Of a DNA stretch of 64,000 nucleotides, positions 1 through 64,000 are shown one piece after another. The stretch is from Burkholderia sp. lig30 (GTDB lineage Bacteria > Pseudomonadota > Gammaproteobacteria > Burkholderiales > Burkholderiaceae). Both the position numbers and the translations under genes were made by a program. Position 1 is the stretch's first letter. Each line of letters starts with the position of its first letter. The stretch covers positions 62,001-126,000 of the forward strand of contig NZ_JGVW01000053.1 in the NCBI RefSeq assembly GCF_000687455.2, read 5' to 3'. A model generated the notes under the pieces. That model did no database searches. It had not been told where the DNA came from and saw nothing but the letters and a program-made list of their open reading frames with translations.

Positions 1-589
1 CGGTTCAAATGATCGGAGTCCGTGATATTCCGGCCGCAAAGCGCTGTCGATGAAGGACGTGCAGCGCTTCGCGGAACGGTTGATGTCCAGGTATCCGGGG
101 CGACGAATGCATCATCCTGCCTTGCCCCCCTTCACGCTTTACATTGGATGTCTTGAGCTTGACTTTTCATGACAACAGCACAGCTCTGTTCATCGAGCGA
201 GCGTCAAGGCGATGCTGGCTCATGGCGTCACGCGCGAAGTGGCAGCCTGAACGTCGGCAGAGGCTGCGTGCGCTTCACGGCACCCGCGTGCTGGCCATCC
301 TTGAACGGATGCGGGTCACGCATCCGTCGTCGGTCATGCCATCAAGCCTGCTGGTGCTTGGGGAAGAGGTGGCCGTCGAGAAAATTCATGGCGGTCTCCA
401 GGGGAATGGCTGCTGTCGATTCAGCAGCGGATGTCATCCGCGAGGCCGGCACGCACGGTCTTGCACCGCGCGTCCGGCTTCGATCCATTCCCCCTGTATC
501 CGGAGTACCCGCCCGCCCCGCTTGTCGATCGGGGGCAATCACTGGCCTGGCTGGAACAGGGCCGCATGACGCGGCAATTCAGTCCGCGC
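1..589. other. Non-coding or degenerate stretch, no gene recognised
   Basis: This left edge of the window holds only short overlapping open frames on both strands. None has a recognisable motif, a convincing ribosome binding site or a plausible protein composition. It lies beyond the stop codon of the minus-strand hydroxyacid dehydrogenase. It may contain decayed sequence, but I could not identify a parent gene. Confidence 0.5.
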
Positions 590-1828
590 TCAAGCAAGCG
601 CGTCGCGGCCGATCTCGTCGACCGTAGTCGCGCCGAGCATCGCCATGTTTCTGTCGACTTCGTCCCGAAGCAGGCCGATCGCGTGTCGCACACCCGGTGC
701 GCCGCCAACGGCCGCGGCATACATGAACGGGCGCCCGGCGAAGACGAAACGGGCCCCGAGTGCAAGCGCCTTCAATACATCCGCGCCACGCCGGATGCCG
801 CTGTCCATCATCACGACCAGATCGTTTCCGACCGCATCACTGATGCCCGGCAGCACCTGCAACGGCTCGACCGCGCCATCCAGCTGGCGGCCGCCATGGT
901 TCGAAATAATGATGCCGTCCGCGCCGATGGACGCCGCACGCCGTGCGTCCTCGACAGGCAGGATGCCCTTGATCACGAGGTTCCCGCGCCAGCGCTCGCG
1001 TATCCGGGCGATGTCCGCCCATGAAAGGTGATCGCGGCCCGTGGTATCACGTATGGCCGAAGCAGACAGCATCGGCGCACCCCGCGTCGCGAACGAATTT
1101 TCGAAGTGCGGCATCCCGTGGTTGATCAGCGTCCGCAGGAACGTGCCGCAGAGCCACCGCGGCCGGGCGAGCCCGTCCATCGCCAGGCGAAGCGACGGGC
1201 GTAGCGGCAGGGAGAAACCGGTGCGTACGTTGTTCTCCCGGTTCGCCCATACGGGAATGTCCACCGTGACGACGAGCGTCGGGAAGCCCGCGGCCTTGAC
1301 CCGGTCGATCAATGCGTCGCGGCGCGCGGCATCGCCGGGAAGATAGGCCTGAAACCAGGTTCCCGGCGCGGCGGCATGAACCGTCTCCATCGGAATCAGC
1401 GACGTGCCGCTCATGATCGCGGGAATATTGTCGTCCTGCGCGGCCTGAGCCAGCGCGATGTCGCCCCGATAGGCCGAAATGGCGCTGATCCCGACCGGAG
1501 CGATGCCGAACGGCGACGCGTAGGTACGGCCGAAGATCGTCGTTTCCTGCGATCGGCGAGACACGTCGACGAGCACCTTCGGACGGAATTTCAGGCGCTC
1601 GAATGCGTCGCGATTCGCCGCGAGGGACAGGCCGTCCTCGGCGGCGCCGGACACATACCCGAACAGCGGGCGGGGAAGAAAGCCCCGGGCTGCCGCCTCG
1701 AAGTCGGCCAATGACAGGATCTTGCGGAGCCGTGCAGGGGCATCGCGCTTCACACCGTACGCGGCCTGGCTTTGCTGCCCGGCAGGCGGGATCAGCTGGG
1801 CGCCGGTGGCGCCGGGGTGATCGTTCAT
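590..1828 (-). CDS. FMN-dependent alpha-hydroxyacid dehydrogenase (LldD/glycolate oxidase family)
   Basis: About 412 residues, the usual size for FMN-dependent 2-hydroxyacid dehydrogenases. The family signature SNHGGRQ with the catalytic His sits near residue 311, and the FMN phosphate-binding DSGIRRGADVLKAL segment follows. FGYVSGAAED near the N-terminus carries the conserved Tyr. The ATG at 1828 was chosen because GGAGA stands just upstream; a longer frame upstream lacks a good ribosome site. It lies 85 bp downstream of a glutarate hydroxylase gene on the same strand, so the likely (inferred) substrate is L-2-hydroxyglutarate, the product of that enzyme. L-lactate, glycolate or mandelate are alternatives the sequence alone does not exclude. 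Confidence 0.85.
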   Translation of the reverse strand: MNDHPGATGAQLIPPAGQQSQAAYGVKRDAPARLRKILSLADFEAAARGFLPRPLFGYVSGAAEDGLSLAANRDAFERLKFRPKVLVDVSRRSQETTIFGRTYASPFGIAPVGISAISAYRGDIALAQAAQDDNIPAIMSGTSLIPMETVHAAAPGTWFQAYLPGDAARRDALIDRVKAAGFPTLVVTVDIPVWANRENNVRTGFSLPLRPSLRLAMDGLARPRWLCGTFLRTLINHGMPHFENSFATRGAPMLSASAIRDTTGRDHLSWADIARIRERWRGNLVIKGILPVEDARRAASIGADGIIISNHGGRQLDGAVEPLQVLPGISDAVGNDLVVMMDSGIRRGADVLKALALGARFVFAGRPFMYAAAVGGAPGVRHAIGLLRDEVDRNMAMLGATTVDEIGRDALA

Positions 1829-1913
1829 CTGTGTCTCCACGATCTGACTCTTCAAATGGCCAGGCGCCCGCATTCGATACGCTCGCCGCGCACCGAACCG
1901 GGCGCCTGCGCCG

Positions 1914-2843
1914 TCATTGCGCGAACGTGCCGCGTTGCCGCATCAATTCCCGGAACAGCGCTTCGTTTCGCTCGAACGGTGCGCGACCGTGGACGTAGAA
2001 AGCGTTGTTCAACACGACCAGATCGCCGGCCGGCAGGACGACCTCCTTCGTACCCGGCGATGCTTCCATCGATGCCGACAGTTCATACAGATAGGCGGCC
2101 TCCTCACGGTTGGCCGGCTGCACGAACTGGTCGATGAACGACATCGACAGACCGAATTCGCCCTGGAAGAAGATCGGGCGCTCGATCTTCTCGCTGACGT
2201 TCTTGGAGCCGGGCGCCCTGTACATGAACGGCCGGGTCGCGAGCCGGTGATTCACGAAATGCTCGCACTCCTCCCAGTCATCGAGGTGCAGGAACCTCGA
2301 TTCGCCGCCGACCGCGTTCTGCTCGGCGAATTTCATCATCAGCAGCCAATCCGTTGCCTCGCTGACGAACGTGCCGTCGGTGTGCATCGTAAACAGCCGA
2401 TAGGCCTGGCGAAGATAGGAGTCGCTGTCGTCGGTGTGCGTCACCACAAAGCGCGCGTAATAGGTGCCGGACATGGCATCGTGGTTGCCCGGCCCCAGGA
2501 TATGACCGACTGCGGTACCGAACTTCACGTAGTCGGCATCGTCTCGCGACAGGTCCTGAAGGCCGATGGTAAAGCCGCCATGGCAGCGGTCCTTGACCAG
2601 ATCGACCAGCGCCTCGGCGAACGCGTCGCCGAGGCGCCTGACGAGCAGGTCGGCCAGGTGGTAGCGCATGTACGGCACGTACTCGAGATTCTGGACATCG
2701 ATATCCCGGGCGTCCTGCAGGAATCCGGCGAGCGCGTCACGGTCGGCGGTCACATGAACGATTCGATGATGATGCGGGTGCGGCGACAGACGAAAAGGCA
2801 ACGGGCGCGTGGCGCGCACGTTGTCGGCGAGCAGGGCTTCCAT
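1914..2843 (-). CDS. glaH: Glutarate 2-hydroxylase (CsiD/GlaH family, Fe(II)/2-oxoglutarate dioxygenase)
   Basis: A 309-residue protein resembling E. coli CsiD/GlaH along its length, including the blocks HDAMSGTYYARFVV, DWLLMMKFAEQNAVGG, RPFMYRAPGSKNVS and RELMRQRG. The iron-binding facial triad is visible as H154 and D156 in MHTDGTF and H285 in YVHGRAPF. GlaH converts glutarate plus 2-oxoglutarate and O2 to L-2-hydroxyglutarate, succinate and CO2 in lysine/glutarate catabolism. The ATG at 2843 is preceded by GGAG at good spacing; frames starting further upstream lack this. E. coli pairs this gene with lhgO, whereas here an FMN-dependent dehydrogenase follows. The divergent LysR gene is the likely regulator. 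Confidence 0.9.
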   Translation of the reverse strand: MEALLADNVRATRPLPFRLSPHPHHHRIVHVTADRDALAGFLQDARDIDVQNLEYVPYMRYHLADLLVRRLGDAFAEALVDLVKDRCHGGFTIGLQDLSRDDADYVKFGTAVGHILGPGNHDAMSGTYYARFVVTHTDDSDSYLRQAYRLFTMHTDGTFVSEATDWLLMMKFAEQNAVGGESRFLHLDDWEECEHFVNHRLATRPFMYRAPGSKNVSEKIERPIFFQGEFGLSMSFIDQFVQPANREEAAYLYELSASMEASPGTKEVVLPAGDLVVLNNAFYVHGRAPFERNEALFRELMRQRGTFAQ

Positions 2844-2939
2844 GGTGTTCTCCGTTGAGGCTGAGGGCTCCATTTCAGCTGGTCTCTTTGATATCATCCA
2901 GTGCCAAAGTTCGAATTTTTATTCTGAATTGGAGATTAA

Positions 2940-3827
2940 ATGATCGACGCCCGTCAGCTGCGTTACTTCACGGCGGTGGTGGAGGAACTGCACTTCGCCA
3001 GGGCAGCGGATCGACTGAACGTCGCGCAATCGGCGCTGAGCGCGCAGATTCAACGCCTCGAGCAGGAGATCGGCGTTCGACTGTTGAACCGGAACAAGCG
3101 CCAGCCGGTGACGCTGACCGACGCCGGGCGGTTGTTCCACGCCGAAGCGGTGGCCGCGTTGAGGCATATCGATCGTGCGGATCAGGTCGGACGACTGGCG
3201 GCGAGAGGACTCGCGGGCATTGTCCGGATCGGCTTCGTCGCGTCGGGTGCCAGTAGCGGCGTGCTGTCAGACATGCTCCGCCGGTTTCGCGCGTCGCATG
3301 CGAACGTGCGGATCGAAGTCGTTGCGATGGAGACCCCCCGGCAGTTTGAAGCGCTGAACGACGGCGAGATCGACGTCGGCATCGTGCGGCCGAGGCGCCA
3401 GTATCCGTCCGGCATCGAGGCCGCCATCGTGCACACCGAGCGGCTCATGGTCGCGATGGCGGAGAGCCACCCGTTGGCGGCGCGGCGTCAGGTGTCTGCG
3501 CGCGACCTGAAAGACGAGTCCTTCATCTCCCCCCAGTTCGACGAGAACGAGGGGTTCGGCGCGGTGTTGTCCGCGCTCGGTGCCGCAGGGGGCTTTTCCG
3601 CGTTCCTCGACCATCGCGTGCAGGACTTCATATCCGCGATCAGCCTCGCATCTGCCGGCTATGGCGTCGTCGTCGTCCCCGAGTCGATGCGCCATTTCGG
3701 TCAGCCCGGCATTTGCTATCGACCCGTGAAGGATTTCCCGTTTTCCGTTGACCTGGCCATGGCAAGCAGGCGGCGGGAGCTGTCGCCCGCGGTCCGGGCG
3801 TTTGTCGACGCTGCCGGCCATTCGTAA
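2940..3827 (+). CDS. LysR-family transcriptional regulator, divergent from glaH
   Basis: A 295-residue protein with the N-terminal LysR helix-turn-helix (RQLRYFTAVVEELHFARAA, then AQSALSAQIQRLEQEIG) and a C-terminal periplasmic-binding-protein-like co-inducer domain from about residue 90. The ATG follows GGAG with seven bases between. It starts 96 bp from the divergent glutarate hydroxylase gene, the classic arrangement for a LysR activator of the adjacent operon. In E. coli and Pseudomonas the corresponding genes are controlled by a GntR protein (CsiR), so a LysR here would be a regulator exchange. That role is inferred from position. Confidence 0.85.
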   Translation: MIDARQLRYFTAVVEELHFARAADRLNVAQSALSAQIQRLEQEIGVRLLNRNKRQPVTLTDAGRLFHAEAVAALRHIDRADQVGRLAARGLAGIVRIGFVASGASSGVLSDMLRRFRASHANVRIEVVAMETPRQFEALNDGEIDVGIVRPRRQYPSGIEAAIVHTERLMVAMAESHPLAARRQVSARDLKDESFISPQFDENEGFGAVLSALGAAGGFSAFLDHRVQDFISAISLASAGYGVVVVPESMRHFGQPGICYRPVKDFPFSVDLAMASRRRELSPAVRAFVDAAGHS

Positions 3828-3883
3828 CGCATGGCAAGTCAGCGCCAGGGTCCGCCGGCGTTCATGCGGTTCGCGTGTTCCGC

Positions 3884-5170
3884 TCAGGTCAGCAGCGCCC
3901 TTGCCCAGTGCCCGAAGTATGAGACGAGATACAGGCCGAGGCCGATCAGGCCGCCGACCAGCGTGCCGTTGATGCGGATGTACTGCAGATCCTTGCCGAT
4001 GTTGAGCTCGATCTGCCGCGACATGTCGCGCGCATCCCAGTTGCGGACCGTGTCGCGGATATGGCGCGTCAGGAACGCGGCAAAATCCGGCGTGATCTCG
4101 TGCACGCCCTTCTCGACGTGCTCGTTGAGCGACGCCCGCAACGTGACGCTTTGCGCGAGCCTCGCGCCGAGCCAGCCGCCGAGCGACGCGGCCTGGCGGA
4201 ACAGCATGGAATCGGCGCGCTCGAGATCAGCCTTCAGCCACGCGCGCAACTGGTCCCACAGATCCTTGATGTAATCGTTGAACGCGTCGCCGTCGCGCAG
4301 GTAGCGCTTGATTTCCTCGCCCTTCTCGAGAAAGAGCGGATCGTGCTTGAGCCGCTCGATCAGGCGCGCGACCGTCTCGTCGAAGCGCTGCCGCAACTCG
4401 TGCTCCGGATCCTCGGCGATCTGTTGCAGCACGCGGCTCACCGCGTTGGCGAGCAGCTCGGCGCCGTTTTCGCCGAGCCAGTTGGTCGGCAGGATCTTTT
4501 CGACCGTCGGGTATTGGCTCTTGAGCCAGTCGACGATATACGCGGCGATCACGCTGCGGTTTTCCGGCTTGCCCAGCACGTCGACGATTTGCGCGATGCC
4601 GTCGTTGAGCAGCGCTTGATGGCGGCCGTCCTTCGTCAGCATGTCGAGAATCGCCCCCATCGACCGCGACAGATCGACCTTGCCGATCAGCGCGCGAAAC
4701 GCGTCGCGAAAGAATGCCTGGATGCGGCTGTCGTCCGTCATGTCCAGCGTGAAGCCCATCAGCTTCGTCACGTAGCGGCCGAGCGTCTCCGTGTTGACCG
4801 GCTCGGACAGCCACGCGCCGATCCGATGGGCCGGATCGTGCCGGCGGATCTGCTCGGCGAGCGCATCGGGGCTCAGGAATTTCTCGCGCACGAACGTGGC
4901 GAGGTTGTCCGCGATCTTGTCCTTGTTCTGCGGGATGATCTCCGTGTGGCGCGACACGAACGGAATCGGCACGCGGCGGAACAACGCGACGACGGCGAAC
5001 CAGTCCGCGAGCGCGCCGACCATCGCCGCCTCGGCGACCGCCTTGATGCCGTCCACCCATACCCCGCGCGGCAGGAAGATCGTCGTCACGAACACCGCAA
5101 CGGCGACGAGCAGAAACGACAGCGCGCGGCGCTTGCTTCGGTGCAGTTCGAGGGCTTTGTCTGGCGTCAT
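3884..5170 (-). CDS. DUF445 (YjiN-type) membrane protein
   Basis: A 428-residue DUF445-family protein. An N-terminal membrane segment (about residues 17-34, LSFLLVAVAVFVTTIFLP) is followed by the conserved GALADWFAVVALFRRVP and IPFVSRHTEIIPQNKDKIA blocks. A long, mostly helical middle follows, and a hydrophobic C-terminal segment (VGGLIGLGLYLVSYF) closes the protein. The family is widespread and has no established biochemical function. It is flanked by unrelated transcription units, so context gives no clue. Confidence 0.85.
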   Translation of the reverse strand: MTPDKALELHRSKRRALSFLLVAVAVFVTTIFLPRGVWVDGIKAVAEAAMVGALADWFAVVALFRRVPIPFVSRHTEIIPQNKDKIADNLATFVREKFLSPDALAEQIRRHDPAHRIGAWLSEPVNTETLGRYVTKLMGFTLDMTDDSRIQAFFRDAFRALIGKVDLSRSMGAILDMLTKDGRHQALLNDGIAQIVDVLGKPENRSVIAAYIVDWLKSQYPTVEKILPTNWLGENGAELLANAVSRVLQQIAEDPEHELRQRFDETVARLIERLKHDPLFLEKGEEIKRYLRDGDAFNDYIKDLWDQLRAWLKADLERADSMLFRQAASLGGWLGARLAQSVTLRASLNEHVEKGVHEITPDFAAFLTRHIRDTVRNWDARDMSRQIELNIGKDLQYIRINGTLVGGLIGLGLYLVSYFGHWARALLT

Positions 5171-5425
5171 GGCGGCGGGGGAATCCTGCGATGCCGCCCA
5201 TATTCACCGATTCCGGCAAGCGCTGCAAATTGCCCGGCGCCGGGCCGCCTGTCGTCGGCGGCGGGCACGCGATACGCGGCGCATTGCGTGCCCGCGTCAC
5301 TGGTCCGCTGCTTTCACGCTGCAGCGCTTCCGCGCGCCACGCTCGCGCGTCACCGCCGCGTCACGCGCCCGAACCGCCCGAGCCGCCCGACGCGCGATCG
5401 GGCGGCCCGGGCATCGCGGCCGGCG

Positions 5426-6649
5426 TCAGAGGAACGTCCGCAAGCTCACCGCCGGGTCGGCGAGACGTTCCGCATCGAGCACGGCGCCCGCCGCCATCAG
5501 GCGCCGGCATGCGCCGACATCGCGCCCCGCATCGACCACCGCCGCCGCGACGAGCCGGCACCCGGCATCGAGCCCGTAGACGCCGAACGGGCCGCCGGCC
5601 TGCGGATCGCCGCGCACCACCGTCGTATGCTCCGTGCCGAACAGCCCGAGCATCTGCAGGTTGCAGTCATACTGATCCGACCACAGCCACGGCATCTCCG
5701 CATACGTGTCGTCGCCGCCGAGCAGGTTCGCCGCTGCGACGGCCGGCTGGTTCTCCGCGACCTGCCACGACTCGATCCGCACGTGACGGCCCAGCAGCGG
5801 ATTGAAGTGCATCGTCACCTCCCCCGCCGCGAAGATCGCCGGATCGGTGGTCCGGCAGCCCGCATCGACGCGCACGCCGTTGTCGACATCGAGCCCGGCC
5901 GCCTGTGCGAGCTCGACGTTCGGCACGACGCCGATCCCGACGACCACCACGTCGGCCGCCACGTCGCCGCCGTCCGTCTCGATCACCGCGCCGCCGGACA
6001 CATCGCGCCGGATGCGCCGGGGCGCGGCCGTCAGCCGGAATGCCACGCCGCGTGCCGCGTGCATCCGCTGCACGAACGCGCCGACGACCTCCGGCAACGC
6101 GCGCTGCAGCAGACGCGCCGCCGGGTCGATCACCGTCACGTCGCACCCGAGCTGGCGCGCCGCCGCCGCGACCTCCAGCCCGATGAACCCGCCGCCCAGC
6201 ACCGCGATGCGCCGCCCCGGCGACAGCTCGGCGCGCAGCGCGCGGGCATCGGCGAGCGTCCGCACGTAATGGAGCGGCACGCCCGCCTCCACCGGCCCGG
6301 CGAACGTCCGCACGCGCGAGCCGGTCGCGAGCAGCAGGCCACGGTACGGCAGCGTCCCGCCGCCGTCGAGCCGCACGCGCTGCGCGGCACGATCGATCTG
6401 CCCGACCGGCACGCCGAGCCGCAGCTCGATCCGCTGCGCGTCGTACCAGCCCGCATCGCGCACGAATGCGCGCCGCTCGCCGTCGGCGCTCATCAGCGCA
6501 TCCTTCGACAAGGCCGGGCGATCGTACGGCAGCTCGCGCTCCGCGCCGACCATCACGATGCGCGCGTGAGCGTCGCGCGCGCACAGCGCCTCGGCGGCCC
6601 GCCGCGCCGCGTGGCCCGCGCCGACGATGACGATCGGATCAGCCGACAT
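5426..6649 (-). CDS. andAa: Anthranilate 1,2-dioxygenase, FAD ferredoxin reductase component
   Basis: A 407-residue NAD(P)H:ferredoxin reductase of the BphA4/putidaredoxin-reductase type. It has an N-terminal FAD dinucleotide fold (IVIVGAGHAARRAAEAL), a central NAD-binding glycine motif (AVLGGGFIGLEVAAAA) and the FAD-binding IFAAGEV motif. It passes electrons from NADH to the Rieske ferredoxin encoded just upstream. The start at 6649 overlaps the end of the ferredoxin gene by 11 bp, which supports translational coupling. It is the last of four genes in the order andAc-andAd-andAb-andAa described for B. cepacia DBO1. Confidence 0.9.
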   Translation of the reverse strand: MSADPIVIVGAGHAARRAAEALCARDAHARIVMVGAERELPYDRPALSKDALMSADGERRAFVRDAGWYDAQRIELRLGVPVGQIDRAAQRVRLDGGGTLPYRGLLLATGSRVRTFAGPVEAGVPLHYVRTLADARALRAELSPGRRIAVLGGGFIGLEVAAAARQLGCDVTVIDPAARLLQRALPEVVGAFVQRMHAARGVAFRLTAAPRRIRRDVSGGAVIETDGGDVAADVVVVGIGVVPNVELAQAAGLDVDNGVRVDAGCRTTDPAIFAAGEVTMHFNPLLGRHVRIESWQVAENQPAVAAANLLGGDDTYAEMPWLWSDQYDCNLQMLGLFGTEHTTVVRGDPQAGGPFGVYGLDAGCRLVAAAVVDAGRDVGACRRLMAAGAVLDAERLADPAVSLRTFL

Positions 6650-6965
6650 GGATTTCCACCTGCCCGTCGACGATCCGGATCGGATAGGTCCGCACCGGAT
6701 CGGTGACCGGCGCGCACTTCGGCGCACCGGTGCGAATGTCGAACAGTCCCTGATGCAGCGGGCATTCGACGCAGCCATCCTCGACATACCCTTCCGACAG
6801 CCGCGCATGGCCGTGCGTGCAGAGATCGTGCATCGCGAACAGTTCGTCGCCGATCCGGAACACCGCGACGGGTTTCTGGGCGACGACGCGCGCCGCCGGT
6901 TCGTCTTCGGAGAATTCGTCGAGCGCGCCGAGCGGATGCCACTCGGTCAAAGTTGCTTCGGTCAT
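6639..6965 (-). CDS. andAb: Anthranilate 1,2-dioxygenase, Rieske ferredoxin component
   Basis: A 108-residue soluble Rieske ferredoxin. The [2Fe-2S] ligands are visible as CTHGHA and CPLHQG, the CxH and CxxH pair separated by about 16 residues. It carries electrons from AndAa to the oxygenase. The gene lies 9 bp after the small-subunit gene and overlaps the reductase gene, so the four genes form one tight operon. Confidence 0.92.
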   Translation of the reverse strand: MTEATLTEWHPLGALDEFSEDEPAARVVAQKPVAVFRIGDELFAMHDLCTHGHARLSEGYVEDGCVECPLHQGLFDIRTGAPKCAPVTDPVRTYPIRIVDGQVEIHVG

Positions 6966-6974
6966 GTCGGTTCC

Positions 6975-7451
6975 TCAGATCGGGGTGGCCAGCAGCGTCT
7001 GCACGCGCGACGTGTCGTAGATCACGCGCTTGCGCTTGTAGCGCAGCCCGTCGGGCGTACGCACGACCGTGTCGTAATACTTGCCGGCCTGGTAGACGTT
7101 CGATTCGCCGTTGCTGCGCGTCTGCACGACCACGTAGTTGCTCTCGGTGTCGATCTCGCCGTCGCGCTCGGCGACGACCGTCAGGCCCGACGTCATGTGC
7201 CGGTACGTATGCTCCTCGTAGATGTTCGCGTGCCGCAGCGACACCACGCGGTCGCGCAGCATTCGCTGGTTCGTGCAGTGCACGATCCCGACCGGCAGGC
7301 CGAGATCGGCGTTCTCCTTCGGCACGATCTCGTACGTACAGTCCTCGGTGAACATCTCCGGCCACTGTTCGATCCGGTCGTTGTCGAGATGGCCGATGTA
7401 GCGGTTCTGCAGCATGTAAAGCTCGAACCAGGTCTTCATGTCTTCCGTCAT
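6975..7451 (-). CDS. andAd: Anthranilate 1,2-dioxygenase, small (beta) oxygenase subunit
   Basis: A 158-residue ring-hydroxylating dioxygenase beta subunit (NTF2-like fold). Typical family blocks are ENADLGLPVGIVHCTNQRM and HTYRHMTSGLTVV. It has no redox centre and forms the alpha/beta oxygenase with AndAc. The ATG at 7451 lies 14 bp after the large-subunit stop; a longer open frame continues upstream through the large-subunit gene in another frame and is not real. A second Met four codons in is an alternative start. Confidence 0.9.
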   Translation of the reverse strand: MTEDMKTWFELYMLQNRYIGHLDNDRIEQWPEMFTEDCTYEIVPKENADLGLPVGIVHCTNQRMLRDRVVSLRHANIYEEHTYRHMTSGLTVVAERDGEIDTESNYVVVQTRSNGESNVYQAGKYYDTVVRTPDGLRYKRKRVIYDTSRVQTLLATPI

Positions 7452-7465
7452 TTCGCGCTCCCGCT

Positions 7466-8737
7466 TCAATAGCCCATCAGCTTCTGATACCCGACCCAGA
7501 ACTTGCGGATCAGGCTTTCGGTGATCACCGTGTCCTGCTGGTCCGGATTGCCGCGCGACATCTCGATCACCGACGTCGCGTCGCCGTCGCGCACCGTGCC
7601 GCGCTGCACCAGCTCGGTCGCCTCGGTGTCCTCCATCGAGATGTAGCCCGCCGGCCCGACGAGGTTCGCCTGCTTGATCCGCAGCGCGCGCAGCTCGGGC
7701 GTGTCGTCCGCATAGCCGAAGAAATGGAAGATCAGCTCGAAGTTGTCCGGCCCTTTCGGCAGGATCTGGCGTGCGACCAGCGTGTTGTGGATCTGCTGGA
7801 CGACGAGCTGCGGAAAGATCGGCTGGATATGGTTCGTGCAGTCCTCGTCGTATTCGGACACGAGGTCGAGGATCGATTCGTCTTCCAGATGGAAGCCCTC
7901 GTCGAACGAGCGGATGTTCTGCTGCTTGTAGGCGGCCGACGTATCGTCGGCCGTCTTCGTCACGGTGATGATGCTGTGCAGGCCGTGCGTCGCGTCGGGA
8001 ATCGAGCGCGCCTTCATGCCGACCCGGAAGATGTTGAAGGTCGTATGGAACAGATGCAGCATGCTCGCGTGATACGGGTCCTTCACGTTCTCCAGGTACA
8101 GCTTCCAGTTCGACTTCGAATACTGGCGCGTGCAGCCAAGATATTCGATCGGCTTGTGGAAGATCCGGTCGATCCACGGGCGCATCTGCTCGCCGAGATA
8201 GTCGAGCAGCGACCCGACCGTGTCGCTGAAGGTCGCGAACACGAGCCCGCGATAGCTGTCGACGCGCAGCTGGCGCAGCGCGTGCTGCTTCGGATCGAAG
8301 TCGGCCGGCATCCCGGTCATGCCCTTCTGGCCGCGCCGGAACGGCACGCCGAGCAGGTTGCCCTGGTTGTCGAAGCTCCACTGGTGGTAGACGCAGGTGT
8401 GCGAGCTCGCATTGCCGCGCGCCTTGCGGCACACCTGCGCGCCGCGATGCGCGCAGCGGTTCACCCATGCGGCGAGCGAACCGTCCTCGGCGCGCGTGAC
8501 GACGACGGGCGTGTCGCCGACGAACGTGCTCTTGAAATCGCCCGGCTTCGGGATTTCCGCTTCCAGCGCGACGAAGTTCCACGTCGGGCCGCGGAAGATC
8601 CGCTCCTGCTCGCGGTCGTAGACGGCGCGCGAGCTGAAGACCTTGTACGGCACGCGCGAGCCGTCGTCGTGCGGGAATCTCACGTCGGACGCGTCGTCGC
8701 GTTCCTTGATCCATACTGGCGATTCGATCTGTTCCAT
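7466..8737 (-). CDS. andAc: Anthranilate 1,2-dioxygenase, large (alpha) oxygenase subunit
   Basis: A 423-residue Rieske non-heme iron oxygenase alpha subunit. The N-terminal Rieske motif is CAHRG followed by CVYHQW. The catalytic iron region ENVKDPYHASMLH supplies the bridging Asp and the two His ligands. Together with AndAd it converts anthranilate to catechol, releasing CO2 and ammonia. The ATG at 8737 has AAGGAG seven bases upstream; the 36-codon longer frame is unsupported. The assignment to anthranilate rests on the exact gene order and the divergent AraC-type regulator known from B. cepacia DBO1; a related aromatic acid is possible but less likely. Confidence 0.9.
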   Translation of the reverse strand: MEQIESPVWIKERDDASDVRFPHDDGSRVPYKVFSSRAVYDREQERIFRGPTWNFVALEAEIPKPGDFKSTFVGDTPVVVTRAEDGSLAAWVNRCAHRGAQVCRKARGNASSHTCVYHQWSFDNQGNLLGVPFRRGQKGMTGMPADFDPKQHALRQLRVDSYRGLVFATFSDTVGSLLDYLGEQMRPWIDRIFHKPIEYLGCTRQYSKSNWKLYLENVKDPYHASMLHLFHTTFNIFRVGMKARSIPDATHGLHSIITVTKTADDTSAAYKQQNIRSFDEGFHLEDESILDLVSEYDEDCTNHIQPIFPQLVVQQIHNTLVARQILPKGPDNFELIFHFFGYADDTPELRALRIKQANLVGPAGYISMEDTEATELVQRGTVRDGDATSVIEMSRGNPDQQDTVITESLIRKFWVGYQKLMGY

Positions 8738-8943
8738 ATCGGACTCCTTGTTGATCCGGTGCCGTTCACCTGATGGAGCCGATTTTTGAAAGGCTAAAAT
8801 TCGCCGTCTATCCGGAAACTGCGATTGCGGCATTGCAGTATCCACTTCCGGCGGCTTTCTGCGCTACGATGGCGACACTCGTCGCGCGATGCCCGGGCCG
8901 GACGCAATCGTCTGACCGATGCACGCGCCCATAAGCGAGGCTC
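8738..8943. promoter_or_regulatory. Divergent andAc / andR promoter region
   Basis: This 206-bp space separates the anthranilate dioxygenase operon from its divergent AraC-type regulator, so it should hold the AndR binding site. Two related motifs, one beginning CTATCCGGAA near 8811 and one beginning GTATCCACTT near 8838, might be half-sites, but the similarity is short. No strong sigma-70 elements stand out. Confidence 0.4.
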
Positions 8944-9909
8944 ATGCCCATGCCCCCGACACTGTTCGATCCGCTCGCGCTGCGCGCGCACCGGCTATTC
9001 GAATCGCGTGATCTCGACGAGACGCGCGAGTCGATATCGCGCGTGATGCAGCCGCACGCGCTGCTGCCGAGCGGCCGCGCACACGGCCGTTCGCACATGG
9101 ATTTCGTGCGCCTCGGCGGGCTCGGGATCGGCGCGATCGCGTTCGGCGAAGCCATGCGCGTGCAGGTCGACGCGGTCGACGGTTATTACCTGCTGATGTT
9201 CTGCCTGTCCGGGCAGGCCGAAGTGCGCGCGATGGGCCGGCAAGTCGGCGTCGACGCGCGAACCGGCGTGCTCTGCGCGCCCGGCGAGCGGTTCGACGCG
9301 CTGCTGTCGGCCGACTGCGAGCAGTTCGTGCTGCGTATCGACGCGGCGACGCTCGGCGCGCTGGCGGGCGATCCGCGCGCGGCGCTCGACCCGGTGCTGC
9401 GCGTGAGCGACGCGGCGCTCACGGCCTGGCGCCAGCAGCTGATGCTGGTCGCGCGCTCGCCCGAACTGCTCGAACGCGCGAATGCGAACCCGCGCGTCGC
9501 CTCCCAGCTCGAGCACCTGCTGATCGACCTGCTGATCGAGGGCCACCCGCCCGTGGCCGTTCCCGCGTCGCGTCACGATCCGGCGCCTGGTTTCGTGCGG
9601 CGCGCGCAGGAATTCGTCGACGCGCAATTCGGCGCGCCGCTGCAACTCGCCGACATCGTCCGCGCGGCCGGCGTGCCGGAGCGCACGCTGCGCGACGCAT
9701 TCATGCAGTTTCGTGGGGTCAGCCCGATGCAATACCTGCGCAGGACGCGCCTCGACCACGCGCGCGACCTGCTGCGCGCGGCCGCGCCCGACCGGCGCAT
9801 CGCCGATATCGCGCTCGACTGCGGCTTCACGCACCTGGGCCGTTTTGCGCTCGCGTATCGCGAGAAGTTCGGCGAGCTGCCGTCGGAAACGCTCGAACGA
9901 ACGCGCTGA
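8944..9909 (+). CDS. andR: AraC/XylS-family regulator of anthranilate dioxygenase
   Basis: A 321-residue AraC/XylS-type activator. The N-terminal half resembles the AraC-binding-like effector domain ([17 protein letters not shown]). The C-terminal half has two helix-turn-helix units: [19 protein letters not shown], then [20 protein letters not shown], with the family landmark [13 protein letters not shown] between them. It is transcribed divergently from andAc, as AndR is in B. cepacia DBO1, and is expected to activate the operon in response to anthranilate. GAGG precedes the ATG. Confidence 0.88.
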
Positions 9910-10041
9910 AATCTCGGCCGGCCGGCGCGATCATCGAACGCACGTCAAGGAACGCGCCGACGTGCCGGCGAGTGAAGTCGAGCACGCCGACGCGCAGGCC
10001 TGAACGGTGCTGCGCGTCGCCGGTCCCGCAAGGAGGAAATC

Positions 10042-10332
10042 ATGCTGTTTCATGTGGAGATGACCGTCAACCTGCCGCCGGATATGGATAGCGTCAAGGC
10101 GGCGAGCCTGAAGGCCGAGGAAAAGGAAATGGCGCAGCGCCTGCAGCGCGAAGGGATCTGGCGGCATCTGTGGCGGATTGCCGGGCGGTATGCGAACGTC
10201 AGCATATTCGACGTCGAAAGCCCGCAGCAGCTGCATGACCTGCTGAGCCAGCTGCCGCTGTTTCCGTATATGAATGTCGAGGTCAGGGCACTTTGCCGGC
10301 ATCCGTCGTCGATTCATGACGACGATCGGTGA
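10042..10332 (+). CDS. catC: Muconolactone delta-isomerase
   Basis: A 96-residue protein of the muconolactone isomerase family, with the recognisable blocks MLFHVEMTVNLPPDM, LQREGIWRHLWRIAG and LCRHPSSIHDDDR. CatC isomerises muconolactone to 3-oxoadipate enol-lactone in the catechol branch of the beta-ketoadipate pathway. Catechol is the product of anthranilate dioxygenase, so its place after andR makes metabolic sense. A strong AAGGAGG precedes the ATG. Its last roughly 80 codons are duplicated, broken, 2.95 kb downstream. Confidence 0.93.
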   Translation: MLFHVEMTVNLPPDMDSVKAASLKAEEKEMAQRLQREGIWRHLWRIAGRYANVSIFDVESPQQLHDLLSQLPLFPYMNVEVRALCRHPSSIHDDDR

Positions 10333-10338
10333 TGGGTG
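10094..10338 (+). repeat. Direct repeat copy 1 (catC 3' part)
   Basis: The segment from codon 18 of catC to just past its stop recurs at 13050-13284 in the same orientation. The two copies differ by only a few substitutions and by one 10-bp deletion in copy 2. They flank the type VI cargo module at 10.4-13.0 kb. Confidence 0.9.
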
Positions 10339-10350
10339 GACGTTGCGGGG

Positions 10351-10380
10351 CTCCATGCCGACGTGACGCGCGGCATGGAG
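10351..10380 (+). terminator. Hairpin after catC, likely terminator
   Basis: A perfect 10-bp inverted repeat (CTCCATGCCG and CGGCATGGAG) with a 10-base loop lies 18 bp after the catC stop. A run of six T follows ten bases later at 10391-10396. In the second catC copy the left arm is retained but the right arm is lost, which marks where the copies diverge. Confidence 0.6.
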
Positions 10381-10445
10381 CCTCGATGAATTTTTTGGTC
10401 ACCGTCGACAACGTACCTTGCGATGCTGTCGGAGTGGTGGAATAA

Positions 10446-10469
10446 GAACGTCCGCATATGCCGACGTTC
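10446..10469. repeat. 24-bp near-perfect palindrome after the exported-protein gene
   Basis: GAACGTCC GCATATGCC GACGTTC reads as a dyad with a single mismatched pair. It lies 14 bp beyond the stop of the minus-strand exported-protein gene. It could end transcription of the cargo module or bind a dimeric protein. No T-run accompanies it on the minus strand. Confidence 0.45.
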
Positions 10470-10482
10470 CGTTCGATGGTCG

Positions 10483-10971
10483 TCAATCGATGGCTTTACT
10501 TCGTGGTGTCACGCGCGGGTCGTCACACATCCACGCGCAGCTACCTTTGCATATCGGAGTCAGCTCAACGATTACTTGATGAATCTTAATTGTACCGTCG
10601 GGCCGCTTTTCGATCATTTCATCGGCAAATGTCTTTTTGTCGACCAAGATGTTTTCGGCGCCGATACCAAGTTGCTGCAAATATGCCTTCACGTTGTCCG
10701 CGCGAGCACCCTTTAATTTCTCGACATCCTTTTCGCGAATGTAAGCACCTGCAATTACCACTGCTTGAATTTTCACGCCCGGCCATTTCTTCGCTTCAAT
10801 AACGCTATTTGCTATCGCCACTCTGTCTGCATTGGAAAGTGTTGTTGTGTTGAATGAAAATTGCAGCTGCGTTTCCTCGCCTATCGTACATGCAGCCGCC
10901 ACACCGGACAGGATTGACGACAGCACAAGAAGGCAGGTTGCAATGCCGGATTTCAATGAATTTATCTTCAT
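10483..10971 (-). CDS. Exported small protein with OmpA-like domain; candidate immunity protein
   Basis: A 162-residue protein with a clear signal peptide (MKINSLKSGIATCLLVLSSI, ending near VAAAC; the Cys could also mark a lipoprotein). The body resembles an OmpA-like fold: FSFNTTTLSNADR at the start, then KLKGARADNVKAYLQQLGI, the RA..V...L...G pattern of such domains. Its start overlaps the stop of the upstream peptidase frame by four bases (ATGA), so the two are coupled. Coupling to a type VI cargo toxin plus export to the periplasm suggests an immunity role, which is inference. Base composition is lower in GC than the flanks. Confidence 0.6.
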   Translation of the reverse strand: MKINSLKSGIATCLLVLSSILSGVAAACTIGEETQLQFSFNTTTLSNADRVAIANSVIEAKKWPGVKIQAVVIAGAYIREKDVEKLKGARADNVKAYLQQLGIGAENILVDKKTFADEMIEKRPDGTIKIHQVIVELTPICKGSCAWMCDDPRVTPRSKAID

Positions 10972-11646
10972 TTGCCGATTGTCTTATCAAAGGTTGCAAT
11001 GTAACCAGTGAGGCTGTCCGCATTCGTGATAGCCCGACGCGGGTTCTGCATCGCAAATACTTTCATCCCGATTTCCGTGTCTCCATACATAACGTCATCG
11101 GAATTGAATGTATCGGCGTAGTGCGTGCATTCGTGAATCAACACTTTAATTTGTGACGAGTGGTACAGCTCTCCAAACGAGTCGCTGCAAAATTTCGAAT
11201 AGATGGCAATGACTCGTTTATGGGAGTCGGGTTTGCATACGGCGGCGTGGTTTCTGCCGTTGTCCGGTACGACTGCGCAAGTCAGATTCTTGCTGGCGCG
11301 GCTGTCCCATCGAACAATTTTTTTCCGGAACCAGTTCCTGCATCGCGGCAAGCAATCGTGGTAGACCGGAAGACAGCGTGACGCGAATCTGCGCGTCGGC
11401 GCGTCCAAAGTAGGTCGTGGCGCGCGCCTGTTCGTTCGCGTCCCATCGTGCTACCGCTGCGATGCGGTCTTTAATCAAGCCGACGGCTGCGTCGCGCGCG
11501 CGCAAAACGGTTTCTGCGAACTGCTCATTGCTCATGTCCGGGCATATCGGCGTCGTGTTGATATCGACATACACCTTAGAGCCTGGCGTCCTGTTCGTCG
11601 TGGCCGTGTCGTGTACCAACACGTAGTCGTCATCTGGATTAGGCAT
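10968..11646 (-). pseudogene. Asp-zincin (M35-type) metallopeptidase, T6SS cargo effector, frameshifted
   Basis: Two overlapping frames together spell one Asp-zincin peptidase of about 225 residues. The first frame gives RARDAAVGLIKDRIAAVARW, YFGRADAQIR and LLAAMQELVPEK. The second gives the zinc site HECTH (catalytic Glu), the third-ligand region NSDDVMYG and the conserved AITNADS near the end. The frames are one base apart exactly at a run of seven A on the coding strand (11318-11324); six A would give a single open frame. The ATG at 11646 overlaps the PAAR gene by 8 bp. Proteins of this family occur as PAAR-linked type VI effectors. It may be a true pseudogene, a phase-variable gene, or a sequencing error in the homopolymer. 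Confidence 0.7.
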
Positions 11647-12184
11647 TTCTGTTCCTCGCGATCTCGAACCGGAGCGATTCCGCATACGTGGATGTAACGC
11701 GTTGCGTGTGGCCTGTTGCGTCGGTCACGCCGGTAAATACCTTTCCGGATGACAGGCGAATCCGATAGCGGACATTCGCGAGCGGCCGCCCACTATCTGA
11801 CTCGCGCAACACGTATTGTTCGTCATGGATGCCCGATGCGGGCGCGTGTCGCGTGGGCGCAAATGCAGAACGACCAATGAACGGATTCCCCGCGCTATGG
11901 CCGCCTTCGCCCCCAATGAAAAACGTGCAGTCGTTGCCTGCGACCAGTCGGTTTTGTCCGCACGGGCAAAGTACCGCGTCGCCTTCGACCGCAAGGGCTC
12001 GCCCGGTGCCGATAACGCTCACGGCACTTCCGGCGATCGGAAACAATCCTTCGCAATTTCCGCACGTCGCCTTGTCACCGTCTAAAGCAACCTGCCTGTT
12101 GTTCGCGAAGATGGTTGACGCGCCCGCGATGACGATGCCGCCTGTCGTCGTCGCGTCGCCGTCTCTGATTGCTCTTCGGGTCAT
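11639..12184 (-). CDS. PAAR-domain spike-tip protein (type VI secretion)
   Basis: A 181-residue protein. The N-terminal PAAR domain covers about residues 1-90 (TRRAIRDGDATTTGGIVIAG, GDKATCGNCEG, VEGDAVLCPCGQNRLVAG). A C-terminal extension (YVLRESDSGRPLANVRYRI, TDATGHTQRV) resembles the small domain that often links PAAR proteins to effectors. PAAR proteins sharpen the VgrG spike and carry toxins. The start at 12184 has GAGGA at good spacing; ATG at 12190 is an alternative. It sits between an unknown gene and the Asp-zincin gene, with short gaps or overlaps, so all four are probably co-transcribed. No VgrG or sheath gene lies in the window. Confidence 0.85.
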   Translation of the reverse strand: MTRRAIRDGDATTTGGIVIAGASTIFANNRQVALDGDKATCGNCEGLFPIAGSAVSVIGTGRALAVEGDAVLCPCGQNRLVAGNDCTFFIGGEGGHSAGNPFIGRSAFAPTRHAPASGIHDEQYVLRESDSGRPLANVRYRIRLSSGKVFTGVTDATGHTQRVTSTYAESLRFEIARNRNA

Positions 12185-12194
12185 GGCCATGTCC

Positions 12195-12884
12195 TCAATC
12201 GAAGTTGGTAAAGACCCATTCGCCCGACTCGGGGTCATAGATCGCATATTGATCGACCGCCGCACCTGCGACGGCGATTGTCGGCGGCATGCATGCCAGT
12301 GCTTCGGCCTCTGCGTCGGCTATCTGCTCGGCGGTCCACGTGCACATCATGGCAAGCGTGTCGCCGAACCCGGAAAGCCCTGCACGCTGGTAGGCGGTTT
12401 CGATTCGTTCGGTTACCTGATCCGAGAAATGGATCGTGAAATGGTCGCGTTGATCGAGCGGCACGTCGAACGACGAAGGGAAATAGACCATCAATGGATG
12501 CCCTGCATCGGAAACCGCCAGGCGCCCCCCGGTCGCCCCATAGGCATAGTTCACGGCGACCAACAACCGGCCATGCTTTTCCATGAAGCGACGGGTATCG
12601 ACTTGCCGAAAATCGATCGGCCAAAAGTGATCGTCGCTGCGCGTGAACGTTCGAGAACCCATGACCGCATCAAGGGGAGAAAGGTAGGTGCAAATGAACG
12701 GATCGGGCGTGCGGATCAAGATCATTTCCATGTTGCCGCTGTATCTCGGGTCGATCGCGGCAGGTGCATCGGTCGGCGTGGTATGTAGCTGCTGCACCAT
12801 CGCGTAAAGCTGGATCGATGAGTGAAGAAAATACGGGAAATCGGCATGTTCTTTTCCTGTCATAGGCTCGGATACCTTATGCAT
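12195..12884 (-). CDS. Unknown protein at the head of the PAAR/effector module
   Basis: A 229-residue protein I do not recognise. It has no signal peptide or membrane segment. Visible features are aromatic- and Asp-rich stretches (DFPYFLHSSIQLYAMVQQL, MVYFPSSFDVPLDQRDHF). Position as first gene of the PAAR-peptidase-exported-protein operon suggests a loading adaptor or chaperone for the cargo, but that is inference only. ATG 12884 is the longest start and has a poor ribosome site; ATG 12863 has AAGG upstream and may be the real one. Confidence 0.6.
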   Translation of the reverse strand: MHKVSEPMTGKEHADFPYFLHSSIQLYAMVQQLHTTPTDAPAAIDPRYSGNMEMILIRTPDPFICTYLSPLDAVMGSRTFTRSDDHFWPIDFRQVDTRRFMEKHGRLLVAVNYAYGATGGRLAVSDAGHPLMVYFPSSFDVPLDQRDHFTIHFSDQVTERIETAYQRAGLSGFGDTLAMMCTWTAEQIADAEAEALACMPPTIAVAGAAVDQYAIYDPESGEWVFTNFD

Positions 12885-13006
12885 GGACGAGCCATAGACA
12901 GTCGCCGGTAAAAATTTGTTTGTCTATAGGACGAGTCTGATTATTCGGTTTACTAAATTTTAAATAACTTTCAATCGGGTCGATCAGCAAAGCTGGGGAT
13001 GGGAGG
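12885..13006. other. AT-rich leader upstream of the PAAR module
   Basis: This short AT-rich stretch is unlike the surrounding high-GC DNA. It lies between the start of the minus-strand cargo module and the chimeric catC fragment, and probably holds the module's promoter. No consensus elements could be assigned with confidence. Confidence 0.4.
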
Positions 13007-13278
13007 ATGAACGATCAAAAGTGGCTCGAACAACATCGATGCCGCGCAATCAAGGCGGCGAGCCTGAAGGCCGAGGAAAAGGAGATGGCGCAGCGCCTGC
13101 AGCGCGAAGGCATCTGTGGCGGATTGCCGGGCGGTATGCGAACGTCAGCATATTCGACGTCGAAAGCCCGCAGCAGCTGCATGACCTGCTGAGCCAGCTG
13201 CCGCTGTTTCCGTATATGGATGTCGAGGTCAGGGCGCTTTGCCGGCATCCGTCGTCGATTCATGACGACGACCGGTGA
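13007..13278 (+). pseudogene. Broken partial copy of catC
   Basis: A frame opens with a good GGGAGG site and an unrelated start (MNDQKWLEQHRCRA), then joins catC at codon 18 (KAASLKAEEKEMAQRLQREG). A 10-bp deletion between two ATCTG repeats then shifts the frame, so the rest of catC, ending LCRHPSSIHDDDR, is readable only in another frame. The N-terminal 17 codons of catC are absent. It is a duplicated remnant, not a functional isomerase. Confidence 0.85.
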
Positions 13279-13284
13279 TGGGTG
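13050..13284 (+). repeat. Direct repeat copy 2 (catC 3' part)
   Basis: Second copy of the segment at 10094-10338, same orientation, 10 bp shorter because of an internal deletion. It bounds the right side of the type VI cargo module. Confidence 0.9.
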
Positions 13285-13343
13285 AACGTGATGGGGCGCC
13301 GTTGCAGGTCTCCATGCCGGCGTGACGCCCGGCCCGCGGCGCA

Positions 13344-14120
13344 TTACTCGACATGCGCAGCAAACCCCACCCTCCCCGGCGCGACGTCCGCTCGCAGCGT
13401 CAGCGCCGGGATCTCGTAATCGCCCGCGTTCTGCCGCCGGAACGGAATCGGCGGCGTCGTCCACAGAGCGTCGAGCCGCCGCCCGAGCGCATCGCGCGTC
13501 TGCGCGAACCGCGCCTCGTCCATCCGGCTCGTTCGATACGTGACGAACGGCGGCAGCACGTCGAAGCCCGGGTAGTACAGCACGCCGTGCTGAATCGGGA
13601 ACAGGACGTCGTCGATCGGGCCGTTGATGCCGCGCGGGCTGTAGTGCGATTCCCATCCCCCCGTCGTGACGATCAGCATCGCGCGCTTGCCCGCCAGCGC
13701 GCCTTCGCCGTACCGGTCGCCCCAGTGGGTGTCCGAATGCTCGCCGACGCCATACGCGAAGCCATATGCATACACGCGCTCGACCCAGCCCTTCAGGATC
13801 GCCGGCATCGAGAACCACCACAGCGGAAACTGCAGGATCACCGCGTCTGCCCACTCGAGCTTCGCCTGCTCGCGCGCGATGTCGCCGCTTTGCGTGCCGT
13901 TCGCGAACGCGCGCTTCGAATCGAGCGACGGATCGAAACGCTCGCCCGGCCGATGGCCGGTGCTGTCGTCCGCGTCGAGCGCGGCCTTCCAGTTCATCGC
14001 GTACAGGTCCGACACCTGCACGGCGTGTCCTGCCTCTTCGAGGCGCTTGACGGCGAAATCCCTCAGCGCGCCGTTCAACGACAGCGGTTCGGGGTGTGCG
14101 TAGACGATAAGAACGTTCAT
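13344..14120 (-). CDS. NAD(P)H dehydrogenase (quinone), flavodoxin-like fold
   Basis: A 258-residue flavoprotein of the NQO1/MdaB-like family. The N-terminal flavin-binding strand and loop MNVLIVYAHPEPLSLNGAL are followed by the conserved ILQFPLWWFSMPAILKGWVE block and the GWESHYSPRGING loop. Such enzymes reduce quinones by two electrons, or aromatic nitro and azo compounds, using NAD(P)H. The ATG at 14120 was preferred because GGAG lies ten bases upstream; a start five codons earlier is possible. It is divergent from a LysR regulator that probably controls it. Confidence 0.85.
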   Translation of the reverse strand: MNVLIVYAHPEPLSLNGALRDFAVKRLEEAGHAVQVSDLYAMNWKAALDADDSTGHRPGERFDPSLDSKRAFANGTQSGDIAREQAKLEWADAVILQFPLWWFSMPAILKGWVERVYAYGFAYGVGEHSDTHWGDRYGEGALAGKRAMLIVTTGGWESHYSPRGINGPIDDVLFPIQHGVLYYPGFDVLPPFVTYRTSRMDEARFAQTRDALGRRLDALWTTPPIPFRRQNAGDYEIPALTLRADVAPGRVGFAAHVE

Positions 14121-14179
14121 GACCGGCATCTCCATTGCGTTGCGTGAATGGCAGCAGGATGACGCGCGCGGCAGTATAT

Positions 14180-14196
14180 TTGAAATGAATTTCTAA
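14180..14196. promoter_or_regulatory. Candidate LysR operator dyad
   Basis: TTGAAATGAATTTCTAA forms an imperfect dyad around GA, with GAAAT and ATTTC arms, in the 92-bp space between the quinone oxidoreductase and LysR genes. Its symmetry and T-N11-A type spacing fit a LysR site. It lies only 16 bp from the LysR start, so it could also serve autoregulation. Confidence 0.5.
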
Positions 14197-14212
14197 TATG
14201 TCAGGTATAGCG

Positions 14213-15106
14213 ATGAACAATCTCAGACGCCTGGACCTGAATCTGCTCGTCACGCTGGACGTGCTGCTGTCGGAGCACAACGTCACGCGTGCGGCGGAGC
14301 GGCTGAATTTCTCGCAGCCGTCGGTCAGCGTACAGCTCGCAAAGCTGCGGGACATCTTCGGCGATCCGCTGCTGTTGCCGGGGCCGCGCGGGATGCGGCC
14401 GACCGCGCGCGCGGAATCGTTGCGCGAGCCGCTGCGGGAAGCGCTCGAGTCGCTCGAGCGCGCGGTGCTGCCCGAAGCGCCGTTCGATCCGGCGAAGGCG
14501 GCGCACACGTGGCGGCTGGCCGCGACCGATTACGGCGAATCGACGATCGTGCTGCCCGCGCTCGGCACACTGCGCGCGGCCGCGCCCGGCACGCGGCTCG
14601 CGGTCGTCGAGCTCGTGCCGCCGCGCATCGCGAAGCAGGCCGAACAGGGCGACATCGATCTCGCATTCCATACGACCGAAGGCTCGCCGGACGGCATGCG
14701 CCGCCGCGCGCTGTTCACCGAGCGCTACGTGCTGGTCGGCCGCGCCGGCCATCCACGGCTGAAACGCCGCCCGACGCTCGCGCAGTTCTGCTCGCTCGAA
14801 CACGTGATCGTGTCGCCGGACGGCGGCGGATTTTCCGGCGTGACGGACGAAGCACTCGCGAAGGTCGGGGCGACGCGCCGTGTCGCGCTGTCCGTGCCGC
14901 ACTTCCTGTTCGTGATGTCGGCGGTGGCGAGCACCGACCTCGTCGCAATGCTGCCCGCGCGGCTGGTTCGCGACACGGGCGCGCTGCGCGTGGTCGAAGC
15001 ACCCGTCGAGGTGCCGGGCTACGAAATGTCGATGCTGTGGCACGAACGATCGCATCGCGACCCCGCGCATCGCTGGCTGCGCGACACCATCGCGGACTCG
15101 CTCTGA
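14213..15106 (+). CDS. LysR-family regulator, divergent from the quinone oxidoreductase
   Basis: A 297-residue LysR protein: N-terminal helix-turn-helix (NLRRLDLNLLVTLDVLLSEH, ERLNFSQPSVSVQLAKLRD) and a C-terminal effector domain. The N-terminus is of the NodD/NahR-like kind, where LDLNLL opens the domain. ATG 14213 has AGG upstream; an in-frame ATG five codons earlier is possible. It most likely regulates the adjacent flavoprotein gene, inferred from divergence. Confidence 0.85.
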   Translation: MNNLRRLDLNLLVTLDVLLSEHNVTRAAERLNFSQPSVSVQLAKLRDIFGDPLLLPGPRGMRPTARAESLREPLREALESLERAVLPEAPFDPAKAAHTWRLAATDYGESTIVLPALGTLRAAAPGTRLAVVELVPPRIAKQAEQGDIDLAFHTTEGSPDGMRRRALFTERYVLVGRAGHPRLKRRPTLAQFCSLEHVIVSPDGGGFSGVTDEALAKVGATRRVALSVPHFLFVMSAVASTDLVAMLPARLVRDTGALRVVEAPVEVPGYEMSMLWHERSHRDPAHRWLRDTIADSL

Positions 15107-15170
15107 ATCGGGGGCGCGCGGTCGCCGGTCGCCGGGCGCCGCCGAATCGTCCCCCGCCATCATCAGGGGC

Positions 15171-15199
15171 TTGAAAGTGGCCGATTCACTGTATATATT
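15171..15199 (+). promoter_or_regulatory. Sigma-70 promoter overlapped by the LexA box
   Basis: TTGAAA at 15171-15176 and TATATT at 15194-15199 are separated by exactly 17 bases, a near-ideal sigma-70 promoter. The -10 element lies inside the LexA box, the usual geometry for SOS repression. It points toward the unknown gene at 15265. Confidence 0.65.
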
Positions 15200-15204
15200 T
15201 ACAG
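15189..15204 (+). promoter_or_regulatory. LexA (SOS) box
   Basis: CTGTATATATTTACAG matches the CTGT-N8-ACAG LexA consensus perfectly. With flanking bases it differs from the 20-bp E. coli consensus at only two positions. Beta-proteobacterial LexA proteins are known to recognise this CTGT/ACAG form. It is 60 bp upstream of the next plus-strand start codon. Confidence 0.8.
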
Positions 15205-15264
15205 TACTTCAACCATTTGACCCGATTTCGGTCGCGCCCGACCGCCGGGTTCCGTGAGGCGCCT

Positions 15265-15666
15265 ATGTTCCAGCCATCCGCTTTCGATCCCGAGCAACCG
15301 GGCTTCAATCCCGTCCAGTTCGAACGCGCCGCGCAGCGGGCGGTCGTCGATCTGCAACGCGTCGTGGGCGGGCCCGCGCAACGGGCACTCGGCCTGCGCC
15401 GCCGCACGCATCCGGCCGCTGTCCGCACGTTGAGCTGGCGCGCGCTGCTCGACGTCGAAGAGCTGGCGTTCTCGAATCCGGGCTTCCTCGGCCGCAACGA
15501 CCCGGCGGTCGTCGACGCGTTCATCCGCCTGCGCGACAGCCGGCTGCTCGCCGCCGACACCGACGAGCCGGTGGACTGGCGGCGCGACGACGACGATCTT
15601 CCCGCCGTCTACCTGATCGTGCGGGCGATGCTCGAAGCGGAAGCGGAAGCGGCCGAGGCGGCGTGA
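15265..15666 (+). CDS. Unknown small protein, predicted SOS-regulated
   Basis: A 133-residue protein with no domain I recognise, no signal peptide and no membrane segment. It is rich in Arg, Asp and Ala, with an acidic stretch DEPVDWRRDDDDLPAV and an Ala/Glu-rich tail. The ATG at 15265 has GTGAGG six bases upstream; an in-frame start 16 codons earlier is weaker. Its only visible promoter is covered by a near-consensus LexA box, so it should be induced by DNA damage. A role such as division inhibition or repair accessory is possible but nothing in the sequence shows it. Confidence 0.6.
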   Translation: MFQPSAFDPEQPGFNPVQFERAAQRAVVDLQRVVGGPAQRALGLRRRTHPAAVRTLSWRALLDVEELAFSNPGFLGRNDPAVVDAFIRLRDSRLLAADTDEPVDWRRDDDDLPAVYLIVRAMLEAEAEAAEAA

Positions 15667-15691
15667 CGACGCCGGCGTGCGGCGGCGGCGC

Positions 15692-17752
<2,061 letters not shown>

Positions 17753-17801
17753 TCATCGTAGGGTTCGCCCCGCATTGAACGTGAGGGGGAAAGCAGCCAC
17801 A

Positions 17802-18923
17802 ATGCTTGTCATCCCCGGCCAAATCAACATGACTTCCGCACCTCGCAAGGACCGCCTCGGACTGCGCCGGCCGACGATTCCGGTCGCCTATCCGCGCCTG
17901 CTGCTGCAGGTGCTCGACGAGCGCGGCGTCGATCTCGCCCGGGTGCGGGCCGGCACCGGGCTGCGCGACGACGTGCTGGCGCGGCCGGACGCGCGCGTCT
18001 CGCCATCGCAATGGGGGCGGCTCGTGCTCAACGCGATCGACGTCGGCGGCGATCCGGGCATCGGGCTCGCGTTCGGGCTCAGGCTCAAGACGACCGTGCA
18101 CGGCTTTCTCGGCTACGCGACGCTGACCGCGCGAGACATCCGCGAATCGCTGCAGGTGATGATCCGCTATTTCCGGATGCGGAACCGCCAGTACCGGCTG
18201 ACGTACGCGGAGAACACCGAAGGCGCGACGCTCGAATTGCACGGCGTGCAGGCGAGCCCCATCCTCCAGCATCACGTGATGTTCGAATTCGTGCTGACCG
18301 GCCTCGCGCAGAGCATCGCGCAACTGTCCGGGCGCGCGGCGCCCGCGATCGAGCTGCAGTTCGCGTGGCCCGAGCCGGCGTATTTCGGGCGCTACCGCGA
18401 GCAGATGCCGCCCGTGCGGTTCGCGTGCGCGGCCAACGCACTATGGATCGCGCGCGACGTGCTGGACTGGCCGTTGCCGCTGGCCGACGAGGTCGCGCAC
18501 CGGCAGGCGCTGGTGCAGGTCGAGCGGGAGTACGCGGAGGTCCGCCAGGAGGAAGGCGACCTCGCCGAGCGCGTGCGCGCGGAACTGGCTCGGGCGGCCG
18601 GCGGCTATCCCGGGCCGGAGCAACTCGCGCGGACGCTGCTCGTGTCGACGCGCACGCTCAGGCGGCGGCTCGAGGAAGGCGGCGCGAGCTATCGGCAATT
18701 GCTGGACGAAGCGCGGTATCGCGATGCGCGTCAATGGCTGGCGGCGTCGGATCTCGATCTCAAGACCATCGCGGCACGATTGCAGTTCGCCGACCCGGCG
18801 AATTTCACGCGAGCCTTCCGGCGCTGGGCCGGACAGACGCCGAGCGCGTTTCGGGAAGCCGCGAGCGAGGCGCCCGATCAGGCTGACGGGCGCAGCGGCA
18901 ATCGGGAAACGCCGGGCGCGTAG
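17802..18923 (+). CDS. AraC-family regulator, divergent from fadH
   Basis: A 373-residue AraC-type protein with an N-terminal arabinose-binding-like domain (VAYPRLLLQVLDERGVDLAR, FGLRLKTTVHGFLGYATLTA) and a C-terminal helix-turn-helix pair (LARTLLVSTRTLRRRLEEGG, then KTIAARLQFADPANFTRAFR). This OruR/ArgR-like architecture often controls an adjacent catabolic gene. The start at 17802 has a purine-rich stretch upstream; ATG at 17829 is an alternative. Control of fadH is inferred from divergence. Confidence 0.82.
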   Translation: MLVIPGQINMTSAPRKDRLGLRRPTIPVAYPRLLLQVLDERGVDLARVRAGTGLRDDVLARPDARVSPSQWGRLVLNAIDVGGDPGIGLAFGLRLKTTVHGFLGYATLTARDIRESLQVMIRYFRMRNRQYRLTYAENTEGATLELHGVQASPILQHHVMFEFVLTGLAQSIAQLSGRAAPAIELQFAWPEPAYFGRYREQMPPVRFACAANALWIARDVLDWPLPLADEVAHRQALVQVEREYAEVRQEEGDLAERVRAELARAAGGYPGPEQLARTLLVSTRTLRRRLEEGGASYRQLLDEARYRDARQWLAASDLDLKTIAARLQFADPANFTRAFRRWAGQTPSAFREAASEAPDQADGRSGNRETPGA

Positions 18924-19001
18924 CCACGGGCTGCGCGGCGCGCGCGAAGGGCCATAATGGAGCACTCGAACCGTTCGCTCCGCGCAGGCGCCGCGCTGAC
19001 G

Positions 19002-19025
19002 CTGGCACTGGCACTGGCACTGGCA
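19002..19025 (+). repeat. Four tandem CTGGCA hexamers upstream of katG
   Basis: CTGGCA is repeated four times without error, followed by degenerate copies (ACGGCA). It lies about 135 bp before katG in a stretch without a convincing gene. A 94-codon open frame across it has a low-complexity product and is probably not real. Confidence 0.7.
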
Positions 19026-19129
19026 ACGGCAACCGGAAACGACGGAAGACCAACCCACTCTCACCGCAGCAAGGCAAGGCAAGGCGACTATCCACGGGCG
19101 GTGCCCGGATTCCAGGCTGCCCCAGGTAG

Positions 19130-21340
<2,211 letters not shown>

Positions 21341-21380
21341 TCCTGGCCGGCAGGCGCCGAAGCGGCGCGTTGCCGACGTG

Positions 21381-21412
21381 AAAACGGCCGATCGCAGGAT
21401 CGGCCGTTTTTT
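21381..21412 (+). terminator. Rho-independent terminator between katG and nnrS
   Basis: AACGGCCGATC and GATCGGCCGTT pair around a GCAG loop, followed by a run of T. The A-run on the left makes it usable in both directions, fitting its place between convergent katG and nnrS. Confidence 0.9.
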
Positions 21413-21480
21413 CATGTTGCCCGTCATTGGCCGAACAGGCGCAAGGGCCTGTTCATGCTGATAACGGGCCTGCGCCAGCC

Positions 21481-22677
21481 CTAGCCTTCCTTGCCATCGA
21501 CACGCGGCGCCATGAGCCAGCCCGCATACCTGACGCAATAGGCGGCGAAGGCCGCGATCCAGCTCGCGCCCGACACCTCGATCCACGCGGACGTCCACTG
21601 CGGCGCGAGCCACGGCCCGAACGCGCGTATCGACGCGGCCAGCACCAGCAGCACATAACATGCGATCTCGATGCGCCCGGCCACGAGCGGACGCCCCGTG
21701 TGGCCGCGTGCGGTGCGGGTGATCATCGCGATGATCGCGCAGCCGATCGCGCCGACCGTGAACGCGTGAATCGCGAGCGAATGCGCGACCACGCCCGCGG
21801 CGGCGAGCGCGAGCATCGCGCAGCCGACGGGAATCCACGCATACGCGATGTGCAGGATCGCGAGAATCGGGCGGTTGCCGACCCGCCACGAGCGCCAGCC
21901 CCACAGCCGCAGGCCCTGCAAGAACGCTGCCGCGATCGCCGACGCCGCGACCGCGACGCGGGGCGCGTCGACGCCGTCGAGCACGAACGCGAGCGCGGTC
22001 AGCGGCATCACCGTCGCCTCGACGCGCGCCCAGCGCCGAACCTCGAAGCCGGGAATCGCGTTGACCGTAAACGACGGGATGATGCGCCCGCCGATGATCG
22101 TCACGAACAGCACCAGCAGGCCGACCGCGACGTACGCGCTGCGCAGCGCCCAGTCCGCATGCCCGCCGGCGGTCGCCAGATGGAACGTCAGGTTAAGCGC
22201 GGCAAGCACGCCGAGCGCGACCGGCAGGAAAACGTTGTGCCGGTTGTTCGCGCGCACGAGGACGCGCAGCAGCACGAGCGCGCAGACCGGGAGAAATGCG
22301 ACGTCGACGACCATCGCGACGACCGCCGTCCCGTAGACGAGCGCCACCCGCCCCGCGACCCACAGCAGCCACAGCGCGGCGAGCGACCTGCCCTGCGCGG
22401 GCGTCACCGTGGTCCACGCGCGGACGGCGGTGAGCAGGAAGCCCGCGACGATCGCCGCGGCAAACCCGAAGATCATCTCGTGAACATGCCACAGCACGCC
22501 GGGCAGCGGCGATTCGATGCCGGGCAGCGGATGGCCGTCGAGCGCGGCCAGCCACACGAGCATCGCCGCGCTGCCGAACAGCGCGCCACCCAGATAGAAC
22601 GGACGGAAGCCGAGCGCCCACAGCGCGAAGCCGCGCCGGCCTTTCGCACCCGGCTCAGTGACAGGAATGCGATTCAT
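21481..22677 (-). CDS. nnrS: NnrS-family membrane protein (nitric oxide response)
   Basis: A 398-residue polytopic membrane protein with about twelve hydrophobic segments. NnrS-family landmarks are [15 protein letters not shown] near the N-terminus, [20 protein letters not shown], and [15 protein letters not shown]. NnrS proteins bind haem and copper and lessen nitric oxide stress. An imperfect NsrR-like site lies 16 bp upstream of its ATG, and hcp-hcr is divergent, so the whole region looks NO-responsive. Confidence 0.9.
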
Positions 22678-22692
22678 CGCCCCTCCGATAAA

Positions 22693-22715
22693 TAGATGTA
22701 ACTGCGAAGTATCTT
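22693..22715 (-). promoter_or_regulatory. Degenerate NsrR-like site before nnrS
   Basis: TAGATGTAACT and CGAAGTATCTT flank a central G in the 11-1-11 arrangement of NsrR operators. Outer positions (AGATG and the ATCTT end) are kept while inner ones diverge. Its place just upstream of nnrS supports a weaker NO-sensing site. Confidence 0.5.
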
Positions 22716-22844
22716 ATTCGCGCGGCGAATCGCTCGCCGATGCGACCATTGGGCGCACGCTCGCGATGGGGGTATCGGGTAGTGCACCCGGACGCACTTG
22801 ATCTACGTCACGAAGCAGGCGACCTCGCCGAAGCGACGCCGAAA

Positions 22845-22867
22845 AAGATGCGTATATTTTGCATCTT
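22845..22867 (+). promoter_or_regulatory. NsrR operator upstream of hcp
   Basis: AAGATGCGTAT and TTTTGCATCTT are arranged 11-1-11 with outer arms AAGATGC and GCATCTT perfectly symmetric. This matches the published NsrR motif (AAGATGCAT-type half-sites). It is 86 bp upstream of the hcp start, and hcp-hcr is an NsrR target in E. coli. Confidence 0.75.
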
Positions 22868-22952
22868 AATACGACGGGCCGCAGCCGGACGAAGCGGCCT
22901 GCTCCGTTGGTCCCCGCGAGAACTCGCATCCGTCGAGAAAGGAGAAGCACCC

Positions 22953-24620
22953 GTGTTTTGCTATCAATGTGAACAGACCGACCGCACCCACGGACAACCG
23001 GGTTGCGCATCGATGAAGGGCAACTGCGGCAAGGATGCCACGACCGCCGATCTGCAGGACCTGCTGGTCCACGCGGTGAAGGGCATCGCACAGTACGCGG
23101 TGCTCGCGCGCGAATTGGGCGCGCCGGATCAGGACGCCGACCGCTTCATCCTGTACGCGATGTTCACGACGCTGACCAACGTGAACTTCAACCCGACGCG
23201 CTTCACCGTGTTGCTGCACGATGCCGCCCAGACGCGCGATCGCGTGAAGGCCGCGTGCGAGACGCTCGCGCAGTCCCGCGGTGTCGCGCTGCAGGCGCCG
23301 ACGGGCCCGGCCGAGTGGCAACCGGCCGCCACGCTGCCCGGCCTGCTCGAACAGGCCGCACAAGTCGGCATCAACGCCGGGCTCGACACGGTCGGCGCGG
23401 ACATCGTCGGCCTGCGCGCGCTGGTCATCTACGGCCTGAAGGGCGTCTGCGCGTACGCACATCACGCATGCGTGCTCGGCTACGAAACCGACGAGATTCA
23501 TGCAGGCATCCAGGCGGCGCTCGATTTCCTCGCGCGCGACCCGGTCGACGCGAACGCGCTGCTCGCGCAGTCGCTCGAACTCGGCCACCTGAACCTGAAG
23601 GTGATGGAGCTGCTCGACGCCGCGAACACCGGCCGCTTCGGCGCACAACAGCCGACCGCGGTGCGCGTGACGCCGGTGGCCGGCAAGGCGATCCTGGTCT
23701 CGGGCCATGATCTCGGCGACCTGCACGCGCTGCTCGAACAGACGAAGGACACCGGCATCCAGATCTACACGCACGGCGAAATGCTGCCCGCGCATGCGTA
23801 TCCGATGCTCAAGGCCTACCCGCATCTCGCAGGCAACTACGGCGGCGCATGGCAGGACCAGCAGAGCGACTTCGCGAATTTCCCGGGGCCGATCCTGATG
23901 ACGTCCAACTGCATCATCGAGCCGCTGCCGCAGTACCGCCAGCGCATCTTCACGACGGGGCCGGTCGGCTGGCCGGGCGTGCGCCATCTCGAGCATCATG
24001 ACTTCGCGCTGCTGGTCCAGGCCGCGCAGGCACTGCCCGGCTTCCGCGAGACCGCGCCGGAAGAGACCATCACGATCGGCTTCGGGCGGCATGCGGTGCT
24101 CGGCGTCGCGGACAAGGTGATCGACGCGGTCAAGGCCGGCCAGATCCGCCACTTCTTCCTGGTCGGCGGCTGCGACGGCGCGGCACCGGGCCGCAGCTAC
24201 TACACGGAATTCGCGGAACAGGCGCCGGACGACACCGTCGTGATGACGCTCGGCTGCAACAAGTACCGCTTCAACCGGCACGCGTTCGGCGACATCGGCG
24301 GCATTCCGCGCCTGCTCGACATCGGGCAGTGCAACGACAGCTACTCGGCGATCCGCATCGCCACCGCGCTCGCCGATGCGTTCGAATGCGGCGTGAACGA
24401 CCTGCCGCTGTCGCTGGTGGTGTCGTGGTTCGAACAGAAGGCCGCCGCCGTGCTGCTGACGCTGCTCGCGCTCGGTATCCGCAACATCCGTCTCGGGCCG
24501 ACGCTGCCGGCGTTCCTGACGCCGGGCGTGATCGGCGTGCTGGTCGAGCAGTTCGGCATCCAGCCGATCGGCGACGCGCGCAGCGACATCGCCGCCGCGC
24601 TCGAGCGCCGCGCCGCCTGA
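22953..24620 (+). CDS. hcp: Hybrid cluster protein (hydroxylamine reductase)
   Basis: A 555-residue hybrid-cluster protein. The four N-terminal cysteines C3, C6, C18 and C25 have the spacing of E. coli Hcp, which binds a [2Fe-2S] cluster. Hybrid-cluster ligands lie in [31 protein letters not shown] and [13 protein letters not shown]. Hcp reduces nitric oxide to nitrous oxide and was first described as a hydroxylamine reductase. The GTG start at 22953 has AGGAG eight bases upstream; the longer open frame crosses the NsrR site and is rejected. hcr follows 27 bp later. Confidence 0.93.
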
Positions 24621-24647
24621 GCCCGCACTGCGACGGATGCACTGACG

Positions 24648-25652
24648 ATGAGCTATCGAATCGAGATCATGACGCGTGACGGACACGCGTTCGACTTCGC
24701 GTGCGAGCCGGGCCAGGATCTGCTTTCCGCGGCGACGGCGGCAACGATCACGTTGCCGTCGCAATGCCGGCGCGGCAGTTGTGGCGCGTGCCACGCAACC
24801 GTCTCGGACGGGGATTACGATCTGGGCACGCACGGGCCCGACGCGTTGCCCGCCGGCGAGCCGGGCGCGATCCTGATGTGCTGCACGACGCCGCGCAGCG
24901 ACCTGCGCGTCGCGGCGCCCTACGACCGCACCAAGGTGCTGTTGCAGCCGGTGCCGTCCCGTGCGGCGCGGATCGTGGCGCTCGACGCGATCGCGGACGG
25001 CACGCTGCGCGTCGAGCTGCGCATCGATCCTGACGATCCGGGCGGCAGTGCCGTCGAGTTCGAAGCCGGCCAGTTCGTCGAGCTGGAGCTGCCGGGAAGC
25101 GACGTGCGGCGTCCGTTCTCGCTCGCGAACACGAGCAACTGGGAAGGCCGGCTCGAATTCCTGATCCGGCTGACCCCGGAGGGCCGTTTCTCGGCGTACC
25201 TGCGCGACACGGCGAAGCCGGGCGACCCGCTGATCGTGCACGGCCCGACGGGCGGCTTCGGCCTGATCGCGGAGAGCCTGCGGCCGCGATGGTTCGTGGC
25301 GGGCGGCACCGGCCTCGCGCCGGTCCTGTCGATGCTGCGTCGCATGGCCGAGTACCAGGAGATGAACGACGCGCGGCTGTTTTTCGGCGTGAACCGCGAA
25401 AGCGAGCTGTTCATGCTCGATGCGCTGGACGAGCTTCAGGCGCAACTGCCGCAGTTGCAGGTCGACGTCTGCGTCAGGTATCCGCAGAGCGGTACGCCGG
25501 TCGATCTGTTGAGCGCGGCGCTGTCACAGGCGGAGGTCGCGCCCGATCTGTACGTATGCGGGCCGCCCGCGCTCGTGAAAGGCGCGCACGACGCGGCTGC
25601 CGCGGCGCGCGTGCCTCGCGCGCAGTTCGTGAGCGAACGCTTCGCGTCGTGA
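24648..25652 (+). CDS. hcr: Hcp reductase, 2Fe-2S/FAD type
   Basis: A 334-residue NADH oxidoreductase. Residues about 1-95 are a plant-type [2Fe-2S] domain with CRRGSCGAC and a fourth Cys in ILMCCTTP. An FAD domain (RPFSLANTSN) and an NAD domain (WFVAGGTGLAPVLSMLR, then LYVCGPPALV) follow. The order iron-sulfur, FAD, NAD is that of phenol hydroxylase or methane monooxygenase reductases and the reverse of E. coli Hcr, where the ferredoxin domain is C-terminal. Its place directly after hcp makes Hcp the likely partner. Confidence 0.85.
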   Translation: MSYRIEIMTRDGHAFDFACEPGQDLLSAATAATITLPSQCRRGSCGACHATVSDGDYDLGTHGPDALPAGEPGAILMCCTTPRSDLRVAAPYDRTKVLLQPVPSRAARIVALDAIADGTLRVELRIDPDDPGGSAVEFEAGQFVELELPGSDVRRPFSLANTSNWEGRLEFLIRLTPEGRFSAYLRDTAKPGDPLIVHGPTGGFGLIAESLRPRWFVAGGTGLAPVLSMLRRMAEYQEMNDARLFFGVNRESELFMLDALDELQAQLPQLQVDVCVRYPQSGTPVDLLSAALSQAEVAPDLYVCGPPALVKGAHDAAAAARVPRAQFVSERFAS

Positions 25653-26131
25653 CGGCGCGGGTTCAAGCGAGCCTGACCGCGTTGATCGCTTGCGGAAAGG
25701 CACGCATGCAGACAGAATGACGGACGCAATTTCGTCGATATATCAGTAAGCCCCGCAGTCCCGGCATTCATGGTCGTCTTGAATGTCGGGACTGCAATAT
25801 GTTGAACACGCCGTACTCATCCGGATTTTCGACTGCTTGATGACATGTCCATGACGCAAATGCCATCGCAAATCCTCGCTGCGCGCGCCGGGCTGCCACG
25901 GCCGGCATGCGTCATACGCCACGGCGACGCACACGGCGCGCTCCTGCCGGCGCACGCGCCGTTCCCGCTCCCGACACCCCGATTCACCGCGCTCCACGCC
26001 GTACCGCGCGCCGACGCGCGCGACATCGCCGGCCTATCGCCATCGCCAGCCCGCCACCGCGCCCCGCAGTCGTGCCGGGCCGCGTCGCCCTGGCGTCGCC
26101 GGATGCCCAACCCCACCTTCGCGAGATTCGC
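25653..26131 (+). promoter_or_regulatory. hcr-narG intergenic region with a hairpin; narG leader
   Basis: A 479-bp space. At 25755-25795 arms GCAGTCCCGGCATTCA and TGAATGTCGGGACTGC form a 16-bp stem with one mismatch and a 9-base loop, without a T-run; it may end hcr transcription. The rest presumably holds the narG promoter. I saw no convincing FNR/Anr box: TTGATGACATGTC near 25837 keeps only the left half. A 96-codon frame here (25845-26135) has poor composition and is not called. Confidence 0.5.
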
Positions 26132-29100
26132 ATGAGCCATTTTCTCGACAGGCTGCGCTACTTCACGACCCGTCGCCCGACATTCGCCGACGGTCACGGA
26201 ACGGTCACCGACGAGGACAGGAAATGGGAGGATGCCTACCGGCACCGCTGGCAGCACGACAAGGTCGTGCGATCGACGCACGGCGTCAATTGCACCGGCT
26301 CCTGCTCGTGGAAAATCTACGTGAAAGGCGGCATCGTCACATGGGAGACGCAGCAGACCGACTACCCGCGCACCCGCCCCGACATGCCGAATCACGAGCC
26401 GCGCGGCTGCTCGCGCGGCGCGTCGTACTCGTGGTACCTGTATAGCGCGAATCGCCTCAAGTACCCGCTGGTGCGCAGCGCGCTCGTGAAACTCTGGCGC
26501 GAGCGGCGACGCACGATGGCGCCGGTCGATGCATGGCGCTCGATCGTCGACGACGAAGCGGCCCGCCGCAGCTATCAGGCGCGGCGCGGGCTCGGCGGCT
26601 TCGTCCGCGCGAGCTGGGACGAGGTCAACGAGATCGTCGCGGCCGCCAACGTCCATACGATCCGGCAGCACGGCCCCGACCGCATCGTCGGCTTCTCGCC
26701 GATTCCGGCGATGTCGATGGTGTCGTACGCGGCCGGCTCGCGCTACCTGTCGCTGATCGGCGGCGTCTGCCTGAGCTTCTACGACTGGTACTGCGACCTG
26801 CCGCCGGCCTCGCCGCAGACGTGGGGCGAGCAGACCGACGTGCCCGAGTCCGCCGACTGGTACAACTCGACGTTCATCATGCTGTGGGGCTCGAACGTGC
26901 CGCAGACGCGCACGCCGGACGCCCATTTCATGGCCGAGGTGCGCTACAAGGGCGCGAAGATCGTGTCGGTGTTTCCCGATTACGCGGAGGGCGCGAAGTT
27001 CGGCGACATCTGGCTGCATCCGAAGCAAGGCACCGACGCGGCGCTCGCGCTCGCGATGGGCCACGTGATCCTCAAGGAATACCATCTCGCCGGGCGCAGC
27101 GACTACTTCACCGACTACTGCCGCCGCTACACCGACATGCCGTGCCTCGTGCGGCTCGTCCCGCACGGCGACGGTTACGTGCCCGAGCGCCTCGTCCGCG
27201 CGTCCGACTTCGACGACACGCTCGGCGAGACGAATCACGCGGACTGGAAGACCGTGATGATCGACGAGGCGGACAATCGCTTCGTCGTGCCGACCGGTTC
27301 GATCGGCTTTCGCTGGAACCAGAAGGACGGGGAAGACAAGGGCAAGTGGAATCTCAAGCCGGAAGCGTCGGACGGCACCGCGATCGCGCCGCGGCTGTCG
27401 CTCGCCGGTGCGCACGACGTCGTCGCCGACGTGAAGTTTCCGTACTTCGGCAACCAGCCGCACCCGCACTTCGCGTCCACCCCGCACGAGTCGTCGTTCA
27501 CGCGCCGGATCGGCGCGCGCCGCGTCGCGACGCGCGACGGCGAGATGCTGGTCGCGACCGTCTATGACCTGTTCGTCGCGAACTACGGGCTCGACCAGGG
27601 GCTCGGCGGCACGGCCATCGCGTCGGGCTACGACGACGACCTGCCCTACACGCCCGCATGGCAGGAGGCGATCACCGGCGTGAAGCGCGCGGACGTGATC
27701 GCGGTCGCGCGCCAGTTCGCGGAGAACGCGCACAAGACGCAGGGCAAGTCGATGGTCATCATCGGCGCCGGGATCAATCACTGGTTCCACATGGACATGT
27801 CCTACCGCGCGATCATCAACATGCTGATCATGTGCGGCTGCATCGGCAAGTCCGGCGGCGGCTGGTCGCACTACGTGGGGCAGGAGAAGCTGCGCCCGCA
27901 GACGGGCTGGACCGCGCTGGCGTTCGCGCTCGACTGGCACCGGCCGCCGCGCCAGATGAATGCGACGTCGTTCTTCTACGCGCACACCGATCAGTGGCGC
28001 TACGACCCGATGGACCCGTCGAGCCTGCTTTCGCCGCTCGCCGACACGACGCGCTTCCACGGCCTGCCGATCGACTACAACGTGCGCGCCGAGCGCATGG
28101 GCTGGCTGCCGTCCGCGCCGCAGCTGAACCGCAATCCGCTCGACGTCGGACGCGCGCTCCCGGCCGCCGACGGCGTCGCGGCGGGGGTCGCGGCGCAACT
28201 GAAGGACGGCACGCTGAAGCTCGCGTGCGAAGACCCCGATCATCCCGACAACTTTCCGCGCAACCTGTTCGTCTGGCGCTCCAACCTGCTCGGTTCGTCC
28301 GGCAAGGGGCACGAGTATTTCCTCAAGCATCTGCTCGGCACGACTCACGGCGTCCAGGGCGACGAAGTGGGCACGGAGGATGCCGGGCGGCGGCCCGAGG
28401 AAGTCACGTGGCGCGACGAGGCGCCGCGCGGCAAGCTGGATCTGCTGGTGACGCTGGATTTCCGCATGTCGACCACCTGCATGTACTCCGACGTGGTGTT
28501 GCCGACCGCGACGTGGTACGAGAAGGACGACATGAACACGTCCGACATGCACCCGTTCATCCATCCGCTGTCGGCCGCCGTCGATCCGGCATGGCAGTCG
28601 AAGAGCGACTGGGACATCTTCAAGGGCATCGCGAAGCGGTTTTCCGAGCTGAGCGTCGGCCACCTCGGCGTCGAGCGCGACGTGGTGCTCGCGCCGATCG
28701 CGCACGACAGCCCGGCCGAGCTCGCGCAGCCGTTCGACGTGCTCGACTGGAAGCGCGGCGAGTGCGAGCCGGTGCCGGGCAAGACCATGCCGGGCGTCGT
28801 CGCGGTGCAGCGCGACTATCCCGCGACGTACAGCCAGTTCACGTCGCTCGGCCCGCTGATGGACTCGCTCGGCAACGGCGGCAAGGGCATCAGCTGGGAT
28901 ACGCGCGACGAAGTGCATCTGCTCGGCGAGCTCAACTATCGCGTGAACGGCGACGGCTGCGCGCAGGGCCGGCCGCGCATCGACACCGCGATCGACGCGG
29001 CCGAGACGATCCTGTCGCTCGCGCCCGAAACCAACGGCGCGGTCGCGGTCAAGGCGTGGGCGGCGCTGTCGGCGGCGACGGGCATCGCGCACGCGCACCT

Positions 29101-29905
29101 GGCCGACGCGCGCGCCGACGAGAAGATCCGCTTTCGCGACATTCAGGCGCAACCGCGCAAGATCATCTCGTCGCCGACGTGGAGCGGCATCGAATCGGAG
29201 CACGTGTCGTACACCGCGGGCTACACCAACGTCCACGAGCTCATTCCATGGCGCACGCTGACGGGCCGCCAGCAGCTCTATCAGGACCATGCGTGGATGC
29301 GCGCGTTCGGCGAGTCGCTCTGCGTCTACAAGCCGCCCGTCGATACCGGCAGCTACGCGCACATGGTCGGGACGCGCTCGAACGGCAACCCGGAGATCGT
29401 GCTCAACTTCCTGACGCCGCATCAGAAGTGGGGCATCCACAGCACCTACACCGACAATCTGCTGATGCTGACGCTGTCGCGCGGCGGCCCGATCGTGTGG
29501 ATCTCCGAGCGCGACGCCGCGCAGATCGGCGTGGCCGACAACGACTGGATCGAGTGCTTCAACTCGAACGGCGCGCTGTGCGCGCGCGCCGTGGTCAGCC
29601 AGCGCATTCCGCGCGGCATGGTGATGATGTACCACGCGCAGGAGAAGATCGTGAACACGCCCGGCTCGGAGATCACGGGCACGCGCGGCGGCATCCACAA
29701 CTCCGTCACGCGCATCGCGCTCAAGCCGACCCACATGATCGGCGGCTACGCGCAGCTCTCGTACGGGTTCAACTACTACGGCACCGTGGGCTCGAATCGC
29801 GACGAGTTTCTCGTCGTGCGCAAGATGAGCCGCATCGACTGGCTCGACGACGCGCCGGTCGCCCCCGCCACGCAGCACGAGACCGGCGAAGGAGAAGCGT
29901 CATGA
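26132..29905 (+). CDS. narG: Respiratory nitrate reductase, alpha subunit
   Basis: A 1257-residue molybdopterin oxidoreductase, close to the E. coli NarG length (1247). The FS0 cluster ligands are H50, C54 and C58 in HGVNCTGSC, plus the Cys in PRGCSRGAS. The molybdenum-ligand Asp lies in ESADWYNSTFIMLWGSN. NarG reduces nitrate to nitrite on the cytoplasmic side of the membrane, taking electrons from NarH. The ATG at 26132 was chosen by alignment to the family N-terminus; longer frames upstream are non-homologous. The stop overlaps narH by four bases. Confidence 0.97.
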   Translation: MSHFLDRLRYFTTRRPTFADGHGTVTDEDRKWEDAYRHRWQHDKVVRSTHGVNCTGSCSWKIYVKGGIVTWETQQTDYPRTRPDMPNHEPRGCSRGASYSWYLYSANRLKYPLVRSALVKLWRERRRTMAPVDAWRSIVDDEAARRSYQARRGLGGFVRASWDEVNEIVAAANVHTIRQHGPDRIVGFSPIPAMSMVSYAAGSRYLSLIGGVCLSFYDWYCDLPPASPQTWGEQTDVPESADWYNSTFIMLWGSNVPQTRTPDAHFMAEVRYKGAKIVSVFPDYAEGAKFGDIWLHPKQGTDAALALAMGHVILKEYHLAGRSDYFTDYCRRYTDMPCLVRLVPHGDGYVPERLVRASDFDDTLGETNHADWKTVMIDEADNRFVVPTGSIGFRWNQKDGEDKGKWNLKPEASDGTAIAPRLSLAGAHDVVADVKFPYFGNQPHPHFASTPHESSFTRRIGARRVATRDGEMLVATVYDLFVANYGLDQGLGGTAIASGYDDDLPYTPAWQEAITGVKRADVIAVARQFAENAHKTQGKSMVIIGAGINHWFHMDMSYRAIINMLIMCGCIGKSGGGWSHYVGQEKLRPQTGWTALAFALDWHRPPRQMNATSFFYAHTDQWRYDPMDPSSLLSPLADTTRFHGLPIDYNVRAERMGWLPSAPQLNRNPLDVGRALPAADGVAAGVAAQLKDGTLKLACEDPDHPDNFPRNLFVWRSNLLGSSGKGHEYFLKHLLGTTHGVQGDEVGTEDAGRRPEEVTWRDEAPRGKLDLLVTLDFRMSTTCMYSDVVLPTATWYEKDDMNTSDMHPFIHPLSAAVDPAWQSKSDWDIFKGIAKRFSELSVGHLGVERDVVLAPIAHDSPAELAQPFDVLDWKRGECEPVPGKTMPGVVAVQRDYPATYSQFTSLGPLMDSLGNGGKGISWDTRDEVHLLGELNYRVNGDGCAQGRPRIDTAIDAAETILSLAPETNGAVAVKAWAALSAATGIAHAHLADARADEKIRFRDIQAQPRKIISSPTWSGIESEHVSYTAGYTNVHELIPWRTLTGRQQLYQDHAWMRAFGESLCVYKPPVDTGSYAHMVGTRSNGNPEIVLNFLTPHQKWGIHSTYTDNLLMLTLSRGGPIVWISERDAAQIGVADNDWIECFNSNGALCARAVVSQRIPRGMVMMYHAQEKIVNTPGSEITGTRGGIHNSVTRIALKPTHMIGGYAQLSYGFNYYGTVGSNRDEFLVVRKMSRIDWLDDAPVAPATQHETGEGEAS

Positions 29906-31428
29906 AAGTGCGCGCCCAGATTGCGATGGTGCTCAACCTCGACAAGTGCATCGGCTGCCACACGTGCTCGGTCACGTGCAAGAACGTGTGGACGAGCCGC
30001 GAAGGCATGGAATACGCGTGGTTCAACAACGTCGAGACCAAGCCGGGCATCGGCTACCCGAAGGACTGGGAGAACCAGGACCGCTGGCACGGCGGCTGGA
30101 CCCGCAAGGCCGACGGGAAGATCGAGCCGCGCGTCGGCAACAAGTGGCGGCTGCTCGCGAAGATCTTCGCGAATCCGCACCTGCCCGAGATCGACGACTA
30201 TTACGAGCCGTTCACGTTCGACTATGCGCATCTGCAGAATGCCGGCGACGCGAAGGCAATGCCCGTGGCGCGGCCGCGCTCGCTGATCACCGGCGAGCGG
30301 CTCGAAAAGATCGAGTGGGGGCCGAACTGGGAAGAGATTCTCGGCGGCGAGTTCGAGAAGCGCTCGAAGGACTACAACTTCGAGAACGTGCAGAAGGACA
30401 TCTACGGACAGTTCGAGAACACGTTCATGATGTACCTGCCGCGCCTGTGCGAGCACTGCCTGAATCCGGCCTGCGTCGCGTCGTGTCCGTCGGGCTCGAT
30501 CTACAAGCGCGAAGAGGACGGCATCGTGCTGATCGACCAGGACAAATGCCGCGGCTGGCGCATGTGCGTGTCCGGCTGCCCGTACAAGAAGATCTACTAC
30601 AACTGGCAGAGCGGCAAGGCCGAGAAGTGCATCTTCTGCTATCCGCGCATCGAGGCCGGTCAGCCGACCGTGTGTTCCGAAACCTGCGTCGGGCGCATCC
30701 GTTATCTCGGCGTGCTGCTCTACGACGCGGACCGCATCAACGAAGCCGCGAGCGTCGAGCGCGAGGCCGACCTGTACGAAGCGCAGCTGTCGGTGTTCCT
30801 CGACCCGAACGATCCTGCCGTCATCGCGCAGGCCGAACGCGACGGCGTGCCGGCGGCGTGGATCGACAGCGCGCGGCGCTCGCCGGCCTACAAGATGGCG
30901 ATCGACTGGAAGATCGCCTTTCCGCTGCACCCCGAATACCGCACGCTGCCGATGGTCTGGTACGTGCCGCCGCTGTCGCCGATCAATGCGGCGGCCAACA
31001 GCGGCGAGCTCGGCATGAACGGCTACCTGCCCGACGTCGAATCGCTGCGCATTCCGCTGCGCTATCTCGCGAACCTGCTGACGGCCGGCGACGAGGCACC
31101 GGTGAAGCTCGCGCTGGAGCGCCTGCTCGCGATGCGCGCGTTCATGCGCGCACGCCACGTCGACGGCATCGAGGCGCCCGCAGTACTCGCGCAGGCGGGC
31201 CTGAGCGTCGCGCAGGTCGAGGAGATGTACCGCTATCTCGCGATCGCCAACTACGAGGACCGCTTCGTGATTCCCACCACGCATCGCGAATACGCGGAGG
31301 ACGCGTTCAACCTGCGTTCGTCGTGCGGTTTCTCGTTCGGCAACGGCTGCTCGGACGGGCGCTCCGAAACGAGCCTGTTCAGCACCCGGGCGGGAAACCG
31401 CACGATTCCGATTCGCCAGGAGCCCTGA
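29902..31428 (+). CDS. narH: Respiratory nitrate reductase, beta subunit
   Basis: A 508-residue iron-sulfur protein with the Cys groups of NarH: CIGCHTCSVTC near the N-terminus, CEHCLNPACVASC, CRGWRMCVSGC (the Trp-containing group that binds the 3Fe-4S cluster) and CIFCYPR. It carries electrons from NarI haem to NarG. The ATG overlaps the narG stop (ATGA), and an AAGGAGAAGC site lies upstream. Confidence 0.97.
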   Translation: MKVRAQIAMVLNLDKCIGCHTCSVTCKNVWTSREGMEYAWFNNVETKPGIGYPKDWENQDRWHGGWTRKADGKIEPRVGNKWRLLAKIFANPHLPEIDDYYEPFTFDYAHLQNAGDAKAMPVARPRSLITGERLEKIEWGPNWEEILGGEFEKRSKDYNFENVQKDIYGQFENTFMMYLPRLCEHCLNPACVASCPSGSIYKREEDGIVLIDQDKCRGWRMCVSGCPYKKIYYNWQSGKAEKCIFCYPRIEAGQPTVCSETCVGRIRYLGVLLYDADRINEAASVEREADLYEAQLSVFLDPNDPAVIAQAERDGVPAAWIDSARRSPAYKMAIDWKIAFPLHPEYRTLPMVWYVPPLSPINAAANSGELGMNGYLPDVESLRIPLRYLANLLTAGDEAPVKLALERLLAMRAFMRARHVDGIEAPAVLAQAGLSVAQVEEMYRYLAIANYEDRFVIPTTHREYAEDAFNLRSSCGFSFGNGCSDGRSETSLFSTRAGNRTIPIRQEP

Positions 31429-31429
31429 C

Positions 31430-32143
31430 ATGATCGCCATCGCCACGCCCCAGCCGCCCGGCATCGTGTTTTCCGTGCTGGCCGCGCTGCTCGAGTATCC
31501 GGACGACGCGCTCGTCGCGGCATTGCCGGAAGCGCGCGCGCTGTTGCTCGACGAGCGCGCGTTGCCGCGCGACGCGCGCGCCGGTCTCGCGCGCTTTTTC
31601 GACTACTGCGGCGAGCGCGACCTGTTCACGCTGCAGGAGAACTACGTCGCGCTGTTCGATCGCGGACGCGCCACGTCGCTCCATCTGTTCGAGCACGTCC
31701 ACGGCGAATCGCGCGACCGCGGACAGGCGATGGTCGATCTGCTGCAGACCTACGAGCGGCACGGCCTGTATCTGGATGCGAACGAGCTGCCCGACTATCT
31801 GCCGGTGTTTCTCGAATACCTGTCGCGCCTGCCGACAAAGGAAGCACGCGCGCTGCTCGCCGAGACCGGCGAGATCCTGCAGTCGATCGCCACGGCGCTC
31901 GGCAAGCGCGCGAGCCCCTACGCGTTCGTGGCCGGCGCGCTGCTTGCGCTCGCGGGACGCGACGGCGCTGCGCTCCCGCCCGGCATCGACACGGCCGGCG
32001 ACGACGCGCATACGCCGCCCTCGGCTGCCGACTATCGCGCGCTGGACGCCGCGTATGCGGACGAGCCGGTGCGCTTCGTCGGCGCGGCGGCGCCGGCCGT
32101 GGAGCCGGTGCGCTTTCACGACCGCCGGCCCGCGCGCCGATGA
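31430..32143 (+). CDS. narJ: Nitrate reductase assembly chaperone, delta subunit
   Basis: A 237-residue NarJ/DmsD-type chaperone, with VLAALLEYPDD at the start and the family blocks LFDRGRATSLHLFEHVHGES and YLPVFLEYLS. It guides molybdenum cofactor insertion into NarG before membrane attachment and is not part of the final enzyme. It begins 1 bp after the narH stop. Confidence 0.93.
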   Translation: MIAIATPQPPGIVFSVLAALLEYPDDALVAALPEARALLLDERALPRDARAGLARFFDYCGERDLFTLQENYVALFDRGRATSLHLFEHVHGESRDRGQAMVDLLQTYERHGLYLDANELPDYLPVFLEYLSRLPTKEARALLAETGEILQSIATALGKRASPYAFVAGALLALAGRDGAALPPGIDTAGDDAHTPPSAADYRALDAAYADEPVRFVGAAAPAVEPVRFHDRRPARR

Positions 32144-32201
32144 CGACACGACGGCCTTGTCCGCGCGGCGAGCGCGGCAACCCTGCTTCAGGAGAATCGC
32201 G

Positions 32202-32885
32202 ATGAGCGGCTACTTCCATCAGTTCCTGTTCGGCATCTACCCCTACCTCTGCCTGGCCGTGCTGCTGCTGGGCAGCTTGGTGCGCTTCGACCGCGAGCAG
32301 TACACGTGGAAGAGCGACTCGTCGCAACTGCTGCGGCACGGCGCGCTGCGCGTCGGCAGCAACCTGTTCCACTGGGGCGTGCTGGTCGTCGTGCTCGGTC
32401 ATTTCGGCGGCTTTCTCGCGCCGCACTGGCTCGTTTCGCCGTTCCTGTCGGCGTCGGGACACCAGCTCGTCGCGATGGTGGGAGGCGGCGCGGCGGGCGC
32501 GGCGGCGATCGCCGGCCTGACGATCCTGATCCACCGTCGGCTGTTCGACGCCCGCATTCGCCGCAACAGCCGCGTGTCCGACATCGCGATCGTGCTGATG
32601 CTGTGGGCGCAGCTCGCGCTCGGCCTCGGCACCGTGTGGCTGTCGCTGCATCACATGGACGGCGTGCTGTTCGAATGCCTCACCGATTACGTGAAAGGCA
32701 TCGTGACGTTCCGGCCCGGCGTCGCCGCCTTGCTGGACGGCGTGCCGCTCACGTACCGGATGCATATCGCGCTCGGCTTCACGATCTTTCTCGTGTCGCC
32801 GTTCACGCGGATGGTGCACATCTGGAGCGGCATCGCGTCGGTCGCGTACCTGATCCGCCCGTACCAGCTCGTCCGCAAGCGTTGA
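32202..32885 (+). CDS. narI: Respiratory nitrate reductase, gamma subunit (cytochrome b)
   Basis: A 227-residue membrane cytochrome b with five hydrophobic segments, matching E. coli NarI (225). Haem-ligand histidines lie in LFHWGVLVVVLGHFGG and in the later YRMHIALGF and RMVHIWSG segments. It oxidises quinol at the periplasmic face. GGAGA precedes the ATG at 32202. Confidence 0.95.
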   Translation: MSGYFHQFLFGIYPYLCLAVLLLGSLVRFDREQYTWKSDSSQLLRHGALRVGSNLFHWGVLVVVLGHFGGFLAPHWLVSPFLSASGHQLVAMVGGGAAGAAAIAGLTILIHRRLFDARIRRNSRVSDIAIVLMLWAQLALGLGTVWLSLHHMDGVLFECLTDYVKGIVTFRPGVAALLDGVPLTYRMHIALGFTIFLVSPFTRMVHIWSGIASVAYLIRPYQLVRKR

Positions 32886-32895
32886 GGTAGCCGCC

Positions 32896-33696
32896 ATGGA
32901 TATCGCTCACGACACCGCGCGGCCCGATGCCGCGCACACCGATACGCCACGCGTGAACGGCGTGGCGATCGACGCCGCGTCGATCGACGCGGAACGCGCG
33001 CATCATGAAGACGAAGCGGACCCGCGCGCGGCGGCCTGCCGCGCGCTCGCGATCCGCGAGTTGCTGCGGCAGCGCGCCGTCGCGCTGGCCCTGCTCGACG
33101 CGCAGGCGCCGCTCGACGATGCCGCGCTCGACGCGCTGCTCGAATGTGAACTGCAGGTGCCGAAGGCGACGCGCGCCGACTGCGAACACTACTACCGCCT
33201 TCATCCCGCGCGGTTTCGACGCAACGACATCATTCACGCGAGTCACATCCTGTTTGCGGTGACGCGCCGCGCGCCGCTCGCGCTGGTGCGGCGCAAGGCC
33301 GAGGAAACACTCGATCGATTGCGCGTGGAGCCGCAGGCGTTCGACGCGCTCGCGCGCGACGTGTCGAATTGCCCGTCGGCGGCGGTGGGCGGCAGCCTCG
33401 GCCAGTTGCTGCGCGGCGACAGCGTGCCGGAATTCGAGCGCGCGCTGTTCGATTCGGCCGACCTCGGCATCCTGCCGCGCCTCGTCAACACCCGCTTCGG
33501 CTTTCATGTCGTGCGCATCGATCGCCGCATCGACGGCGACGCGCAGCCTTTCGAAGCGGTCGAAGCCGACATCGCCGCGTTTCTCGAGCTGCGCGTGCGC
33601 CACAAGGCGATGCAGCAGTATGTCGCGGTGCTCGCCGGCCAGGCGCGGATCGAAGGCGTCGAGCTCGGCGACGCGAACGGCCCCCTCATTCATTGA
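32896..33696 (+). CDS. PpiC-type peptidyl-prolyl isomerase linked to nar operon
   Basis: A 266-residue parvulin-family protein. The rotamase core starts at RRNDIIHASHILFAV and has the typical NCPSAAVGGSLGQLLRG and NTRFGFHVVRID segments. No signal peptide is visible, so it is probably cytoplasmic. Such PpiC proteins often follow narGHJI and may help fold the nitrate reductase, though the role is not established. Its stop codon lies where a TnpB-type element begins, so the last residues could be altered by that insertion. Confidence 0.82.
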   Translation: MDIAHDTARPDAAHTDTPRVNGVAIDAASIDAERAHHEDEADPRAAACRALAIRELLRQRAVALALLDAQAPLDDAALDALLECELQVPKATRADCEHYYRLHPARFRRNDIIHASHILFAVTRRAPLALVRRKAEETLDRLRVEPQAFDALARDVSNCPSAAVGGSLGQLLRGDSVPEFERALFDSADLGILPRLVNTRFGFHVVRIDRRIDGDAQPFEAVEADIAAFLELRVRHKAMQQYVAVLAGQARIEGVELGDANGPLIH

Positions 33697-33702
33697 CGTC
33701 CT

Positions 33703-33722
33703 CCGCCGCCTAAAGGCGGCGG
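33703..33722 (-). repeat. Right-end hairpin of the TnpB element
   Basis: A perfect 9-bp stem with a 2-base loop overlaps the tnpB stop. In IS605-type elements this region encodes the 3' scaffold of the omega RNA, with the guide coming from DNA just outside the end, here the 3' end of ppiC. Confidence 0.65.
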
Positions 33723-34762
33723 ATTCCCACACCTGGCGATGCACGTCCGCATCGGAGAATGTTCAGCGCAGCATTGGTATCACGATCATGTACGACACCG
33801 CAGTCACTGCAGGTCCATTCCCTTATTCGCAGTCCCGCGATACCTTTCGGCCGCGTCGTGCTGTCTTTCGAACCGCACGCCGAACAGGACTGGGTCGAAC
33901 CGCTTTCGTCCACTTCCTCGAACGTGACTCCGTGCGCCATCGCCTTGTAACGGAGCTTGTCCCGGAAGGACGACCAGGATGCGTCGTAGACGCTCTTCGC
34001 CATCCTGGTTCTGGCGAGTTTCGCGGCCGACACGTTGCCGACCGCGATGTAATCGAATCGCCGCACCAGATCGAGCGCGAGCTTGTGCTGGAAATCCGCA
34101 CGGGCATTCGCCACCCGGGCATGCAGCTTCGCAATATGCCGCTTGTGCTTGCGCGCCCGCTGTGCCTTCGCCAGCTTGTCGGCTGCGCGCCGGCCGTACC
34201 GATCATTGGGCAGTTTCTCGCCCGTCGAAAGTGTGGCGAACTCTTTCAGGCCGAGATCGATGCCGACACCGGAACGGATCGGGCGCGCTGGAACATCGGG
34301 CATCTCGATCACGATATTGAGGAACCAGTGGCCGCGCGCGTCCTGCGCGAAGTTGGTGCCGTCCTTGATCTTGCCTTCGGGAAGCGGCCGGCTGCTGAAC
34401 ACCCGGAAAGTGTTGCCGGCAAAGCGAAACGCGTTGCCCTCGCGCTTCAGGTCGCGGCCCTTCAGCGGCACCCAGCCCAGCGATTTCCTGCCGCGATAGC
34501 GCAGGTAAGGGCGGCGGTGCTGGCTGCGCGACTTCGCGTATTGCTCGCACGTTGCGTTGACCGTGCCGGAATGGATGCCGAGCTCCTTGCTGCTGCCGGT
34601 CGTCAGCACGTTCAGATCGAATCCGCTCGGCCACTTCTTGCCCCACTTGAGCGCGTGCTTCTGCGTGTCGTTGCAGAAGTTCCACACGTAGTTCACCGCG
34701 CGACTCTGCTTGTTCAGCAAGCCGTTGAGCGACTTCACCCGGTAGCGGTAGACAAGGATCAT
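33710..34762 (-). CDS. tnpB: TnpB-family RNA-guided nuclease (IS200/IS605 OrfB)
   Basis: A 350-residue TnpB. The N-terminal YRYRVKSLNGLLNKQSRAVN region, RuvC-I GVGIDLGLKEFATLS (catalytic Asp), a four-Cys zinc finger (CSACG and CSDCG) and RuvC-III HDRDTNAALNIL (catalytic Asp) are all present. At RuvC-II, where other TnpBs have a catalytic Glu, the sequence is YIAVGNVSAAKLA; Glu residues appear instead in FEEVDESGSTQSC before the zinc finger. AGGAT precedes the ATG. The gene is intact, so it may be an active guided nuclease that protects the element's site. Confidence 0.88.
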   Translation of the reverse strand: MILVYRYRVKSLNGLLNKQSRAVNYVWNFCNDTQKHALKWGKKWPSGFDLNVLTTGSSKELGIHSGTVNATCEQYAKSRSQHRRPYLRYRGRKSLGWVPLKGRDLKREGNAFRFAGNTFRVFSSRPLPEGKIKDGTNFAQDARGHWFLNIVIEMPDVPARPIRSGVGIDLGLKEFATLSTGEKLPNDRYGRRAADKLAKAQRARKHKRHIAKLHARVANARADFQHKLALDLVRRFDYIAVGNVSAAKLARTRMAKSVYDASWSSFRDKLRYKAMAHGVTFEEVDESGSTQSCSACGSKDSTTRPKGIAGLRIREWTCSDCGVVHDRDTNAALNILRCGRASPGVGIRRL

Positions 34763-34815
34763 ACCGGTGATCCTAACCCGTGGAGAAAGCTGTCTGTCAA
34801 CAGCACTCCTTTCCT

Positions 34816-34835
34816 CCCCGCCATGAATGGCGGGG
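34816..34835 (-). repeat. Left-end hairpin of the TnpB element
   Basis: A perfect 9-bp stem around GA lies 54-73 bp upstream of the tnpB start and 17 bp before the narK start. It marks the element's upstream end and may form in the narK leader transcript. Confidence 0.65.
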
Positions 34836-34851
34836 TTTCTCGGAGAAACTG

Positions 34852-36120
34852 ATGAAATTACGCGAGAATCCCGTGCCCGTTTCGGGGGAAGTCGCCGTGT
34901 CGCACCGCGCGTGGTCCGTCCTGCTGGCGAGCACCCTCGCCTTCATGGTCTGTTTCGTCGTGTGGATGATGTTCGGCGTCCTTGGTGTCCAGTTGCGCGA
35001 GGACCTGCACCTGAACAGCACCGAATTCGGCATGCTGACGTCGACGCCGGTGCTGACGGGCGCGCTGATGCGGCTGCCGCTCGGCGCGTGGACCGACCGC
35101 TTCGGCGGCCGGATCGTGATGACGGTGCTGCTCGTCGTGTGCGCGATACCGGTCTATGCGGTCAGCTACGCGACCGCGCTCTGGCAATTCCTGGTGATCG
35201 GGCTCTTTCTCGGCTGCGTCGGCGCATCGTTCGCGGTCGGCACGCCCTATGTCGCGCGCTTTTTCCCGCCGGCCCGGCGCGGTTTCGCGATGGGCTTCTT
35301 CGGCGCGGGCACCGTCGGCGCGGCAGTCAACCTGTTCGTCACGCCGGTGCTCCAGGCCGCGTATGGCTGGCGCTTCGTGCCGCGCGCGTACGCGCTTGCG
35401 CTGCTCGTGACCGCGGCGATCTTCTGGCTGATGTCGGCACGCGACCCGGGCGCGGGCAAGGCACGCGGCTCGTGGCTCGAATCGCTCCGGGTGCTGCGCG
35501 ACCCGCGCGTGTGGAAGCTGTGCCAGTACTATTCGATCACGTTTGGCGGCTTCACCGCGCTTTCGCTGTGGATTCCACAGTATCTGAAGGCCGAGTACGG
35601 CATGTCGCTGGTGGCGGCCTCCGCGTTCGCGGCGGGCTTCTCGTTGCCGGGTTCCGTGCTCCGCGCGGTCGGCGGCGCGCTCGCGGACCGGTTCGGCGCG
35701 CACAGCATCACGTGGTGGGGACTGTGGGTCGCGTGGATCTGCCTCTTTCTCCTCTCCTATCCGCCGACCGATTTCGTCATCCACACGCTCGACGGAACCG
35801 TCGCGCTGCATCTTCGCACGCCGATTGCCGCCTTCGTCGCGCTGACCTTCGTGCTGGGCGCCGTGTTCGCGTTCGGCATGGCGTCGACGTTCAAGTACGT
35901 GGCGGACGACTTTCCGGACAACATGGGCGTCGTGAGCGGCATCGTCGGGCTGGCCGGCGGCCTGGGCGGCTTCCTGCTGCCGATCATCTTCGGTACGCTG
36001 GTCGATCTGCTCAGGGTTCGCTCGACGTGCTTCATGTTCCTTTACGGGGTCGTCTGGGTGTCGCTGACGCTCATCTATCTCGCCGAAGTGCGTCGCACGC
36101 CCGTGATCGGGACTCGCTGA
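34852..36120 (+). CDS. narK: Nitrate/nitrite transporter, MFS NarK family
   Basis: A 422-residue major facilitator protein with about twelve membrane segments. NarK-family nitrate signature regions appear as GASFAVGTPYVARFFPPARR and GIVGLAGGLGGFLLPI; the loop RLPLGAWTDRFGGR is the MFS motif between segments 2 and 3. It moves nitrate in and/or nitrite out during nitrate respiration. GGAG lies seven bases before the ATG at 34852. A TnpB element separates it from narGHJI, so it may no longer share their transcript. Confidence 0.92.
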   Translation: MKLRENPVPVSGEVAVSHRAWSVLLASTLAFMVCFVVWMMFGVLGVQLREDLHLNSTEFGMLTSTPVLTGALMRLPLGAWTDRFGGRIVMTVLLVVCAIPVYAVSYATALWQFLVIGLFLGCVGASFAVGTPYVARFFPPARRGFAMGFFGAGTVGAAVNLFVTPVLQAAYGWRFVPRAYALALLVTAAIFWLMSARDPGAGKARGSWLESLRVLRDPRVWKLCQYYSITFGGFTALSLWIPQYLKAEYGMSLVAASAFAAGFSLPGSVLRAVGGALADRFGAHSITWWGLWVAWICLFLLSYPPTDFVIHTLDGTVALHLRTPIAAFVALTFVLGAVFAFGMASTFKYVADDFPDNMGVVSGIVGLAGGLGGFLLPIIFGTLVDLLRVRSTCFMFLYGVVWVSLTLIYLAEVRRTPVIGTR

Positions 36121-36136
36121 ACGCGGGGGGAAGGCA

Positions 36137-36169
36137 AGGCGCGCGCCGCCCTTCCCCGGGCGCGCGCCT
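36137..36169. terminator. GC-rich hairpin between convergent narK and chemoreceptor genes
   Basis: AGGCGCGCGCC and GGCGCGCGCCT form an 11-bp perfect stem with an 11-base loop, 16 bp after the narK stop. There is no T-run. Its place between converging genes suggests a bidirectional transcription block. Confidence 0.55.
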
Positions 36170-36182
36170 CGCCGCCGCATCG

Positions 36183-37754
36183 TCAGGACGGGTCGGTGGC
36201 GAGCCGGAACACGTGCACGGCCGTCTCGAGCGCCCCGGTTTGCTGCTGCATGCTGGCCGACGCGGCCGCGGCCTCCTCGACCAGCGCCGCGTTCTGTTGC
36301 GTCATTTCATCCATGTGACCGACCGCGCGGTTGACTTCGCCGATCCCGGTGCTCTGCTCGCTGCTCGCCCGGCTGATCTCCGCCATCAGCCGGGTGACGT
36401 CCTCGACCGACGCGACGATTTCCGTCATGTTGCCCCCGACCTGGCCGATCAATTCGGCGCCCGCGTTGACCTTGCCGACCGCACTCGTGATCAGCGCCTT
36501 GATTTCCCGGGCCGCATCGGCGCTGCGCTGCGCGAGGCTCCGCACCTCTTGCGCGACCACCGCGAAACCGCGGCCTTCCGCGCCCGCCCGCGCCGCCTCG
36601 ACCGCGGCATTCAGCGCCAGGATGTTCGTCTGGAACGCGATGCCCTCGATCGTGCCGATGATGTCGGCCACCCGGTTCGACGTGCTGCGAATGTCCCCCA
36701 TGGTATCGACCGCCTGGCGCATCAGCGTCGCGCCGCGGGTGGCGGAATCGGATGTCGAGCCGGCGAACTCGTGCGCCTGGCGCGCATTGTCCGCGTTGTT
36801 GTGCACGGCCGACGTCAATTGATCCATCGCGGCCGCCGTCTGTTCGAGCGAGCCGGCCTGGGCTTCGGTGCGCGACGACAGGTCCGCGTTGCCGGCAGCG
36901 ATCTGGCGGGCCGCCGTGGCGAGGCTGTCCGTCGATCGGCGGACGTTGTTGACGAGACTGGCGAGGCCGACGTTGATGCCGTTCAGCGCGTCCAGAATCA
37001 CGCCGATTTCATCGCCGCGTCTGACCGGCAATTGCGTCGACAGGTCGCCTGCCGCGAGGCGCCGCGCGGCGACCGACGCTTCGAGCAACGCGCGGGACAC
37101 CATCCACCTCACCGACGCATGCACCCACAGCCCGATCAGGCCCGCAATCACGAGGCTCGTTACGATGTCGGCCGTGCCTGCGCCGCGGGCGCCGGGCGAC
37201 CCGATCAGACCGGCCAGCGCGCAGCGCCCCAGCAGCAGCGCCGCCGCGCCGCCGGCCGCGACGAGCCCGAGCTTCTCCGCCACCGTCAGCATCCTCGTCC
37301 GGCTGATATCGACGCCGACGGAAAACACGCCGACGACATTGCCGCGCTCATCGGTAATCGGCCGGTAATCGACGATGAATTTCTTGCCGGCCAGCACCGT
37401 GTAGCCGTAATAGCCGCGCCCGCCGCGATTGAGCGCGTAGGCGGGGTGCGAACGATCCATCACCACGCCGACCACGCGCATGCCCTTCGCATCCTTCACG
37501 TTGGTCGCGACACGCACCAGATCGTCGCCGGCAAGCACGAAAATCGATGAAATCCCGCCCGTATCCTCGCCCCACTGATCGAGCATCGCGTGATTCAGAT
37601 TGACCTGCTGCGCGCCGCTCATCAGTGTCGGCGTGCTTCGATCCGCGACCCTGACTTCGTTCGACGAATCCAGTGAAAAACCCTCCGGATAACGCGCCTG
37701 CAAGGATTTATACAGATGATGCACCCTTTGTTGCAGTGAGATAGCCTTGATCAT
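36183..37754 (-). CDS. Methyl-accepting chemotaxis protein with N-terminal Cache domain
   Basis: A 523-residue chemoreceptor. Residues about 15-150 look like a Cache sensor (GISSIFVLAGDDLVRVATNV, GKKFIVDYRPITDERGNVVG). Two hydrophobic segments follow (about 160-185 and 195-220), then a HAMP region (LAAGDLSTQLPVRRGDEIGV) and the signalling domain with the hairpin tip EGIAFQTNILALNAAVEAAR. Unusually there is no membrane segment before the Cache domain; an in-frame stop lies a few codons upstream of the ATG, so none is hidden. It has its own sigma-28-like promoter. The ligand is unknown. Confidence 0.9.
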   Translation of the reverse strand: MIKAISLQQRVHHLYKSLQARYPEGFSLDSSNEVRVADRSTPTLMSGAQQVNLNHAMLDQWGEDTGGISSIFVLAGDDLVRVATNVKDAKGMRVVGVVMDRSHPAYALNRGGRGYYGYTVLAGKKFIVDYRPITDERGNVVGVFSVGVDISRTRMLTVAEKLGLVAAGGAAALLLGRCALAGLIGSPGARGAGTADIVTSLVIAGLIGLWVHASVRWMVSRALLEASVAARRLAAGDLSTQLPVRRGDEIGVILDALNGINVGLASLVNNVRRSTDSLATAARQIAAGNADLSSRTEAQAGSLEQTAAAMDQLTSAVHNNADNARQAHEFAGSTSDSATRGATLMRQAVDTMGDIRSTSNRVADIIGTIEGIAFQTNILALNAAVEAARAGAEGRGFAVVAQEVRSLAQRSADAAREIKALITSAVGKVNAGAELIGQVGGNMTEIVASVEDVTRLMAEISRASSEQSTGIGEVNRAVGHMDEMTQQNAALVEEAAAASASMQQQTGALETAVHVFRLATDPS

Positions 37755-37829
37755 GTCGAATGTCCATTATGTAAATGCTCTCCGCGGATAATCGTCCATT
37801 ACCCGCGATGAGCCTGTCTCCTGTTTTCT

Positions 37830-37856
37830 ATAACGGAACATTCAGGCCCAAGTTTA
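37830..37856 (-). promoter_or_regulatory. Sigma-28 (FliA) promoter of the chemoreceptor gene
   Basis: On the minus strand TAAA is followed after exactly 15 bases by TCCGTTAT, against the flagellar consensus TAAA-N15-GCCGATAA. It lies about 75 bp upstream of the chemoreceptor ATG. Confidence 0.6.
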
Positions 37857-38130
37857 GAAACGCATTCACTTACGCCGGATCAGATTTCGGCTCATGGGCT
37901 TTCACCGCAGGCGGGACGGGCATCGGGAGTTTTCAAAGGCCGTGCGCGCCGATCATTCGCATTCAGGATCATCCTGATTGACAGGACATTAGGGGGAGGG
38001 GGAGGGAAAAGCAGGAATACTCAAGCTCGCGATGACAATGCACCGGCCAGTCGGGTATTTTCAAAAAATAAAGCCGGCACACACGCGTATCGCAACGGAA
38101 CGCGCGGCACCGGCCTTCGACTTCTTCGAC
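37857..38130. other. Intergenic region between fliG and the chemoreceptor
   Basis: No gene is visible. It contains a purine-rich tract (GGGGGAGGGGGAGGG) near 37992, the probable fliG terminator at 38063-38118, and nothing else I can assign. Confidence 0.5.
38063..38118 (-). terminator. Probable terminator after fliG
   Basis: On the minus strand GCCGG...CCGGC arms, extended by CGCGCG and CGCGTG, are followed by TTTATTTTTT. This is a reasonable rho-independent terminator about 15-70 bases beyond the fliG stop. Confidence 0.6.
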
Positions 38131-39126
38131 TTACGAAACGTAGGCGTCTTCGGGGCGCTTCCCGATCGCAATCCGCCCTTCTTCGGAAAGCTTGCGGACG
38201 ATCTGCAGGATTTCCCGCTGCTTCTCCTCGACCTCGGAGACACGCACCGGGCCCATTGAATTGATGTCCTCGACGAACAGCTCGGCGGCACGCTTCGACA
38301 TGTTCCCGACGAACTTCTGCCGCAACTGGGCATCGGAGCCCTTGATCGCGACGATCAGCGTCTGCGCGTCGACTTCCTTCAGCAGCAGCTGGATCGCCGT
38401 ATTGTCGAGATCCTGCAGATTGTCGAACGTGAACATCTTGTCGAGAATCTCTTGCGCGAGATCCGAGTCGTATTGGCGCACGTTCTCCAGTACGCTCTGC
38501 TCGAACGCGCTCTGCATGAAGTTGATGATTTCCGCGGCCGCGCCGGCGCCGCCGATCGGGCTGCGCCGGATGGTGTCGCCACCCGACAGCAGGTCCTTCA
38601 GCACGTCGTCGAGCTCTCTCAGCGCGATCGGCTGGATGCCGTCGAGGGTCGCGATACGCAGCAGCACGTCGTTGCGCAGGCGCTCCGGAAAGCTCGACAC
38701 GACTTCGCACGCCTGATCCGCATCGAGGTGCACCAGCACCGTCGCGATGATCTGCGGATGCTCCTTCTTCACCAGCTCCGCCACCGACGCCGCGTCCAGC
38801 CACTTCAGGCCTTCGATGCCGGTTGTCTCGTTCCCGCCCAGAATCCGCTCGAGGACCTGGCCGGCCTTGTCTTCGCCAAGCGCCGAGGTCAGCACGGAGC
38901 GCAGGTAGTCGTCCGAGTCGAGTGCGAAGGCGGTCTGGCTCTCCGAATCGCGGACGAACATTTCGAGCGTATCGCTCACCTGCTCGCGCGTCAGGTTCTT
39001 CAACGCCGCCATCGCGGCGCCGACCTTCTGAACCTCGCGCGGCCCCAGAAACTTGAATATCTCGGCGGCATGCTCCTGGCCCAGGGCCATCAGCAGAATC
39101 GCGCTACTCTTGATGCCTTCAGCGTT
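38131..39126 (-). CDS. fliG: Flagellar motor switch protein FliG
   Basis: From the GTG at 39126 the product is 331 residues, exactly the E. coli FliG length, and begins NAEGIKSSAILLMALG as FliG proteins do. The middle-domain KKEHPQIIATVLVHLD (EHPQ motif) and C-terminal torque helix (NMSKRAAELFVEDI, then GPVRVSEVEEKQREIL) with its charged residues are intact. FliG forms the rotor ring that contacts MotA. It is outside any fliEFGHIJ cluster and instead follows motA-motB, so it may be a second FliG. An ATG-like start 11 codons earlier is less likely. Confidence 0.93.
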   Translation of the reverse strand, partial: NAEGIKSSAILLMALGQEHAAEIFKFLGPREVQKVGAAMAALKNLTREQVSDTLEMFVRDSESQTAFALDSDDYLRSVLTSALGEDKAGQVLERILGGNETTGIEGLKWLDAASVAELVKKEHPQIIATVLVHLDADQACEVVSSFPERLRNDVLLRIATLDGIQPIALRELDDVLKDLLSGGDTIRRSPIGGAGAAAEIINFMQSAFEQSVLENVRQYDSDLAQEILDKMFTFDNLQDLDNTAIQLLLKEVDAQTLIVAIKGSDAQLRQKFVGNMSKRAAELFVEDINSMGPVRVSEVEEKQREILQIVRKLSEEGRIAIGKRPEDAYVS

Positions 39127-39813
39127 CACAGGAAATCCAGGTCTTGATAATGGCCGCAACCAGATCGCTTTTCAGTATTCGCCCCACAGACGCCGCGCAT
39201 CGATGCACGTCTGAAGCCCGGGGGCTGCGATCGTTGCCCCGCCGGCGATATCTCAAGCCGCTCAAGCCGCTTGCGACACCCTGATACGAACCCAACAAGC
39301 CATTCGCCCATCGCGCAGTTTGCCCGCGCAAACGTTCGCGATCCAAAACGGCAAAAAAACGTTCCCGCCATCCTCTGCGACCGTGCGTTTCATCGCCGTG
39401 CTCGACACACGATTCCGCCCCATATCAGAACATGCTTGCGCATTCAGGGAGACGAAGAACCGCAGGACGAACAACCGATCGACATGGAACACGGGGGAAC
39501 GATCCGGCCCTTTTGAAGCAACAGGCCTGACACGCCCAGACATTCCGCGCTTCGAACGACTCGTCTGGGCACGGTATTATGTGCACACGCCTTATTCGAG
39601 TCAAGCGGCCGGCAGGCCGCTCCCGCATGCCCCGGAATCGTGCTTTTTCGCCGGGATACGCAGGAAATGACGCCCACATGACACCCTGATCAATGGCAGG
39701 TCGCCGATGCGGGCGGCACGACATGGGCGCGGCAGCCGCCCGGTTCCGGAACGCGCGGACGACCGAGCGGACCGCAAGCAGCCAGGGGGCCACGCCCCCC
39801 TTCAGGCGCCCGC
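39127..39813. other. 687-bp gap between motB and fliG, no gene recognised
   Basis: Several short frames on both strands have no family features or good ribosome sites. The stretch is long for an operon of co-oriented motor genes. It may contain a separate fliG promoter or a decayed gene; I could not identify either. Confidence 0.5.
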
Positions 39814-40503
39814 TCAATACTGCACGATGATCGCCACGCGCCGGTTCGCCGCCCGCGAAGCCGCGTCGTCCCCCACTGCCAGCGGGAAATTGTCCGCGCG
39901 CCCGATCGCGGCCATGCGGTGGGGCTCGACACCCCGATCGACCAGATACCGCACCACCGCGCCGGCCCGCGCGGACGACAGCTCCCAGTTCGATTCGTAC
40001 TTGGCGTTGGAAATCGGCAGGTTGTCCGTATGCCCTTCGACGAGGATATTGCTCGCCGAATCCTGCTTCAGCACCTGCGCGATCCGGTTCAACGCGTCGA
40101 ACGAATCCGGCAGCAGCCTCGCGTCGCCGAAATTGAACAGGATCCTGGCGTTGATACCGATTTCGACACCGTGCGAGACGTTCGTCACCGTGATCTGCCC
40201 TTGCCGGTGCAGCGCATCCAGCAGCGTAAGCAGCTCCTTGCGGGCATTCTGCTGCGCGCGGGTGGCCTGCCCCGCGGCGCCGCGCTGTTGCGCCGCCTGG
40301 CTCTCGAGCGTCTGGTACCGCACCTCGAGCGTCTTGTACCTGGCGAGCTGCAGCACATAGAGCGCCACGAACAGCACCATCAGCGTGGTGATGAGATCCG
40401 CATAGGAGATCAGCCAGCGCCCGTGGTGCGTGCTTTCGCCGCCGTCTTCGTCGTGATCGGCCACGGCCGACGCCGCGCGCTTGTTACCGAAGGGCATTTG
40501 CAT
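39814..40503 (-). CDS. motB: Stator protein MotB
   Basis: A 229-residue stator subunit. A short cytoplasmic N-terminus, one membrane segment (WLISYADLITTLMVLFVALY) with the ion-binding Asp in YADL, a coiled linker, and a C-terminal OmpA-like peptidoglycan-binding domain (ILVEGHTDNLPISNAKYESN, then NRRVAIIVQY). It anchors the MotA ring and carries the proton or sodium path. It lies 60 bp after motA. Confidence 0.92.
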   Translation of the reverse strand: MQMPFGNKRAASAVADHDEDGGESTHHGRWLISYADLITTLMVLFVALYVLQLARYKTLEVRYQTLESQAAQQRGAAGQATRAQQNARKELLTLLDALHRQGQITVTNVSHGVEIGINARILFNFGDARLLPDSFDALNRIAQVLKQDSASNILVEGHTDNLPISNAKYESNWELSSARAGAVVRYLVDRGVEPHRMAAIGRADNFPLAVGDDAASRAANRRVAIIVQY

Positions 40504-40563
40504 ACGTTAGAACCTGCTTCCGAACTGCGTTGCGTCGGCCCGGCCCGACCGGCCGGGCGCGCC

Positions 40564-41328
40564 TCAAGCGAGCGACTCGGCGGCCCGCCCGCGGACGTCG
40601 CCGGTCAGGCGCGTTTCGATCATCTGGGGCGATTCCTTCCGCGAGATCGCGAGCAAGCCGTCGAGATAGAGCTTGCGGAACCGCACCTCGCTCTCCACCT
40701 GCCCGCGCAGCTTTCCATACAACGGCAGGAACACCAGGTTGGCGAGCCCGAGACCGTACAGCGTCGCGACAAACGCCAACGCGATCCCGGACCCGAGCTG
40801 CGCGGGCTCGAGAATATGGTTCGTGACCTGGATCACCCCGAGCACCGAGCCGAGGATGCCGAACGTCGGCGCATAGCCGCCCGCCTGCTGCCAGACACGC
40901 GCCGCCGACATGTGACTGCGCTCGTACGCGTCCAGCTCGCGCTGCAGCGCGTCTTCGAGCACCGCGGTCGGCACGCCGTTGGCGAGCAATTCGAGGCCGC
41001 GCCGCGCGAACGGGTGAATGCCGGTGACATCCATCGACTCGAACGCGAGCAGCCCGTTCAGCTTCGCCTGGTCGCCCCATTCGAGCAGATCCGACAGGCT
41101 CTTTCGGTCGACTTGCCGCGCCTGCACGAACGCGAGGCGCAACTGCTTCAGCGCGTCGAAGAAGCGCGACCACGTGCTCTGGATCATCACCGCGCCGAGC
41201 GTGCCGCCGAACACGATGACGAAGGCTTCGAGCTGGAACAGCGTCGAGAGATGACCGCCCTCGAGCGTATACCCGAAAACGATCGCCATCGCGGCGAACA
41301 CCACCCCGAACAGCGTCAACAAATCCAT
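40564..41328 (-). CDS. motA: Stator protein MotA (MotA/PomA family)
   Basis: A 254-residue stator subunit of the shorter PomA/MotC-like class. Four hydrophobic segments are visible, including AFVIVFGGTLGAVMIQST and YAPTFGILGSVLGVIQV, with the charged cytoplasmic loop between segments 2 and 3 that touches FliG. Whether it uses protons or sodium cannot be told from these residues. It is followed by motB and preceded by the cyclic-nucleotide/FliG-like gene on the same strand. Confidence 0.92.
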   Translation of the reverse strand: MDLLTLFGVVFAAMAIVFGYTLEGGHLSTLFQLEAFVIVFGGTLGAVMIQSTWSRFFDALKQLRLAFVQARQVDRKSLSDLLEWGDQAKLNGLLAFESMDVTGIHPFARRGLELLANGVPTAVLEDALQRELDAYERSHMSAARVWQQAGGYAPTFGILGSVLGVIQVTNHILEPAQLGSGIALAFVATLYGLGLANLVFLPLYGKLRGQVESEVRFRKLYLDGLLAISRKESPQMIETRLTGDVRGRAAESLA

Positions 41329-41398
41329 GTCTTTCCCCGACCGGCTGCAGTCACACGGCAGCCGGAATCAATGACGAGCCGTTACGTCCCGAAGCGAT

Positions 41399-42652
41399 TC
41401 ACTGCGCGGCGCCGGCAGACGGCTCCGGCTTGGCGGCAGGCGCCTTGATCGCGCGCACGGCATCGAGCAGCTGCTGCTCGATCTCCACGACCTCGACCGG
41501 ATCGATCTTGATGTCGCGCCGCATCACCCACGACACCTCGTTTCTCCGGGCTTCCGTCATGACCGACAACAGCCGGTCCCCGACGGCCTGGTCGCCGAGG
41601 CTTGCGATGAGCTTGGCGAGATCGTACGTGTCGAAGGCGCTCACGACGTCGAACAACGTGCGCTGATCGACCATCATCAGATCGTCGAGCGACTCGATCT
41701 CGCCGAGCCGGCGGGCATTGCGCCGCGAGAAATAGGCGACGCCCTTTTGCTCGACGTAGTTCAGCACGCGGGATTTCCGGAACGCGAATACGTCGTCGGC
41801 GATCTCGCCGTGCGACAGCTTGTTGAGGATCATTTTCCGGTCGACGCCGATCAGCGATTCGAGATCACTGAGTTCGATCAGCTCGAGATCGCTGTTGATC
41901 GCCATGTCGAGATCGTGGTCCGCGACCTGCTGGGCGCGGTCGGCGATGCGCGCGGAATCGAACGTGACGACCTGGCGAGCGGCCGCGCCGTCGCTCACGG
42001 TATGTTCCGGCGCCACGCTGGCCAGTTGATCCGCGGTGCCGGCCTCGATCGTGACAAGGTTGAGCTTTTCCATCCGCTTGAGCATCGCCATCACGTGCGG
42101 GCGCGAATGGCCGGCGATCGCACGGCACTTCCTGATCACCTCCGAGAGCGGCACCGAGACTTCGTCGACCTGCACCTGCATCGACCGCCGCGCCCACGAG
42201 TCGCCGCCATCGCGCCGCGCCGGGCCCGCCATCAGCGCCAGCACGTGCGCGTAGGACAGCACGCCCGGCAGGAAGTCAGCATGCGTATAGGTCGCGAGCA
42301 GATCGTCCTTGCGCTTCACCCGGCGAATCATCGTTCGCAGGATATGGCGCAGCAGCGGCGACGTGCGCTCGGTTTCCTCCTCCACCGTAGCGGCCGGCAC
42401 CACCGTCAGCTGGCAGAAGGTGAGCGCCTTGGCGGTGTTGCCGCGCGGCTCGTCGGCTGAAAGAAGCGCGGTCTCGCCGAAGAATTCGCCTCGCCCCAGC
42501 GTGGCGATGATGACTTTCTTCTCGTCGCAGCGCGTGGACAGCTCGACCTTGCCGTCCGCGATCAGATAGATGACGCGCTCGCCGACGTAACCTTCCGAAT
42601 AAATGACTTCGCCCGGAGCCGCCGTGCGCGACCACGATTGTTGACTGTTCAA
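41399..42652 (-). CDS. Cyclic-nucleotide-binding protein with FliG C-terminal-like domain
   Basis: A 417-residue protein. Residues about 10-110 are a cyclic-nucleotide-binding domain (GEVIYSEGYVGERVIYLIAD, then the phosphate cassette GEFFGETALLSADEPRGNTA, whose Arg is present). A CRP-like helical segment (VPLSEVIRKCRAIAGHSRPH) follows near 165-185. From about 315 the sequence follows the pattern of the neighbouring FliG C-terminal domain: LDDLMMVDQRTL, DTYDLAKLIASLGDQAVGDR and DPVEVVEIEQQLLDAVRAI. The TTG start at 42652 has GGGGA upstream. It heads the motA-motB operon under a sigma-28-like promoter. A role as a ligand-controlled rotor or stator modulator is inference. Confidence 0.75.
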   Translation of the reverse strand: MNSQQSWSRTAAPGEVIYSEGYVGERVIYLIADGKVELSTRCDEKKVIIATLGRGEFFGETALLSADEPRGNTAKALTFCQLTVVPAATVEEETERTSPLLRHILRTMIRRVKRKDDLLATYTHADFLPGVLSYAHVLALMAGPARRDGGDSWARRSMQVQVDEVSVPLSEVIRKCRAIAGHSRPHVMAMLKRMEKLNLVTIEAGTADQLASVAPEHTVSDGAAARQVVTFDSARIADRAQQVADHDLDMAINSDLELIELSDLESLIGVDRKMILNKLSHGEIADDVFAFRKSRVLNYVEQKGVAYFSRRNARRLGEIESLDDLMMVDQRTLFDVVSAFDTYDLAKLIASLGDQAVGDRLLSVMTEARRNEVSWVMRRDIKIDPVEVVEIEQQLLDAVRAIKAPAAKPEPSAGAAQ

Positions 42653-42733
42653 GCTTGATTCCCCGCAACGCTGATTACTCGACCGGCTGGCTGCGGCTTG
42701 CGCATGCTCGCCGGAGGCTAGGCTGTGGCCGAG

Positions 42734-42761
42734 TTAACGACATCCGGACCGGGAATCTTTA
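42734..42761 (-). promoter_or_regulatory. Sigma-28 (FliA) promoter before the cNMP/FliG-like gene
   Basis: On the minus strand TAAAGATT and GTCGTTAA match the flagellar class-3 elements TAAAGTTT and GCCGATAA at six or more of eight positions each. The spacing is one base longer than ideal. It lies about 80 bp upstream of the TTG start. Confidence 0.6.
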
Positions 42762-42845
42762 GCGGGTTGTCATGCGGGGTTCACGTAGCGGACGTGAACC
42801 GGGCGGCGCGCGGCTCCGGCGATTCGTCGGGAAAATGAAAGATAA

Positions 42846-43061
42846 TCAGCGCCGGCAGCAGGGACCTGCCTGCTGCACCGGAGGACACGGGACGCTGCCG
42901 AACGAACAGTACACGCAACAGTCCCCCGGCTTGGGCCGAAGGACCGTCCGGCAGTTCTCGCACTCGTAAGACCATATGCAGGCATCGGCAGGCATGGTCT
43001 CGTGCTTCGCGTGCCCGCACACCGGGCACGTGATGATCGACTCCAGAACGACTGTATTCAT
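42846..43061 (-). CDS. Small Cys-rich zinc-ribbon-like protein (GDCC motif)
   Basis: A 71-residue protein with CPVCGHAKHETMP, CENC and the striking KPGDCCVYCSFGSVPCPP. Four Cys pairs suggest one or two metal sites. Similar small proteins are common beside mercury and copper resistance genes, but no function is established as far as I know. It is 39 bp downstream of the CopA ATPase gene on the same strand, which suggests a part in the copper unit. Confidence 0.7.
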   Translation of the reverse strand: MNTVVLESIITCPVCGHAKHETMPADACIWSYECENCRTVLRPKPGDCCVYCSFGSVPCPPVQQAGPCCRR

Positions 43062-43100
43062 TGCTTTGGCTCAATGACGCCCGGCGGGCAGGCGATTGCA

Positions 43101-45545
43101 TCAGGTCTTCGCATTGCGCAGCCGTAGTGCGTTTGAAATGACGGATGCCGAACTCAAGCTCATCGCCAGCGCTGCAATCATCGGCGAGAGCAACAGGCCG
43201 GTGAACGGATACAGCACGCCTGCCGCCAAAGGGACGCCAAGCGCGTTGTAGACAAACGCGAAGCCGAGGTTCTGCTTCATGTTGCGGACGGTTGCCTCGG
43301 ACAGTTCCCGAGCGCGCGCGATACCGCGCAAATCGCCCTTGACGAGCGTGACTTGCGCGCTGCTCATCGCGACATCGGTGCCGGTTCCCATCGCCACGCC
43401 GACATCGGCCTTCGCGAGCGCCGGTGCATCGTTAATGCCGTCCCCGGCCATCGCCACGACATGTCCGGCGTGTTGAAGCTTCGTCACCAGGTCGAGTTTG
43501 TCGGCGGGCTTGACCTCGCCGTGAAATTCATCGACGCCGAGTTTTTCGGCAACCGCCCTCGCCGTCACCACACCATCGCCGGTCGCCATCACGACGCGGA
43601 TGCGATTTTCCTTCAATGTCGCGAGCGCTTCCGGCGTGGTTGTCTTGATCGGGTCGGCGACCGCCAACAGTCCGGCCAGGCGACCATCGACCGACAAGTA
43701 CATGACACTGGCGCCTTGTGCGCGCATACGGTCCGCTTCCTGCGCCAGCGGCTCGACGGACACCTGGTCGGCCTGCATCAGCACCGTGTTGCCGAGCGCC
43801 AGCCGACGGCCAGCGACCCGCCCGCGCACACCGATGCCTGTCGCGGATTCGAAGGCCTCCGCCCGGTCCAGCGCAAGACCTTTTTCGCGTGCTGCCTTCA
43901 CGATGGCGGCAGCCAGCGGATGCTCGCTGCCCTGGTCCAGGCTCGCGGCCAGCCGCAGCACCTCCTCGTCCGCGAATCCGTTTGCGCCCGCGGCGCGCTC
44001 GAACGCGGGACGGCCCTCGGTCAGCGTTCCCGTCTTGTCGACGATGAGGACGTCGACCTTGCGCAGATTCTCGATGGCGGCCGCGTCGCGGAAGAGCACC
44101 CCGCTTGACGCCCCCTTGCCGCTCGCCACCATGATCGACATCGGCGTCGCGAGCCCGAGCGCGCAAGGACACGCAATGATGAGCACCGCGACCGCATTGA
44201 TGAGACCGAATACCCAGCTGGGCTCGGGCCCGGCGATACCCCACACGAAGAACGTCAAAAGCGCGACGCTCACGACGCCGATGACGAACACGCCGGCCAC
44301 CTTGTCCGCCATTCGCTGCATGGGCGCGCGAGAACGCTGCGCCTGCGCGACCATCTGCACGATTTGCGACAACACCGTCTGGGAGCCGACCTTTTCAGAG
44401 CGAATGACCAGACTGCCGGCCGCATTCATCGTCGCACCAATGACGTGGTCGCCGACGCGCTTCGTGACCGGAATGGGCTCGCCGGTGATCATGGACTCGT
44501 CCAGCGAACTCGAGCCATCGGTCACGACGCCATCCACGGGGACTTTCTCGCCGGGCCGAACACGCAGCAGATCGCCCACATGCACGTGGCCCAGCGGGAT
44601 GTCCTCCTCGGAGCCATCCAGGTTGATGCGGCGCGCCGTCTTCGGCGCGAGGCCCAGAAGCGCCTTGATCGCCGCTGACGTCTGCGAACGCGCCTTCAGC
44701 TCCAGCAATTGGCCCAGAAGCGTAAGAGAGATGATGACCGCCGCGGCCTCGAAATACACGCTGACGCGCCCGTGCGCGCTGTACGTCTCCGGGAACAGCC
44801 CGGGAAAGACCGTCGCGATGACGCTGTAAACGTAAGCCGCGCCAGTCCCGAGCCCGATGAGCGTCCACATGTTCGGACTGCGATTGATGAACGAACGCAC
44901 GCACCGCGCAAAGAACGGGAAGCCGGCCCAAAGGACAACGGGCGACGAAAGCGCGAATTCGACCCAGCTCTCGGTCGATGCCGGCATCCATTCGAACGCG
45001 TGACCGAACATCGCCAGCACGAAGACGACCGCCGTCAGCGGCAGTGTCCACCAGAATCGGTGCCGGAAATCGACCAGCTCGGGATTTTCGCTTTCCTCCA
45101 GATTCGGCAGAATCGGTTCGAGCGTCATGCCGCACTTCGGGCACTGGCCCGGATGGTCCTGACGGATTTCCGGGTGCATGGGGCACGTGTAGAGGGTGCC
45201 CTCCGGCATGGGCGCCGGCGACTCCGCCATCGATGGCGCGACGTATTTCGCCGGCGCCGCCTGAAATTTCGTCAGGCAGGCCTGGCTGCAAAAGAAGTAG
45301 GGCTTCGCGTCGTATTCGCTGCGGAAGCGCGATGTCTCCTTGACCGGCATCCCGCACACGGGGTCGTGAAGCTGCGCCCCCTCGGCGCCAGGGTCGCGGC
45401 GTGCCTCGCCGTGATGCGCATGCGCGTCATGCTCATCCTGACCGGAATGATGGTGCTCACACGTGTCGTGGACATAATGTGTACCTGACGCGTGCGCTGA
45501 AACCGGCTGCTGATGTGGCCCGTGGGCTTCACGTTGACCGTTCAT
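43101..45545 (-). CDS. copA: Copper-exporting P-type ATPase with YHS and His-rich N-terminus
   Basis: An 814-residue P1B-type ATPase. It starts with a His-rich tail ([20 protein letters not shown]), then a YHS domain ([14 protein letters not shown]) and a heavy-metal-binding YTCPMHPEI...CPKCGM segment. There is no classical GMxCxxC domain. The metal-path CPC ([13 protein letters not shown]), phosphorylation site [19 protein letters not shown] and [10 protein letters not shown] are intact. It pumps Cu(I) from the cytoplasm. It follows cueR on the same strand. Confidence 0.93.
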
Positions 45546-45620
45546 CTTGGCGCTCCTTCGTTATTTGCACTGAATCGGGGTTATTCATACCCGGTTTGCG
45601 AGCCAGTCTTCTGTCCTGAG

Positions 45621-46022
45621 TCAATCGCAATGCGTTTGCCCGGCCAACTCGGCCAATATCGGACAGTCCGGGCGCGAGTCGCCCTTGCAGTGCTCGGCCA
45701 GATACTGGAGTGTGTCCCGCATTTCGACGAGTTCGCGGATACGCTCGTTCAGGTCGTCGATGTGCTGCGTCACGAGCTGCTTGACCTCGCTGCTGGGACG
45801 CTCCCGGTCTTCCCAGAGCGCCAGCAATGCCGAAATCTGTTTGGTCGAAAAACCAAGATGTCGCGCCCGGCGCACGAAGCGGAGGACTTCGACATCCTTG
45901 GCCGTGTAGACCCGGTAGTTCGACTCCGTCCGCGTCGCAGGCCGGATGAGTCCGGCCTCTTCATAGTGACGAATCATCTTCGCTGAAACGCCAGAAGATT
46001 TCGCGACCTCGCCGATATTCAT
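45621..46022 (-). CDS. cueR: MerR-family copper-responsive regulator CueR
   Basis: A 133-residue MerR-type regulator. The N-terminal winged helix (MNIGEVAKSSGVSAKMIRHY), a dimerising helix and the C-terminal metal loop CKGDSRPDC (Cys-x7-Cys) mark it as a Cu(I) sensor of the CueR kind. The ATG at 46022 has GGAGA upstream; ten further upstream codons are unsupported. It precedes the ATPase gene and is itself preceded by a CueR-type operator, so it autoregulates. Confidence 0.92.
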   Translation of the reverse strand: MNIGEVAKSSGVSAKMIRHYEEAGLIRPATRTESNYRVYTAKDVEVLRFVRRARHLGFSTKQISALLALWEDRERPSSEVKQLVTQHIDDLNERIRELVEMRDTLQYLAEHCKGDSRPDCPILAELAGQTHCD

Positions 46023-46071
46023 GCGTCTCTCCTTCAGTGGAACTCCCACCATCTGATGAACTGCATCTTCA

Positions 46072-46096
46072 ACCTTCCCACATTGGGAGAGTCAAG
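46072..46096 (-). promoter_or_regulatory. CueR operator/promoter
   Basis: On the minus strand TTGACT is followed by the dyad CTCCCAATGTGGGAAGG, the arrangement of MerR-family copper promoters with a long 19-20-bp spacer. It lies about 50 bp upstream of cueR and reads toward cueR-copA. Confidence 0.75.
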
Positions 46097-46211
46097 GGCG
46101 CCGGTATCACCGCACCAGGACTCAGGCGGCCCACCGGATAAGTCAGTCATTCCAGGTGAGAGACTTCCTGCGCAGCACGCGCTGTTTGCCCCAGGTGGAG
46201 CCGATGTGGCG

Positions 46212-46529
46212 TCAAGGTGCCGAAGCCGCAGCCGTCCGCACACGCCAGAAACGCTCAACAGGAATGACGGCCACGATTCCATCCCCTCCCGATTGTTCGT
46301 TTGCGACACTGATTATTTCCTTCGTAATCGCGTCGACGTTATCCGCTGCCGTGAAGACTTCAATCTTGATGTGCTCCGTCGTCCAGTCGCTGGCGAAGAG
46401 ATTGGGGTGCACACCAAATCCCCTGACGCTGGTCACCGTCATTCCGTGAATGTGCAGCGCGCACAGTCGTCTTTCGAGCACGTTCAACGCGTCGGGACGC
46501 ACCACCGCGATAACGCATTTCAGTTCCAT
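46212..46529 (-). CDS. PII-like signalling protein in copper cluster
   Basis: A 105-residue protein of the GlnB/PII superfamily: ELKCVIAVVRPDALNVLERR at the start and the C-terminal GGDGIVAVIPVERFWRVRT strand. The T-loop region (GFGVHPNLFASDWTTEHIKI) is shorter than and unlike that of GlnB, and the uridylylation Tyr is absent. It stands between cueR-copA and the cus genes, far from nitrogen genes, so a metal-linked role is likely, inferred from position. Confidence 0.75.
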   Translation of the reverse strand: MELKCVIAVVRPDALNVLERRLCALHIHGMTVTSVRGFGVHPNLFASDWTTEHIKIEVFTAADNVDAITKEIISVANEQSGGDGIVAVIPVERFWRVRTAAASAP

Positions 46530-46656
46530 GGCATTCTCCTGTTTCCGAATACGGGCGGCGGCCGTTCATCCCTTTGACACCCATAGTGCGTTGACGGCCG
46601 CCTCACTCTGTCCCGCATCCTGAATTCCGGCCTGCGTCAGCGATATCAGCACACCG

Positions 46657-47016
46657 TCAGGACTGCTTCACCAGCTTCACGATGGTGAGCGTTCCGTTGA
46701 TGCTCTCGACACGGACCTTGACCTTGTCGCCCTCGTGAATCCGCTTGACCATCGCGGCATCCCTGGCCTTGAACGCCATTGTCATCGGCGGCATGCCGAC
46801 GTTTTCGAGTGCACCATGCTTCAGCGTGACCATGCCGCTGGCGGCATCGACCTTCTTCACCTCCGCGTCGGCGAGCATGGCATTCGACGATGTCGAAGTC
46901 GAAGCCGACGCCTTCATCGGCATGGTCATGCCGGCCATGTCATCGCCAGCAAATGCCGGCGCAGCGAATGCGCCAATTGCGCAGAAAGCGATAGTGGTAA
47001 CAAACAGCTTCTTCAT
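46657..47016 (-). CDS. cusF: CusF-like periplasmic copper-binding protein
   Basis: A 119-residue exported protein: signal peptide to AAPAFA, a Met-rich start ([10 protein letters not shown]), then the CusF fold ([20 protein letters not shown]) with the copper ligands His and two Met. It hands Cu(I) or Ag(I) to the CusCBA pump. Its start overlaps the cusA stop by four bases. Confidence 0.92.
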
Positions 47017-50000
47017 TGCGTTTCTCCAGGTTGGCTAGATGGCACCTTCATGCCGGATGGGACGACATCGAACGTCTGCGACGGGTTCGGGTTTCGCGCG
47101 CGGCGGCGCTGCAACAGAAACCAGGCCGCGGGGATAACGAACATGGAAAGCAGCGGCGCAGTGACCATGCCGCCGACCATCGGGGCGGCAATACGTTGCA
47201 TCACTTCGGAACCGGCACCGTGGCCGACCATGATGGGAACAAGGCCGGCCAGCACGACAGCGACCGTCATCGCCTTGGGGCGCACGCGCAGTACGGCACC
47301 TTCGCGAATCGCGTCGAACAGCAGCGCTTCCGTGAGTGGCTCGCCGGCTTCCAGCCGGCGGTTCAACGCGCCCTTCAGGTATAACAGCATGACGACGCCG
47401 AATTCGGCCGCGACGCCAGCGAGCGCGATGAAGCCGACCGACGTCGCGACAGAGACCGCGTGGCCCAGCCCCCAGATCAGCCAGAAGCCGCCGACGAGCG
47501 CGAACGGCACGGTCGACATCAGCAACAGCGCGTCCGCTGCGGAATTGAACGTCAGGAACAACAGCACGAAGATGACGACGAGCGTCACCGGGATAACCGT
47601 GCGCAGCTTCGCCGCTGCTCGCTCCAGATACTCGAATTGCCCGGACCAGGCGATTGAATAGCCCGGGGGCAGCTTGACCTGCCGCGCAACGGTCTTCTGC
47701 ATCGTCTGGACCGCGGACCGAAGGTCCGTGTTACGAATATCGACGTACACGTAGCCTGAGAGACGCGCATTTTCGCTACGAATCATGGGCGGGCCGTCGG
47801 CAATCGTGATGCGAGCGACGTCGCCGAGCTGGATTTGCGCGCCACGGTCCGTGACAACCGGCAGTTGCCGCAGCCTCTCGAGCGAGTCGCGGACTTCGCG
47901 CGGGTAACGGATATTGATCGGGAAGCGCTCCCGGCCGGCAATCACTTCGCCAACGTTTTCTCCGCCGACGGCCGACGAGACGACCGACTGGATGTCCGCG
48001 ACTGAAAGGCCATACCGTGCGGCCGCGAGCCGGTCGATGTCGACATCGATATACCGGCCGCCGTTCAGCCGCTCCGCCAATGCCGAGGTCACACCCGGCA
48101 CGCCCTTCACGGCGGTTTCGACCTGCGTCGCAATACGGTCGATTTGCGTCAGGTCGGGACCGGAAATTTTGACCCCGACCGGCGTCTTGATACCCGTGGA
48201 CAGCATGTCGAGACGATTGCGAATGGGCGGCACCCACACGTTCGACAGGCCCGGCACCTTGACGGTCCGGTCCAGCTCGTCGACCAGTTTCTCCGGCGTC
48301 ATGCCCGGCCGCCACTGGCTGCGCGGCTTGAACTGAATCGTTGTCTCGAACATCTCGAGCGGTGCCGGGTCCGTGGCCGTGTCGGCGCGGCCGGATTTGC
48401 CGAATACCGTCGCCACTTCAGGCACCGTCTTGATGAGCCGGTCGGTCTGCTGCAGCAACTCGGACGCTTTCTCCGCCGAAATTCCCGGCAGCGCGGTCGG
48501 CATGTACAGCAAATCGCCCTCGTCGAGCGGCGGCATGAACTCGCCCCCAAGACGGGAAACCGGGATGAGGGTCAGCGCGAGAGCCACGCCTGCCAGGCCG
48601 ATGGCGAGCCAGGGGCGCATCAGTGTTGCCTCGAGCAGCGGCTTGTACAGCCGAATCAGCACGCGGTTGATGGGGTTCGCGCTCTCGTGCGGAATGCGTC
48701 CACGGATGAGATATCCCATCAGCACCGGCACGAGCGTCACCGACAATCCGGCAGCGGCGGCAATCGTGTACGTCTTCGTGAATGCAAGTGGCGAGAACAG
48801 CTTGCCTTCCTGACCTTCCAGTGAGAACACCGGAATGAACGACAGCGTGATGATGAGCAGCGAGAAGAACAGCGCCGGCCCGACTTCCGCCGCGGAGGTC
48901 GCGATGAGCTCCCAGCGATGCGCCGTCGACATCGGCACACCCGTGTTCTCGTGCTCATACGCCTCCAGGTGCTTGTGCGCGTTTTCTATCATCACGATGG
49001 CCGCGTCAATCATCGCGCCAATGGCAATCGCGATGCCGCCCAGCGACATCAGGTTCGCATTCACGCCCTGGTAGCGCATGACGATGAACGCGGCCAGGAC
49101 GCCGAGCGGCAGCGACAGGATGGCGACGAACGCGCTTCGCATGTGAAACAGGAACACCGCGCAAACGAGCCCGACGATGATGAACTCCTCGATGAGCTTG
49201 TCCTTCAGGTTGTCCACGGCGCGTTCGATGAGCTGCGAGCGGTCGTAAGTCGTGACGATCTCGACACCGGGCGGCAGTGAGCGCTTCAGGTCGGAGAGTT
49301 TGGCCTTGACGGCGTCGATGGTCGTCAACGCGTTCTTGCCCGAGCGCATGACGATGACGCCACCCGCGACTTCTCCTTCGCCGTTCAGTTCGGCGATGCC
49401 ACGACGCATCTCGGGACCCGTCTGGATGCGCGCAATGTCTCCGAGCAGCACTGGCGTACCGGCGTCATTCGTTCGCAGCACGATATTGCGGAAGTCGTCG
49501 AGCGAGCGCAGGTAACCGGACGAGCGCACCATGTACTCCGACTCGGCAAGCTCGACCACCGAGCCACCGGACTCCTGGTTGGCCTTGCCCAGCGCATCGG
49601 CCACCATGGATTGCGTAATGCCGTAGGCGCGCAATTTGTCCGGGTCCAACACGACCTGATACTGGCGCACCATCCCTCCGATGCTCGCGACCTCGGAGAC
49701 GTCCGGCACCGACTTCAGTTCGAATTTGAGGAACCAGTCGTTGAGCGCGCGCAACTGCCCGAGATCGTGTTGCCCGCTCCGGTCGACGAGCGCGTACTCG
49801 TACACCCAGCCGACGCCCGTTGCATCAGGACCGAGCGAGACGGTCGCGCCTTGCAGGAGGCGGCTTTGCACTTGATTCAGGTACTCCAGCACACGCGAGC
49901 GCGCCCAGTACTGGTCCGTCCTGTCGTCGAACAGCACGTAGACGAACGCGTCACCGAACGACGAGTACGCGCGAATGGTTCTGGCGCCAGGCACGCCGAG

Positions 50001-50219
50001 CAGCGTCGTCGTCAGCGGATACGTGACCTGGTCCTCGACGACCTGCGGCGCCTTGCCCGGATACGACGCCTTGATGATGACCTGCGTATCCGACAGGTCC
50101 GGCAGCGCGTCGAGCGGCGTTTCCTTCAGCGAGTACACGCCCCATGCCGTCACCAGCATGGTCGCGAGCAGCACGAGGAACCGGTTGTGAATCGACCAGC
50201 GAATAAGGCGCGCAATCAT
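47013..50219 (-). CDS. cusA: HME-RND copper/silver efflux pump CusA
   Basis: A 1068-residue RND transporter of the heavy-metal type, with twelve membrane segments in two sets around large periplasmic loops. Typical CusA/CzcA blocks include [38 protein letters not shown] and [19 protein letters not shown]. It exports Cu(I)/Ag(I) from periplasm or membrane through CusC. It overlaps cusB and cusF by four bases on either side. Confidence 0.95.
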
Positions 50220-51739
50220 TTCGCGCCTCCTGCTGGTTCAACCTTGGTAAGTTGGTAGCCGTCGTCCGTTTGCTTGAAGACGAAGTGCACGGTCTGGCCG
50301 GCCTTCACGTCCGGAAAGGCGTTGGGCGCAGGCTTGTTGAACGCCATTGTCATCGCGCCCCATCCGAGCGCGGGAACAGGTTGGTGCGAGAACGTGATGT
50401 CCGAGGCCGTCACCTTTTCGACCTTGCCAGTCGTCTCATAGGTGTGTGCGGCTGCGGCGGAGCCTGGCGTGGCGAGGCTCGCGCCGGTGCGGCTCTCCAA
50501 CCGGGGGAGAACCGATTTCAGGCTGGCCTCGGAATCGATGAGGAACTGGCCGGACGCGACGACGGTATCGCCTTCGTTCAATCCGCTGAGTATCTCGGTT
50601 TCGTTGCTGACGTCATTGCCTGTGGTGACCGACGCGGGTTGAAGGCGACCGTCGCTGTTCTTCACGATGACCACCGAGCGCTTGCCCGTGGCGATGACCG
50701 CTTCGGACGGCACGAGCAGACGCGATACGGCTTTCTGGCCGCCGATGCGCACGCGCATCAACATGCCCGGCGTCAGCTTGAGCGTGCTGTTGTCGATTTC
50801 CAGACGCGCCTGCAGCGTGCGGCTGGTGGTGCTGATGCCAGGCAGCATTTCGCGGATGCGGCCCGTGAAGTGCCGGGCCGGGTCGCCGGCGAACGTCGCA
50901 TCGACCGTCATGCCTGGCTGCACGCTCATCGCGAGCGCTTCCGGAATTTCGACGATGAGCCAGAGCGTCGACAAGCCGGAAATCTTCGCGAGCGTCTGCC
51001 CCGGCGCCACCATCGCACCGTCGCGAACGTTCAGTTCGCTGACGACGCCCGTCTCCGGCGACGTCAGGACGACGTGCGTTTGCGCGTTGCCGGTCCGGTC
51101 GAGGCTTGCGATGACGCCGTCGGGGATCGACAGCGCGCGCATGCGCGCCCGCGACGCGTCAAGCAGACTGCCATCCATGCCACCTCGCTTGAGCGCGAGG
51201 TATTCTTCTTGCGGTGCGAGCCAGTCCGGCACGAACAACGACGCAATCGGCGCGCCTTTGGCGATGCGCTGCATCGGCGCGCCGGCGTACAGACGGTCGA
51301 TGTAGCCCGTGACGCGCGACTGAACGACGTCCGAGCGTGACTCATCGAACTGCGTCGTGCCGACCGCATCGAACCCGCCCGTCGTGTCCTGCCGGCGAAC
51401 GGTCGCATAGCGGATGCCGAGATTCTGCTGCAAACCCGGGTCGATCTCGATGCCAGACGAGCTGCCGCCTTCGTCCGCGTAAACGGGCTCGAGCTGCATG
51501 TCCATGAATGGCGATTTGCCCGGCTTGTCGAAGTGCTGGTTCGGCACCATCGGGTCATGCCAGTACAGCACCTTCCTGCCGGTCTTCGCGTCAATCCTGT
51601 CGCCAGAAGCGGAGGCAGCGGTTGGTGCCGCCACTGCGCCGGTCGATGCGTGGCGCGCACCGACGAAGTAGCCTGCTCCGAGCAAGATGGCGCCGGCGAA
51701 CACCGCCAGCACGGCGCGCACCAGTGGTTTGTGGGTCAT
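50216..51739 (-). CDS. cusB: CusB adaptor with C-terminal CusF domain
   Basis: A 507-residue membrane-fusion protein. One N-terminal membrane anchor, a heavy-metal-binding [20 protein letters not shown] segment, the adaptor core with beta-barrel and hairpin regions, and from about residue 425 a fused CusF-like domain ([20 protein letters not shown]). The fusion gives the adaptor its own copper ligand domain besides separate CusF. AGGAG precedes the ATG at 51739; the longer frame upstream runs into cusC and is rejected. Confidence 0.93.
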
Positions 51740-51750
51740 GTTGTTCTCCT

Positions 51751-53043
51751 TCACTGAGCAGCGGCCATCGTGGACGGTACGACTTGATATTCGAGCTGGG
51801 CCCAGGTTTGCGAGACCTCGCGCTTGAGGTCGAGTACCTGCAGCTGGGCATCCAGCTGCCCGCGACGGGCGGCGAACGTGTCTGCGAGTGACCCGGTCCC
51901 GGCGCGATAGGCGGCATTCGCGAGCGCGACGCGTTGGTCTGCCGCCGGCAACAGGGATTGGTCCAGATTGGCAATGCGCTCGCGGCCGCTCGCCAGGATG
52001 GCGGACTGGCTGCGAATGTCGGCCTGTACCTGCCGAAGCGTGTCCTCGTAGGTCAGACGCGCCCTGGTTGCGAGTTCGGCCTTCTCCGCGACGTCGCGGT
52101 TCTGGCGATTCTTCCGATTCAGCGGCAGCGGAATGCTGACGCCCACCGACACCATGTTCGAGTACGCTCCGCCGCGTTGCTGATATGCGACTTCCCACGT
52201 CCAGTTCGGACGGCGCTCGCTGTCGGCGACCGCCGTATTCGCCTCGGCGACGGCGATGTCGTCAGCCGCAGCCACGAGCGTCGGCTGCGCGACGCGTAGT
52301 TCGTCCGGCGGTAATGAGGAAACGAAAGACTCGGGCGTGGGTGGCTCCCCGGCGACATCCGAAACCGGCGCGGCCGTCCAGCGCGACAGGCCGATCAGCG
52401 CGGTCTGGTAGGTCTGCTGCGCCTTCAGCACCTGGTCACGGGTTTGCGCCAGCATGGCTTGCGCCTGGACCACGTCAGCGGCACTCGCCTTCGCACCACG
52501 ATAGGACGCCTTCGTGGCCGCCAGCTCGTGATTCATGTGGTCCAGCAACGCGTGCTGGAGCCCGAGTGCCTTTTTCGCATAGACGGCATTGAGCCAGGCC
52601 GTCGCGGTCTGTTGACGGACATTGGCCATCTGCATCAGATAGCCGGCGCGTTCGCGCCCGACGACCTCGGTCGCCAGCGTGGAACGCAGCCGTCGCTTCT
52701 CACCGGAAACCCATTCCTGTTCGATGCCGATGCGCCGCATCGTCATGAAGTCCTGGCCAATGGTGAAGCGCTGCGGACCGTTCACGGGCAAATTGTCGAT
52801 GCCCGCCGTGAGCATCGGGTCCGGAAGCTGGCCGGCTTTGACTGCCACCTCCGAGCTGGCGCGAACGGAGGCTTGCGCCGCCTGCATCGACGCGGAACGG
52901 TCGGTCGCCGATTGCAACGCTGCGTCCAGCGTAAGAGATGCTTGCTGTGCGTGTACGACGCCTGCAAATACGAGCGCGGCAAAAAGTGTATGCGCGCGCC
53001 AAGGGACACGCCGACCCCGCGACGTACCGAAATTGAATCGCAT
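51751..53043 (-). CDS. cusC: Outer-membrane efflux protein CusC (TolC family)
   Basis: A 430-residue TolC-family protein with a signal sequence ending near VVHAQ and two repeats of long helices (for example KASAADVVQAQAMLAQTRDQ). No lipobox Cys is seen, unlike E. coli CusC. It forms the outer channel of the CusCBA pump. It starts the cusC-cusB-cusA-cusF operon and ends 11 bp before cusB. Confidence 0.88.
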   Translation of the reverse strand: MRFNFGTSRGRRVPWRAHTLFAALVFAGVVHAQQASLTLDAALQSATDRSASMQAAQASVRASSEVAVKAGQLPDPMLTAGIDNLPVNGPQRFTIGQDFMTMRRIGIEQEWVSGEKRRLRSTLATEVVGRERAGYLMQMANVRQQTATAWLNAVYAKKALGLQHALLDHMNHELAATKASYRGAKASAADVVQAQAMLAQTRDQVLKAQQTYQTALIGLSRWTAAPVSDVAGEPPTPESFVSSLPPDELRVAQPTLVAAADDIAVAEANTAVADSERRPNWTWEVAYQQRGGAYSNMVSVGVSIPLPLNRKNRQNRDVAEKAELATRARLTYEDTLRQVQADIRSQSAILASGRERIANLDQSLLPAADQRVALANAAYRAGTGSLADTFAARRGQLDAQLQVLDLKREVSQTWAQLEYQVVPSTMAAAQ

Positions 53044-53135
53044 GTTCTAACCCCAACGGCGAAATCCCATAGGGACTCCACGTCCTGACATAGGACGAAC
53101 CTCACCGCGGCTGCGGTGAACCTGTCGGATCGGGA

Positions 53136-53504
53136 TTAAATGAGGCGGGGAGGTCGCCACAACCCGTTCGGGTCGCGGACCGGGAGAGACTGGGCGTAAT
53201 GGAAGGTGACAGGTTGAGCAAGCGCGGCAGGCCGGCTGACGTCCACTCGAGCGGCCGGATGGTACAGGCTGCCGAATTGACACTGGGCACTCACTTTGCA
53301 GAACACGCCCTTGGCCTTGGCTTTGTCGACGGACGACGGTTTCATTGAATCGCAGCCGGGCATGTCACCAGGCGTGCTGACACTTGACTCCACGGACATG
53401 TTTTGCTGCATCGGACATTCGCCGGTCAAGCCGCTCGCTGCCAACCCACTGATGGGTAGCACCGCGCAAAGCAGCAAGAGGAAGATGGTCCGAAGCAGTT
53501 TCAT
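53136..53504 (-). CDS. Small exported Cys-containing protein in copper cluster
   Basis: A 122-residue protein with a signal peptide (MKLLRTIFLLLLCAVLPISG). The mature part has several Met and Cys (ECPMQQNM, PGCDSMK, CKVSAQC) and ends in a basic tail. I do not recognise a named family. Its place directly upstream of cusC, with no promoter-sized gap, suggests a periplasmic copper role. Confidence 0.65.
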   Translation of the reverse strand: MKLLRTIFLLLLCAVLPISGLAASGLTGECPMQQNMSVESSVSTPGDMPGCDSMKPSSVDKAKAKGVFCKVSAQCQFGSLYHPAARVDVSRPAALAQPVTFHYAQSLPVRDPNGLWRPPRLI

Positions 53505-53656
53505 GGTGCAAATTATAGCTCGCCCGCCAGATGATGAAATGCGCCCATGAAAAGAGCCCGGCACGCAGCCGGGCTTGAAATGGATGCTCGCTGGAGGCGC
53601 GTGTTGCAGCCTCATGGACGAACCACCCGCGTGGATGGATAAGACACCCGACTGAA

Positions 53657-54601
53657 TTAAGTCGTGCCCGGCAGCGGACTTGAGACGAGCACGGCAGCCA
53701 CCACCAGCACGCTGGCCAGGACGAGCGACTCGACCTGGAGTACCGCACCGAAACGGCGCAGCAGCCCCGTAGGCGTGGCTGCGGAAGGGTTTTTCAACAC
53801 GGACAGCAACTTTGGCATCTCGAAGAAGCGATTGTGTCCACCGAGCGCCGCGGCAATCAGGACAAGTGCGAGCTTGAGCAGCAGAACCTGTCCATATGCC
53901 GACTCCAGCAAGTTGGAAGGCGTATTGACTCCCCGCCATCCGTTGTATGCGCCCGTACTGAACAGGACAATCAATGCGTAAGTCGATGCGTCGGAGAGCG
54001 ACTGCACGAACGATGCGCCGTTCTGGCGTTCGCTTCCTGGTACGCAAATCAGACGAGGCATTACCACGTATGTTGTCACGAGCACGAGGCCGACCCACGC
54101 GCTGATAGCCAGCAAATGCAGCCAATCCACCCAAACTGGCAGACTGAATAGCCCCGTATCCACTGGATGCCCGCCATTACTGCGCGCAAGCGCGACGCCG
54201 GCCAATGCAGTCCACATCATGAGCGGGAAGCGTGTTTCGCTTCCTGAGCGCAGGAATGACAGCATGACGATACAGAGGGTGAAGCCGGCACCGACCGACC
54301 ACGCGTGCCCAAAGCCGGTTTCCACGACCATCGACCACACTGCGGGGCCGGCTTCGAACAGCGTCGACTCGCTCATCAATGCACAGTGTGCCCAGAGTGA
54401 CAGCACGCTTGCCAGCAGCGAGACAATGGACGCAATGCGCAGTGTCGCCACCAGACGTTGGCCAATACCAACTTGCCAGTCAGACTCGCCGCGAGCGAGC
54501 CATTGGCTACTGAGCAACGCGCCGACGATGACGGCGAAACCAACGTTCTGCATGGCCACCGCAACCAGCCGCAAGATGCCGAGAAACCCGTCGTTCATCA
54601 C
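53657..54601 (-). CDS. copD: Copper resistance protein CopD
   Basis: A 314-residue inner-membrane protein with about eight hydrophobic segments. The CopD/PcoD landmark histidines are seen in GHAWSVGAGF, SNGGHPVD and WVDWLHLLAISAWVGLVLVT. It works with CopC, taking copper from the periplasm across the inner membrane. Its ATG overlaps the copC stop by four bases. Confidence 0.9.
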   Translation of the reverse strand: MMNDGFLGILRLVAVAMQNVGFAVIVGALLSSQWLARGESDWQVGIGQRLVATLRIASIVSLLASVLSLWAHCALMSESTLFEAGPAVWSMVVETGFGHAWSVGAGFTLCIVMLSFLRSGSETRFPLMMWTALAGVALARSNGGHPVDTGLFSLPVWVDWLHLLAISAWVGLVLVTTYVVMPRLICVPGSERQNGASFVQSLSDASTYALIVLFSTGAYNGWRGVNTPSNLLESAYGQVLLLKLALVLIAAALGGHNRFFEMPKLLSVLKNPSAATPTGLLRRFGAVLQVESLVLASVLVVAAVLVSSPLPGTT

Positions 54602-54972
54602 TTCACCTTGAAGGTATATGTGCCCTTCGTCTTGTGAGAATCAGCGGTCATCACGGCCCACTGGACCGTGTACGTACCCGATGCCAGCCTGGGCACCGCG
54701 ACGGTCATCGCACGCGGGTTAGACGCGTCGACCCGCGCCTTTTCCTTCGTGACGGCGGCACCGCTTGCGTCGGATACCTTTACCGAGCTGAAGGTCGGTT
54801 CGAGGTCTTCGTTGAAGGACAGGCGCAGCGCATCTGGCGCGACGTCGACCGTGCTGCCAGATGCGGGAACCGCGCTTTCCAGCTTGCCGTGTGCCAACGC
54901 CGAGACCGGCACGAGCGCGATCGTGCTGGCCGCAGCCATGCCGGCCAGATGCTTGAGAGTAAGTGTCTTCAT
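54598..54972 (-). CDS. copC: Periplasmic copper-binding protein CopC
   Basis: A 124-residue exported protein. After the signal peptide comes ALAHGKLESAVPASGSTV, where the His after cleavage is the Cu(II) ligand, then the CopC fold ending SGTYTVQWAVMTADSHKTKG with the second His. It binds copper in the periplasm and passes it to CopD. Confidence 0.92.
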   Translation of the reverse strand: MKTLTLKHLAGMAAASTIALVPVSALAHGKLESAVPASGSTVDVAPDALRLSFNEDLEPTFSSVKVSDASGAAVTKEKARVDASNPRAMTVAVPRLASGTYTVQWAVMTADSHKTKGTYTFKVK

Positions 54973-55035
54973 AGTGTTGCTCGTCTCGAATGGTCGCGGC
55001 GGGGACGCGATACCAATGCGCCCCGCCAGATGTCG

Positions 55036-55383
55036 TCACTGCTTCTTCAGCTTCACCACGGTGAGCGCGCCATTGACTTCCTCGGCCACGAAGTCGATCT
55101 TGTCGCCGACCTTCACCTGAGACAGCATCGCCGGGTCCTTGACCTTGAAGACCATCGTCATCGCTTCCATGCCGAGGTTCTCGAGCGGGCCGTGCTTGAT
55201 GGTCAGCTTGCCGGCTGCCAGGTCGACCTTCCTGATTTCGCCGTGCGACATGCTGTCTTTCATGTCGGCGGATTGCATGGCCGCACTGCCCATGCTCATG
55301 TTGCCCATGTCACCGGCCGCATACGAGGCAGCGGAAAAGGCCAGTGCACAGCCCATCGCAATCGAAACAAGTGCTTTTTTCAT
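55036..55383 (-). CDS. Second CusF-like copper-binding protein
   Basis: A 115-residue exported protein: signal peptide to ASYA, Met-rich stretch (GDMGNMSMGSAAMQSADMKD), then a CusF fold (LTIKHGPLENLGMEAMTMVF) with the His and two Met ligands. It is a paralogue of the CusF encoded at 46.7 kb and sits between the multicopper oxidase and copC. Confidence 0.9.
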   Translation of the reverse strand: MKKALVSIAMGCALAFSAASYAAGDMGNMSMGSAAMQSADMKDSMSHGEIRKVDLAAGKLTIKHGPLENLGMEAMTMVFKVKDPAMLSQVKVGDKIDFVAEEVNGALTVVKLKKQ

Positions 55384-55449
55384 CGTGCTTTCTCCAGAGT
55401 TGAGGTGATGAAATCATTAGTCAGGTGAGCCCCGACCTTGTTGGATCAT

Positions 55450-56745
55450 TCAGCTATCCGGCAGCTCGCCGGTGTATTCGTACGCCACGGTGCCCTTCGG
55501 GTGCCTGAACCAGCCCGGGTCGCGGTAGTCGTTTCGGCCGAGGCCCTGCCGCACCTTGACGACCGTGAACATGCCGCCCATTTCCAGCGGGCCGAACGGT
55601 CCGGTGCCGGTCATCATCGGCAGCGTGTTGTCAGGCAGCGGCATCTCCATCTCGCCCATCGCACCGCCCGTGCTGCCCATCGCCATGTAATCCGGCACCA
55701 GCTTGTTGATGCGCTTCGCGAGGTCCTTCTGCGGCACGCCGATGAGGTTCGGCACCTGGTGTCCCATCGCATTCATCGTGTGATGCGACTTGTGGCAATG
55801 GAAAGCCCAGTCGCCTGGCCGGTTTGCAGTGAACTCGATCGCGCGCATCTGCCCGACGGCGACGTCGGTCGTCACTTCCGGCCAGCGCGCCGACGGCGGT
55901 ATCCATCCCCCATCGGTGCCGACGACCTCGAAGCTGTAGCCGTGCAGGTGAATCGGGTGATTCGTCATCGTCAGATTGCCGAACCGGATGCGGACTCGGT
56001 CGCCCGCGCGCACCGGCAGCGGGTCAATCCCCGGAAATACGCGCGAATTCCACGTCCACATGTTGAATTCGGTCATCGTGTTGACGCGCGGCGTGTAGCT
56101 GCCGGGGTCGATGTCGTATGCAGACATCAGGAACACGAAGTCGCGGTCTACCGGCATCACGCCCCGGTCCTTCGGATGCACGATGAACGTGCCCATCATC
56201 CCCATCGCCATCTGCACCATCTCGTCCGCGTGCGGGTGATACATGAAGGTGCCGTGCTTCTCGAGCTGAAACTCGTACACGTAGGTCTTGCCGGGCGGAA
56301 TCTGCGGTTGTGTGAGACCGCCGACGCCGTCCATTCCGCAGGGAAGCAGCATGCCGTGCCAGTGGACCGTGGTGTGCTCCGGCAGCTTGTTGGTCACGAA
56401 GATGCGGACCTTGTCGCCCTCGACCGCCTCGATCGTCGGGCCAGGCGACTGGCCGTTGTAGCCCCAGAGATTGGCTTTCATGCCGGGCGCCATTTCGCGA
56501 ACGACCGGCTCCGCCGTCAGGTGGAATTCTTTCCAGCCGTTTTTCATGCGCCACGGCAGTGACCAGCCGTTCAGCGTCGTCACCGGCGTGTAGGGCCGCC
56601 CGTTGGGCGGCTGAAGCGGCGGCTGCGTGTCGGGCCGCGCCATCGTCGGCGCCTCCGGCAGCGAGGCTGCCCCGGCTTTGCTGACCAGCGCGGCACCCAG
56701 CAATGCGGCGCCCGAGCCGCTCAGGAATGTTCGTCGTGACACCAT
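55450..56745 (-). CDS. Multicopper oxidase (CopA/CueO type)
   Basis: A 431-residue three-domain copper oxidase. The twin-arginine signal SRRTFLSGSG directs it to the periplasm. Copper sites are complete: TVHWHGM, MYHPHADE, NHPIHLHGYS and FHCHKSHHTMNAMG (type 1 axial Met). It oxidises Cu(I) to less toxic Cu(II). The ATG at 56745 has AAGG upstream, one base after the stop of the preceding TolC-family gene. Confidence 0.92.
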   Translation of the reverse strand: MVSRRTFLSGSGAALLGAALVSKAGAASLPEAPTMARPDTQPPLQPPNGRPYTPVTTLNGWSLPWRMKNGWKEFHLTAEPVVREMAPGMKANLWGYNGQSPGPTIEAVEGDKVRIFVTNKLPEHTTVHWHGMLLPCGMDGVGGLTQPQIPPGKTYVYEFQLEKHGTFMYHPHADEMVQMAMGMMGTFIVHPKDRGVMPVDRDFVFLMSAYDIDPGSYTPRVNTMTEFNMWTWNSRVFPGIDPLPVRAGDRVRIRFGNLTMTNHPIHLHGYSFEVVGTDGGWIPPSARWPEVTTDVAVGQMRAIEFTANRPGDWAFHCHKSHHTMNAMGHQVPNLIGVPQKDLAKRINKLVPDYMAMGSTGGAMGEMEMPLPDNTLPMMTGTGPFGPLEMGGMFTVVKVRQGLGRNDYRDPGWFRHPKGTVAYEYTGELPDS

Positions 56746-56746
56746 C

Positions 56747-58204
56747 TCATTTACCTTCGGCGTTCTTGAGCAGCGCTGCAGGCATGGCTGCAGCGGTTGT
56801 GGATGACGGGGTTGGGCGAGCGGAAGCGTCCGCCGGACGGTCGGCCGGCGGAAGGCGTCCACCCAACGCAAGTTGCAGGTCGGTTTCCGCGAGCCAGTAG
56901 TCCTTCAGCGCGTCGATGTAGCCGTTGACCGCATTGACCTGTTCTCGCGAATCGGCGAGCAGGTCGAACGCGCTGGCGAGCATGCCGTTGTAGCGCAGCA
57001 GCATCTCGTCGGAGATGGTCTTGCGCAACGGCACCACCTCGTCGCGGTAATGCTTTGCGATGTCGTAATTCGTCACGTAGGCGACGTACGATTCACGGAC
57101 TTCGGAACGCGCGTCGACGGCCGTCTGCGCGAGCTTGTTCGCCGATTGCATGTACAGCGCTTCCGCACGCGCAACCTTGGCGCTACCCCAATCGAAAATC
57201 GGAATCTCGACGCTGATTTCGTAGCCGTGCTCGTGCCCTTTGTCGGTCTCGAAGTTGTCGAGGTAACCGACCTCCAGCGCATTGACGAAGCGCGTCGCCT
57301 TGCTCAGGCCGAGGGACGTCGCGACGCCCTGCGTGCGCAACTTCGCAGCCTGGATGTCGAGCCGGTTCTGCATCGCGAAGACCTCCAGGTCCTTCAGTTC
57401 CGGCCGCTCGCTGGGCACGTCCGGCAGCCGGTCCGGCAAGCTGAATTGCGTCGCCGCGCCCCACACACCCATCACGCGAGTCAGCTTCTCTCGCGCCGCG
57501 AAGGCGTGTTGCCGCGCCTTCGCGAGCTGAGTCGTCGCGTCGGCATAAAACGCCTGCTCGCGCGCATAGTCGAGCCGGCTGGCGTTGCCTGCCTGCTGCA
57601 TCCGGTGCGCCAGTTCTGCACCGGCACTGGCGGAATCCTTGACCTGTTCGGCGTATTTCGCCGACTGCGCCGCGGCCACGGCGCTCACGTATGCGCGGCG
57701 CGCGTCGGCGGCCACCTTGAGCATCGCGTCAGCCGTCTCCAGCCGGGTCTGCTCGAAGCGGCGGCGCTCGATGCGCGTGGCCAGCGGCAACGTCAGGATG
57801 GCCAGCACATTCGCGGAAAACGTGCGCGTGATGCCGAGGTTGTCGCTCCAGCGCGTGCGGCTGAAGCTGAAGCCGGGATTCGGCAGGCGGCCGGCCTGGA
57901 CAAGGTCCGCTTCCGAGACGCCCAGTTCGGCGTAGGACGCCTGCAATCCCGCGTTGTTGAGCAACGCGACCTGGACGGCGTCATCCATGGCCAGCGGTTT
58001 TCCGAGGAGCTCGCGCGTGCGTTGCGCGACTGCGTCACGGTCCTGGTCGGTACGGACGAAGACCGCCTCCTTCCCGAGCCGCTCCGATGCGGTGGTCGAA
58101 ACGGTATTGAAACCGCCGTCCCGGGAAAAGGTCGTACAGCCGGCGAGCACGACCAGCGCGGCCGCACCGGCCATCACCCGAATGGGAATGCGTCGATCGG
58201 TCAT
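56747..58204 (-). CDS. TolC-family outer-membrane protein paired with multicopper oxidase
   Basis: A 485-residue outer-membrane factor with a probable lipoprotein signal (MAGAAALVVLAGC) and two helical repeats (for example YAREQAFYADATTQLAKARQ). It is a second TolC-type protein in the cluster besides CusC. Coupling to the oxidase gene instead of an RND pump makes a role distinct from CusC likely. The next upstream gene overlaps it by four bases. Confidence 0.85.
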   Translation of the reverse strand: MTDRRIPIRVMAGAAALVVLAGCTTFSRDGGFNTVSTTASERLGKEAVFVRTDQDRDAVAQRTRELLGKPLAMDDAVQVALLNNAGLQASYAELGVSEADLVQAGRLPNPGFSFSRTRWSDNLGITRTFSANVLAILTLPLATRIERRRFEQTRLETADAMLKVAADARRAYVSAVAAAQSAKYAEQVKDSASAGAELAHRMQQAGNASRLDYAREQAFYADATTQLAKARQHAFAAREKLTRVMGVWGAATQFSLPDRLPDVPSERPELKDLEVFAMQNRLDIQAAKLRTQGVATSLGLSKATRFVNALEVGYLDNFETDKGHEHGYEISVEIPIFDWGSAKVARAEALYMQSANKLAQTAVDARSEVRESYVAYVTNYDIAKHYRDEVVPLRKTISDEMLLRYNGMLASAFDLLADSREQVNAVNGYIDALKDYWLAETDLQLALGGRLPPADRPADASARPTPSSTTAAAMPAALLKNAEGK

Positions 58205-58488
58205 TGGCCGGCACCCTCATGTGTCGAGTGATGACTCGTGTTCGAGGGACGGTCGGAGGTTACCCCGCGCTTCGCCCCGGATCGGGCGGGCATCACGGCG
58301 CGGTTCACCTGTTGCCACGTCGGGGCTTCACCGTCCTTGTACGGTTGGTAATCGTCAAATGCCGACGAAGCGGCAACCGCCGGGACCGACGCTGCCGCGT
58401 CCGACGGGTCGGGAACGGACGTCGTAGCGAGGACGAGCGTCGGCAATGCTGCCGCCGCGCCGACCAGCGCTGCAGAAAGGATTCGCAT
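58201..58488 (-). CDS. Small exported protein upstream of TolC/oxidase genes
   Basis: A 95-residue protein with a signal peptide ending near VLATT. The mature part has the segment FDDYQPYKDGEAPTWQQVNR that recurs in small proteins of copper clusters in related bacteria, then a His-containing tail (SHHSTHEGAGQ). Function unknown. It overlaps the following gene by four bases. Confidence 0.7.
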   Translation of the reverse strand: MRILSAALVGAAAALPTLVLATTSVPDPSDAAASVPAVAASSAFDDYQPYKDGEAPTWQQVNRAVMPARSGAKRGVTSDRPSNTSHHSTHEGAGQ

Positions 58489-58575
58489 GGTTTTTCTCGT
58501 CGAATGTCACCCGGCGGCCGGAACGGGCCGCCAAAGCGAGATGAACGCCGCAGCACACACGCTGCGACGCGAAGC

Positions 58576-58980
58576 TCAGACGAGAAGGGTTCGGGGAGGC
58601 CGCTCGATGCCGGCGGTCAGAAATGACGCGGCTGCGGTAGAAGACGGTGGGAAGACAGCGGTAAGCGCGGAATCGAGCGACCGCGCGACCGACGGCGCGG
58701 TTGGCACTCCAGCGCCGACGCAACATGACACGCAGGTCGAGCACGCGTGCGCGTGGTGGGTATCGCCCAGACTGTGCCGGTGCACACCGTCGTCGGTGGC
58801 CGCGTGTACGTCGGCCGTTTCATGGCGATGCCCGGCAACCGGTTGCCCGGCGTCGATGGCGAACCGGGCGTCTTCGTCCGCATGTGCCGCCGCGCACTGC
58901 ATGGCAATAGCAGCGAACGACTGAACCGGAAGGCTCAGTGCAAGGAACAGGACGAGGAAGAGTTTGCGCCAGTACGACAT
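58576..58980 (-). CDS. His/Cys-rich exported protein
   Basis: A 134-residue protein with an N-terminal signal (LFLVLFLALSLPVQSFA). The middle is rich in His and Cys (AGHRHETADVH, GVHRHSLGDTHHAHACSTCV, SCC), which suggests metal binding. I do not recognise a named family. It is the first gene of the oxidase branch. An alternative ATG lies six codons upstream; neither has a strong ribosome site. Confidence 0.6.
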   Translation of the reverse strand: MSYWRKLFLVLFLALSLPVQSFAAIAMQCAAAHADEDARFAIDAGQPVAGHRHETADVHAATDDGVHRHSLGDTHHAHACSTCVSCCVGAGVPTAPSVARSLDSALTAVFPPSSTAAASFLTAGIERPPRTLLV

Positions 58981-59144
58981 GGGGCAGGAGTCTAGCATGA
59001 CGTGACGCGCGTTGTGACGTCGGCAACGCGCAACGGCATCCGCAATCCGCCACGTCCTCGCCAGTGGGGGCTGCACACGCTCCATCACTGGTCGAATCTC
59101 CCCCGAGATGACGCTCCCGCCGCGTTATCGAGTCGGCGACAAGG

Positions 59145-59642
59145 TCACATCACGACGGGCTTGCTGGATAACTCGTCCTGCGGAGGACGGCGAGACGGGT
59201 AGTGCTTTTCGAGCAGTTCGGTGACGAGCGCAATCCCGTGTATCGAGCCGGACTCGAAGCTGCCCGCCCTGAATGCCGCTTCCATGGTGCGGCAGACCGC
59301 CTCCCATTCTTCGCTCGTGACGCGCGAGTGGATGCCCCGGTCCGCAACGATCTCGACGTCACGGTCGGCCAGCAGCAAGTAGATGAGTACGCCATTGTTG
59401 TGCTCGGTGTCCCAGCCCCGAAGCTCCGAAAACACTTCTATCGCGCGCTCGCGCGCGGTCTGCCCTCGAATCAATGCGGCGCTATGCAGCGCGCCCTCTA
59501 CCGCGAAGCGCAGTTGGCCAGCGTGCGCGATGTGGCTCGCCTTTACAGCGGCTTCGATTTTTGCCAGCGTCGGTTTCGGGAAGACGGCATTGACCCGCCA
59601 TCTTGTCATGAGCAGGTGCCGGACGGCGCGCCGGATATCCAT
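59145..59642 (-). CDS. TPM-domain protein, short form
   Basis: A 165-residue protein whose central part is a TPM domain (RGQTARERAIEVFSELRGWD, NNGVLIYLLLADRDVEIVAD). It lacks a signal peptide and the glycine-rich tail of its neighbour. The TPM name comes from a plant photosystem protein; bacterial versions often travel with LemA. It starts 2 bp after the larger TPM gene, in one operon. Confidence 0.8.
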   Translation of the reverse strand: MDIRRAVRHLLMTRWRVNAVFPKPTLAKIEAAVKASHIAHAGQLRFAVEGALHSAALIRGQTARERAIEVFSELRGWDTEHNNGVLIYLLLADRDVEIVADRGIHSRVTSEEWEAVCRTMEAAFRAGSFESGSIHGIALVTELLEKHYPSRRPPQDELSSKPVVM

Positions 59643-59644
59643 GG

Positions 59645-60490
59645 TTACCACCTCCCCGACGCGCCACCGCCGCCAAAGCCACCGCCACCGCCTCGAAAGA
59701 TGTCCCTTCCGGAACCTCGCCCCCCTGGGTGTCCGCCGATGTAGGGACCGCCGACGCGCATCCCCATCCCGGCGCCAATCAACGTGAATACAAGAGAAAT
59801 GACGCCGGCGACGATGGCGACGAGAATCGCACCGGACAATAGCCATGCCACGAACCCGACTGCGCCGCCGGTGATGACGGCCCCGGGAAGCCTGCCGAAC
59901 AGGGTTCTCAGCACCCCGCCCGCGACCATCGTCAGCACGAACAACACCGGCAATAGACTGCCCGTGCCGCCGCCACGGGAATGGCGCGGAGGCGGAAGCG
60001 GTTCTCCGTCAATCACCCGCATGATGCTGTCCACCCCGGCCGACACGCCGCCGTAGAAATCGCCGCGCCGGAATCGCGGGACAATGATGTCCTCGATGAT
60101 GCGGTTGCTCGTGGCGTCCGTGAGCACGCCCTCCAGGCCGTAGCCGACCTCGATACGCAGCGTCCGGTCGTTCTTGGCGACGATGAGCAGGACGCCATCG
60201 TCCACACGTGTCCGCCCAAGCTTCCACTGCTCGACGACGCGGATGGAGTACTGCTCGATGGTCTCGGGTTGCGTCGTCGGCACGATGAGCACGGCAATCT
60301 GACTTCCCTTGCGCGCTTCGTAATCCTTCAGCGCTTGCTCCAGCGTGCTGCGTTGTTCATCCGACAGTGTGCCCGTCGCGTCGGTCACGCGCGTGGAGAG
60401 CGCCGGCACTGGCTGCCCGGTCTGACTGACGGCGCCACTCCACCAGAACAGCGCGGCCAATGCGACCAGCGCCGCGCGAACCATCTTCAA
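59645..60490 (-). CDS. TPM-domain membrane protein (YgcG-like)
   Basis: A 281-residue protein: signal peptide, TPM domain at about residues 35-155 (VTDATGTLSDEQRSTLEQAL, RTRVDDGVLLIVAKNDRTLR), two or three membrane segments, and a low-complexity glycine tail (FRGGGGGFGGGG). It overlaps lemA by four bases. LemA with one or two TPM proteins is a common conserved operon of uncertain, envelope-linked function. Confidence 0.88.
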   Translation of the reverse strand: MKMVRAALVALAALFWWSGAVSQTGQPVPALSTRVTDATGTLSDEQRSTLEQALKDYEARKGSQIAVLIVPTTQPETIEQYSIRVVEQWKLGRTRVDDGVLLIVAKNDRTLRIEVGYGLEGVLTDATSNRIIEDIIVPRFRRGDFYGGVSAGVDSIMRVIDGEPLPPPRHSRGGGTGSLLPVLFVLTMVAGGVLRTLFGRLPGAVITGGAVGFVAWLLSGAILVAIVAGVISLVFTLIGAGMGMRVGGPYIGGHPGGRGSGRDIFRGGGGGFGGGGASGRW

Positions 60491-61128
60491 TTTGCGGCTC
60501 CACTTGCCGGCGCCGGCGTAGTGCCAAAGTCCACGCGTGGCGGCCTGGCGATTTCCGCTTCGTTCGCGACTGCAAAGTTCGGCTTTTCCTTGTAGCCGAA
60601 CGCCATCGCGGTCAGGTTGTTCGGGAACGAGCGAACCGTGACGTTGTAGTCCTGAACCGAGCGGATGTAGCGGTTCCGGGCCACGGTGATTCTGTTTTCG
60701 GTGCCCTCAAGTTGAGCCTGAAGGTCACGAAAGTTGGCGTCGGATTTGAGCTGAGGATAGTTCTCGGAAACCACGAGCAGCCGGGAAAGCGACGACGTGA
60801 GCTGTCCCTGGGCCGCCTCGAATTTCGCGAACGCAGCGGGGTCCGCCAGCAGTTCCGGCGTGGCGCGCATGGCGCCCACTTGAGCCCGGGCTTCGGTCAC
60901 CCGCGTCAGAACCTCTTTTTCCTGGTTCGCATATCCCTTCACGGTGTTGACAAGATTCGGCACCAGGTCGGCGCGCCGCTGGTACTGGTTGAGCACTTCG
61001 GACCAGTTGGCCTTCACCTGCTCGTCCTGGGACTGGATGGCGTTGTAGCCACACCCGGACAGCATCACGCTGAAGGCCGTCATCAATACCGCGACCCACC
61101 GGGCGCGAAACGTCGAGAAGTGTTGCAT
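60487..61128 (-). CDS. lemA: LemA-family lipoprotein
   Basis: A 213-residue LemA protein with a lipobox-like start (FSVMLSGCGYNAIQSQDEQV) and the family core VKANWSEVLNQYQRRADLVP, NLVNTVKGYANQEKEVL, RNRYIRSVQDYNVTVRSFPN. It is helical and membrane-anchored. It heads the lemA-TPM-TPM operon and is divergent from the Met-rich protein gene. Confidence 0.92.
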   Translation of the reverse strand: MQHFSTFRARWVAVLMTAFSVMLSGCGYNAIQSQDEQVKANWSEVLNQYQRRADLVPNLVNTVKGYANQEKEVLTRVTEARAQVGAMRATPELLADPAAFAKFEAAQGQLTSSLSRLLVVSENYPQLKSDANFRDLQAQLEGTENRITVARNRYIRSVQDYNVTVRSFPNNLTAMAFGYKEKPNFAVANEAEIARPPRVDFGTTPAPASGAAN

Positions 61129-61411
61129 GTCCTGCCCCCTTGTGGCCGTGTCGGCTGACCTCGATTGCGGTGCTGCCGGTTCTGTCTGCTGAAACGATGC
61201 TAAGCGGCTCGTGCTTGACGGGCTTGATTTGCGTCAATGGCGGCAGCCCTGCCTTGCGTGTCGATTTCATGAATGTCATGCGGCAAAACCTGCTCGCAGC
61301 TCAACGACGAAGTCGCTCCGTGGCGGATTGAGCGAAGTCAATCCCTCTCCGGATGTGCGCGCTACATTGGAAGCGGCTGGCGCGTACGCCGTCGAATAAT
61401 TGGAGAACAGG

Positions 61412-61849
61412 GTGAAAAATTTGAATAAATGGGTTCTTGCCGCGGTCATCTCGTTGATGGCTGGCGCCGGTATCGCGCAGGGTGCGGAATCGGCATCCGA
61501 TACGGACCATGCTGCGCATCATCCCGCAAACGCAAAGACCGCCAAGGCACCGAAGGTCAAGAAGGCAACGCCTGTCGATGACCAGATGCGTGCGATGCAG
61601 GAAATGCACGAGAAGATGATGTCGGCCAGGACGCCGGAGGAGCGCGCAGCCCTCATGGATGAACAGATGAAGACCATGCAGGACGGCATGGGAATGATGG
61701 GCATGATGGGCATGATGAACGACCAATCGGCAAAGATGCCGATGTCGCAGCGACATGAAATGATGGAAAAGCGCATGGACATGATGCAACTGATGATGCA
61801 GTCCATGATGGATCGTCAGGCCACGCAGGACCGTCCGCTGGCCAAGTAG
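61412..61849 (+). CDS. Met-rich exported protein
   Basis: A 145-residue protein with a signal peptide (WVLAAVISLMAGAGIAQGAE), a His-containing DTDHAAHHP stretch, then a very Met-rich helical part (GMGMMGMMGMM and KRMDMMQLMMQSMM). Met clusters bind Cu(I). The GTG at 61412 has GGAGAACAGG just upstream; a TTG four codons earlier is possible. It is the first gene after the copper cluster on the plus strand. Confidence 0.75.
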   Translation: MKNLNKWVLAAVISLMAGAGIAQGAESASDTDHAAHHPANAKTAKAPKVKKATPVDDQMRAMQEMHEKMMSARTPEERAALMDEQMKTMQDGMGMMGMMGMMNDQSAKMPMSQRHEMMEKRMDMMQLMMQSMMDRQATQDRPLAK

Positions 61850-61871
61850 CCTTTCTCCCGGGAGCGTTGCG

Positions 61872-62126
61872 ATGGACGATGACTCACGCAGTTCGCGTCC
61901 CTTCTGGAAATCGCGCGCCGCGATCGCATGGCTGGTGTTCGGCGCGATAGCGATGTTCCTCTTGCTGTCGGAGCACCGTGCCCACGTTCTGGGGGTGTTG
62001 CCCTACCTGCTGCTCTTCTCCTGCCCCTTGATGCATCTGTTCATGCACCATGGACATCATCACCATGGCGAGGGGAAAGGCGATACGCACGCCGATTCGG
62101 GAGAGAACCATGCGCGGCACGGGTAG
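61872..62126 (+). CDS. DUF2933 small membrane protein
   Basis: An 84-residue protein with two membrane segments (AWLVFGAIAMFLLLSEHRAH and LPYLLLFSCPLMHLFMHHG) and a His-rich tail (HHGHHHHGEGKGDTHAD). DUF2933 proteins accompany heavy-metal genes and a methyltransferase-like membrane protein. It overlaps the next gene by 17 bp. Confidence 0.8.
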   Translation: MDDDSRSSRPFWKSRAAIAWLVFGAIAMFLLLSEHRAHVLGVLPYLLLFSCPLMHLFMHHGHHHHGEGKGDTHADSGENHARHG

Positions 62127-62766
62127 CGATTACGGATTGTGGGGACTGGTCGTCGTCAACTCTCTCGTCTTCATCATTTTCGCCTTCAGCTTCTTCAAGC
62201 CGAAGACGATGCGCGACTGGCGGTCCTTCGGCGCCTTCTCCGGGTTCATCGTGGCCCTGTTCGCGGAGATGTACGGCTTTCCATTGACCATCTATCTGCT
62301 GTCGGGATGGATGCAGGCACGTTTTCCTCAAACCAATCTGCTGTCCCACGATGCTGGCCACCTGTGGTGGATGATGACGGGGCGCCACGGCAATCCCCAC
62401 TTTGGCTTGCCGCACCTTCTCGGCATCGCGCTCATCATCGGCGGCTTCTACTTGCTGTCCGTCGCGTGGCACGTGCTGTATGAGGCCCAACGGACGGGGA
62501 CGCTGGCCACGACCGGACCGTACAGCAGAATTCGACACCCGCAATACGTCGCGTTCGTCCTGATCATGACCGGATTCCTGATGCAATGGCCGACGCTCGT
62601 CACGCTGGTCATGTTCCCGATACTCGTCGTGATGTATGTTCGCCTCGCCAGGCAGGAGGAACACGACACGGAAGCGCGATTCGGGCAGGCGTGGCGCGAC
62701 TATGCGGCAGTCACGCCGCGATTTTTCCCTCGCCTGTCCGATGACAGAGAGGTGCACGTTCATTGA
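62110..62766 (+). CDS. Isoprenylcysteine carboxyl methyltransferase (ICMT)-like membrane protein
   Basis: A 218-residue polytopic membrane protein. The C-terminal part has the SAM-binding family pattern (TGPYSRIRHPQYVAFVLIMT, then RLARQEEHDTEARFGQAWRD Y). Bacterial members of this family commonly follow DUF2933 in metal clusters; their substrates are unknown. The ATG at 62110 has GGGAGAG before it. Confidence 0.82.
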   Translation: MRGTGSDYGLWGLVVVNSLVFIIFAFSFFKPKTMRDWRSFGAFSGFIVALFAEMYGFPLTIYLLSGWMQARFPQTNLLSHDAGHLWWMMTGRHGNPHFGLPHLLGIALIIGGFYLLSVAWHVLYEAQRTGTLATTGPYSRIRHPQYVAFVLIMTGFLMQWPTLVTLVMFPILVVMYVRLARQEEHDTEARFGQAWRDYAAVTPRFFPRLSDDREVHVH

Positions 62767-62863
62767 CGGTGACCGAGGCACTTCCGGTGCACCAGGACCG
62801 CGTGCATGAGCGACGCAACGCGTCGAGCACTATCGTGCCCCGCTTACGCATCGAAGCGGATGC

Positions 62864-63019
62864 CTATAGCGAGCCAGCAAACCGCCGTTCCAGAGTCAGG
62901 TAGTCGCCAGGCCGCGTAATGGATACATCCGCCGTTCCGCTGGCGGGCGTGTAACGGACGGCATTGTCGACCAAATTCCGCAGAACGACCGTAAGCGCAA
63001 GGCCGGTCACCGGGGCGAA
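62864..63019 (-). pseudogene. Remnant of a sensor histidine kinase
   Basis: A short minus-strand reading ends in a stop at 62864 and spells VVLRNLVDNAVRYTPASGTA, the ATP-binding N box of a QseC/CusS-like histidine kinase. The sequence upstream of about 63013 stops matching, and the nucleotide-binding G boxes downstream are also missing. It is a fragment of roughly 45 codons left by deletion. Confidence 0.7.
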
Positions 63020-63159
63020 TCAATGCTACTGAACGTGGCGAGAAACATGTGTCGCTGTCCACGGAGCCGTCGGCAGCCAGTCATGTCACGGAAGTGCAAG
63101 ACTTGCTCGGCAGAATCCCGAACAAAATCAGAAAGGCAAACGACGGGGCGGGAGCGTGA
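63016..63159 (+). pseudogene. C-terminal remnant of an unknown gene upstream of the phosphatase
   Basis: A plus-strand frame without a start runs from the rearrangement point to a stop at 63157-63159, ending TEVQDLLGRIPNKIRKANDG with a short tail. Its stop overlaps the GTG of the next gene (GTGA), as a real operon partner would. The parent protein is not recognised. Its 5' part was lost at about the same point as the histidine kinase remnant. Confidence 0.45.
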
Positions 63160-63647
63160 CCAGAAAGTATCGGGTGCTGTTTCTCTGCCGGGAGAATTCA
63201 GCACGCAGCATCATCGCCGAGGCACTGCTGCGCGAACTGGCAGGCCATCGGTTTGACGCATTCAGCGCCGGAGCGGAACCGGCAGCGTGCGTACATTCAC
63301 TGGCGTTGACGCAACTGCGTCCAGGCATCTCCGCCCTCGACCTGCTCAGTCCGAAAAGCTGGTTCGAATTCACGAGCGAGTGGGCGCCGCAGATGGACCT
63401 GGTCATCGCGATGGACGGTTGCGTAGAGGAATATCCTGCGCCTGTGTTTCCGGGGAGGCCGGCCATTGTCAGGTGGAATTTTGCGGACCCGCTCGCGGAG
63501 CACATGAATCAGGTCATGCGTGCGCGCTCGTTCGAAAGCGTTTTCTGGCAGATTTTGCAGCGCGTCACTCGCTTCATTGAAGTGCCGTGGTACGAAGCCG
63601 TGCTGGAACCCGCCACGGCGGCCAGGCCATGCTCTTATGAAAACTAG
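63156..63647 (+). CDS. Low-molecular-weight phosphatase / ArsC-like protein
   Basis: A 163-residue protein of the low-molecular-weight tyrosine phosphatase/thioredoxin-coupled arsenate reductase fold. The P-loop CRENSARS (Cys-x5-Arg-Ser) follows the VLFLC strand. The later WNFADPLAE supplies the general-acid Asp (DP). Phosphatase or arsenate reductase cannot be decided from these residues. The GTG at 63156 has GGGAG upstream; no arsR or arsenite pump gene is nearby. Confidence 0.8.
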   Translation: MTRKYRVLFLCRENSARSIIAEALLRELAGHRFDAFSAGAEPAACVHSLALTQLRPGISALDLLSPKSWFEFTSEWAPQMDLVIAMDGCVEEYPAPVFPGRPAIVRWNFADPLAEHMNQVMRARSFESVFWQILQRVTRFIEVPWYEAVLEPATAARPCSYEN

Positions 63648-63748
63648 GTCGTGTACGCCGGCAATGTATGGTGAAGAAGCAAGACACTCGCGCCGATAGC
63701 CGCCAGACGGTGGGGCAAAGTCAAGATGTCAGGACGGGAGGAGGCATC

Positions 63749-64000
63749 TTGAGCAGAAAGGTTCTGCGTAGAACCGTCACGTTCGTCGTGATTGCGGTCA
63801 TTCTCCTGGCGATTGCGCTGAGCACGTTTCTGACAGTGCGCCAGACGCGCGAGCAGGACAATTCACTGCATACTCTGCAAGCTTCCGGGCGTTTGAAGCA
63901 GGACCTCGACCAGGTCCAGCAGATGATGCTTGATGAACACGGGGCGCTCTACACGCTGATTGGAACCCGTGCCTTCTACAAGCGTACGGCTTACATCTTC
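63749..64000 (+). CDS. Start of a membrane sensor protein, cut by window end
   Basis: A frame from the TTG at 63749, which has GGGAGGAGG just upstream, runs open to the window edge (84 codons). It starts with a basic SRKVLRRT, a membrane segment (VTFVVIAVILLAIALSTFLT) and a helical periplasmic start (SGRLKQDLDQVQQMMLDEHG) like four-helix or CHASE3-type sensor domains. The output domain (kinase, cyclase or chemoreceptor) lies outside the window. Confidence 0.65.
   Translation, partial: MSRKVLRRTVTFVVIAVILLAIALSTFLTVRQTREQDNSLHTLQASGRLKQDLDQVQQMMLDEHGALYTLIGTRAFYKRTAYIF

Follow-up and report, generated by a model that had tools for sequence, protein, structure and literature searches.

To our knowledge, second messengers are known to control the flagellar motor directly in the case of c-di-GMP, which acts through PilZ proteins, and we know of no winged helix or FliG_C-like domain in YcgR or FlgZ. 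In the accessible parts of three papers, c-di-GMP/PilZ brakes act on MotA and FliG, FlgZ acts on MotCD, and obligate pairing of YcgR or FlgZ with a stator operon is not reported (PMC12943098, PMC8036289, PMC13432727). A 417-aa protein of Burkholderia sp. lig30 would resemble YcgR and FlgZ as a nucleotide-sensing protein acting on MotA, FliG or MotCD, whereas it uses a cyclic-nucleotide-binding (CNB) domain where they use PilZ and c-di-GMP, and its gene is obligately paired with a stator operon. A CNB domain followed by a winged helix, here a probable one, would be shared with CRP/FNR factors and with Bdellovibrio Bd2879, which has two winged helices; unlike in the 417-aa protein, a FliG_C-like domain is not described for them in the accessible part of the source (PMC12750041). 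The last domain of the 417-aa protein is like the C-terminal (torque) domain of FliG in fold and profile family. In contrast to FliG, this domain stands here on a CNB protein in which Pfam reports neither FliG_N nor FliG_M at E<=1, and the torque charges are changed in the Burkholderia subfamily. We know of no stator operon that accompanies CRP/FNR factors or Bd2879.

Sequence databases already annotate CNB and FliG_C on single proteins, which are named Crp/Fnr regulator, cAMP-binding protein or cyclic nucleotide-binding protein. No description of a CNB-FliG_C protein or of its stator pairing was found in open-licence PMC texts, and the novelty is provisional because this literature omits most subscription papers. 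The domain set of the 417-aa protein and its stator linkage suggest an undescribed way in which a rotary motor is coupled to nucleotide signals. If true, such a protein, whose gene is inherited together with its own stator, would physically connect nucleotide signalling with transcription and with the choice of stator, and it would make testable how motor load becomes gene regulation, an open question.

Domain organization of the 417-aa protein

The window, the whole stretch of 64,000 nucleotides that was analysed, carries the gene at 41399..42652 on the minus strand as a single 417-aa open frame that starts with TTG. The domain order is CNB, probable winged helix, conserved block and, last, the FliG_C-like domain. 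A Pfam scan at E<=1 matched only cNMP_binding and FliG_C; FliG_N, FliG_M and PilZ were absent at this threshold. The CNB domain and the helix that follows it span residues 10-116 (42305..42625, minus strand), and the Pfam match to cNMP_binding (PF00027) covers residues 10-93 with 64.8 bits against a cut-off of 27.5. The cassette residues E60, R70, T73 and A74 were kept in 41/41 family rows, and E60 and R70 were also present in all 13 rows of an alignment with distant members. From the cassette only, we infer that the ligand may be a cAMP-type nucleotide. The protein is not CRP itself, since it scored 34.4 bits with NF008732 against an equivalog cut-off of 266. The window copy has one additional residue (D67; 42452-42454) in the phosphate-binding loop, which is absent from the other 40 of the 41 rows.

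The probable winged helix-turn-helix was located at residues 124-205 (42038..42283, minus strand), with a segment at the putative recognition helix that was invariant. The whole-protein structure model had a mean pLDDT of 50.5, and only its better parts were used. The first Foldseek match of this model was Bdellovibrio Bd2879 (9sfa; E 3.7e-3), but with a TM of 0.18 and an rmsd of 19.5. The fold of the winged helix is weakly shown, and the domain probably binds DNA. An output through transcription is therefore no less likely than a mechanical one. Among 40 related sequences, the 300 bases preceding the gene showed no clear CRP-like site: the best operator match had 8/10 positions in 8 of the 40, none was higher, and 9% of shuffles did as well. 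These matches were taken as no evidence because the 40 upstream sequences are kin. Two short palindromes recurred in 11 and 9 of the same kindred sequences.

The next block, residues 227-317 (41702..41974, minus strand), is conserved and of unknown fold. Its mean majority was 0.85, 36 of its 91 columns were invariant, and no Pfam or NCBIfam model matched it at its own cut-off. Tandem FliG_C repeats in residues 244-316 were considered but not upheld by hhalign, which gave P 0.052 with the C-terminal part and P 0.24 with FliG_C. By eye, residues 247-300 (41717-41920) resemble a second helix-turn-helix of the MerR/excisionase type. The Pfam and NCBIfam models stayed below their cut-offs in all 8 fragments tried (245-312 for this region), two of the 8 fragments gave a PH-like match at chance level, and an HTH_17 search of the genome hit one place, elsewhere than this gene.

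A FliG_C-like domain at the C terminus

The FliG_C-like domain occupies residues 318-405 (41438..41701, minus strand). The predicted structure of these residues matched the FliG C-terminal fold, which shows, at the level of a model, that the last domain is FliG_C-like. With FliG_C (PF01706), the window copy scored 17.4 bits (E 0.0053), under the family cut-off of 23.3; the cut-off was passed by 6 of 10 chosen family members, by all four distant homologues, and by the two further homologues scanned, P0130 and P0131. The last protein search listed seven proteins, among which P0132 and P0133 were TPR-CNB proteins without FliG_C and were left out. Comparison with 32 FliGs by hhalign gave only P 0.016-0.038. 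An HMM of 32 FliGs gave 7.2 bits to the window copy and only 2.9-6.1 bits to 29 of the 41 family rows; when 2091 sequences were shuffled or reversed as controls, 4 of them exceeded the score of the window copy. Searches with the C-terminal profile returned no FliG from PDB sequences, where the sole match was glycogen phosphorylase (E 0.29), and none from the protein's own genome at E<=10. Homology to FliG_C is thus faint in the Burkholderia subfamily.

A preliminary description of this DNA had reported an N-terminal cNMP domain with a phosphate cassette joined to a C-terminal FliG_C-like stretch, and this composition was confirmed: the Pfam score and the intact cassette bear out the former, and the latter is real in that the predicted fold matches and relatives, not the window copy, pass the PF01706 cut-off. 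It had also described a CRP-like helical middle; the probable DNA-binding domain had been missed.

Pairing with a second stator

Downstream lie motA2 (40564..41328, minus strand) and motB2 (39814..40503, minus strand), which code for the partner stator subunits A and B. MotA2 passed NF006583 (254.6 bits; cut-off 237), a model of the MotC type. MotB2 has MotB plug and OmpA domains, and its best NCBIfam model was MotD at 185.2 bits, under the cut-off of 283. In these respects MotA2-MotB2 is like the MotCD second stators of Pseudomonas; unlike them, it is paired with a CNB-FliG_C regulator, and no such partner of MotCD is known to us. For Burkholderia terrae, three motA/motB pairs are counted and no MotCD homologue is reported (PMC5462819).

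The order 417-aa protein gene, motA2, motB2 on one strand (hereafter the triad) was seen in 41/41 family loci, all of them in named genomes; one more locus, L044, was left out because its match was to CNB only. Across 65 genomes of the genus, the 417-aa protein gene and motA2 were each found in 51. When the rows were compared by eye, the same 51 genomes carried both, adjoining on one strand, and the other 14 carried neither. Within the genus, the gene never occurred without its own motA2, nor motA2 without the gene. Among 399 genomes from across the order, searched at E<=1e-20, two were carriers, both of the window's genus, and the sample's 11 other members of the family lacked the gene at the same threshold. 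Paraburkholderia, with P. graminis and P. phenoliruptrix among the carriers, Caballeronia and Trinickia also carry a CNB-FliG_C gene. Among four distant carriers, motA and motB lay downstream of the CNB-FliG_C gene in three, with Pfam support for two MotAs and two MotBs and the third pair recognized by eye. The fourth, L117, showed no motA on its 8.8 kb contig. In L115, an ORF with CNB-like sequence (7849-8322) was noticed by eye between the CNB-FliG_C gene and motA.

Interface charges and a proposed mechanism

The charges of the FliG torque helix are K264, R281, D288, D289 and R297. In the structural register, which is nearly gapless and was inferred from matched ranges, not from a printed alignment, they fall on A350, A368, W375, V376 and D384, and none keeps its sign in the Burkholderia subfamily. 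The HMM register instead sets the invariant R369 at FliG R281. By eye, the arginine at the R281 position is kept in distant members, and P0121 also has an aspartate at the D288 position and an arginine at the R297 position. On the stator side, the positive K89 and the glutamate E97 of MotA2 were present in 42/42 sequences from Burkholderia and sister genera; they correspond to R90 and E98 of E. coli MotA, the positions at which MotA contacts FliG in known motors. In three distant MotAs the glutamate is retained, with I, M or L in place of the arginine that pairs with FliG. The surface of the FliG_C-like domain is thus conserved, yet different from that of FliG, which is consistent with a changed partner interface without proving one.

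We propose, with about even confidence for and against, that the 417-aa protein responds to a nucleotide, serves as the dedicated regulator of MotA2-MotB2, the second stator, and docks on MotA2 via its FliG_C-like domain. The N-terminal domain would bind a cAMP-type nucleotide, the winged helix would bind DNA, and the FliG_C-like domain would dock on the cytoplasmic loop of MotA2; the docking is proposed because the fold is FliG_C-like, the genes are obligately paired and MotA2 keeps its charges. On binding the nucleotide, the protein would switch between docking on the stator and sitting on DNA, by which stator use and gene expression might be adjusted together. The main output could be either the stator, as a clutch or by competition with FliG, or DNA. 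The changed torque charges, the faint FliG_C homology in this subfamily and the failure to find a clear CRP-like site upstream count against this proposal. The preliminary description had read the protein as a rotor- or stator-binding protein whose contact with MotA could be gated by a nucleotide, a reading partly supported by the domain, the cassette, the motA pairing and the kept MotA2 charges but not by the FliG torque charges.

The loss of these charges would also suit an ordinary CRP-type factor that controls the stator genes and whose FliG_C-like domain never touches MotA but has a structural role or serves dimerisation. The CNB domain and probable winged helix follow the CRP plan, the segment at the putative recognition helix is invariant, and Bd2879 was the first Foldseek match in spite of its TM and rmsd. 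However, such a factor leaves unexplained why the extra domain is FliG_C and why motA-motB linkage is found in 3/4 distant relatives, and no clear CRP-like operator was found in the 300 bases upstream; we consider this explanation possible but somewhat unlikely. Docking on MotA2 and DNA binding might, in a more speculative extension of our proposal that we regard as rather unlikely, be joined in a stator-tethered, nucleotide-gated transcription factor. Its FliG_C-like domain would be a rotor mimic on idle MotA2-MotB2, displaced when the stator engages the real rotor. Surface contact or the load on the motor would then be translated directly into gene expression under a cAMP-type licence; some distant triads may act without a flagellum.

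The neighbouring fliG and the flagellar context

A fliG copy adjoins the triad at 38131..39159 (minus strand; probable GTG start at 39129). It is a neighbour in this genome: fliG was absent from the flanks of 41/41 relatives' loci (flanks of up to 10 kb, some shorter). The FliG with which the preliminary description lined up the C-terminal stretch is thus outside the conserved triad. The FliG_C-like fold and this adjacent copy could be taken to mean that the C-terminal domain works as a brake or adaptor on the rotor side, either by imitating FliG_C or taking its place in the C-ring, or by binding rotor proteins rather than MotA. FliG is held in the rotor by FliG_N and FliG_M, neither of which Pfam (E<=1) gives for the 417-aa protein, and the relatives' flanks have no fliG, which makes rotor-side action improbable.

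The Pfam search of this genome gave two places for FliG_C, the window fliG copy and one on contig 82, which are 95-96% alike. The contig 82 fliG adjoins a 903-aa ORF that looks surface-protein-like by eye. In the fliF operon, fliH follows fliF after 113 bases and neither fliG copy is there, whereas fliG lies between fliF and fliH in the two relatives examined. Compared with the window copy, the main fliGs elsewhere in the genus show 63-68% identity. The neighbour of the triad is thus a relocated or replaced fliG.

In this genome the triad is separate from the clusters that hold fliF and fliM, and inspection by eye showed no flagellar gene within 8-18 kb around the four distant CNB-FliG_C genes. 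Together with the I, M or L at the FliG-pairing arginine in three distant MotAs that keep the glutamate, this would be in line with a separate rotary device without flagellar drive, in which MotA2-MotB2 turn or pull the FliG_C-like protein itself. Against it, MotA2 of Burkholderia and sister genera keeps both charges, and fliG is present in 64 of the 65 genomes of the genus; the single genome without it carries the triad but is only 82% complete, and the other 50 of the 51 carriers also have fliG. We therefore hold a separate device to be quite doubtful and retain regulation of MotA2-MotB2 as our proposal. A second fliG occurs in three genomes of the genus (G410, G417 and G437), is only 29-31% identical to the window copy, and belongs perhaps to a second flagellar system. 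Upstream of the triad (43101-50219) are, by eye, ordinary-looking metal-resistance genes for a P-type ATPase, a MerR-type regulator and a large RND-type efflux pump.
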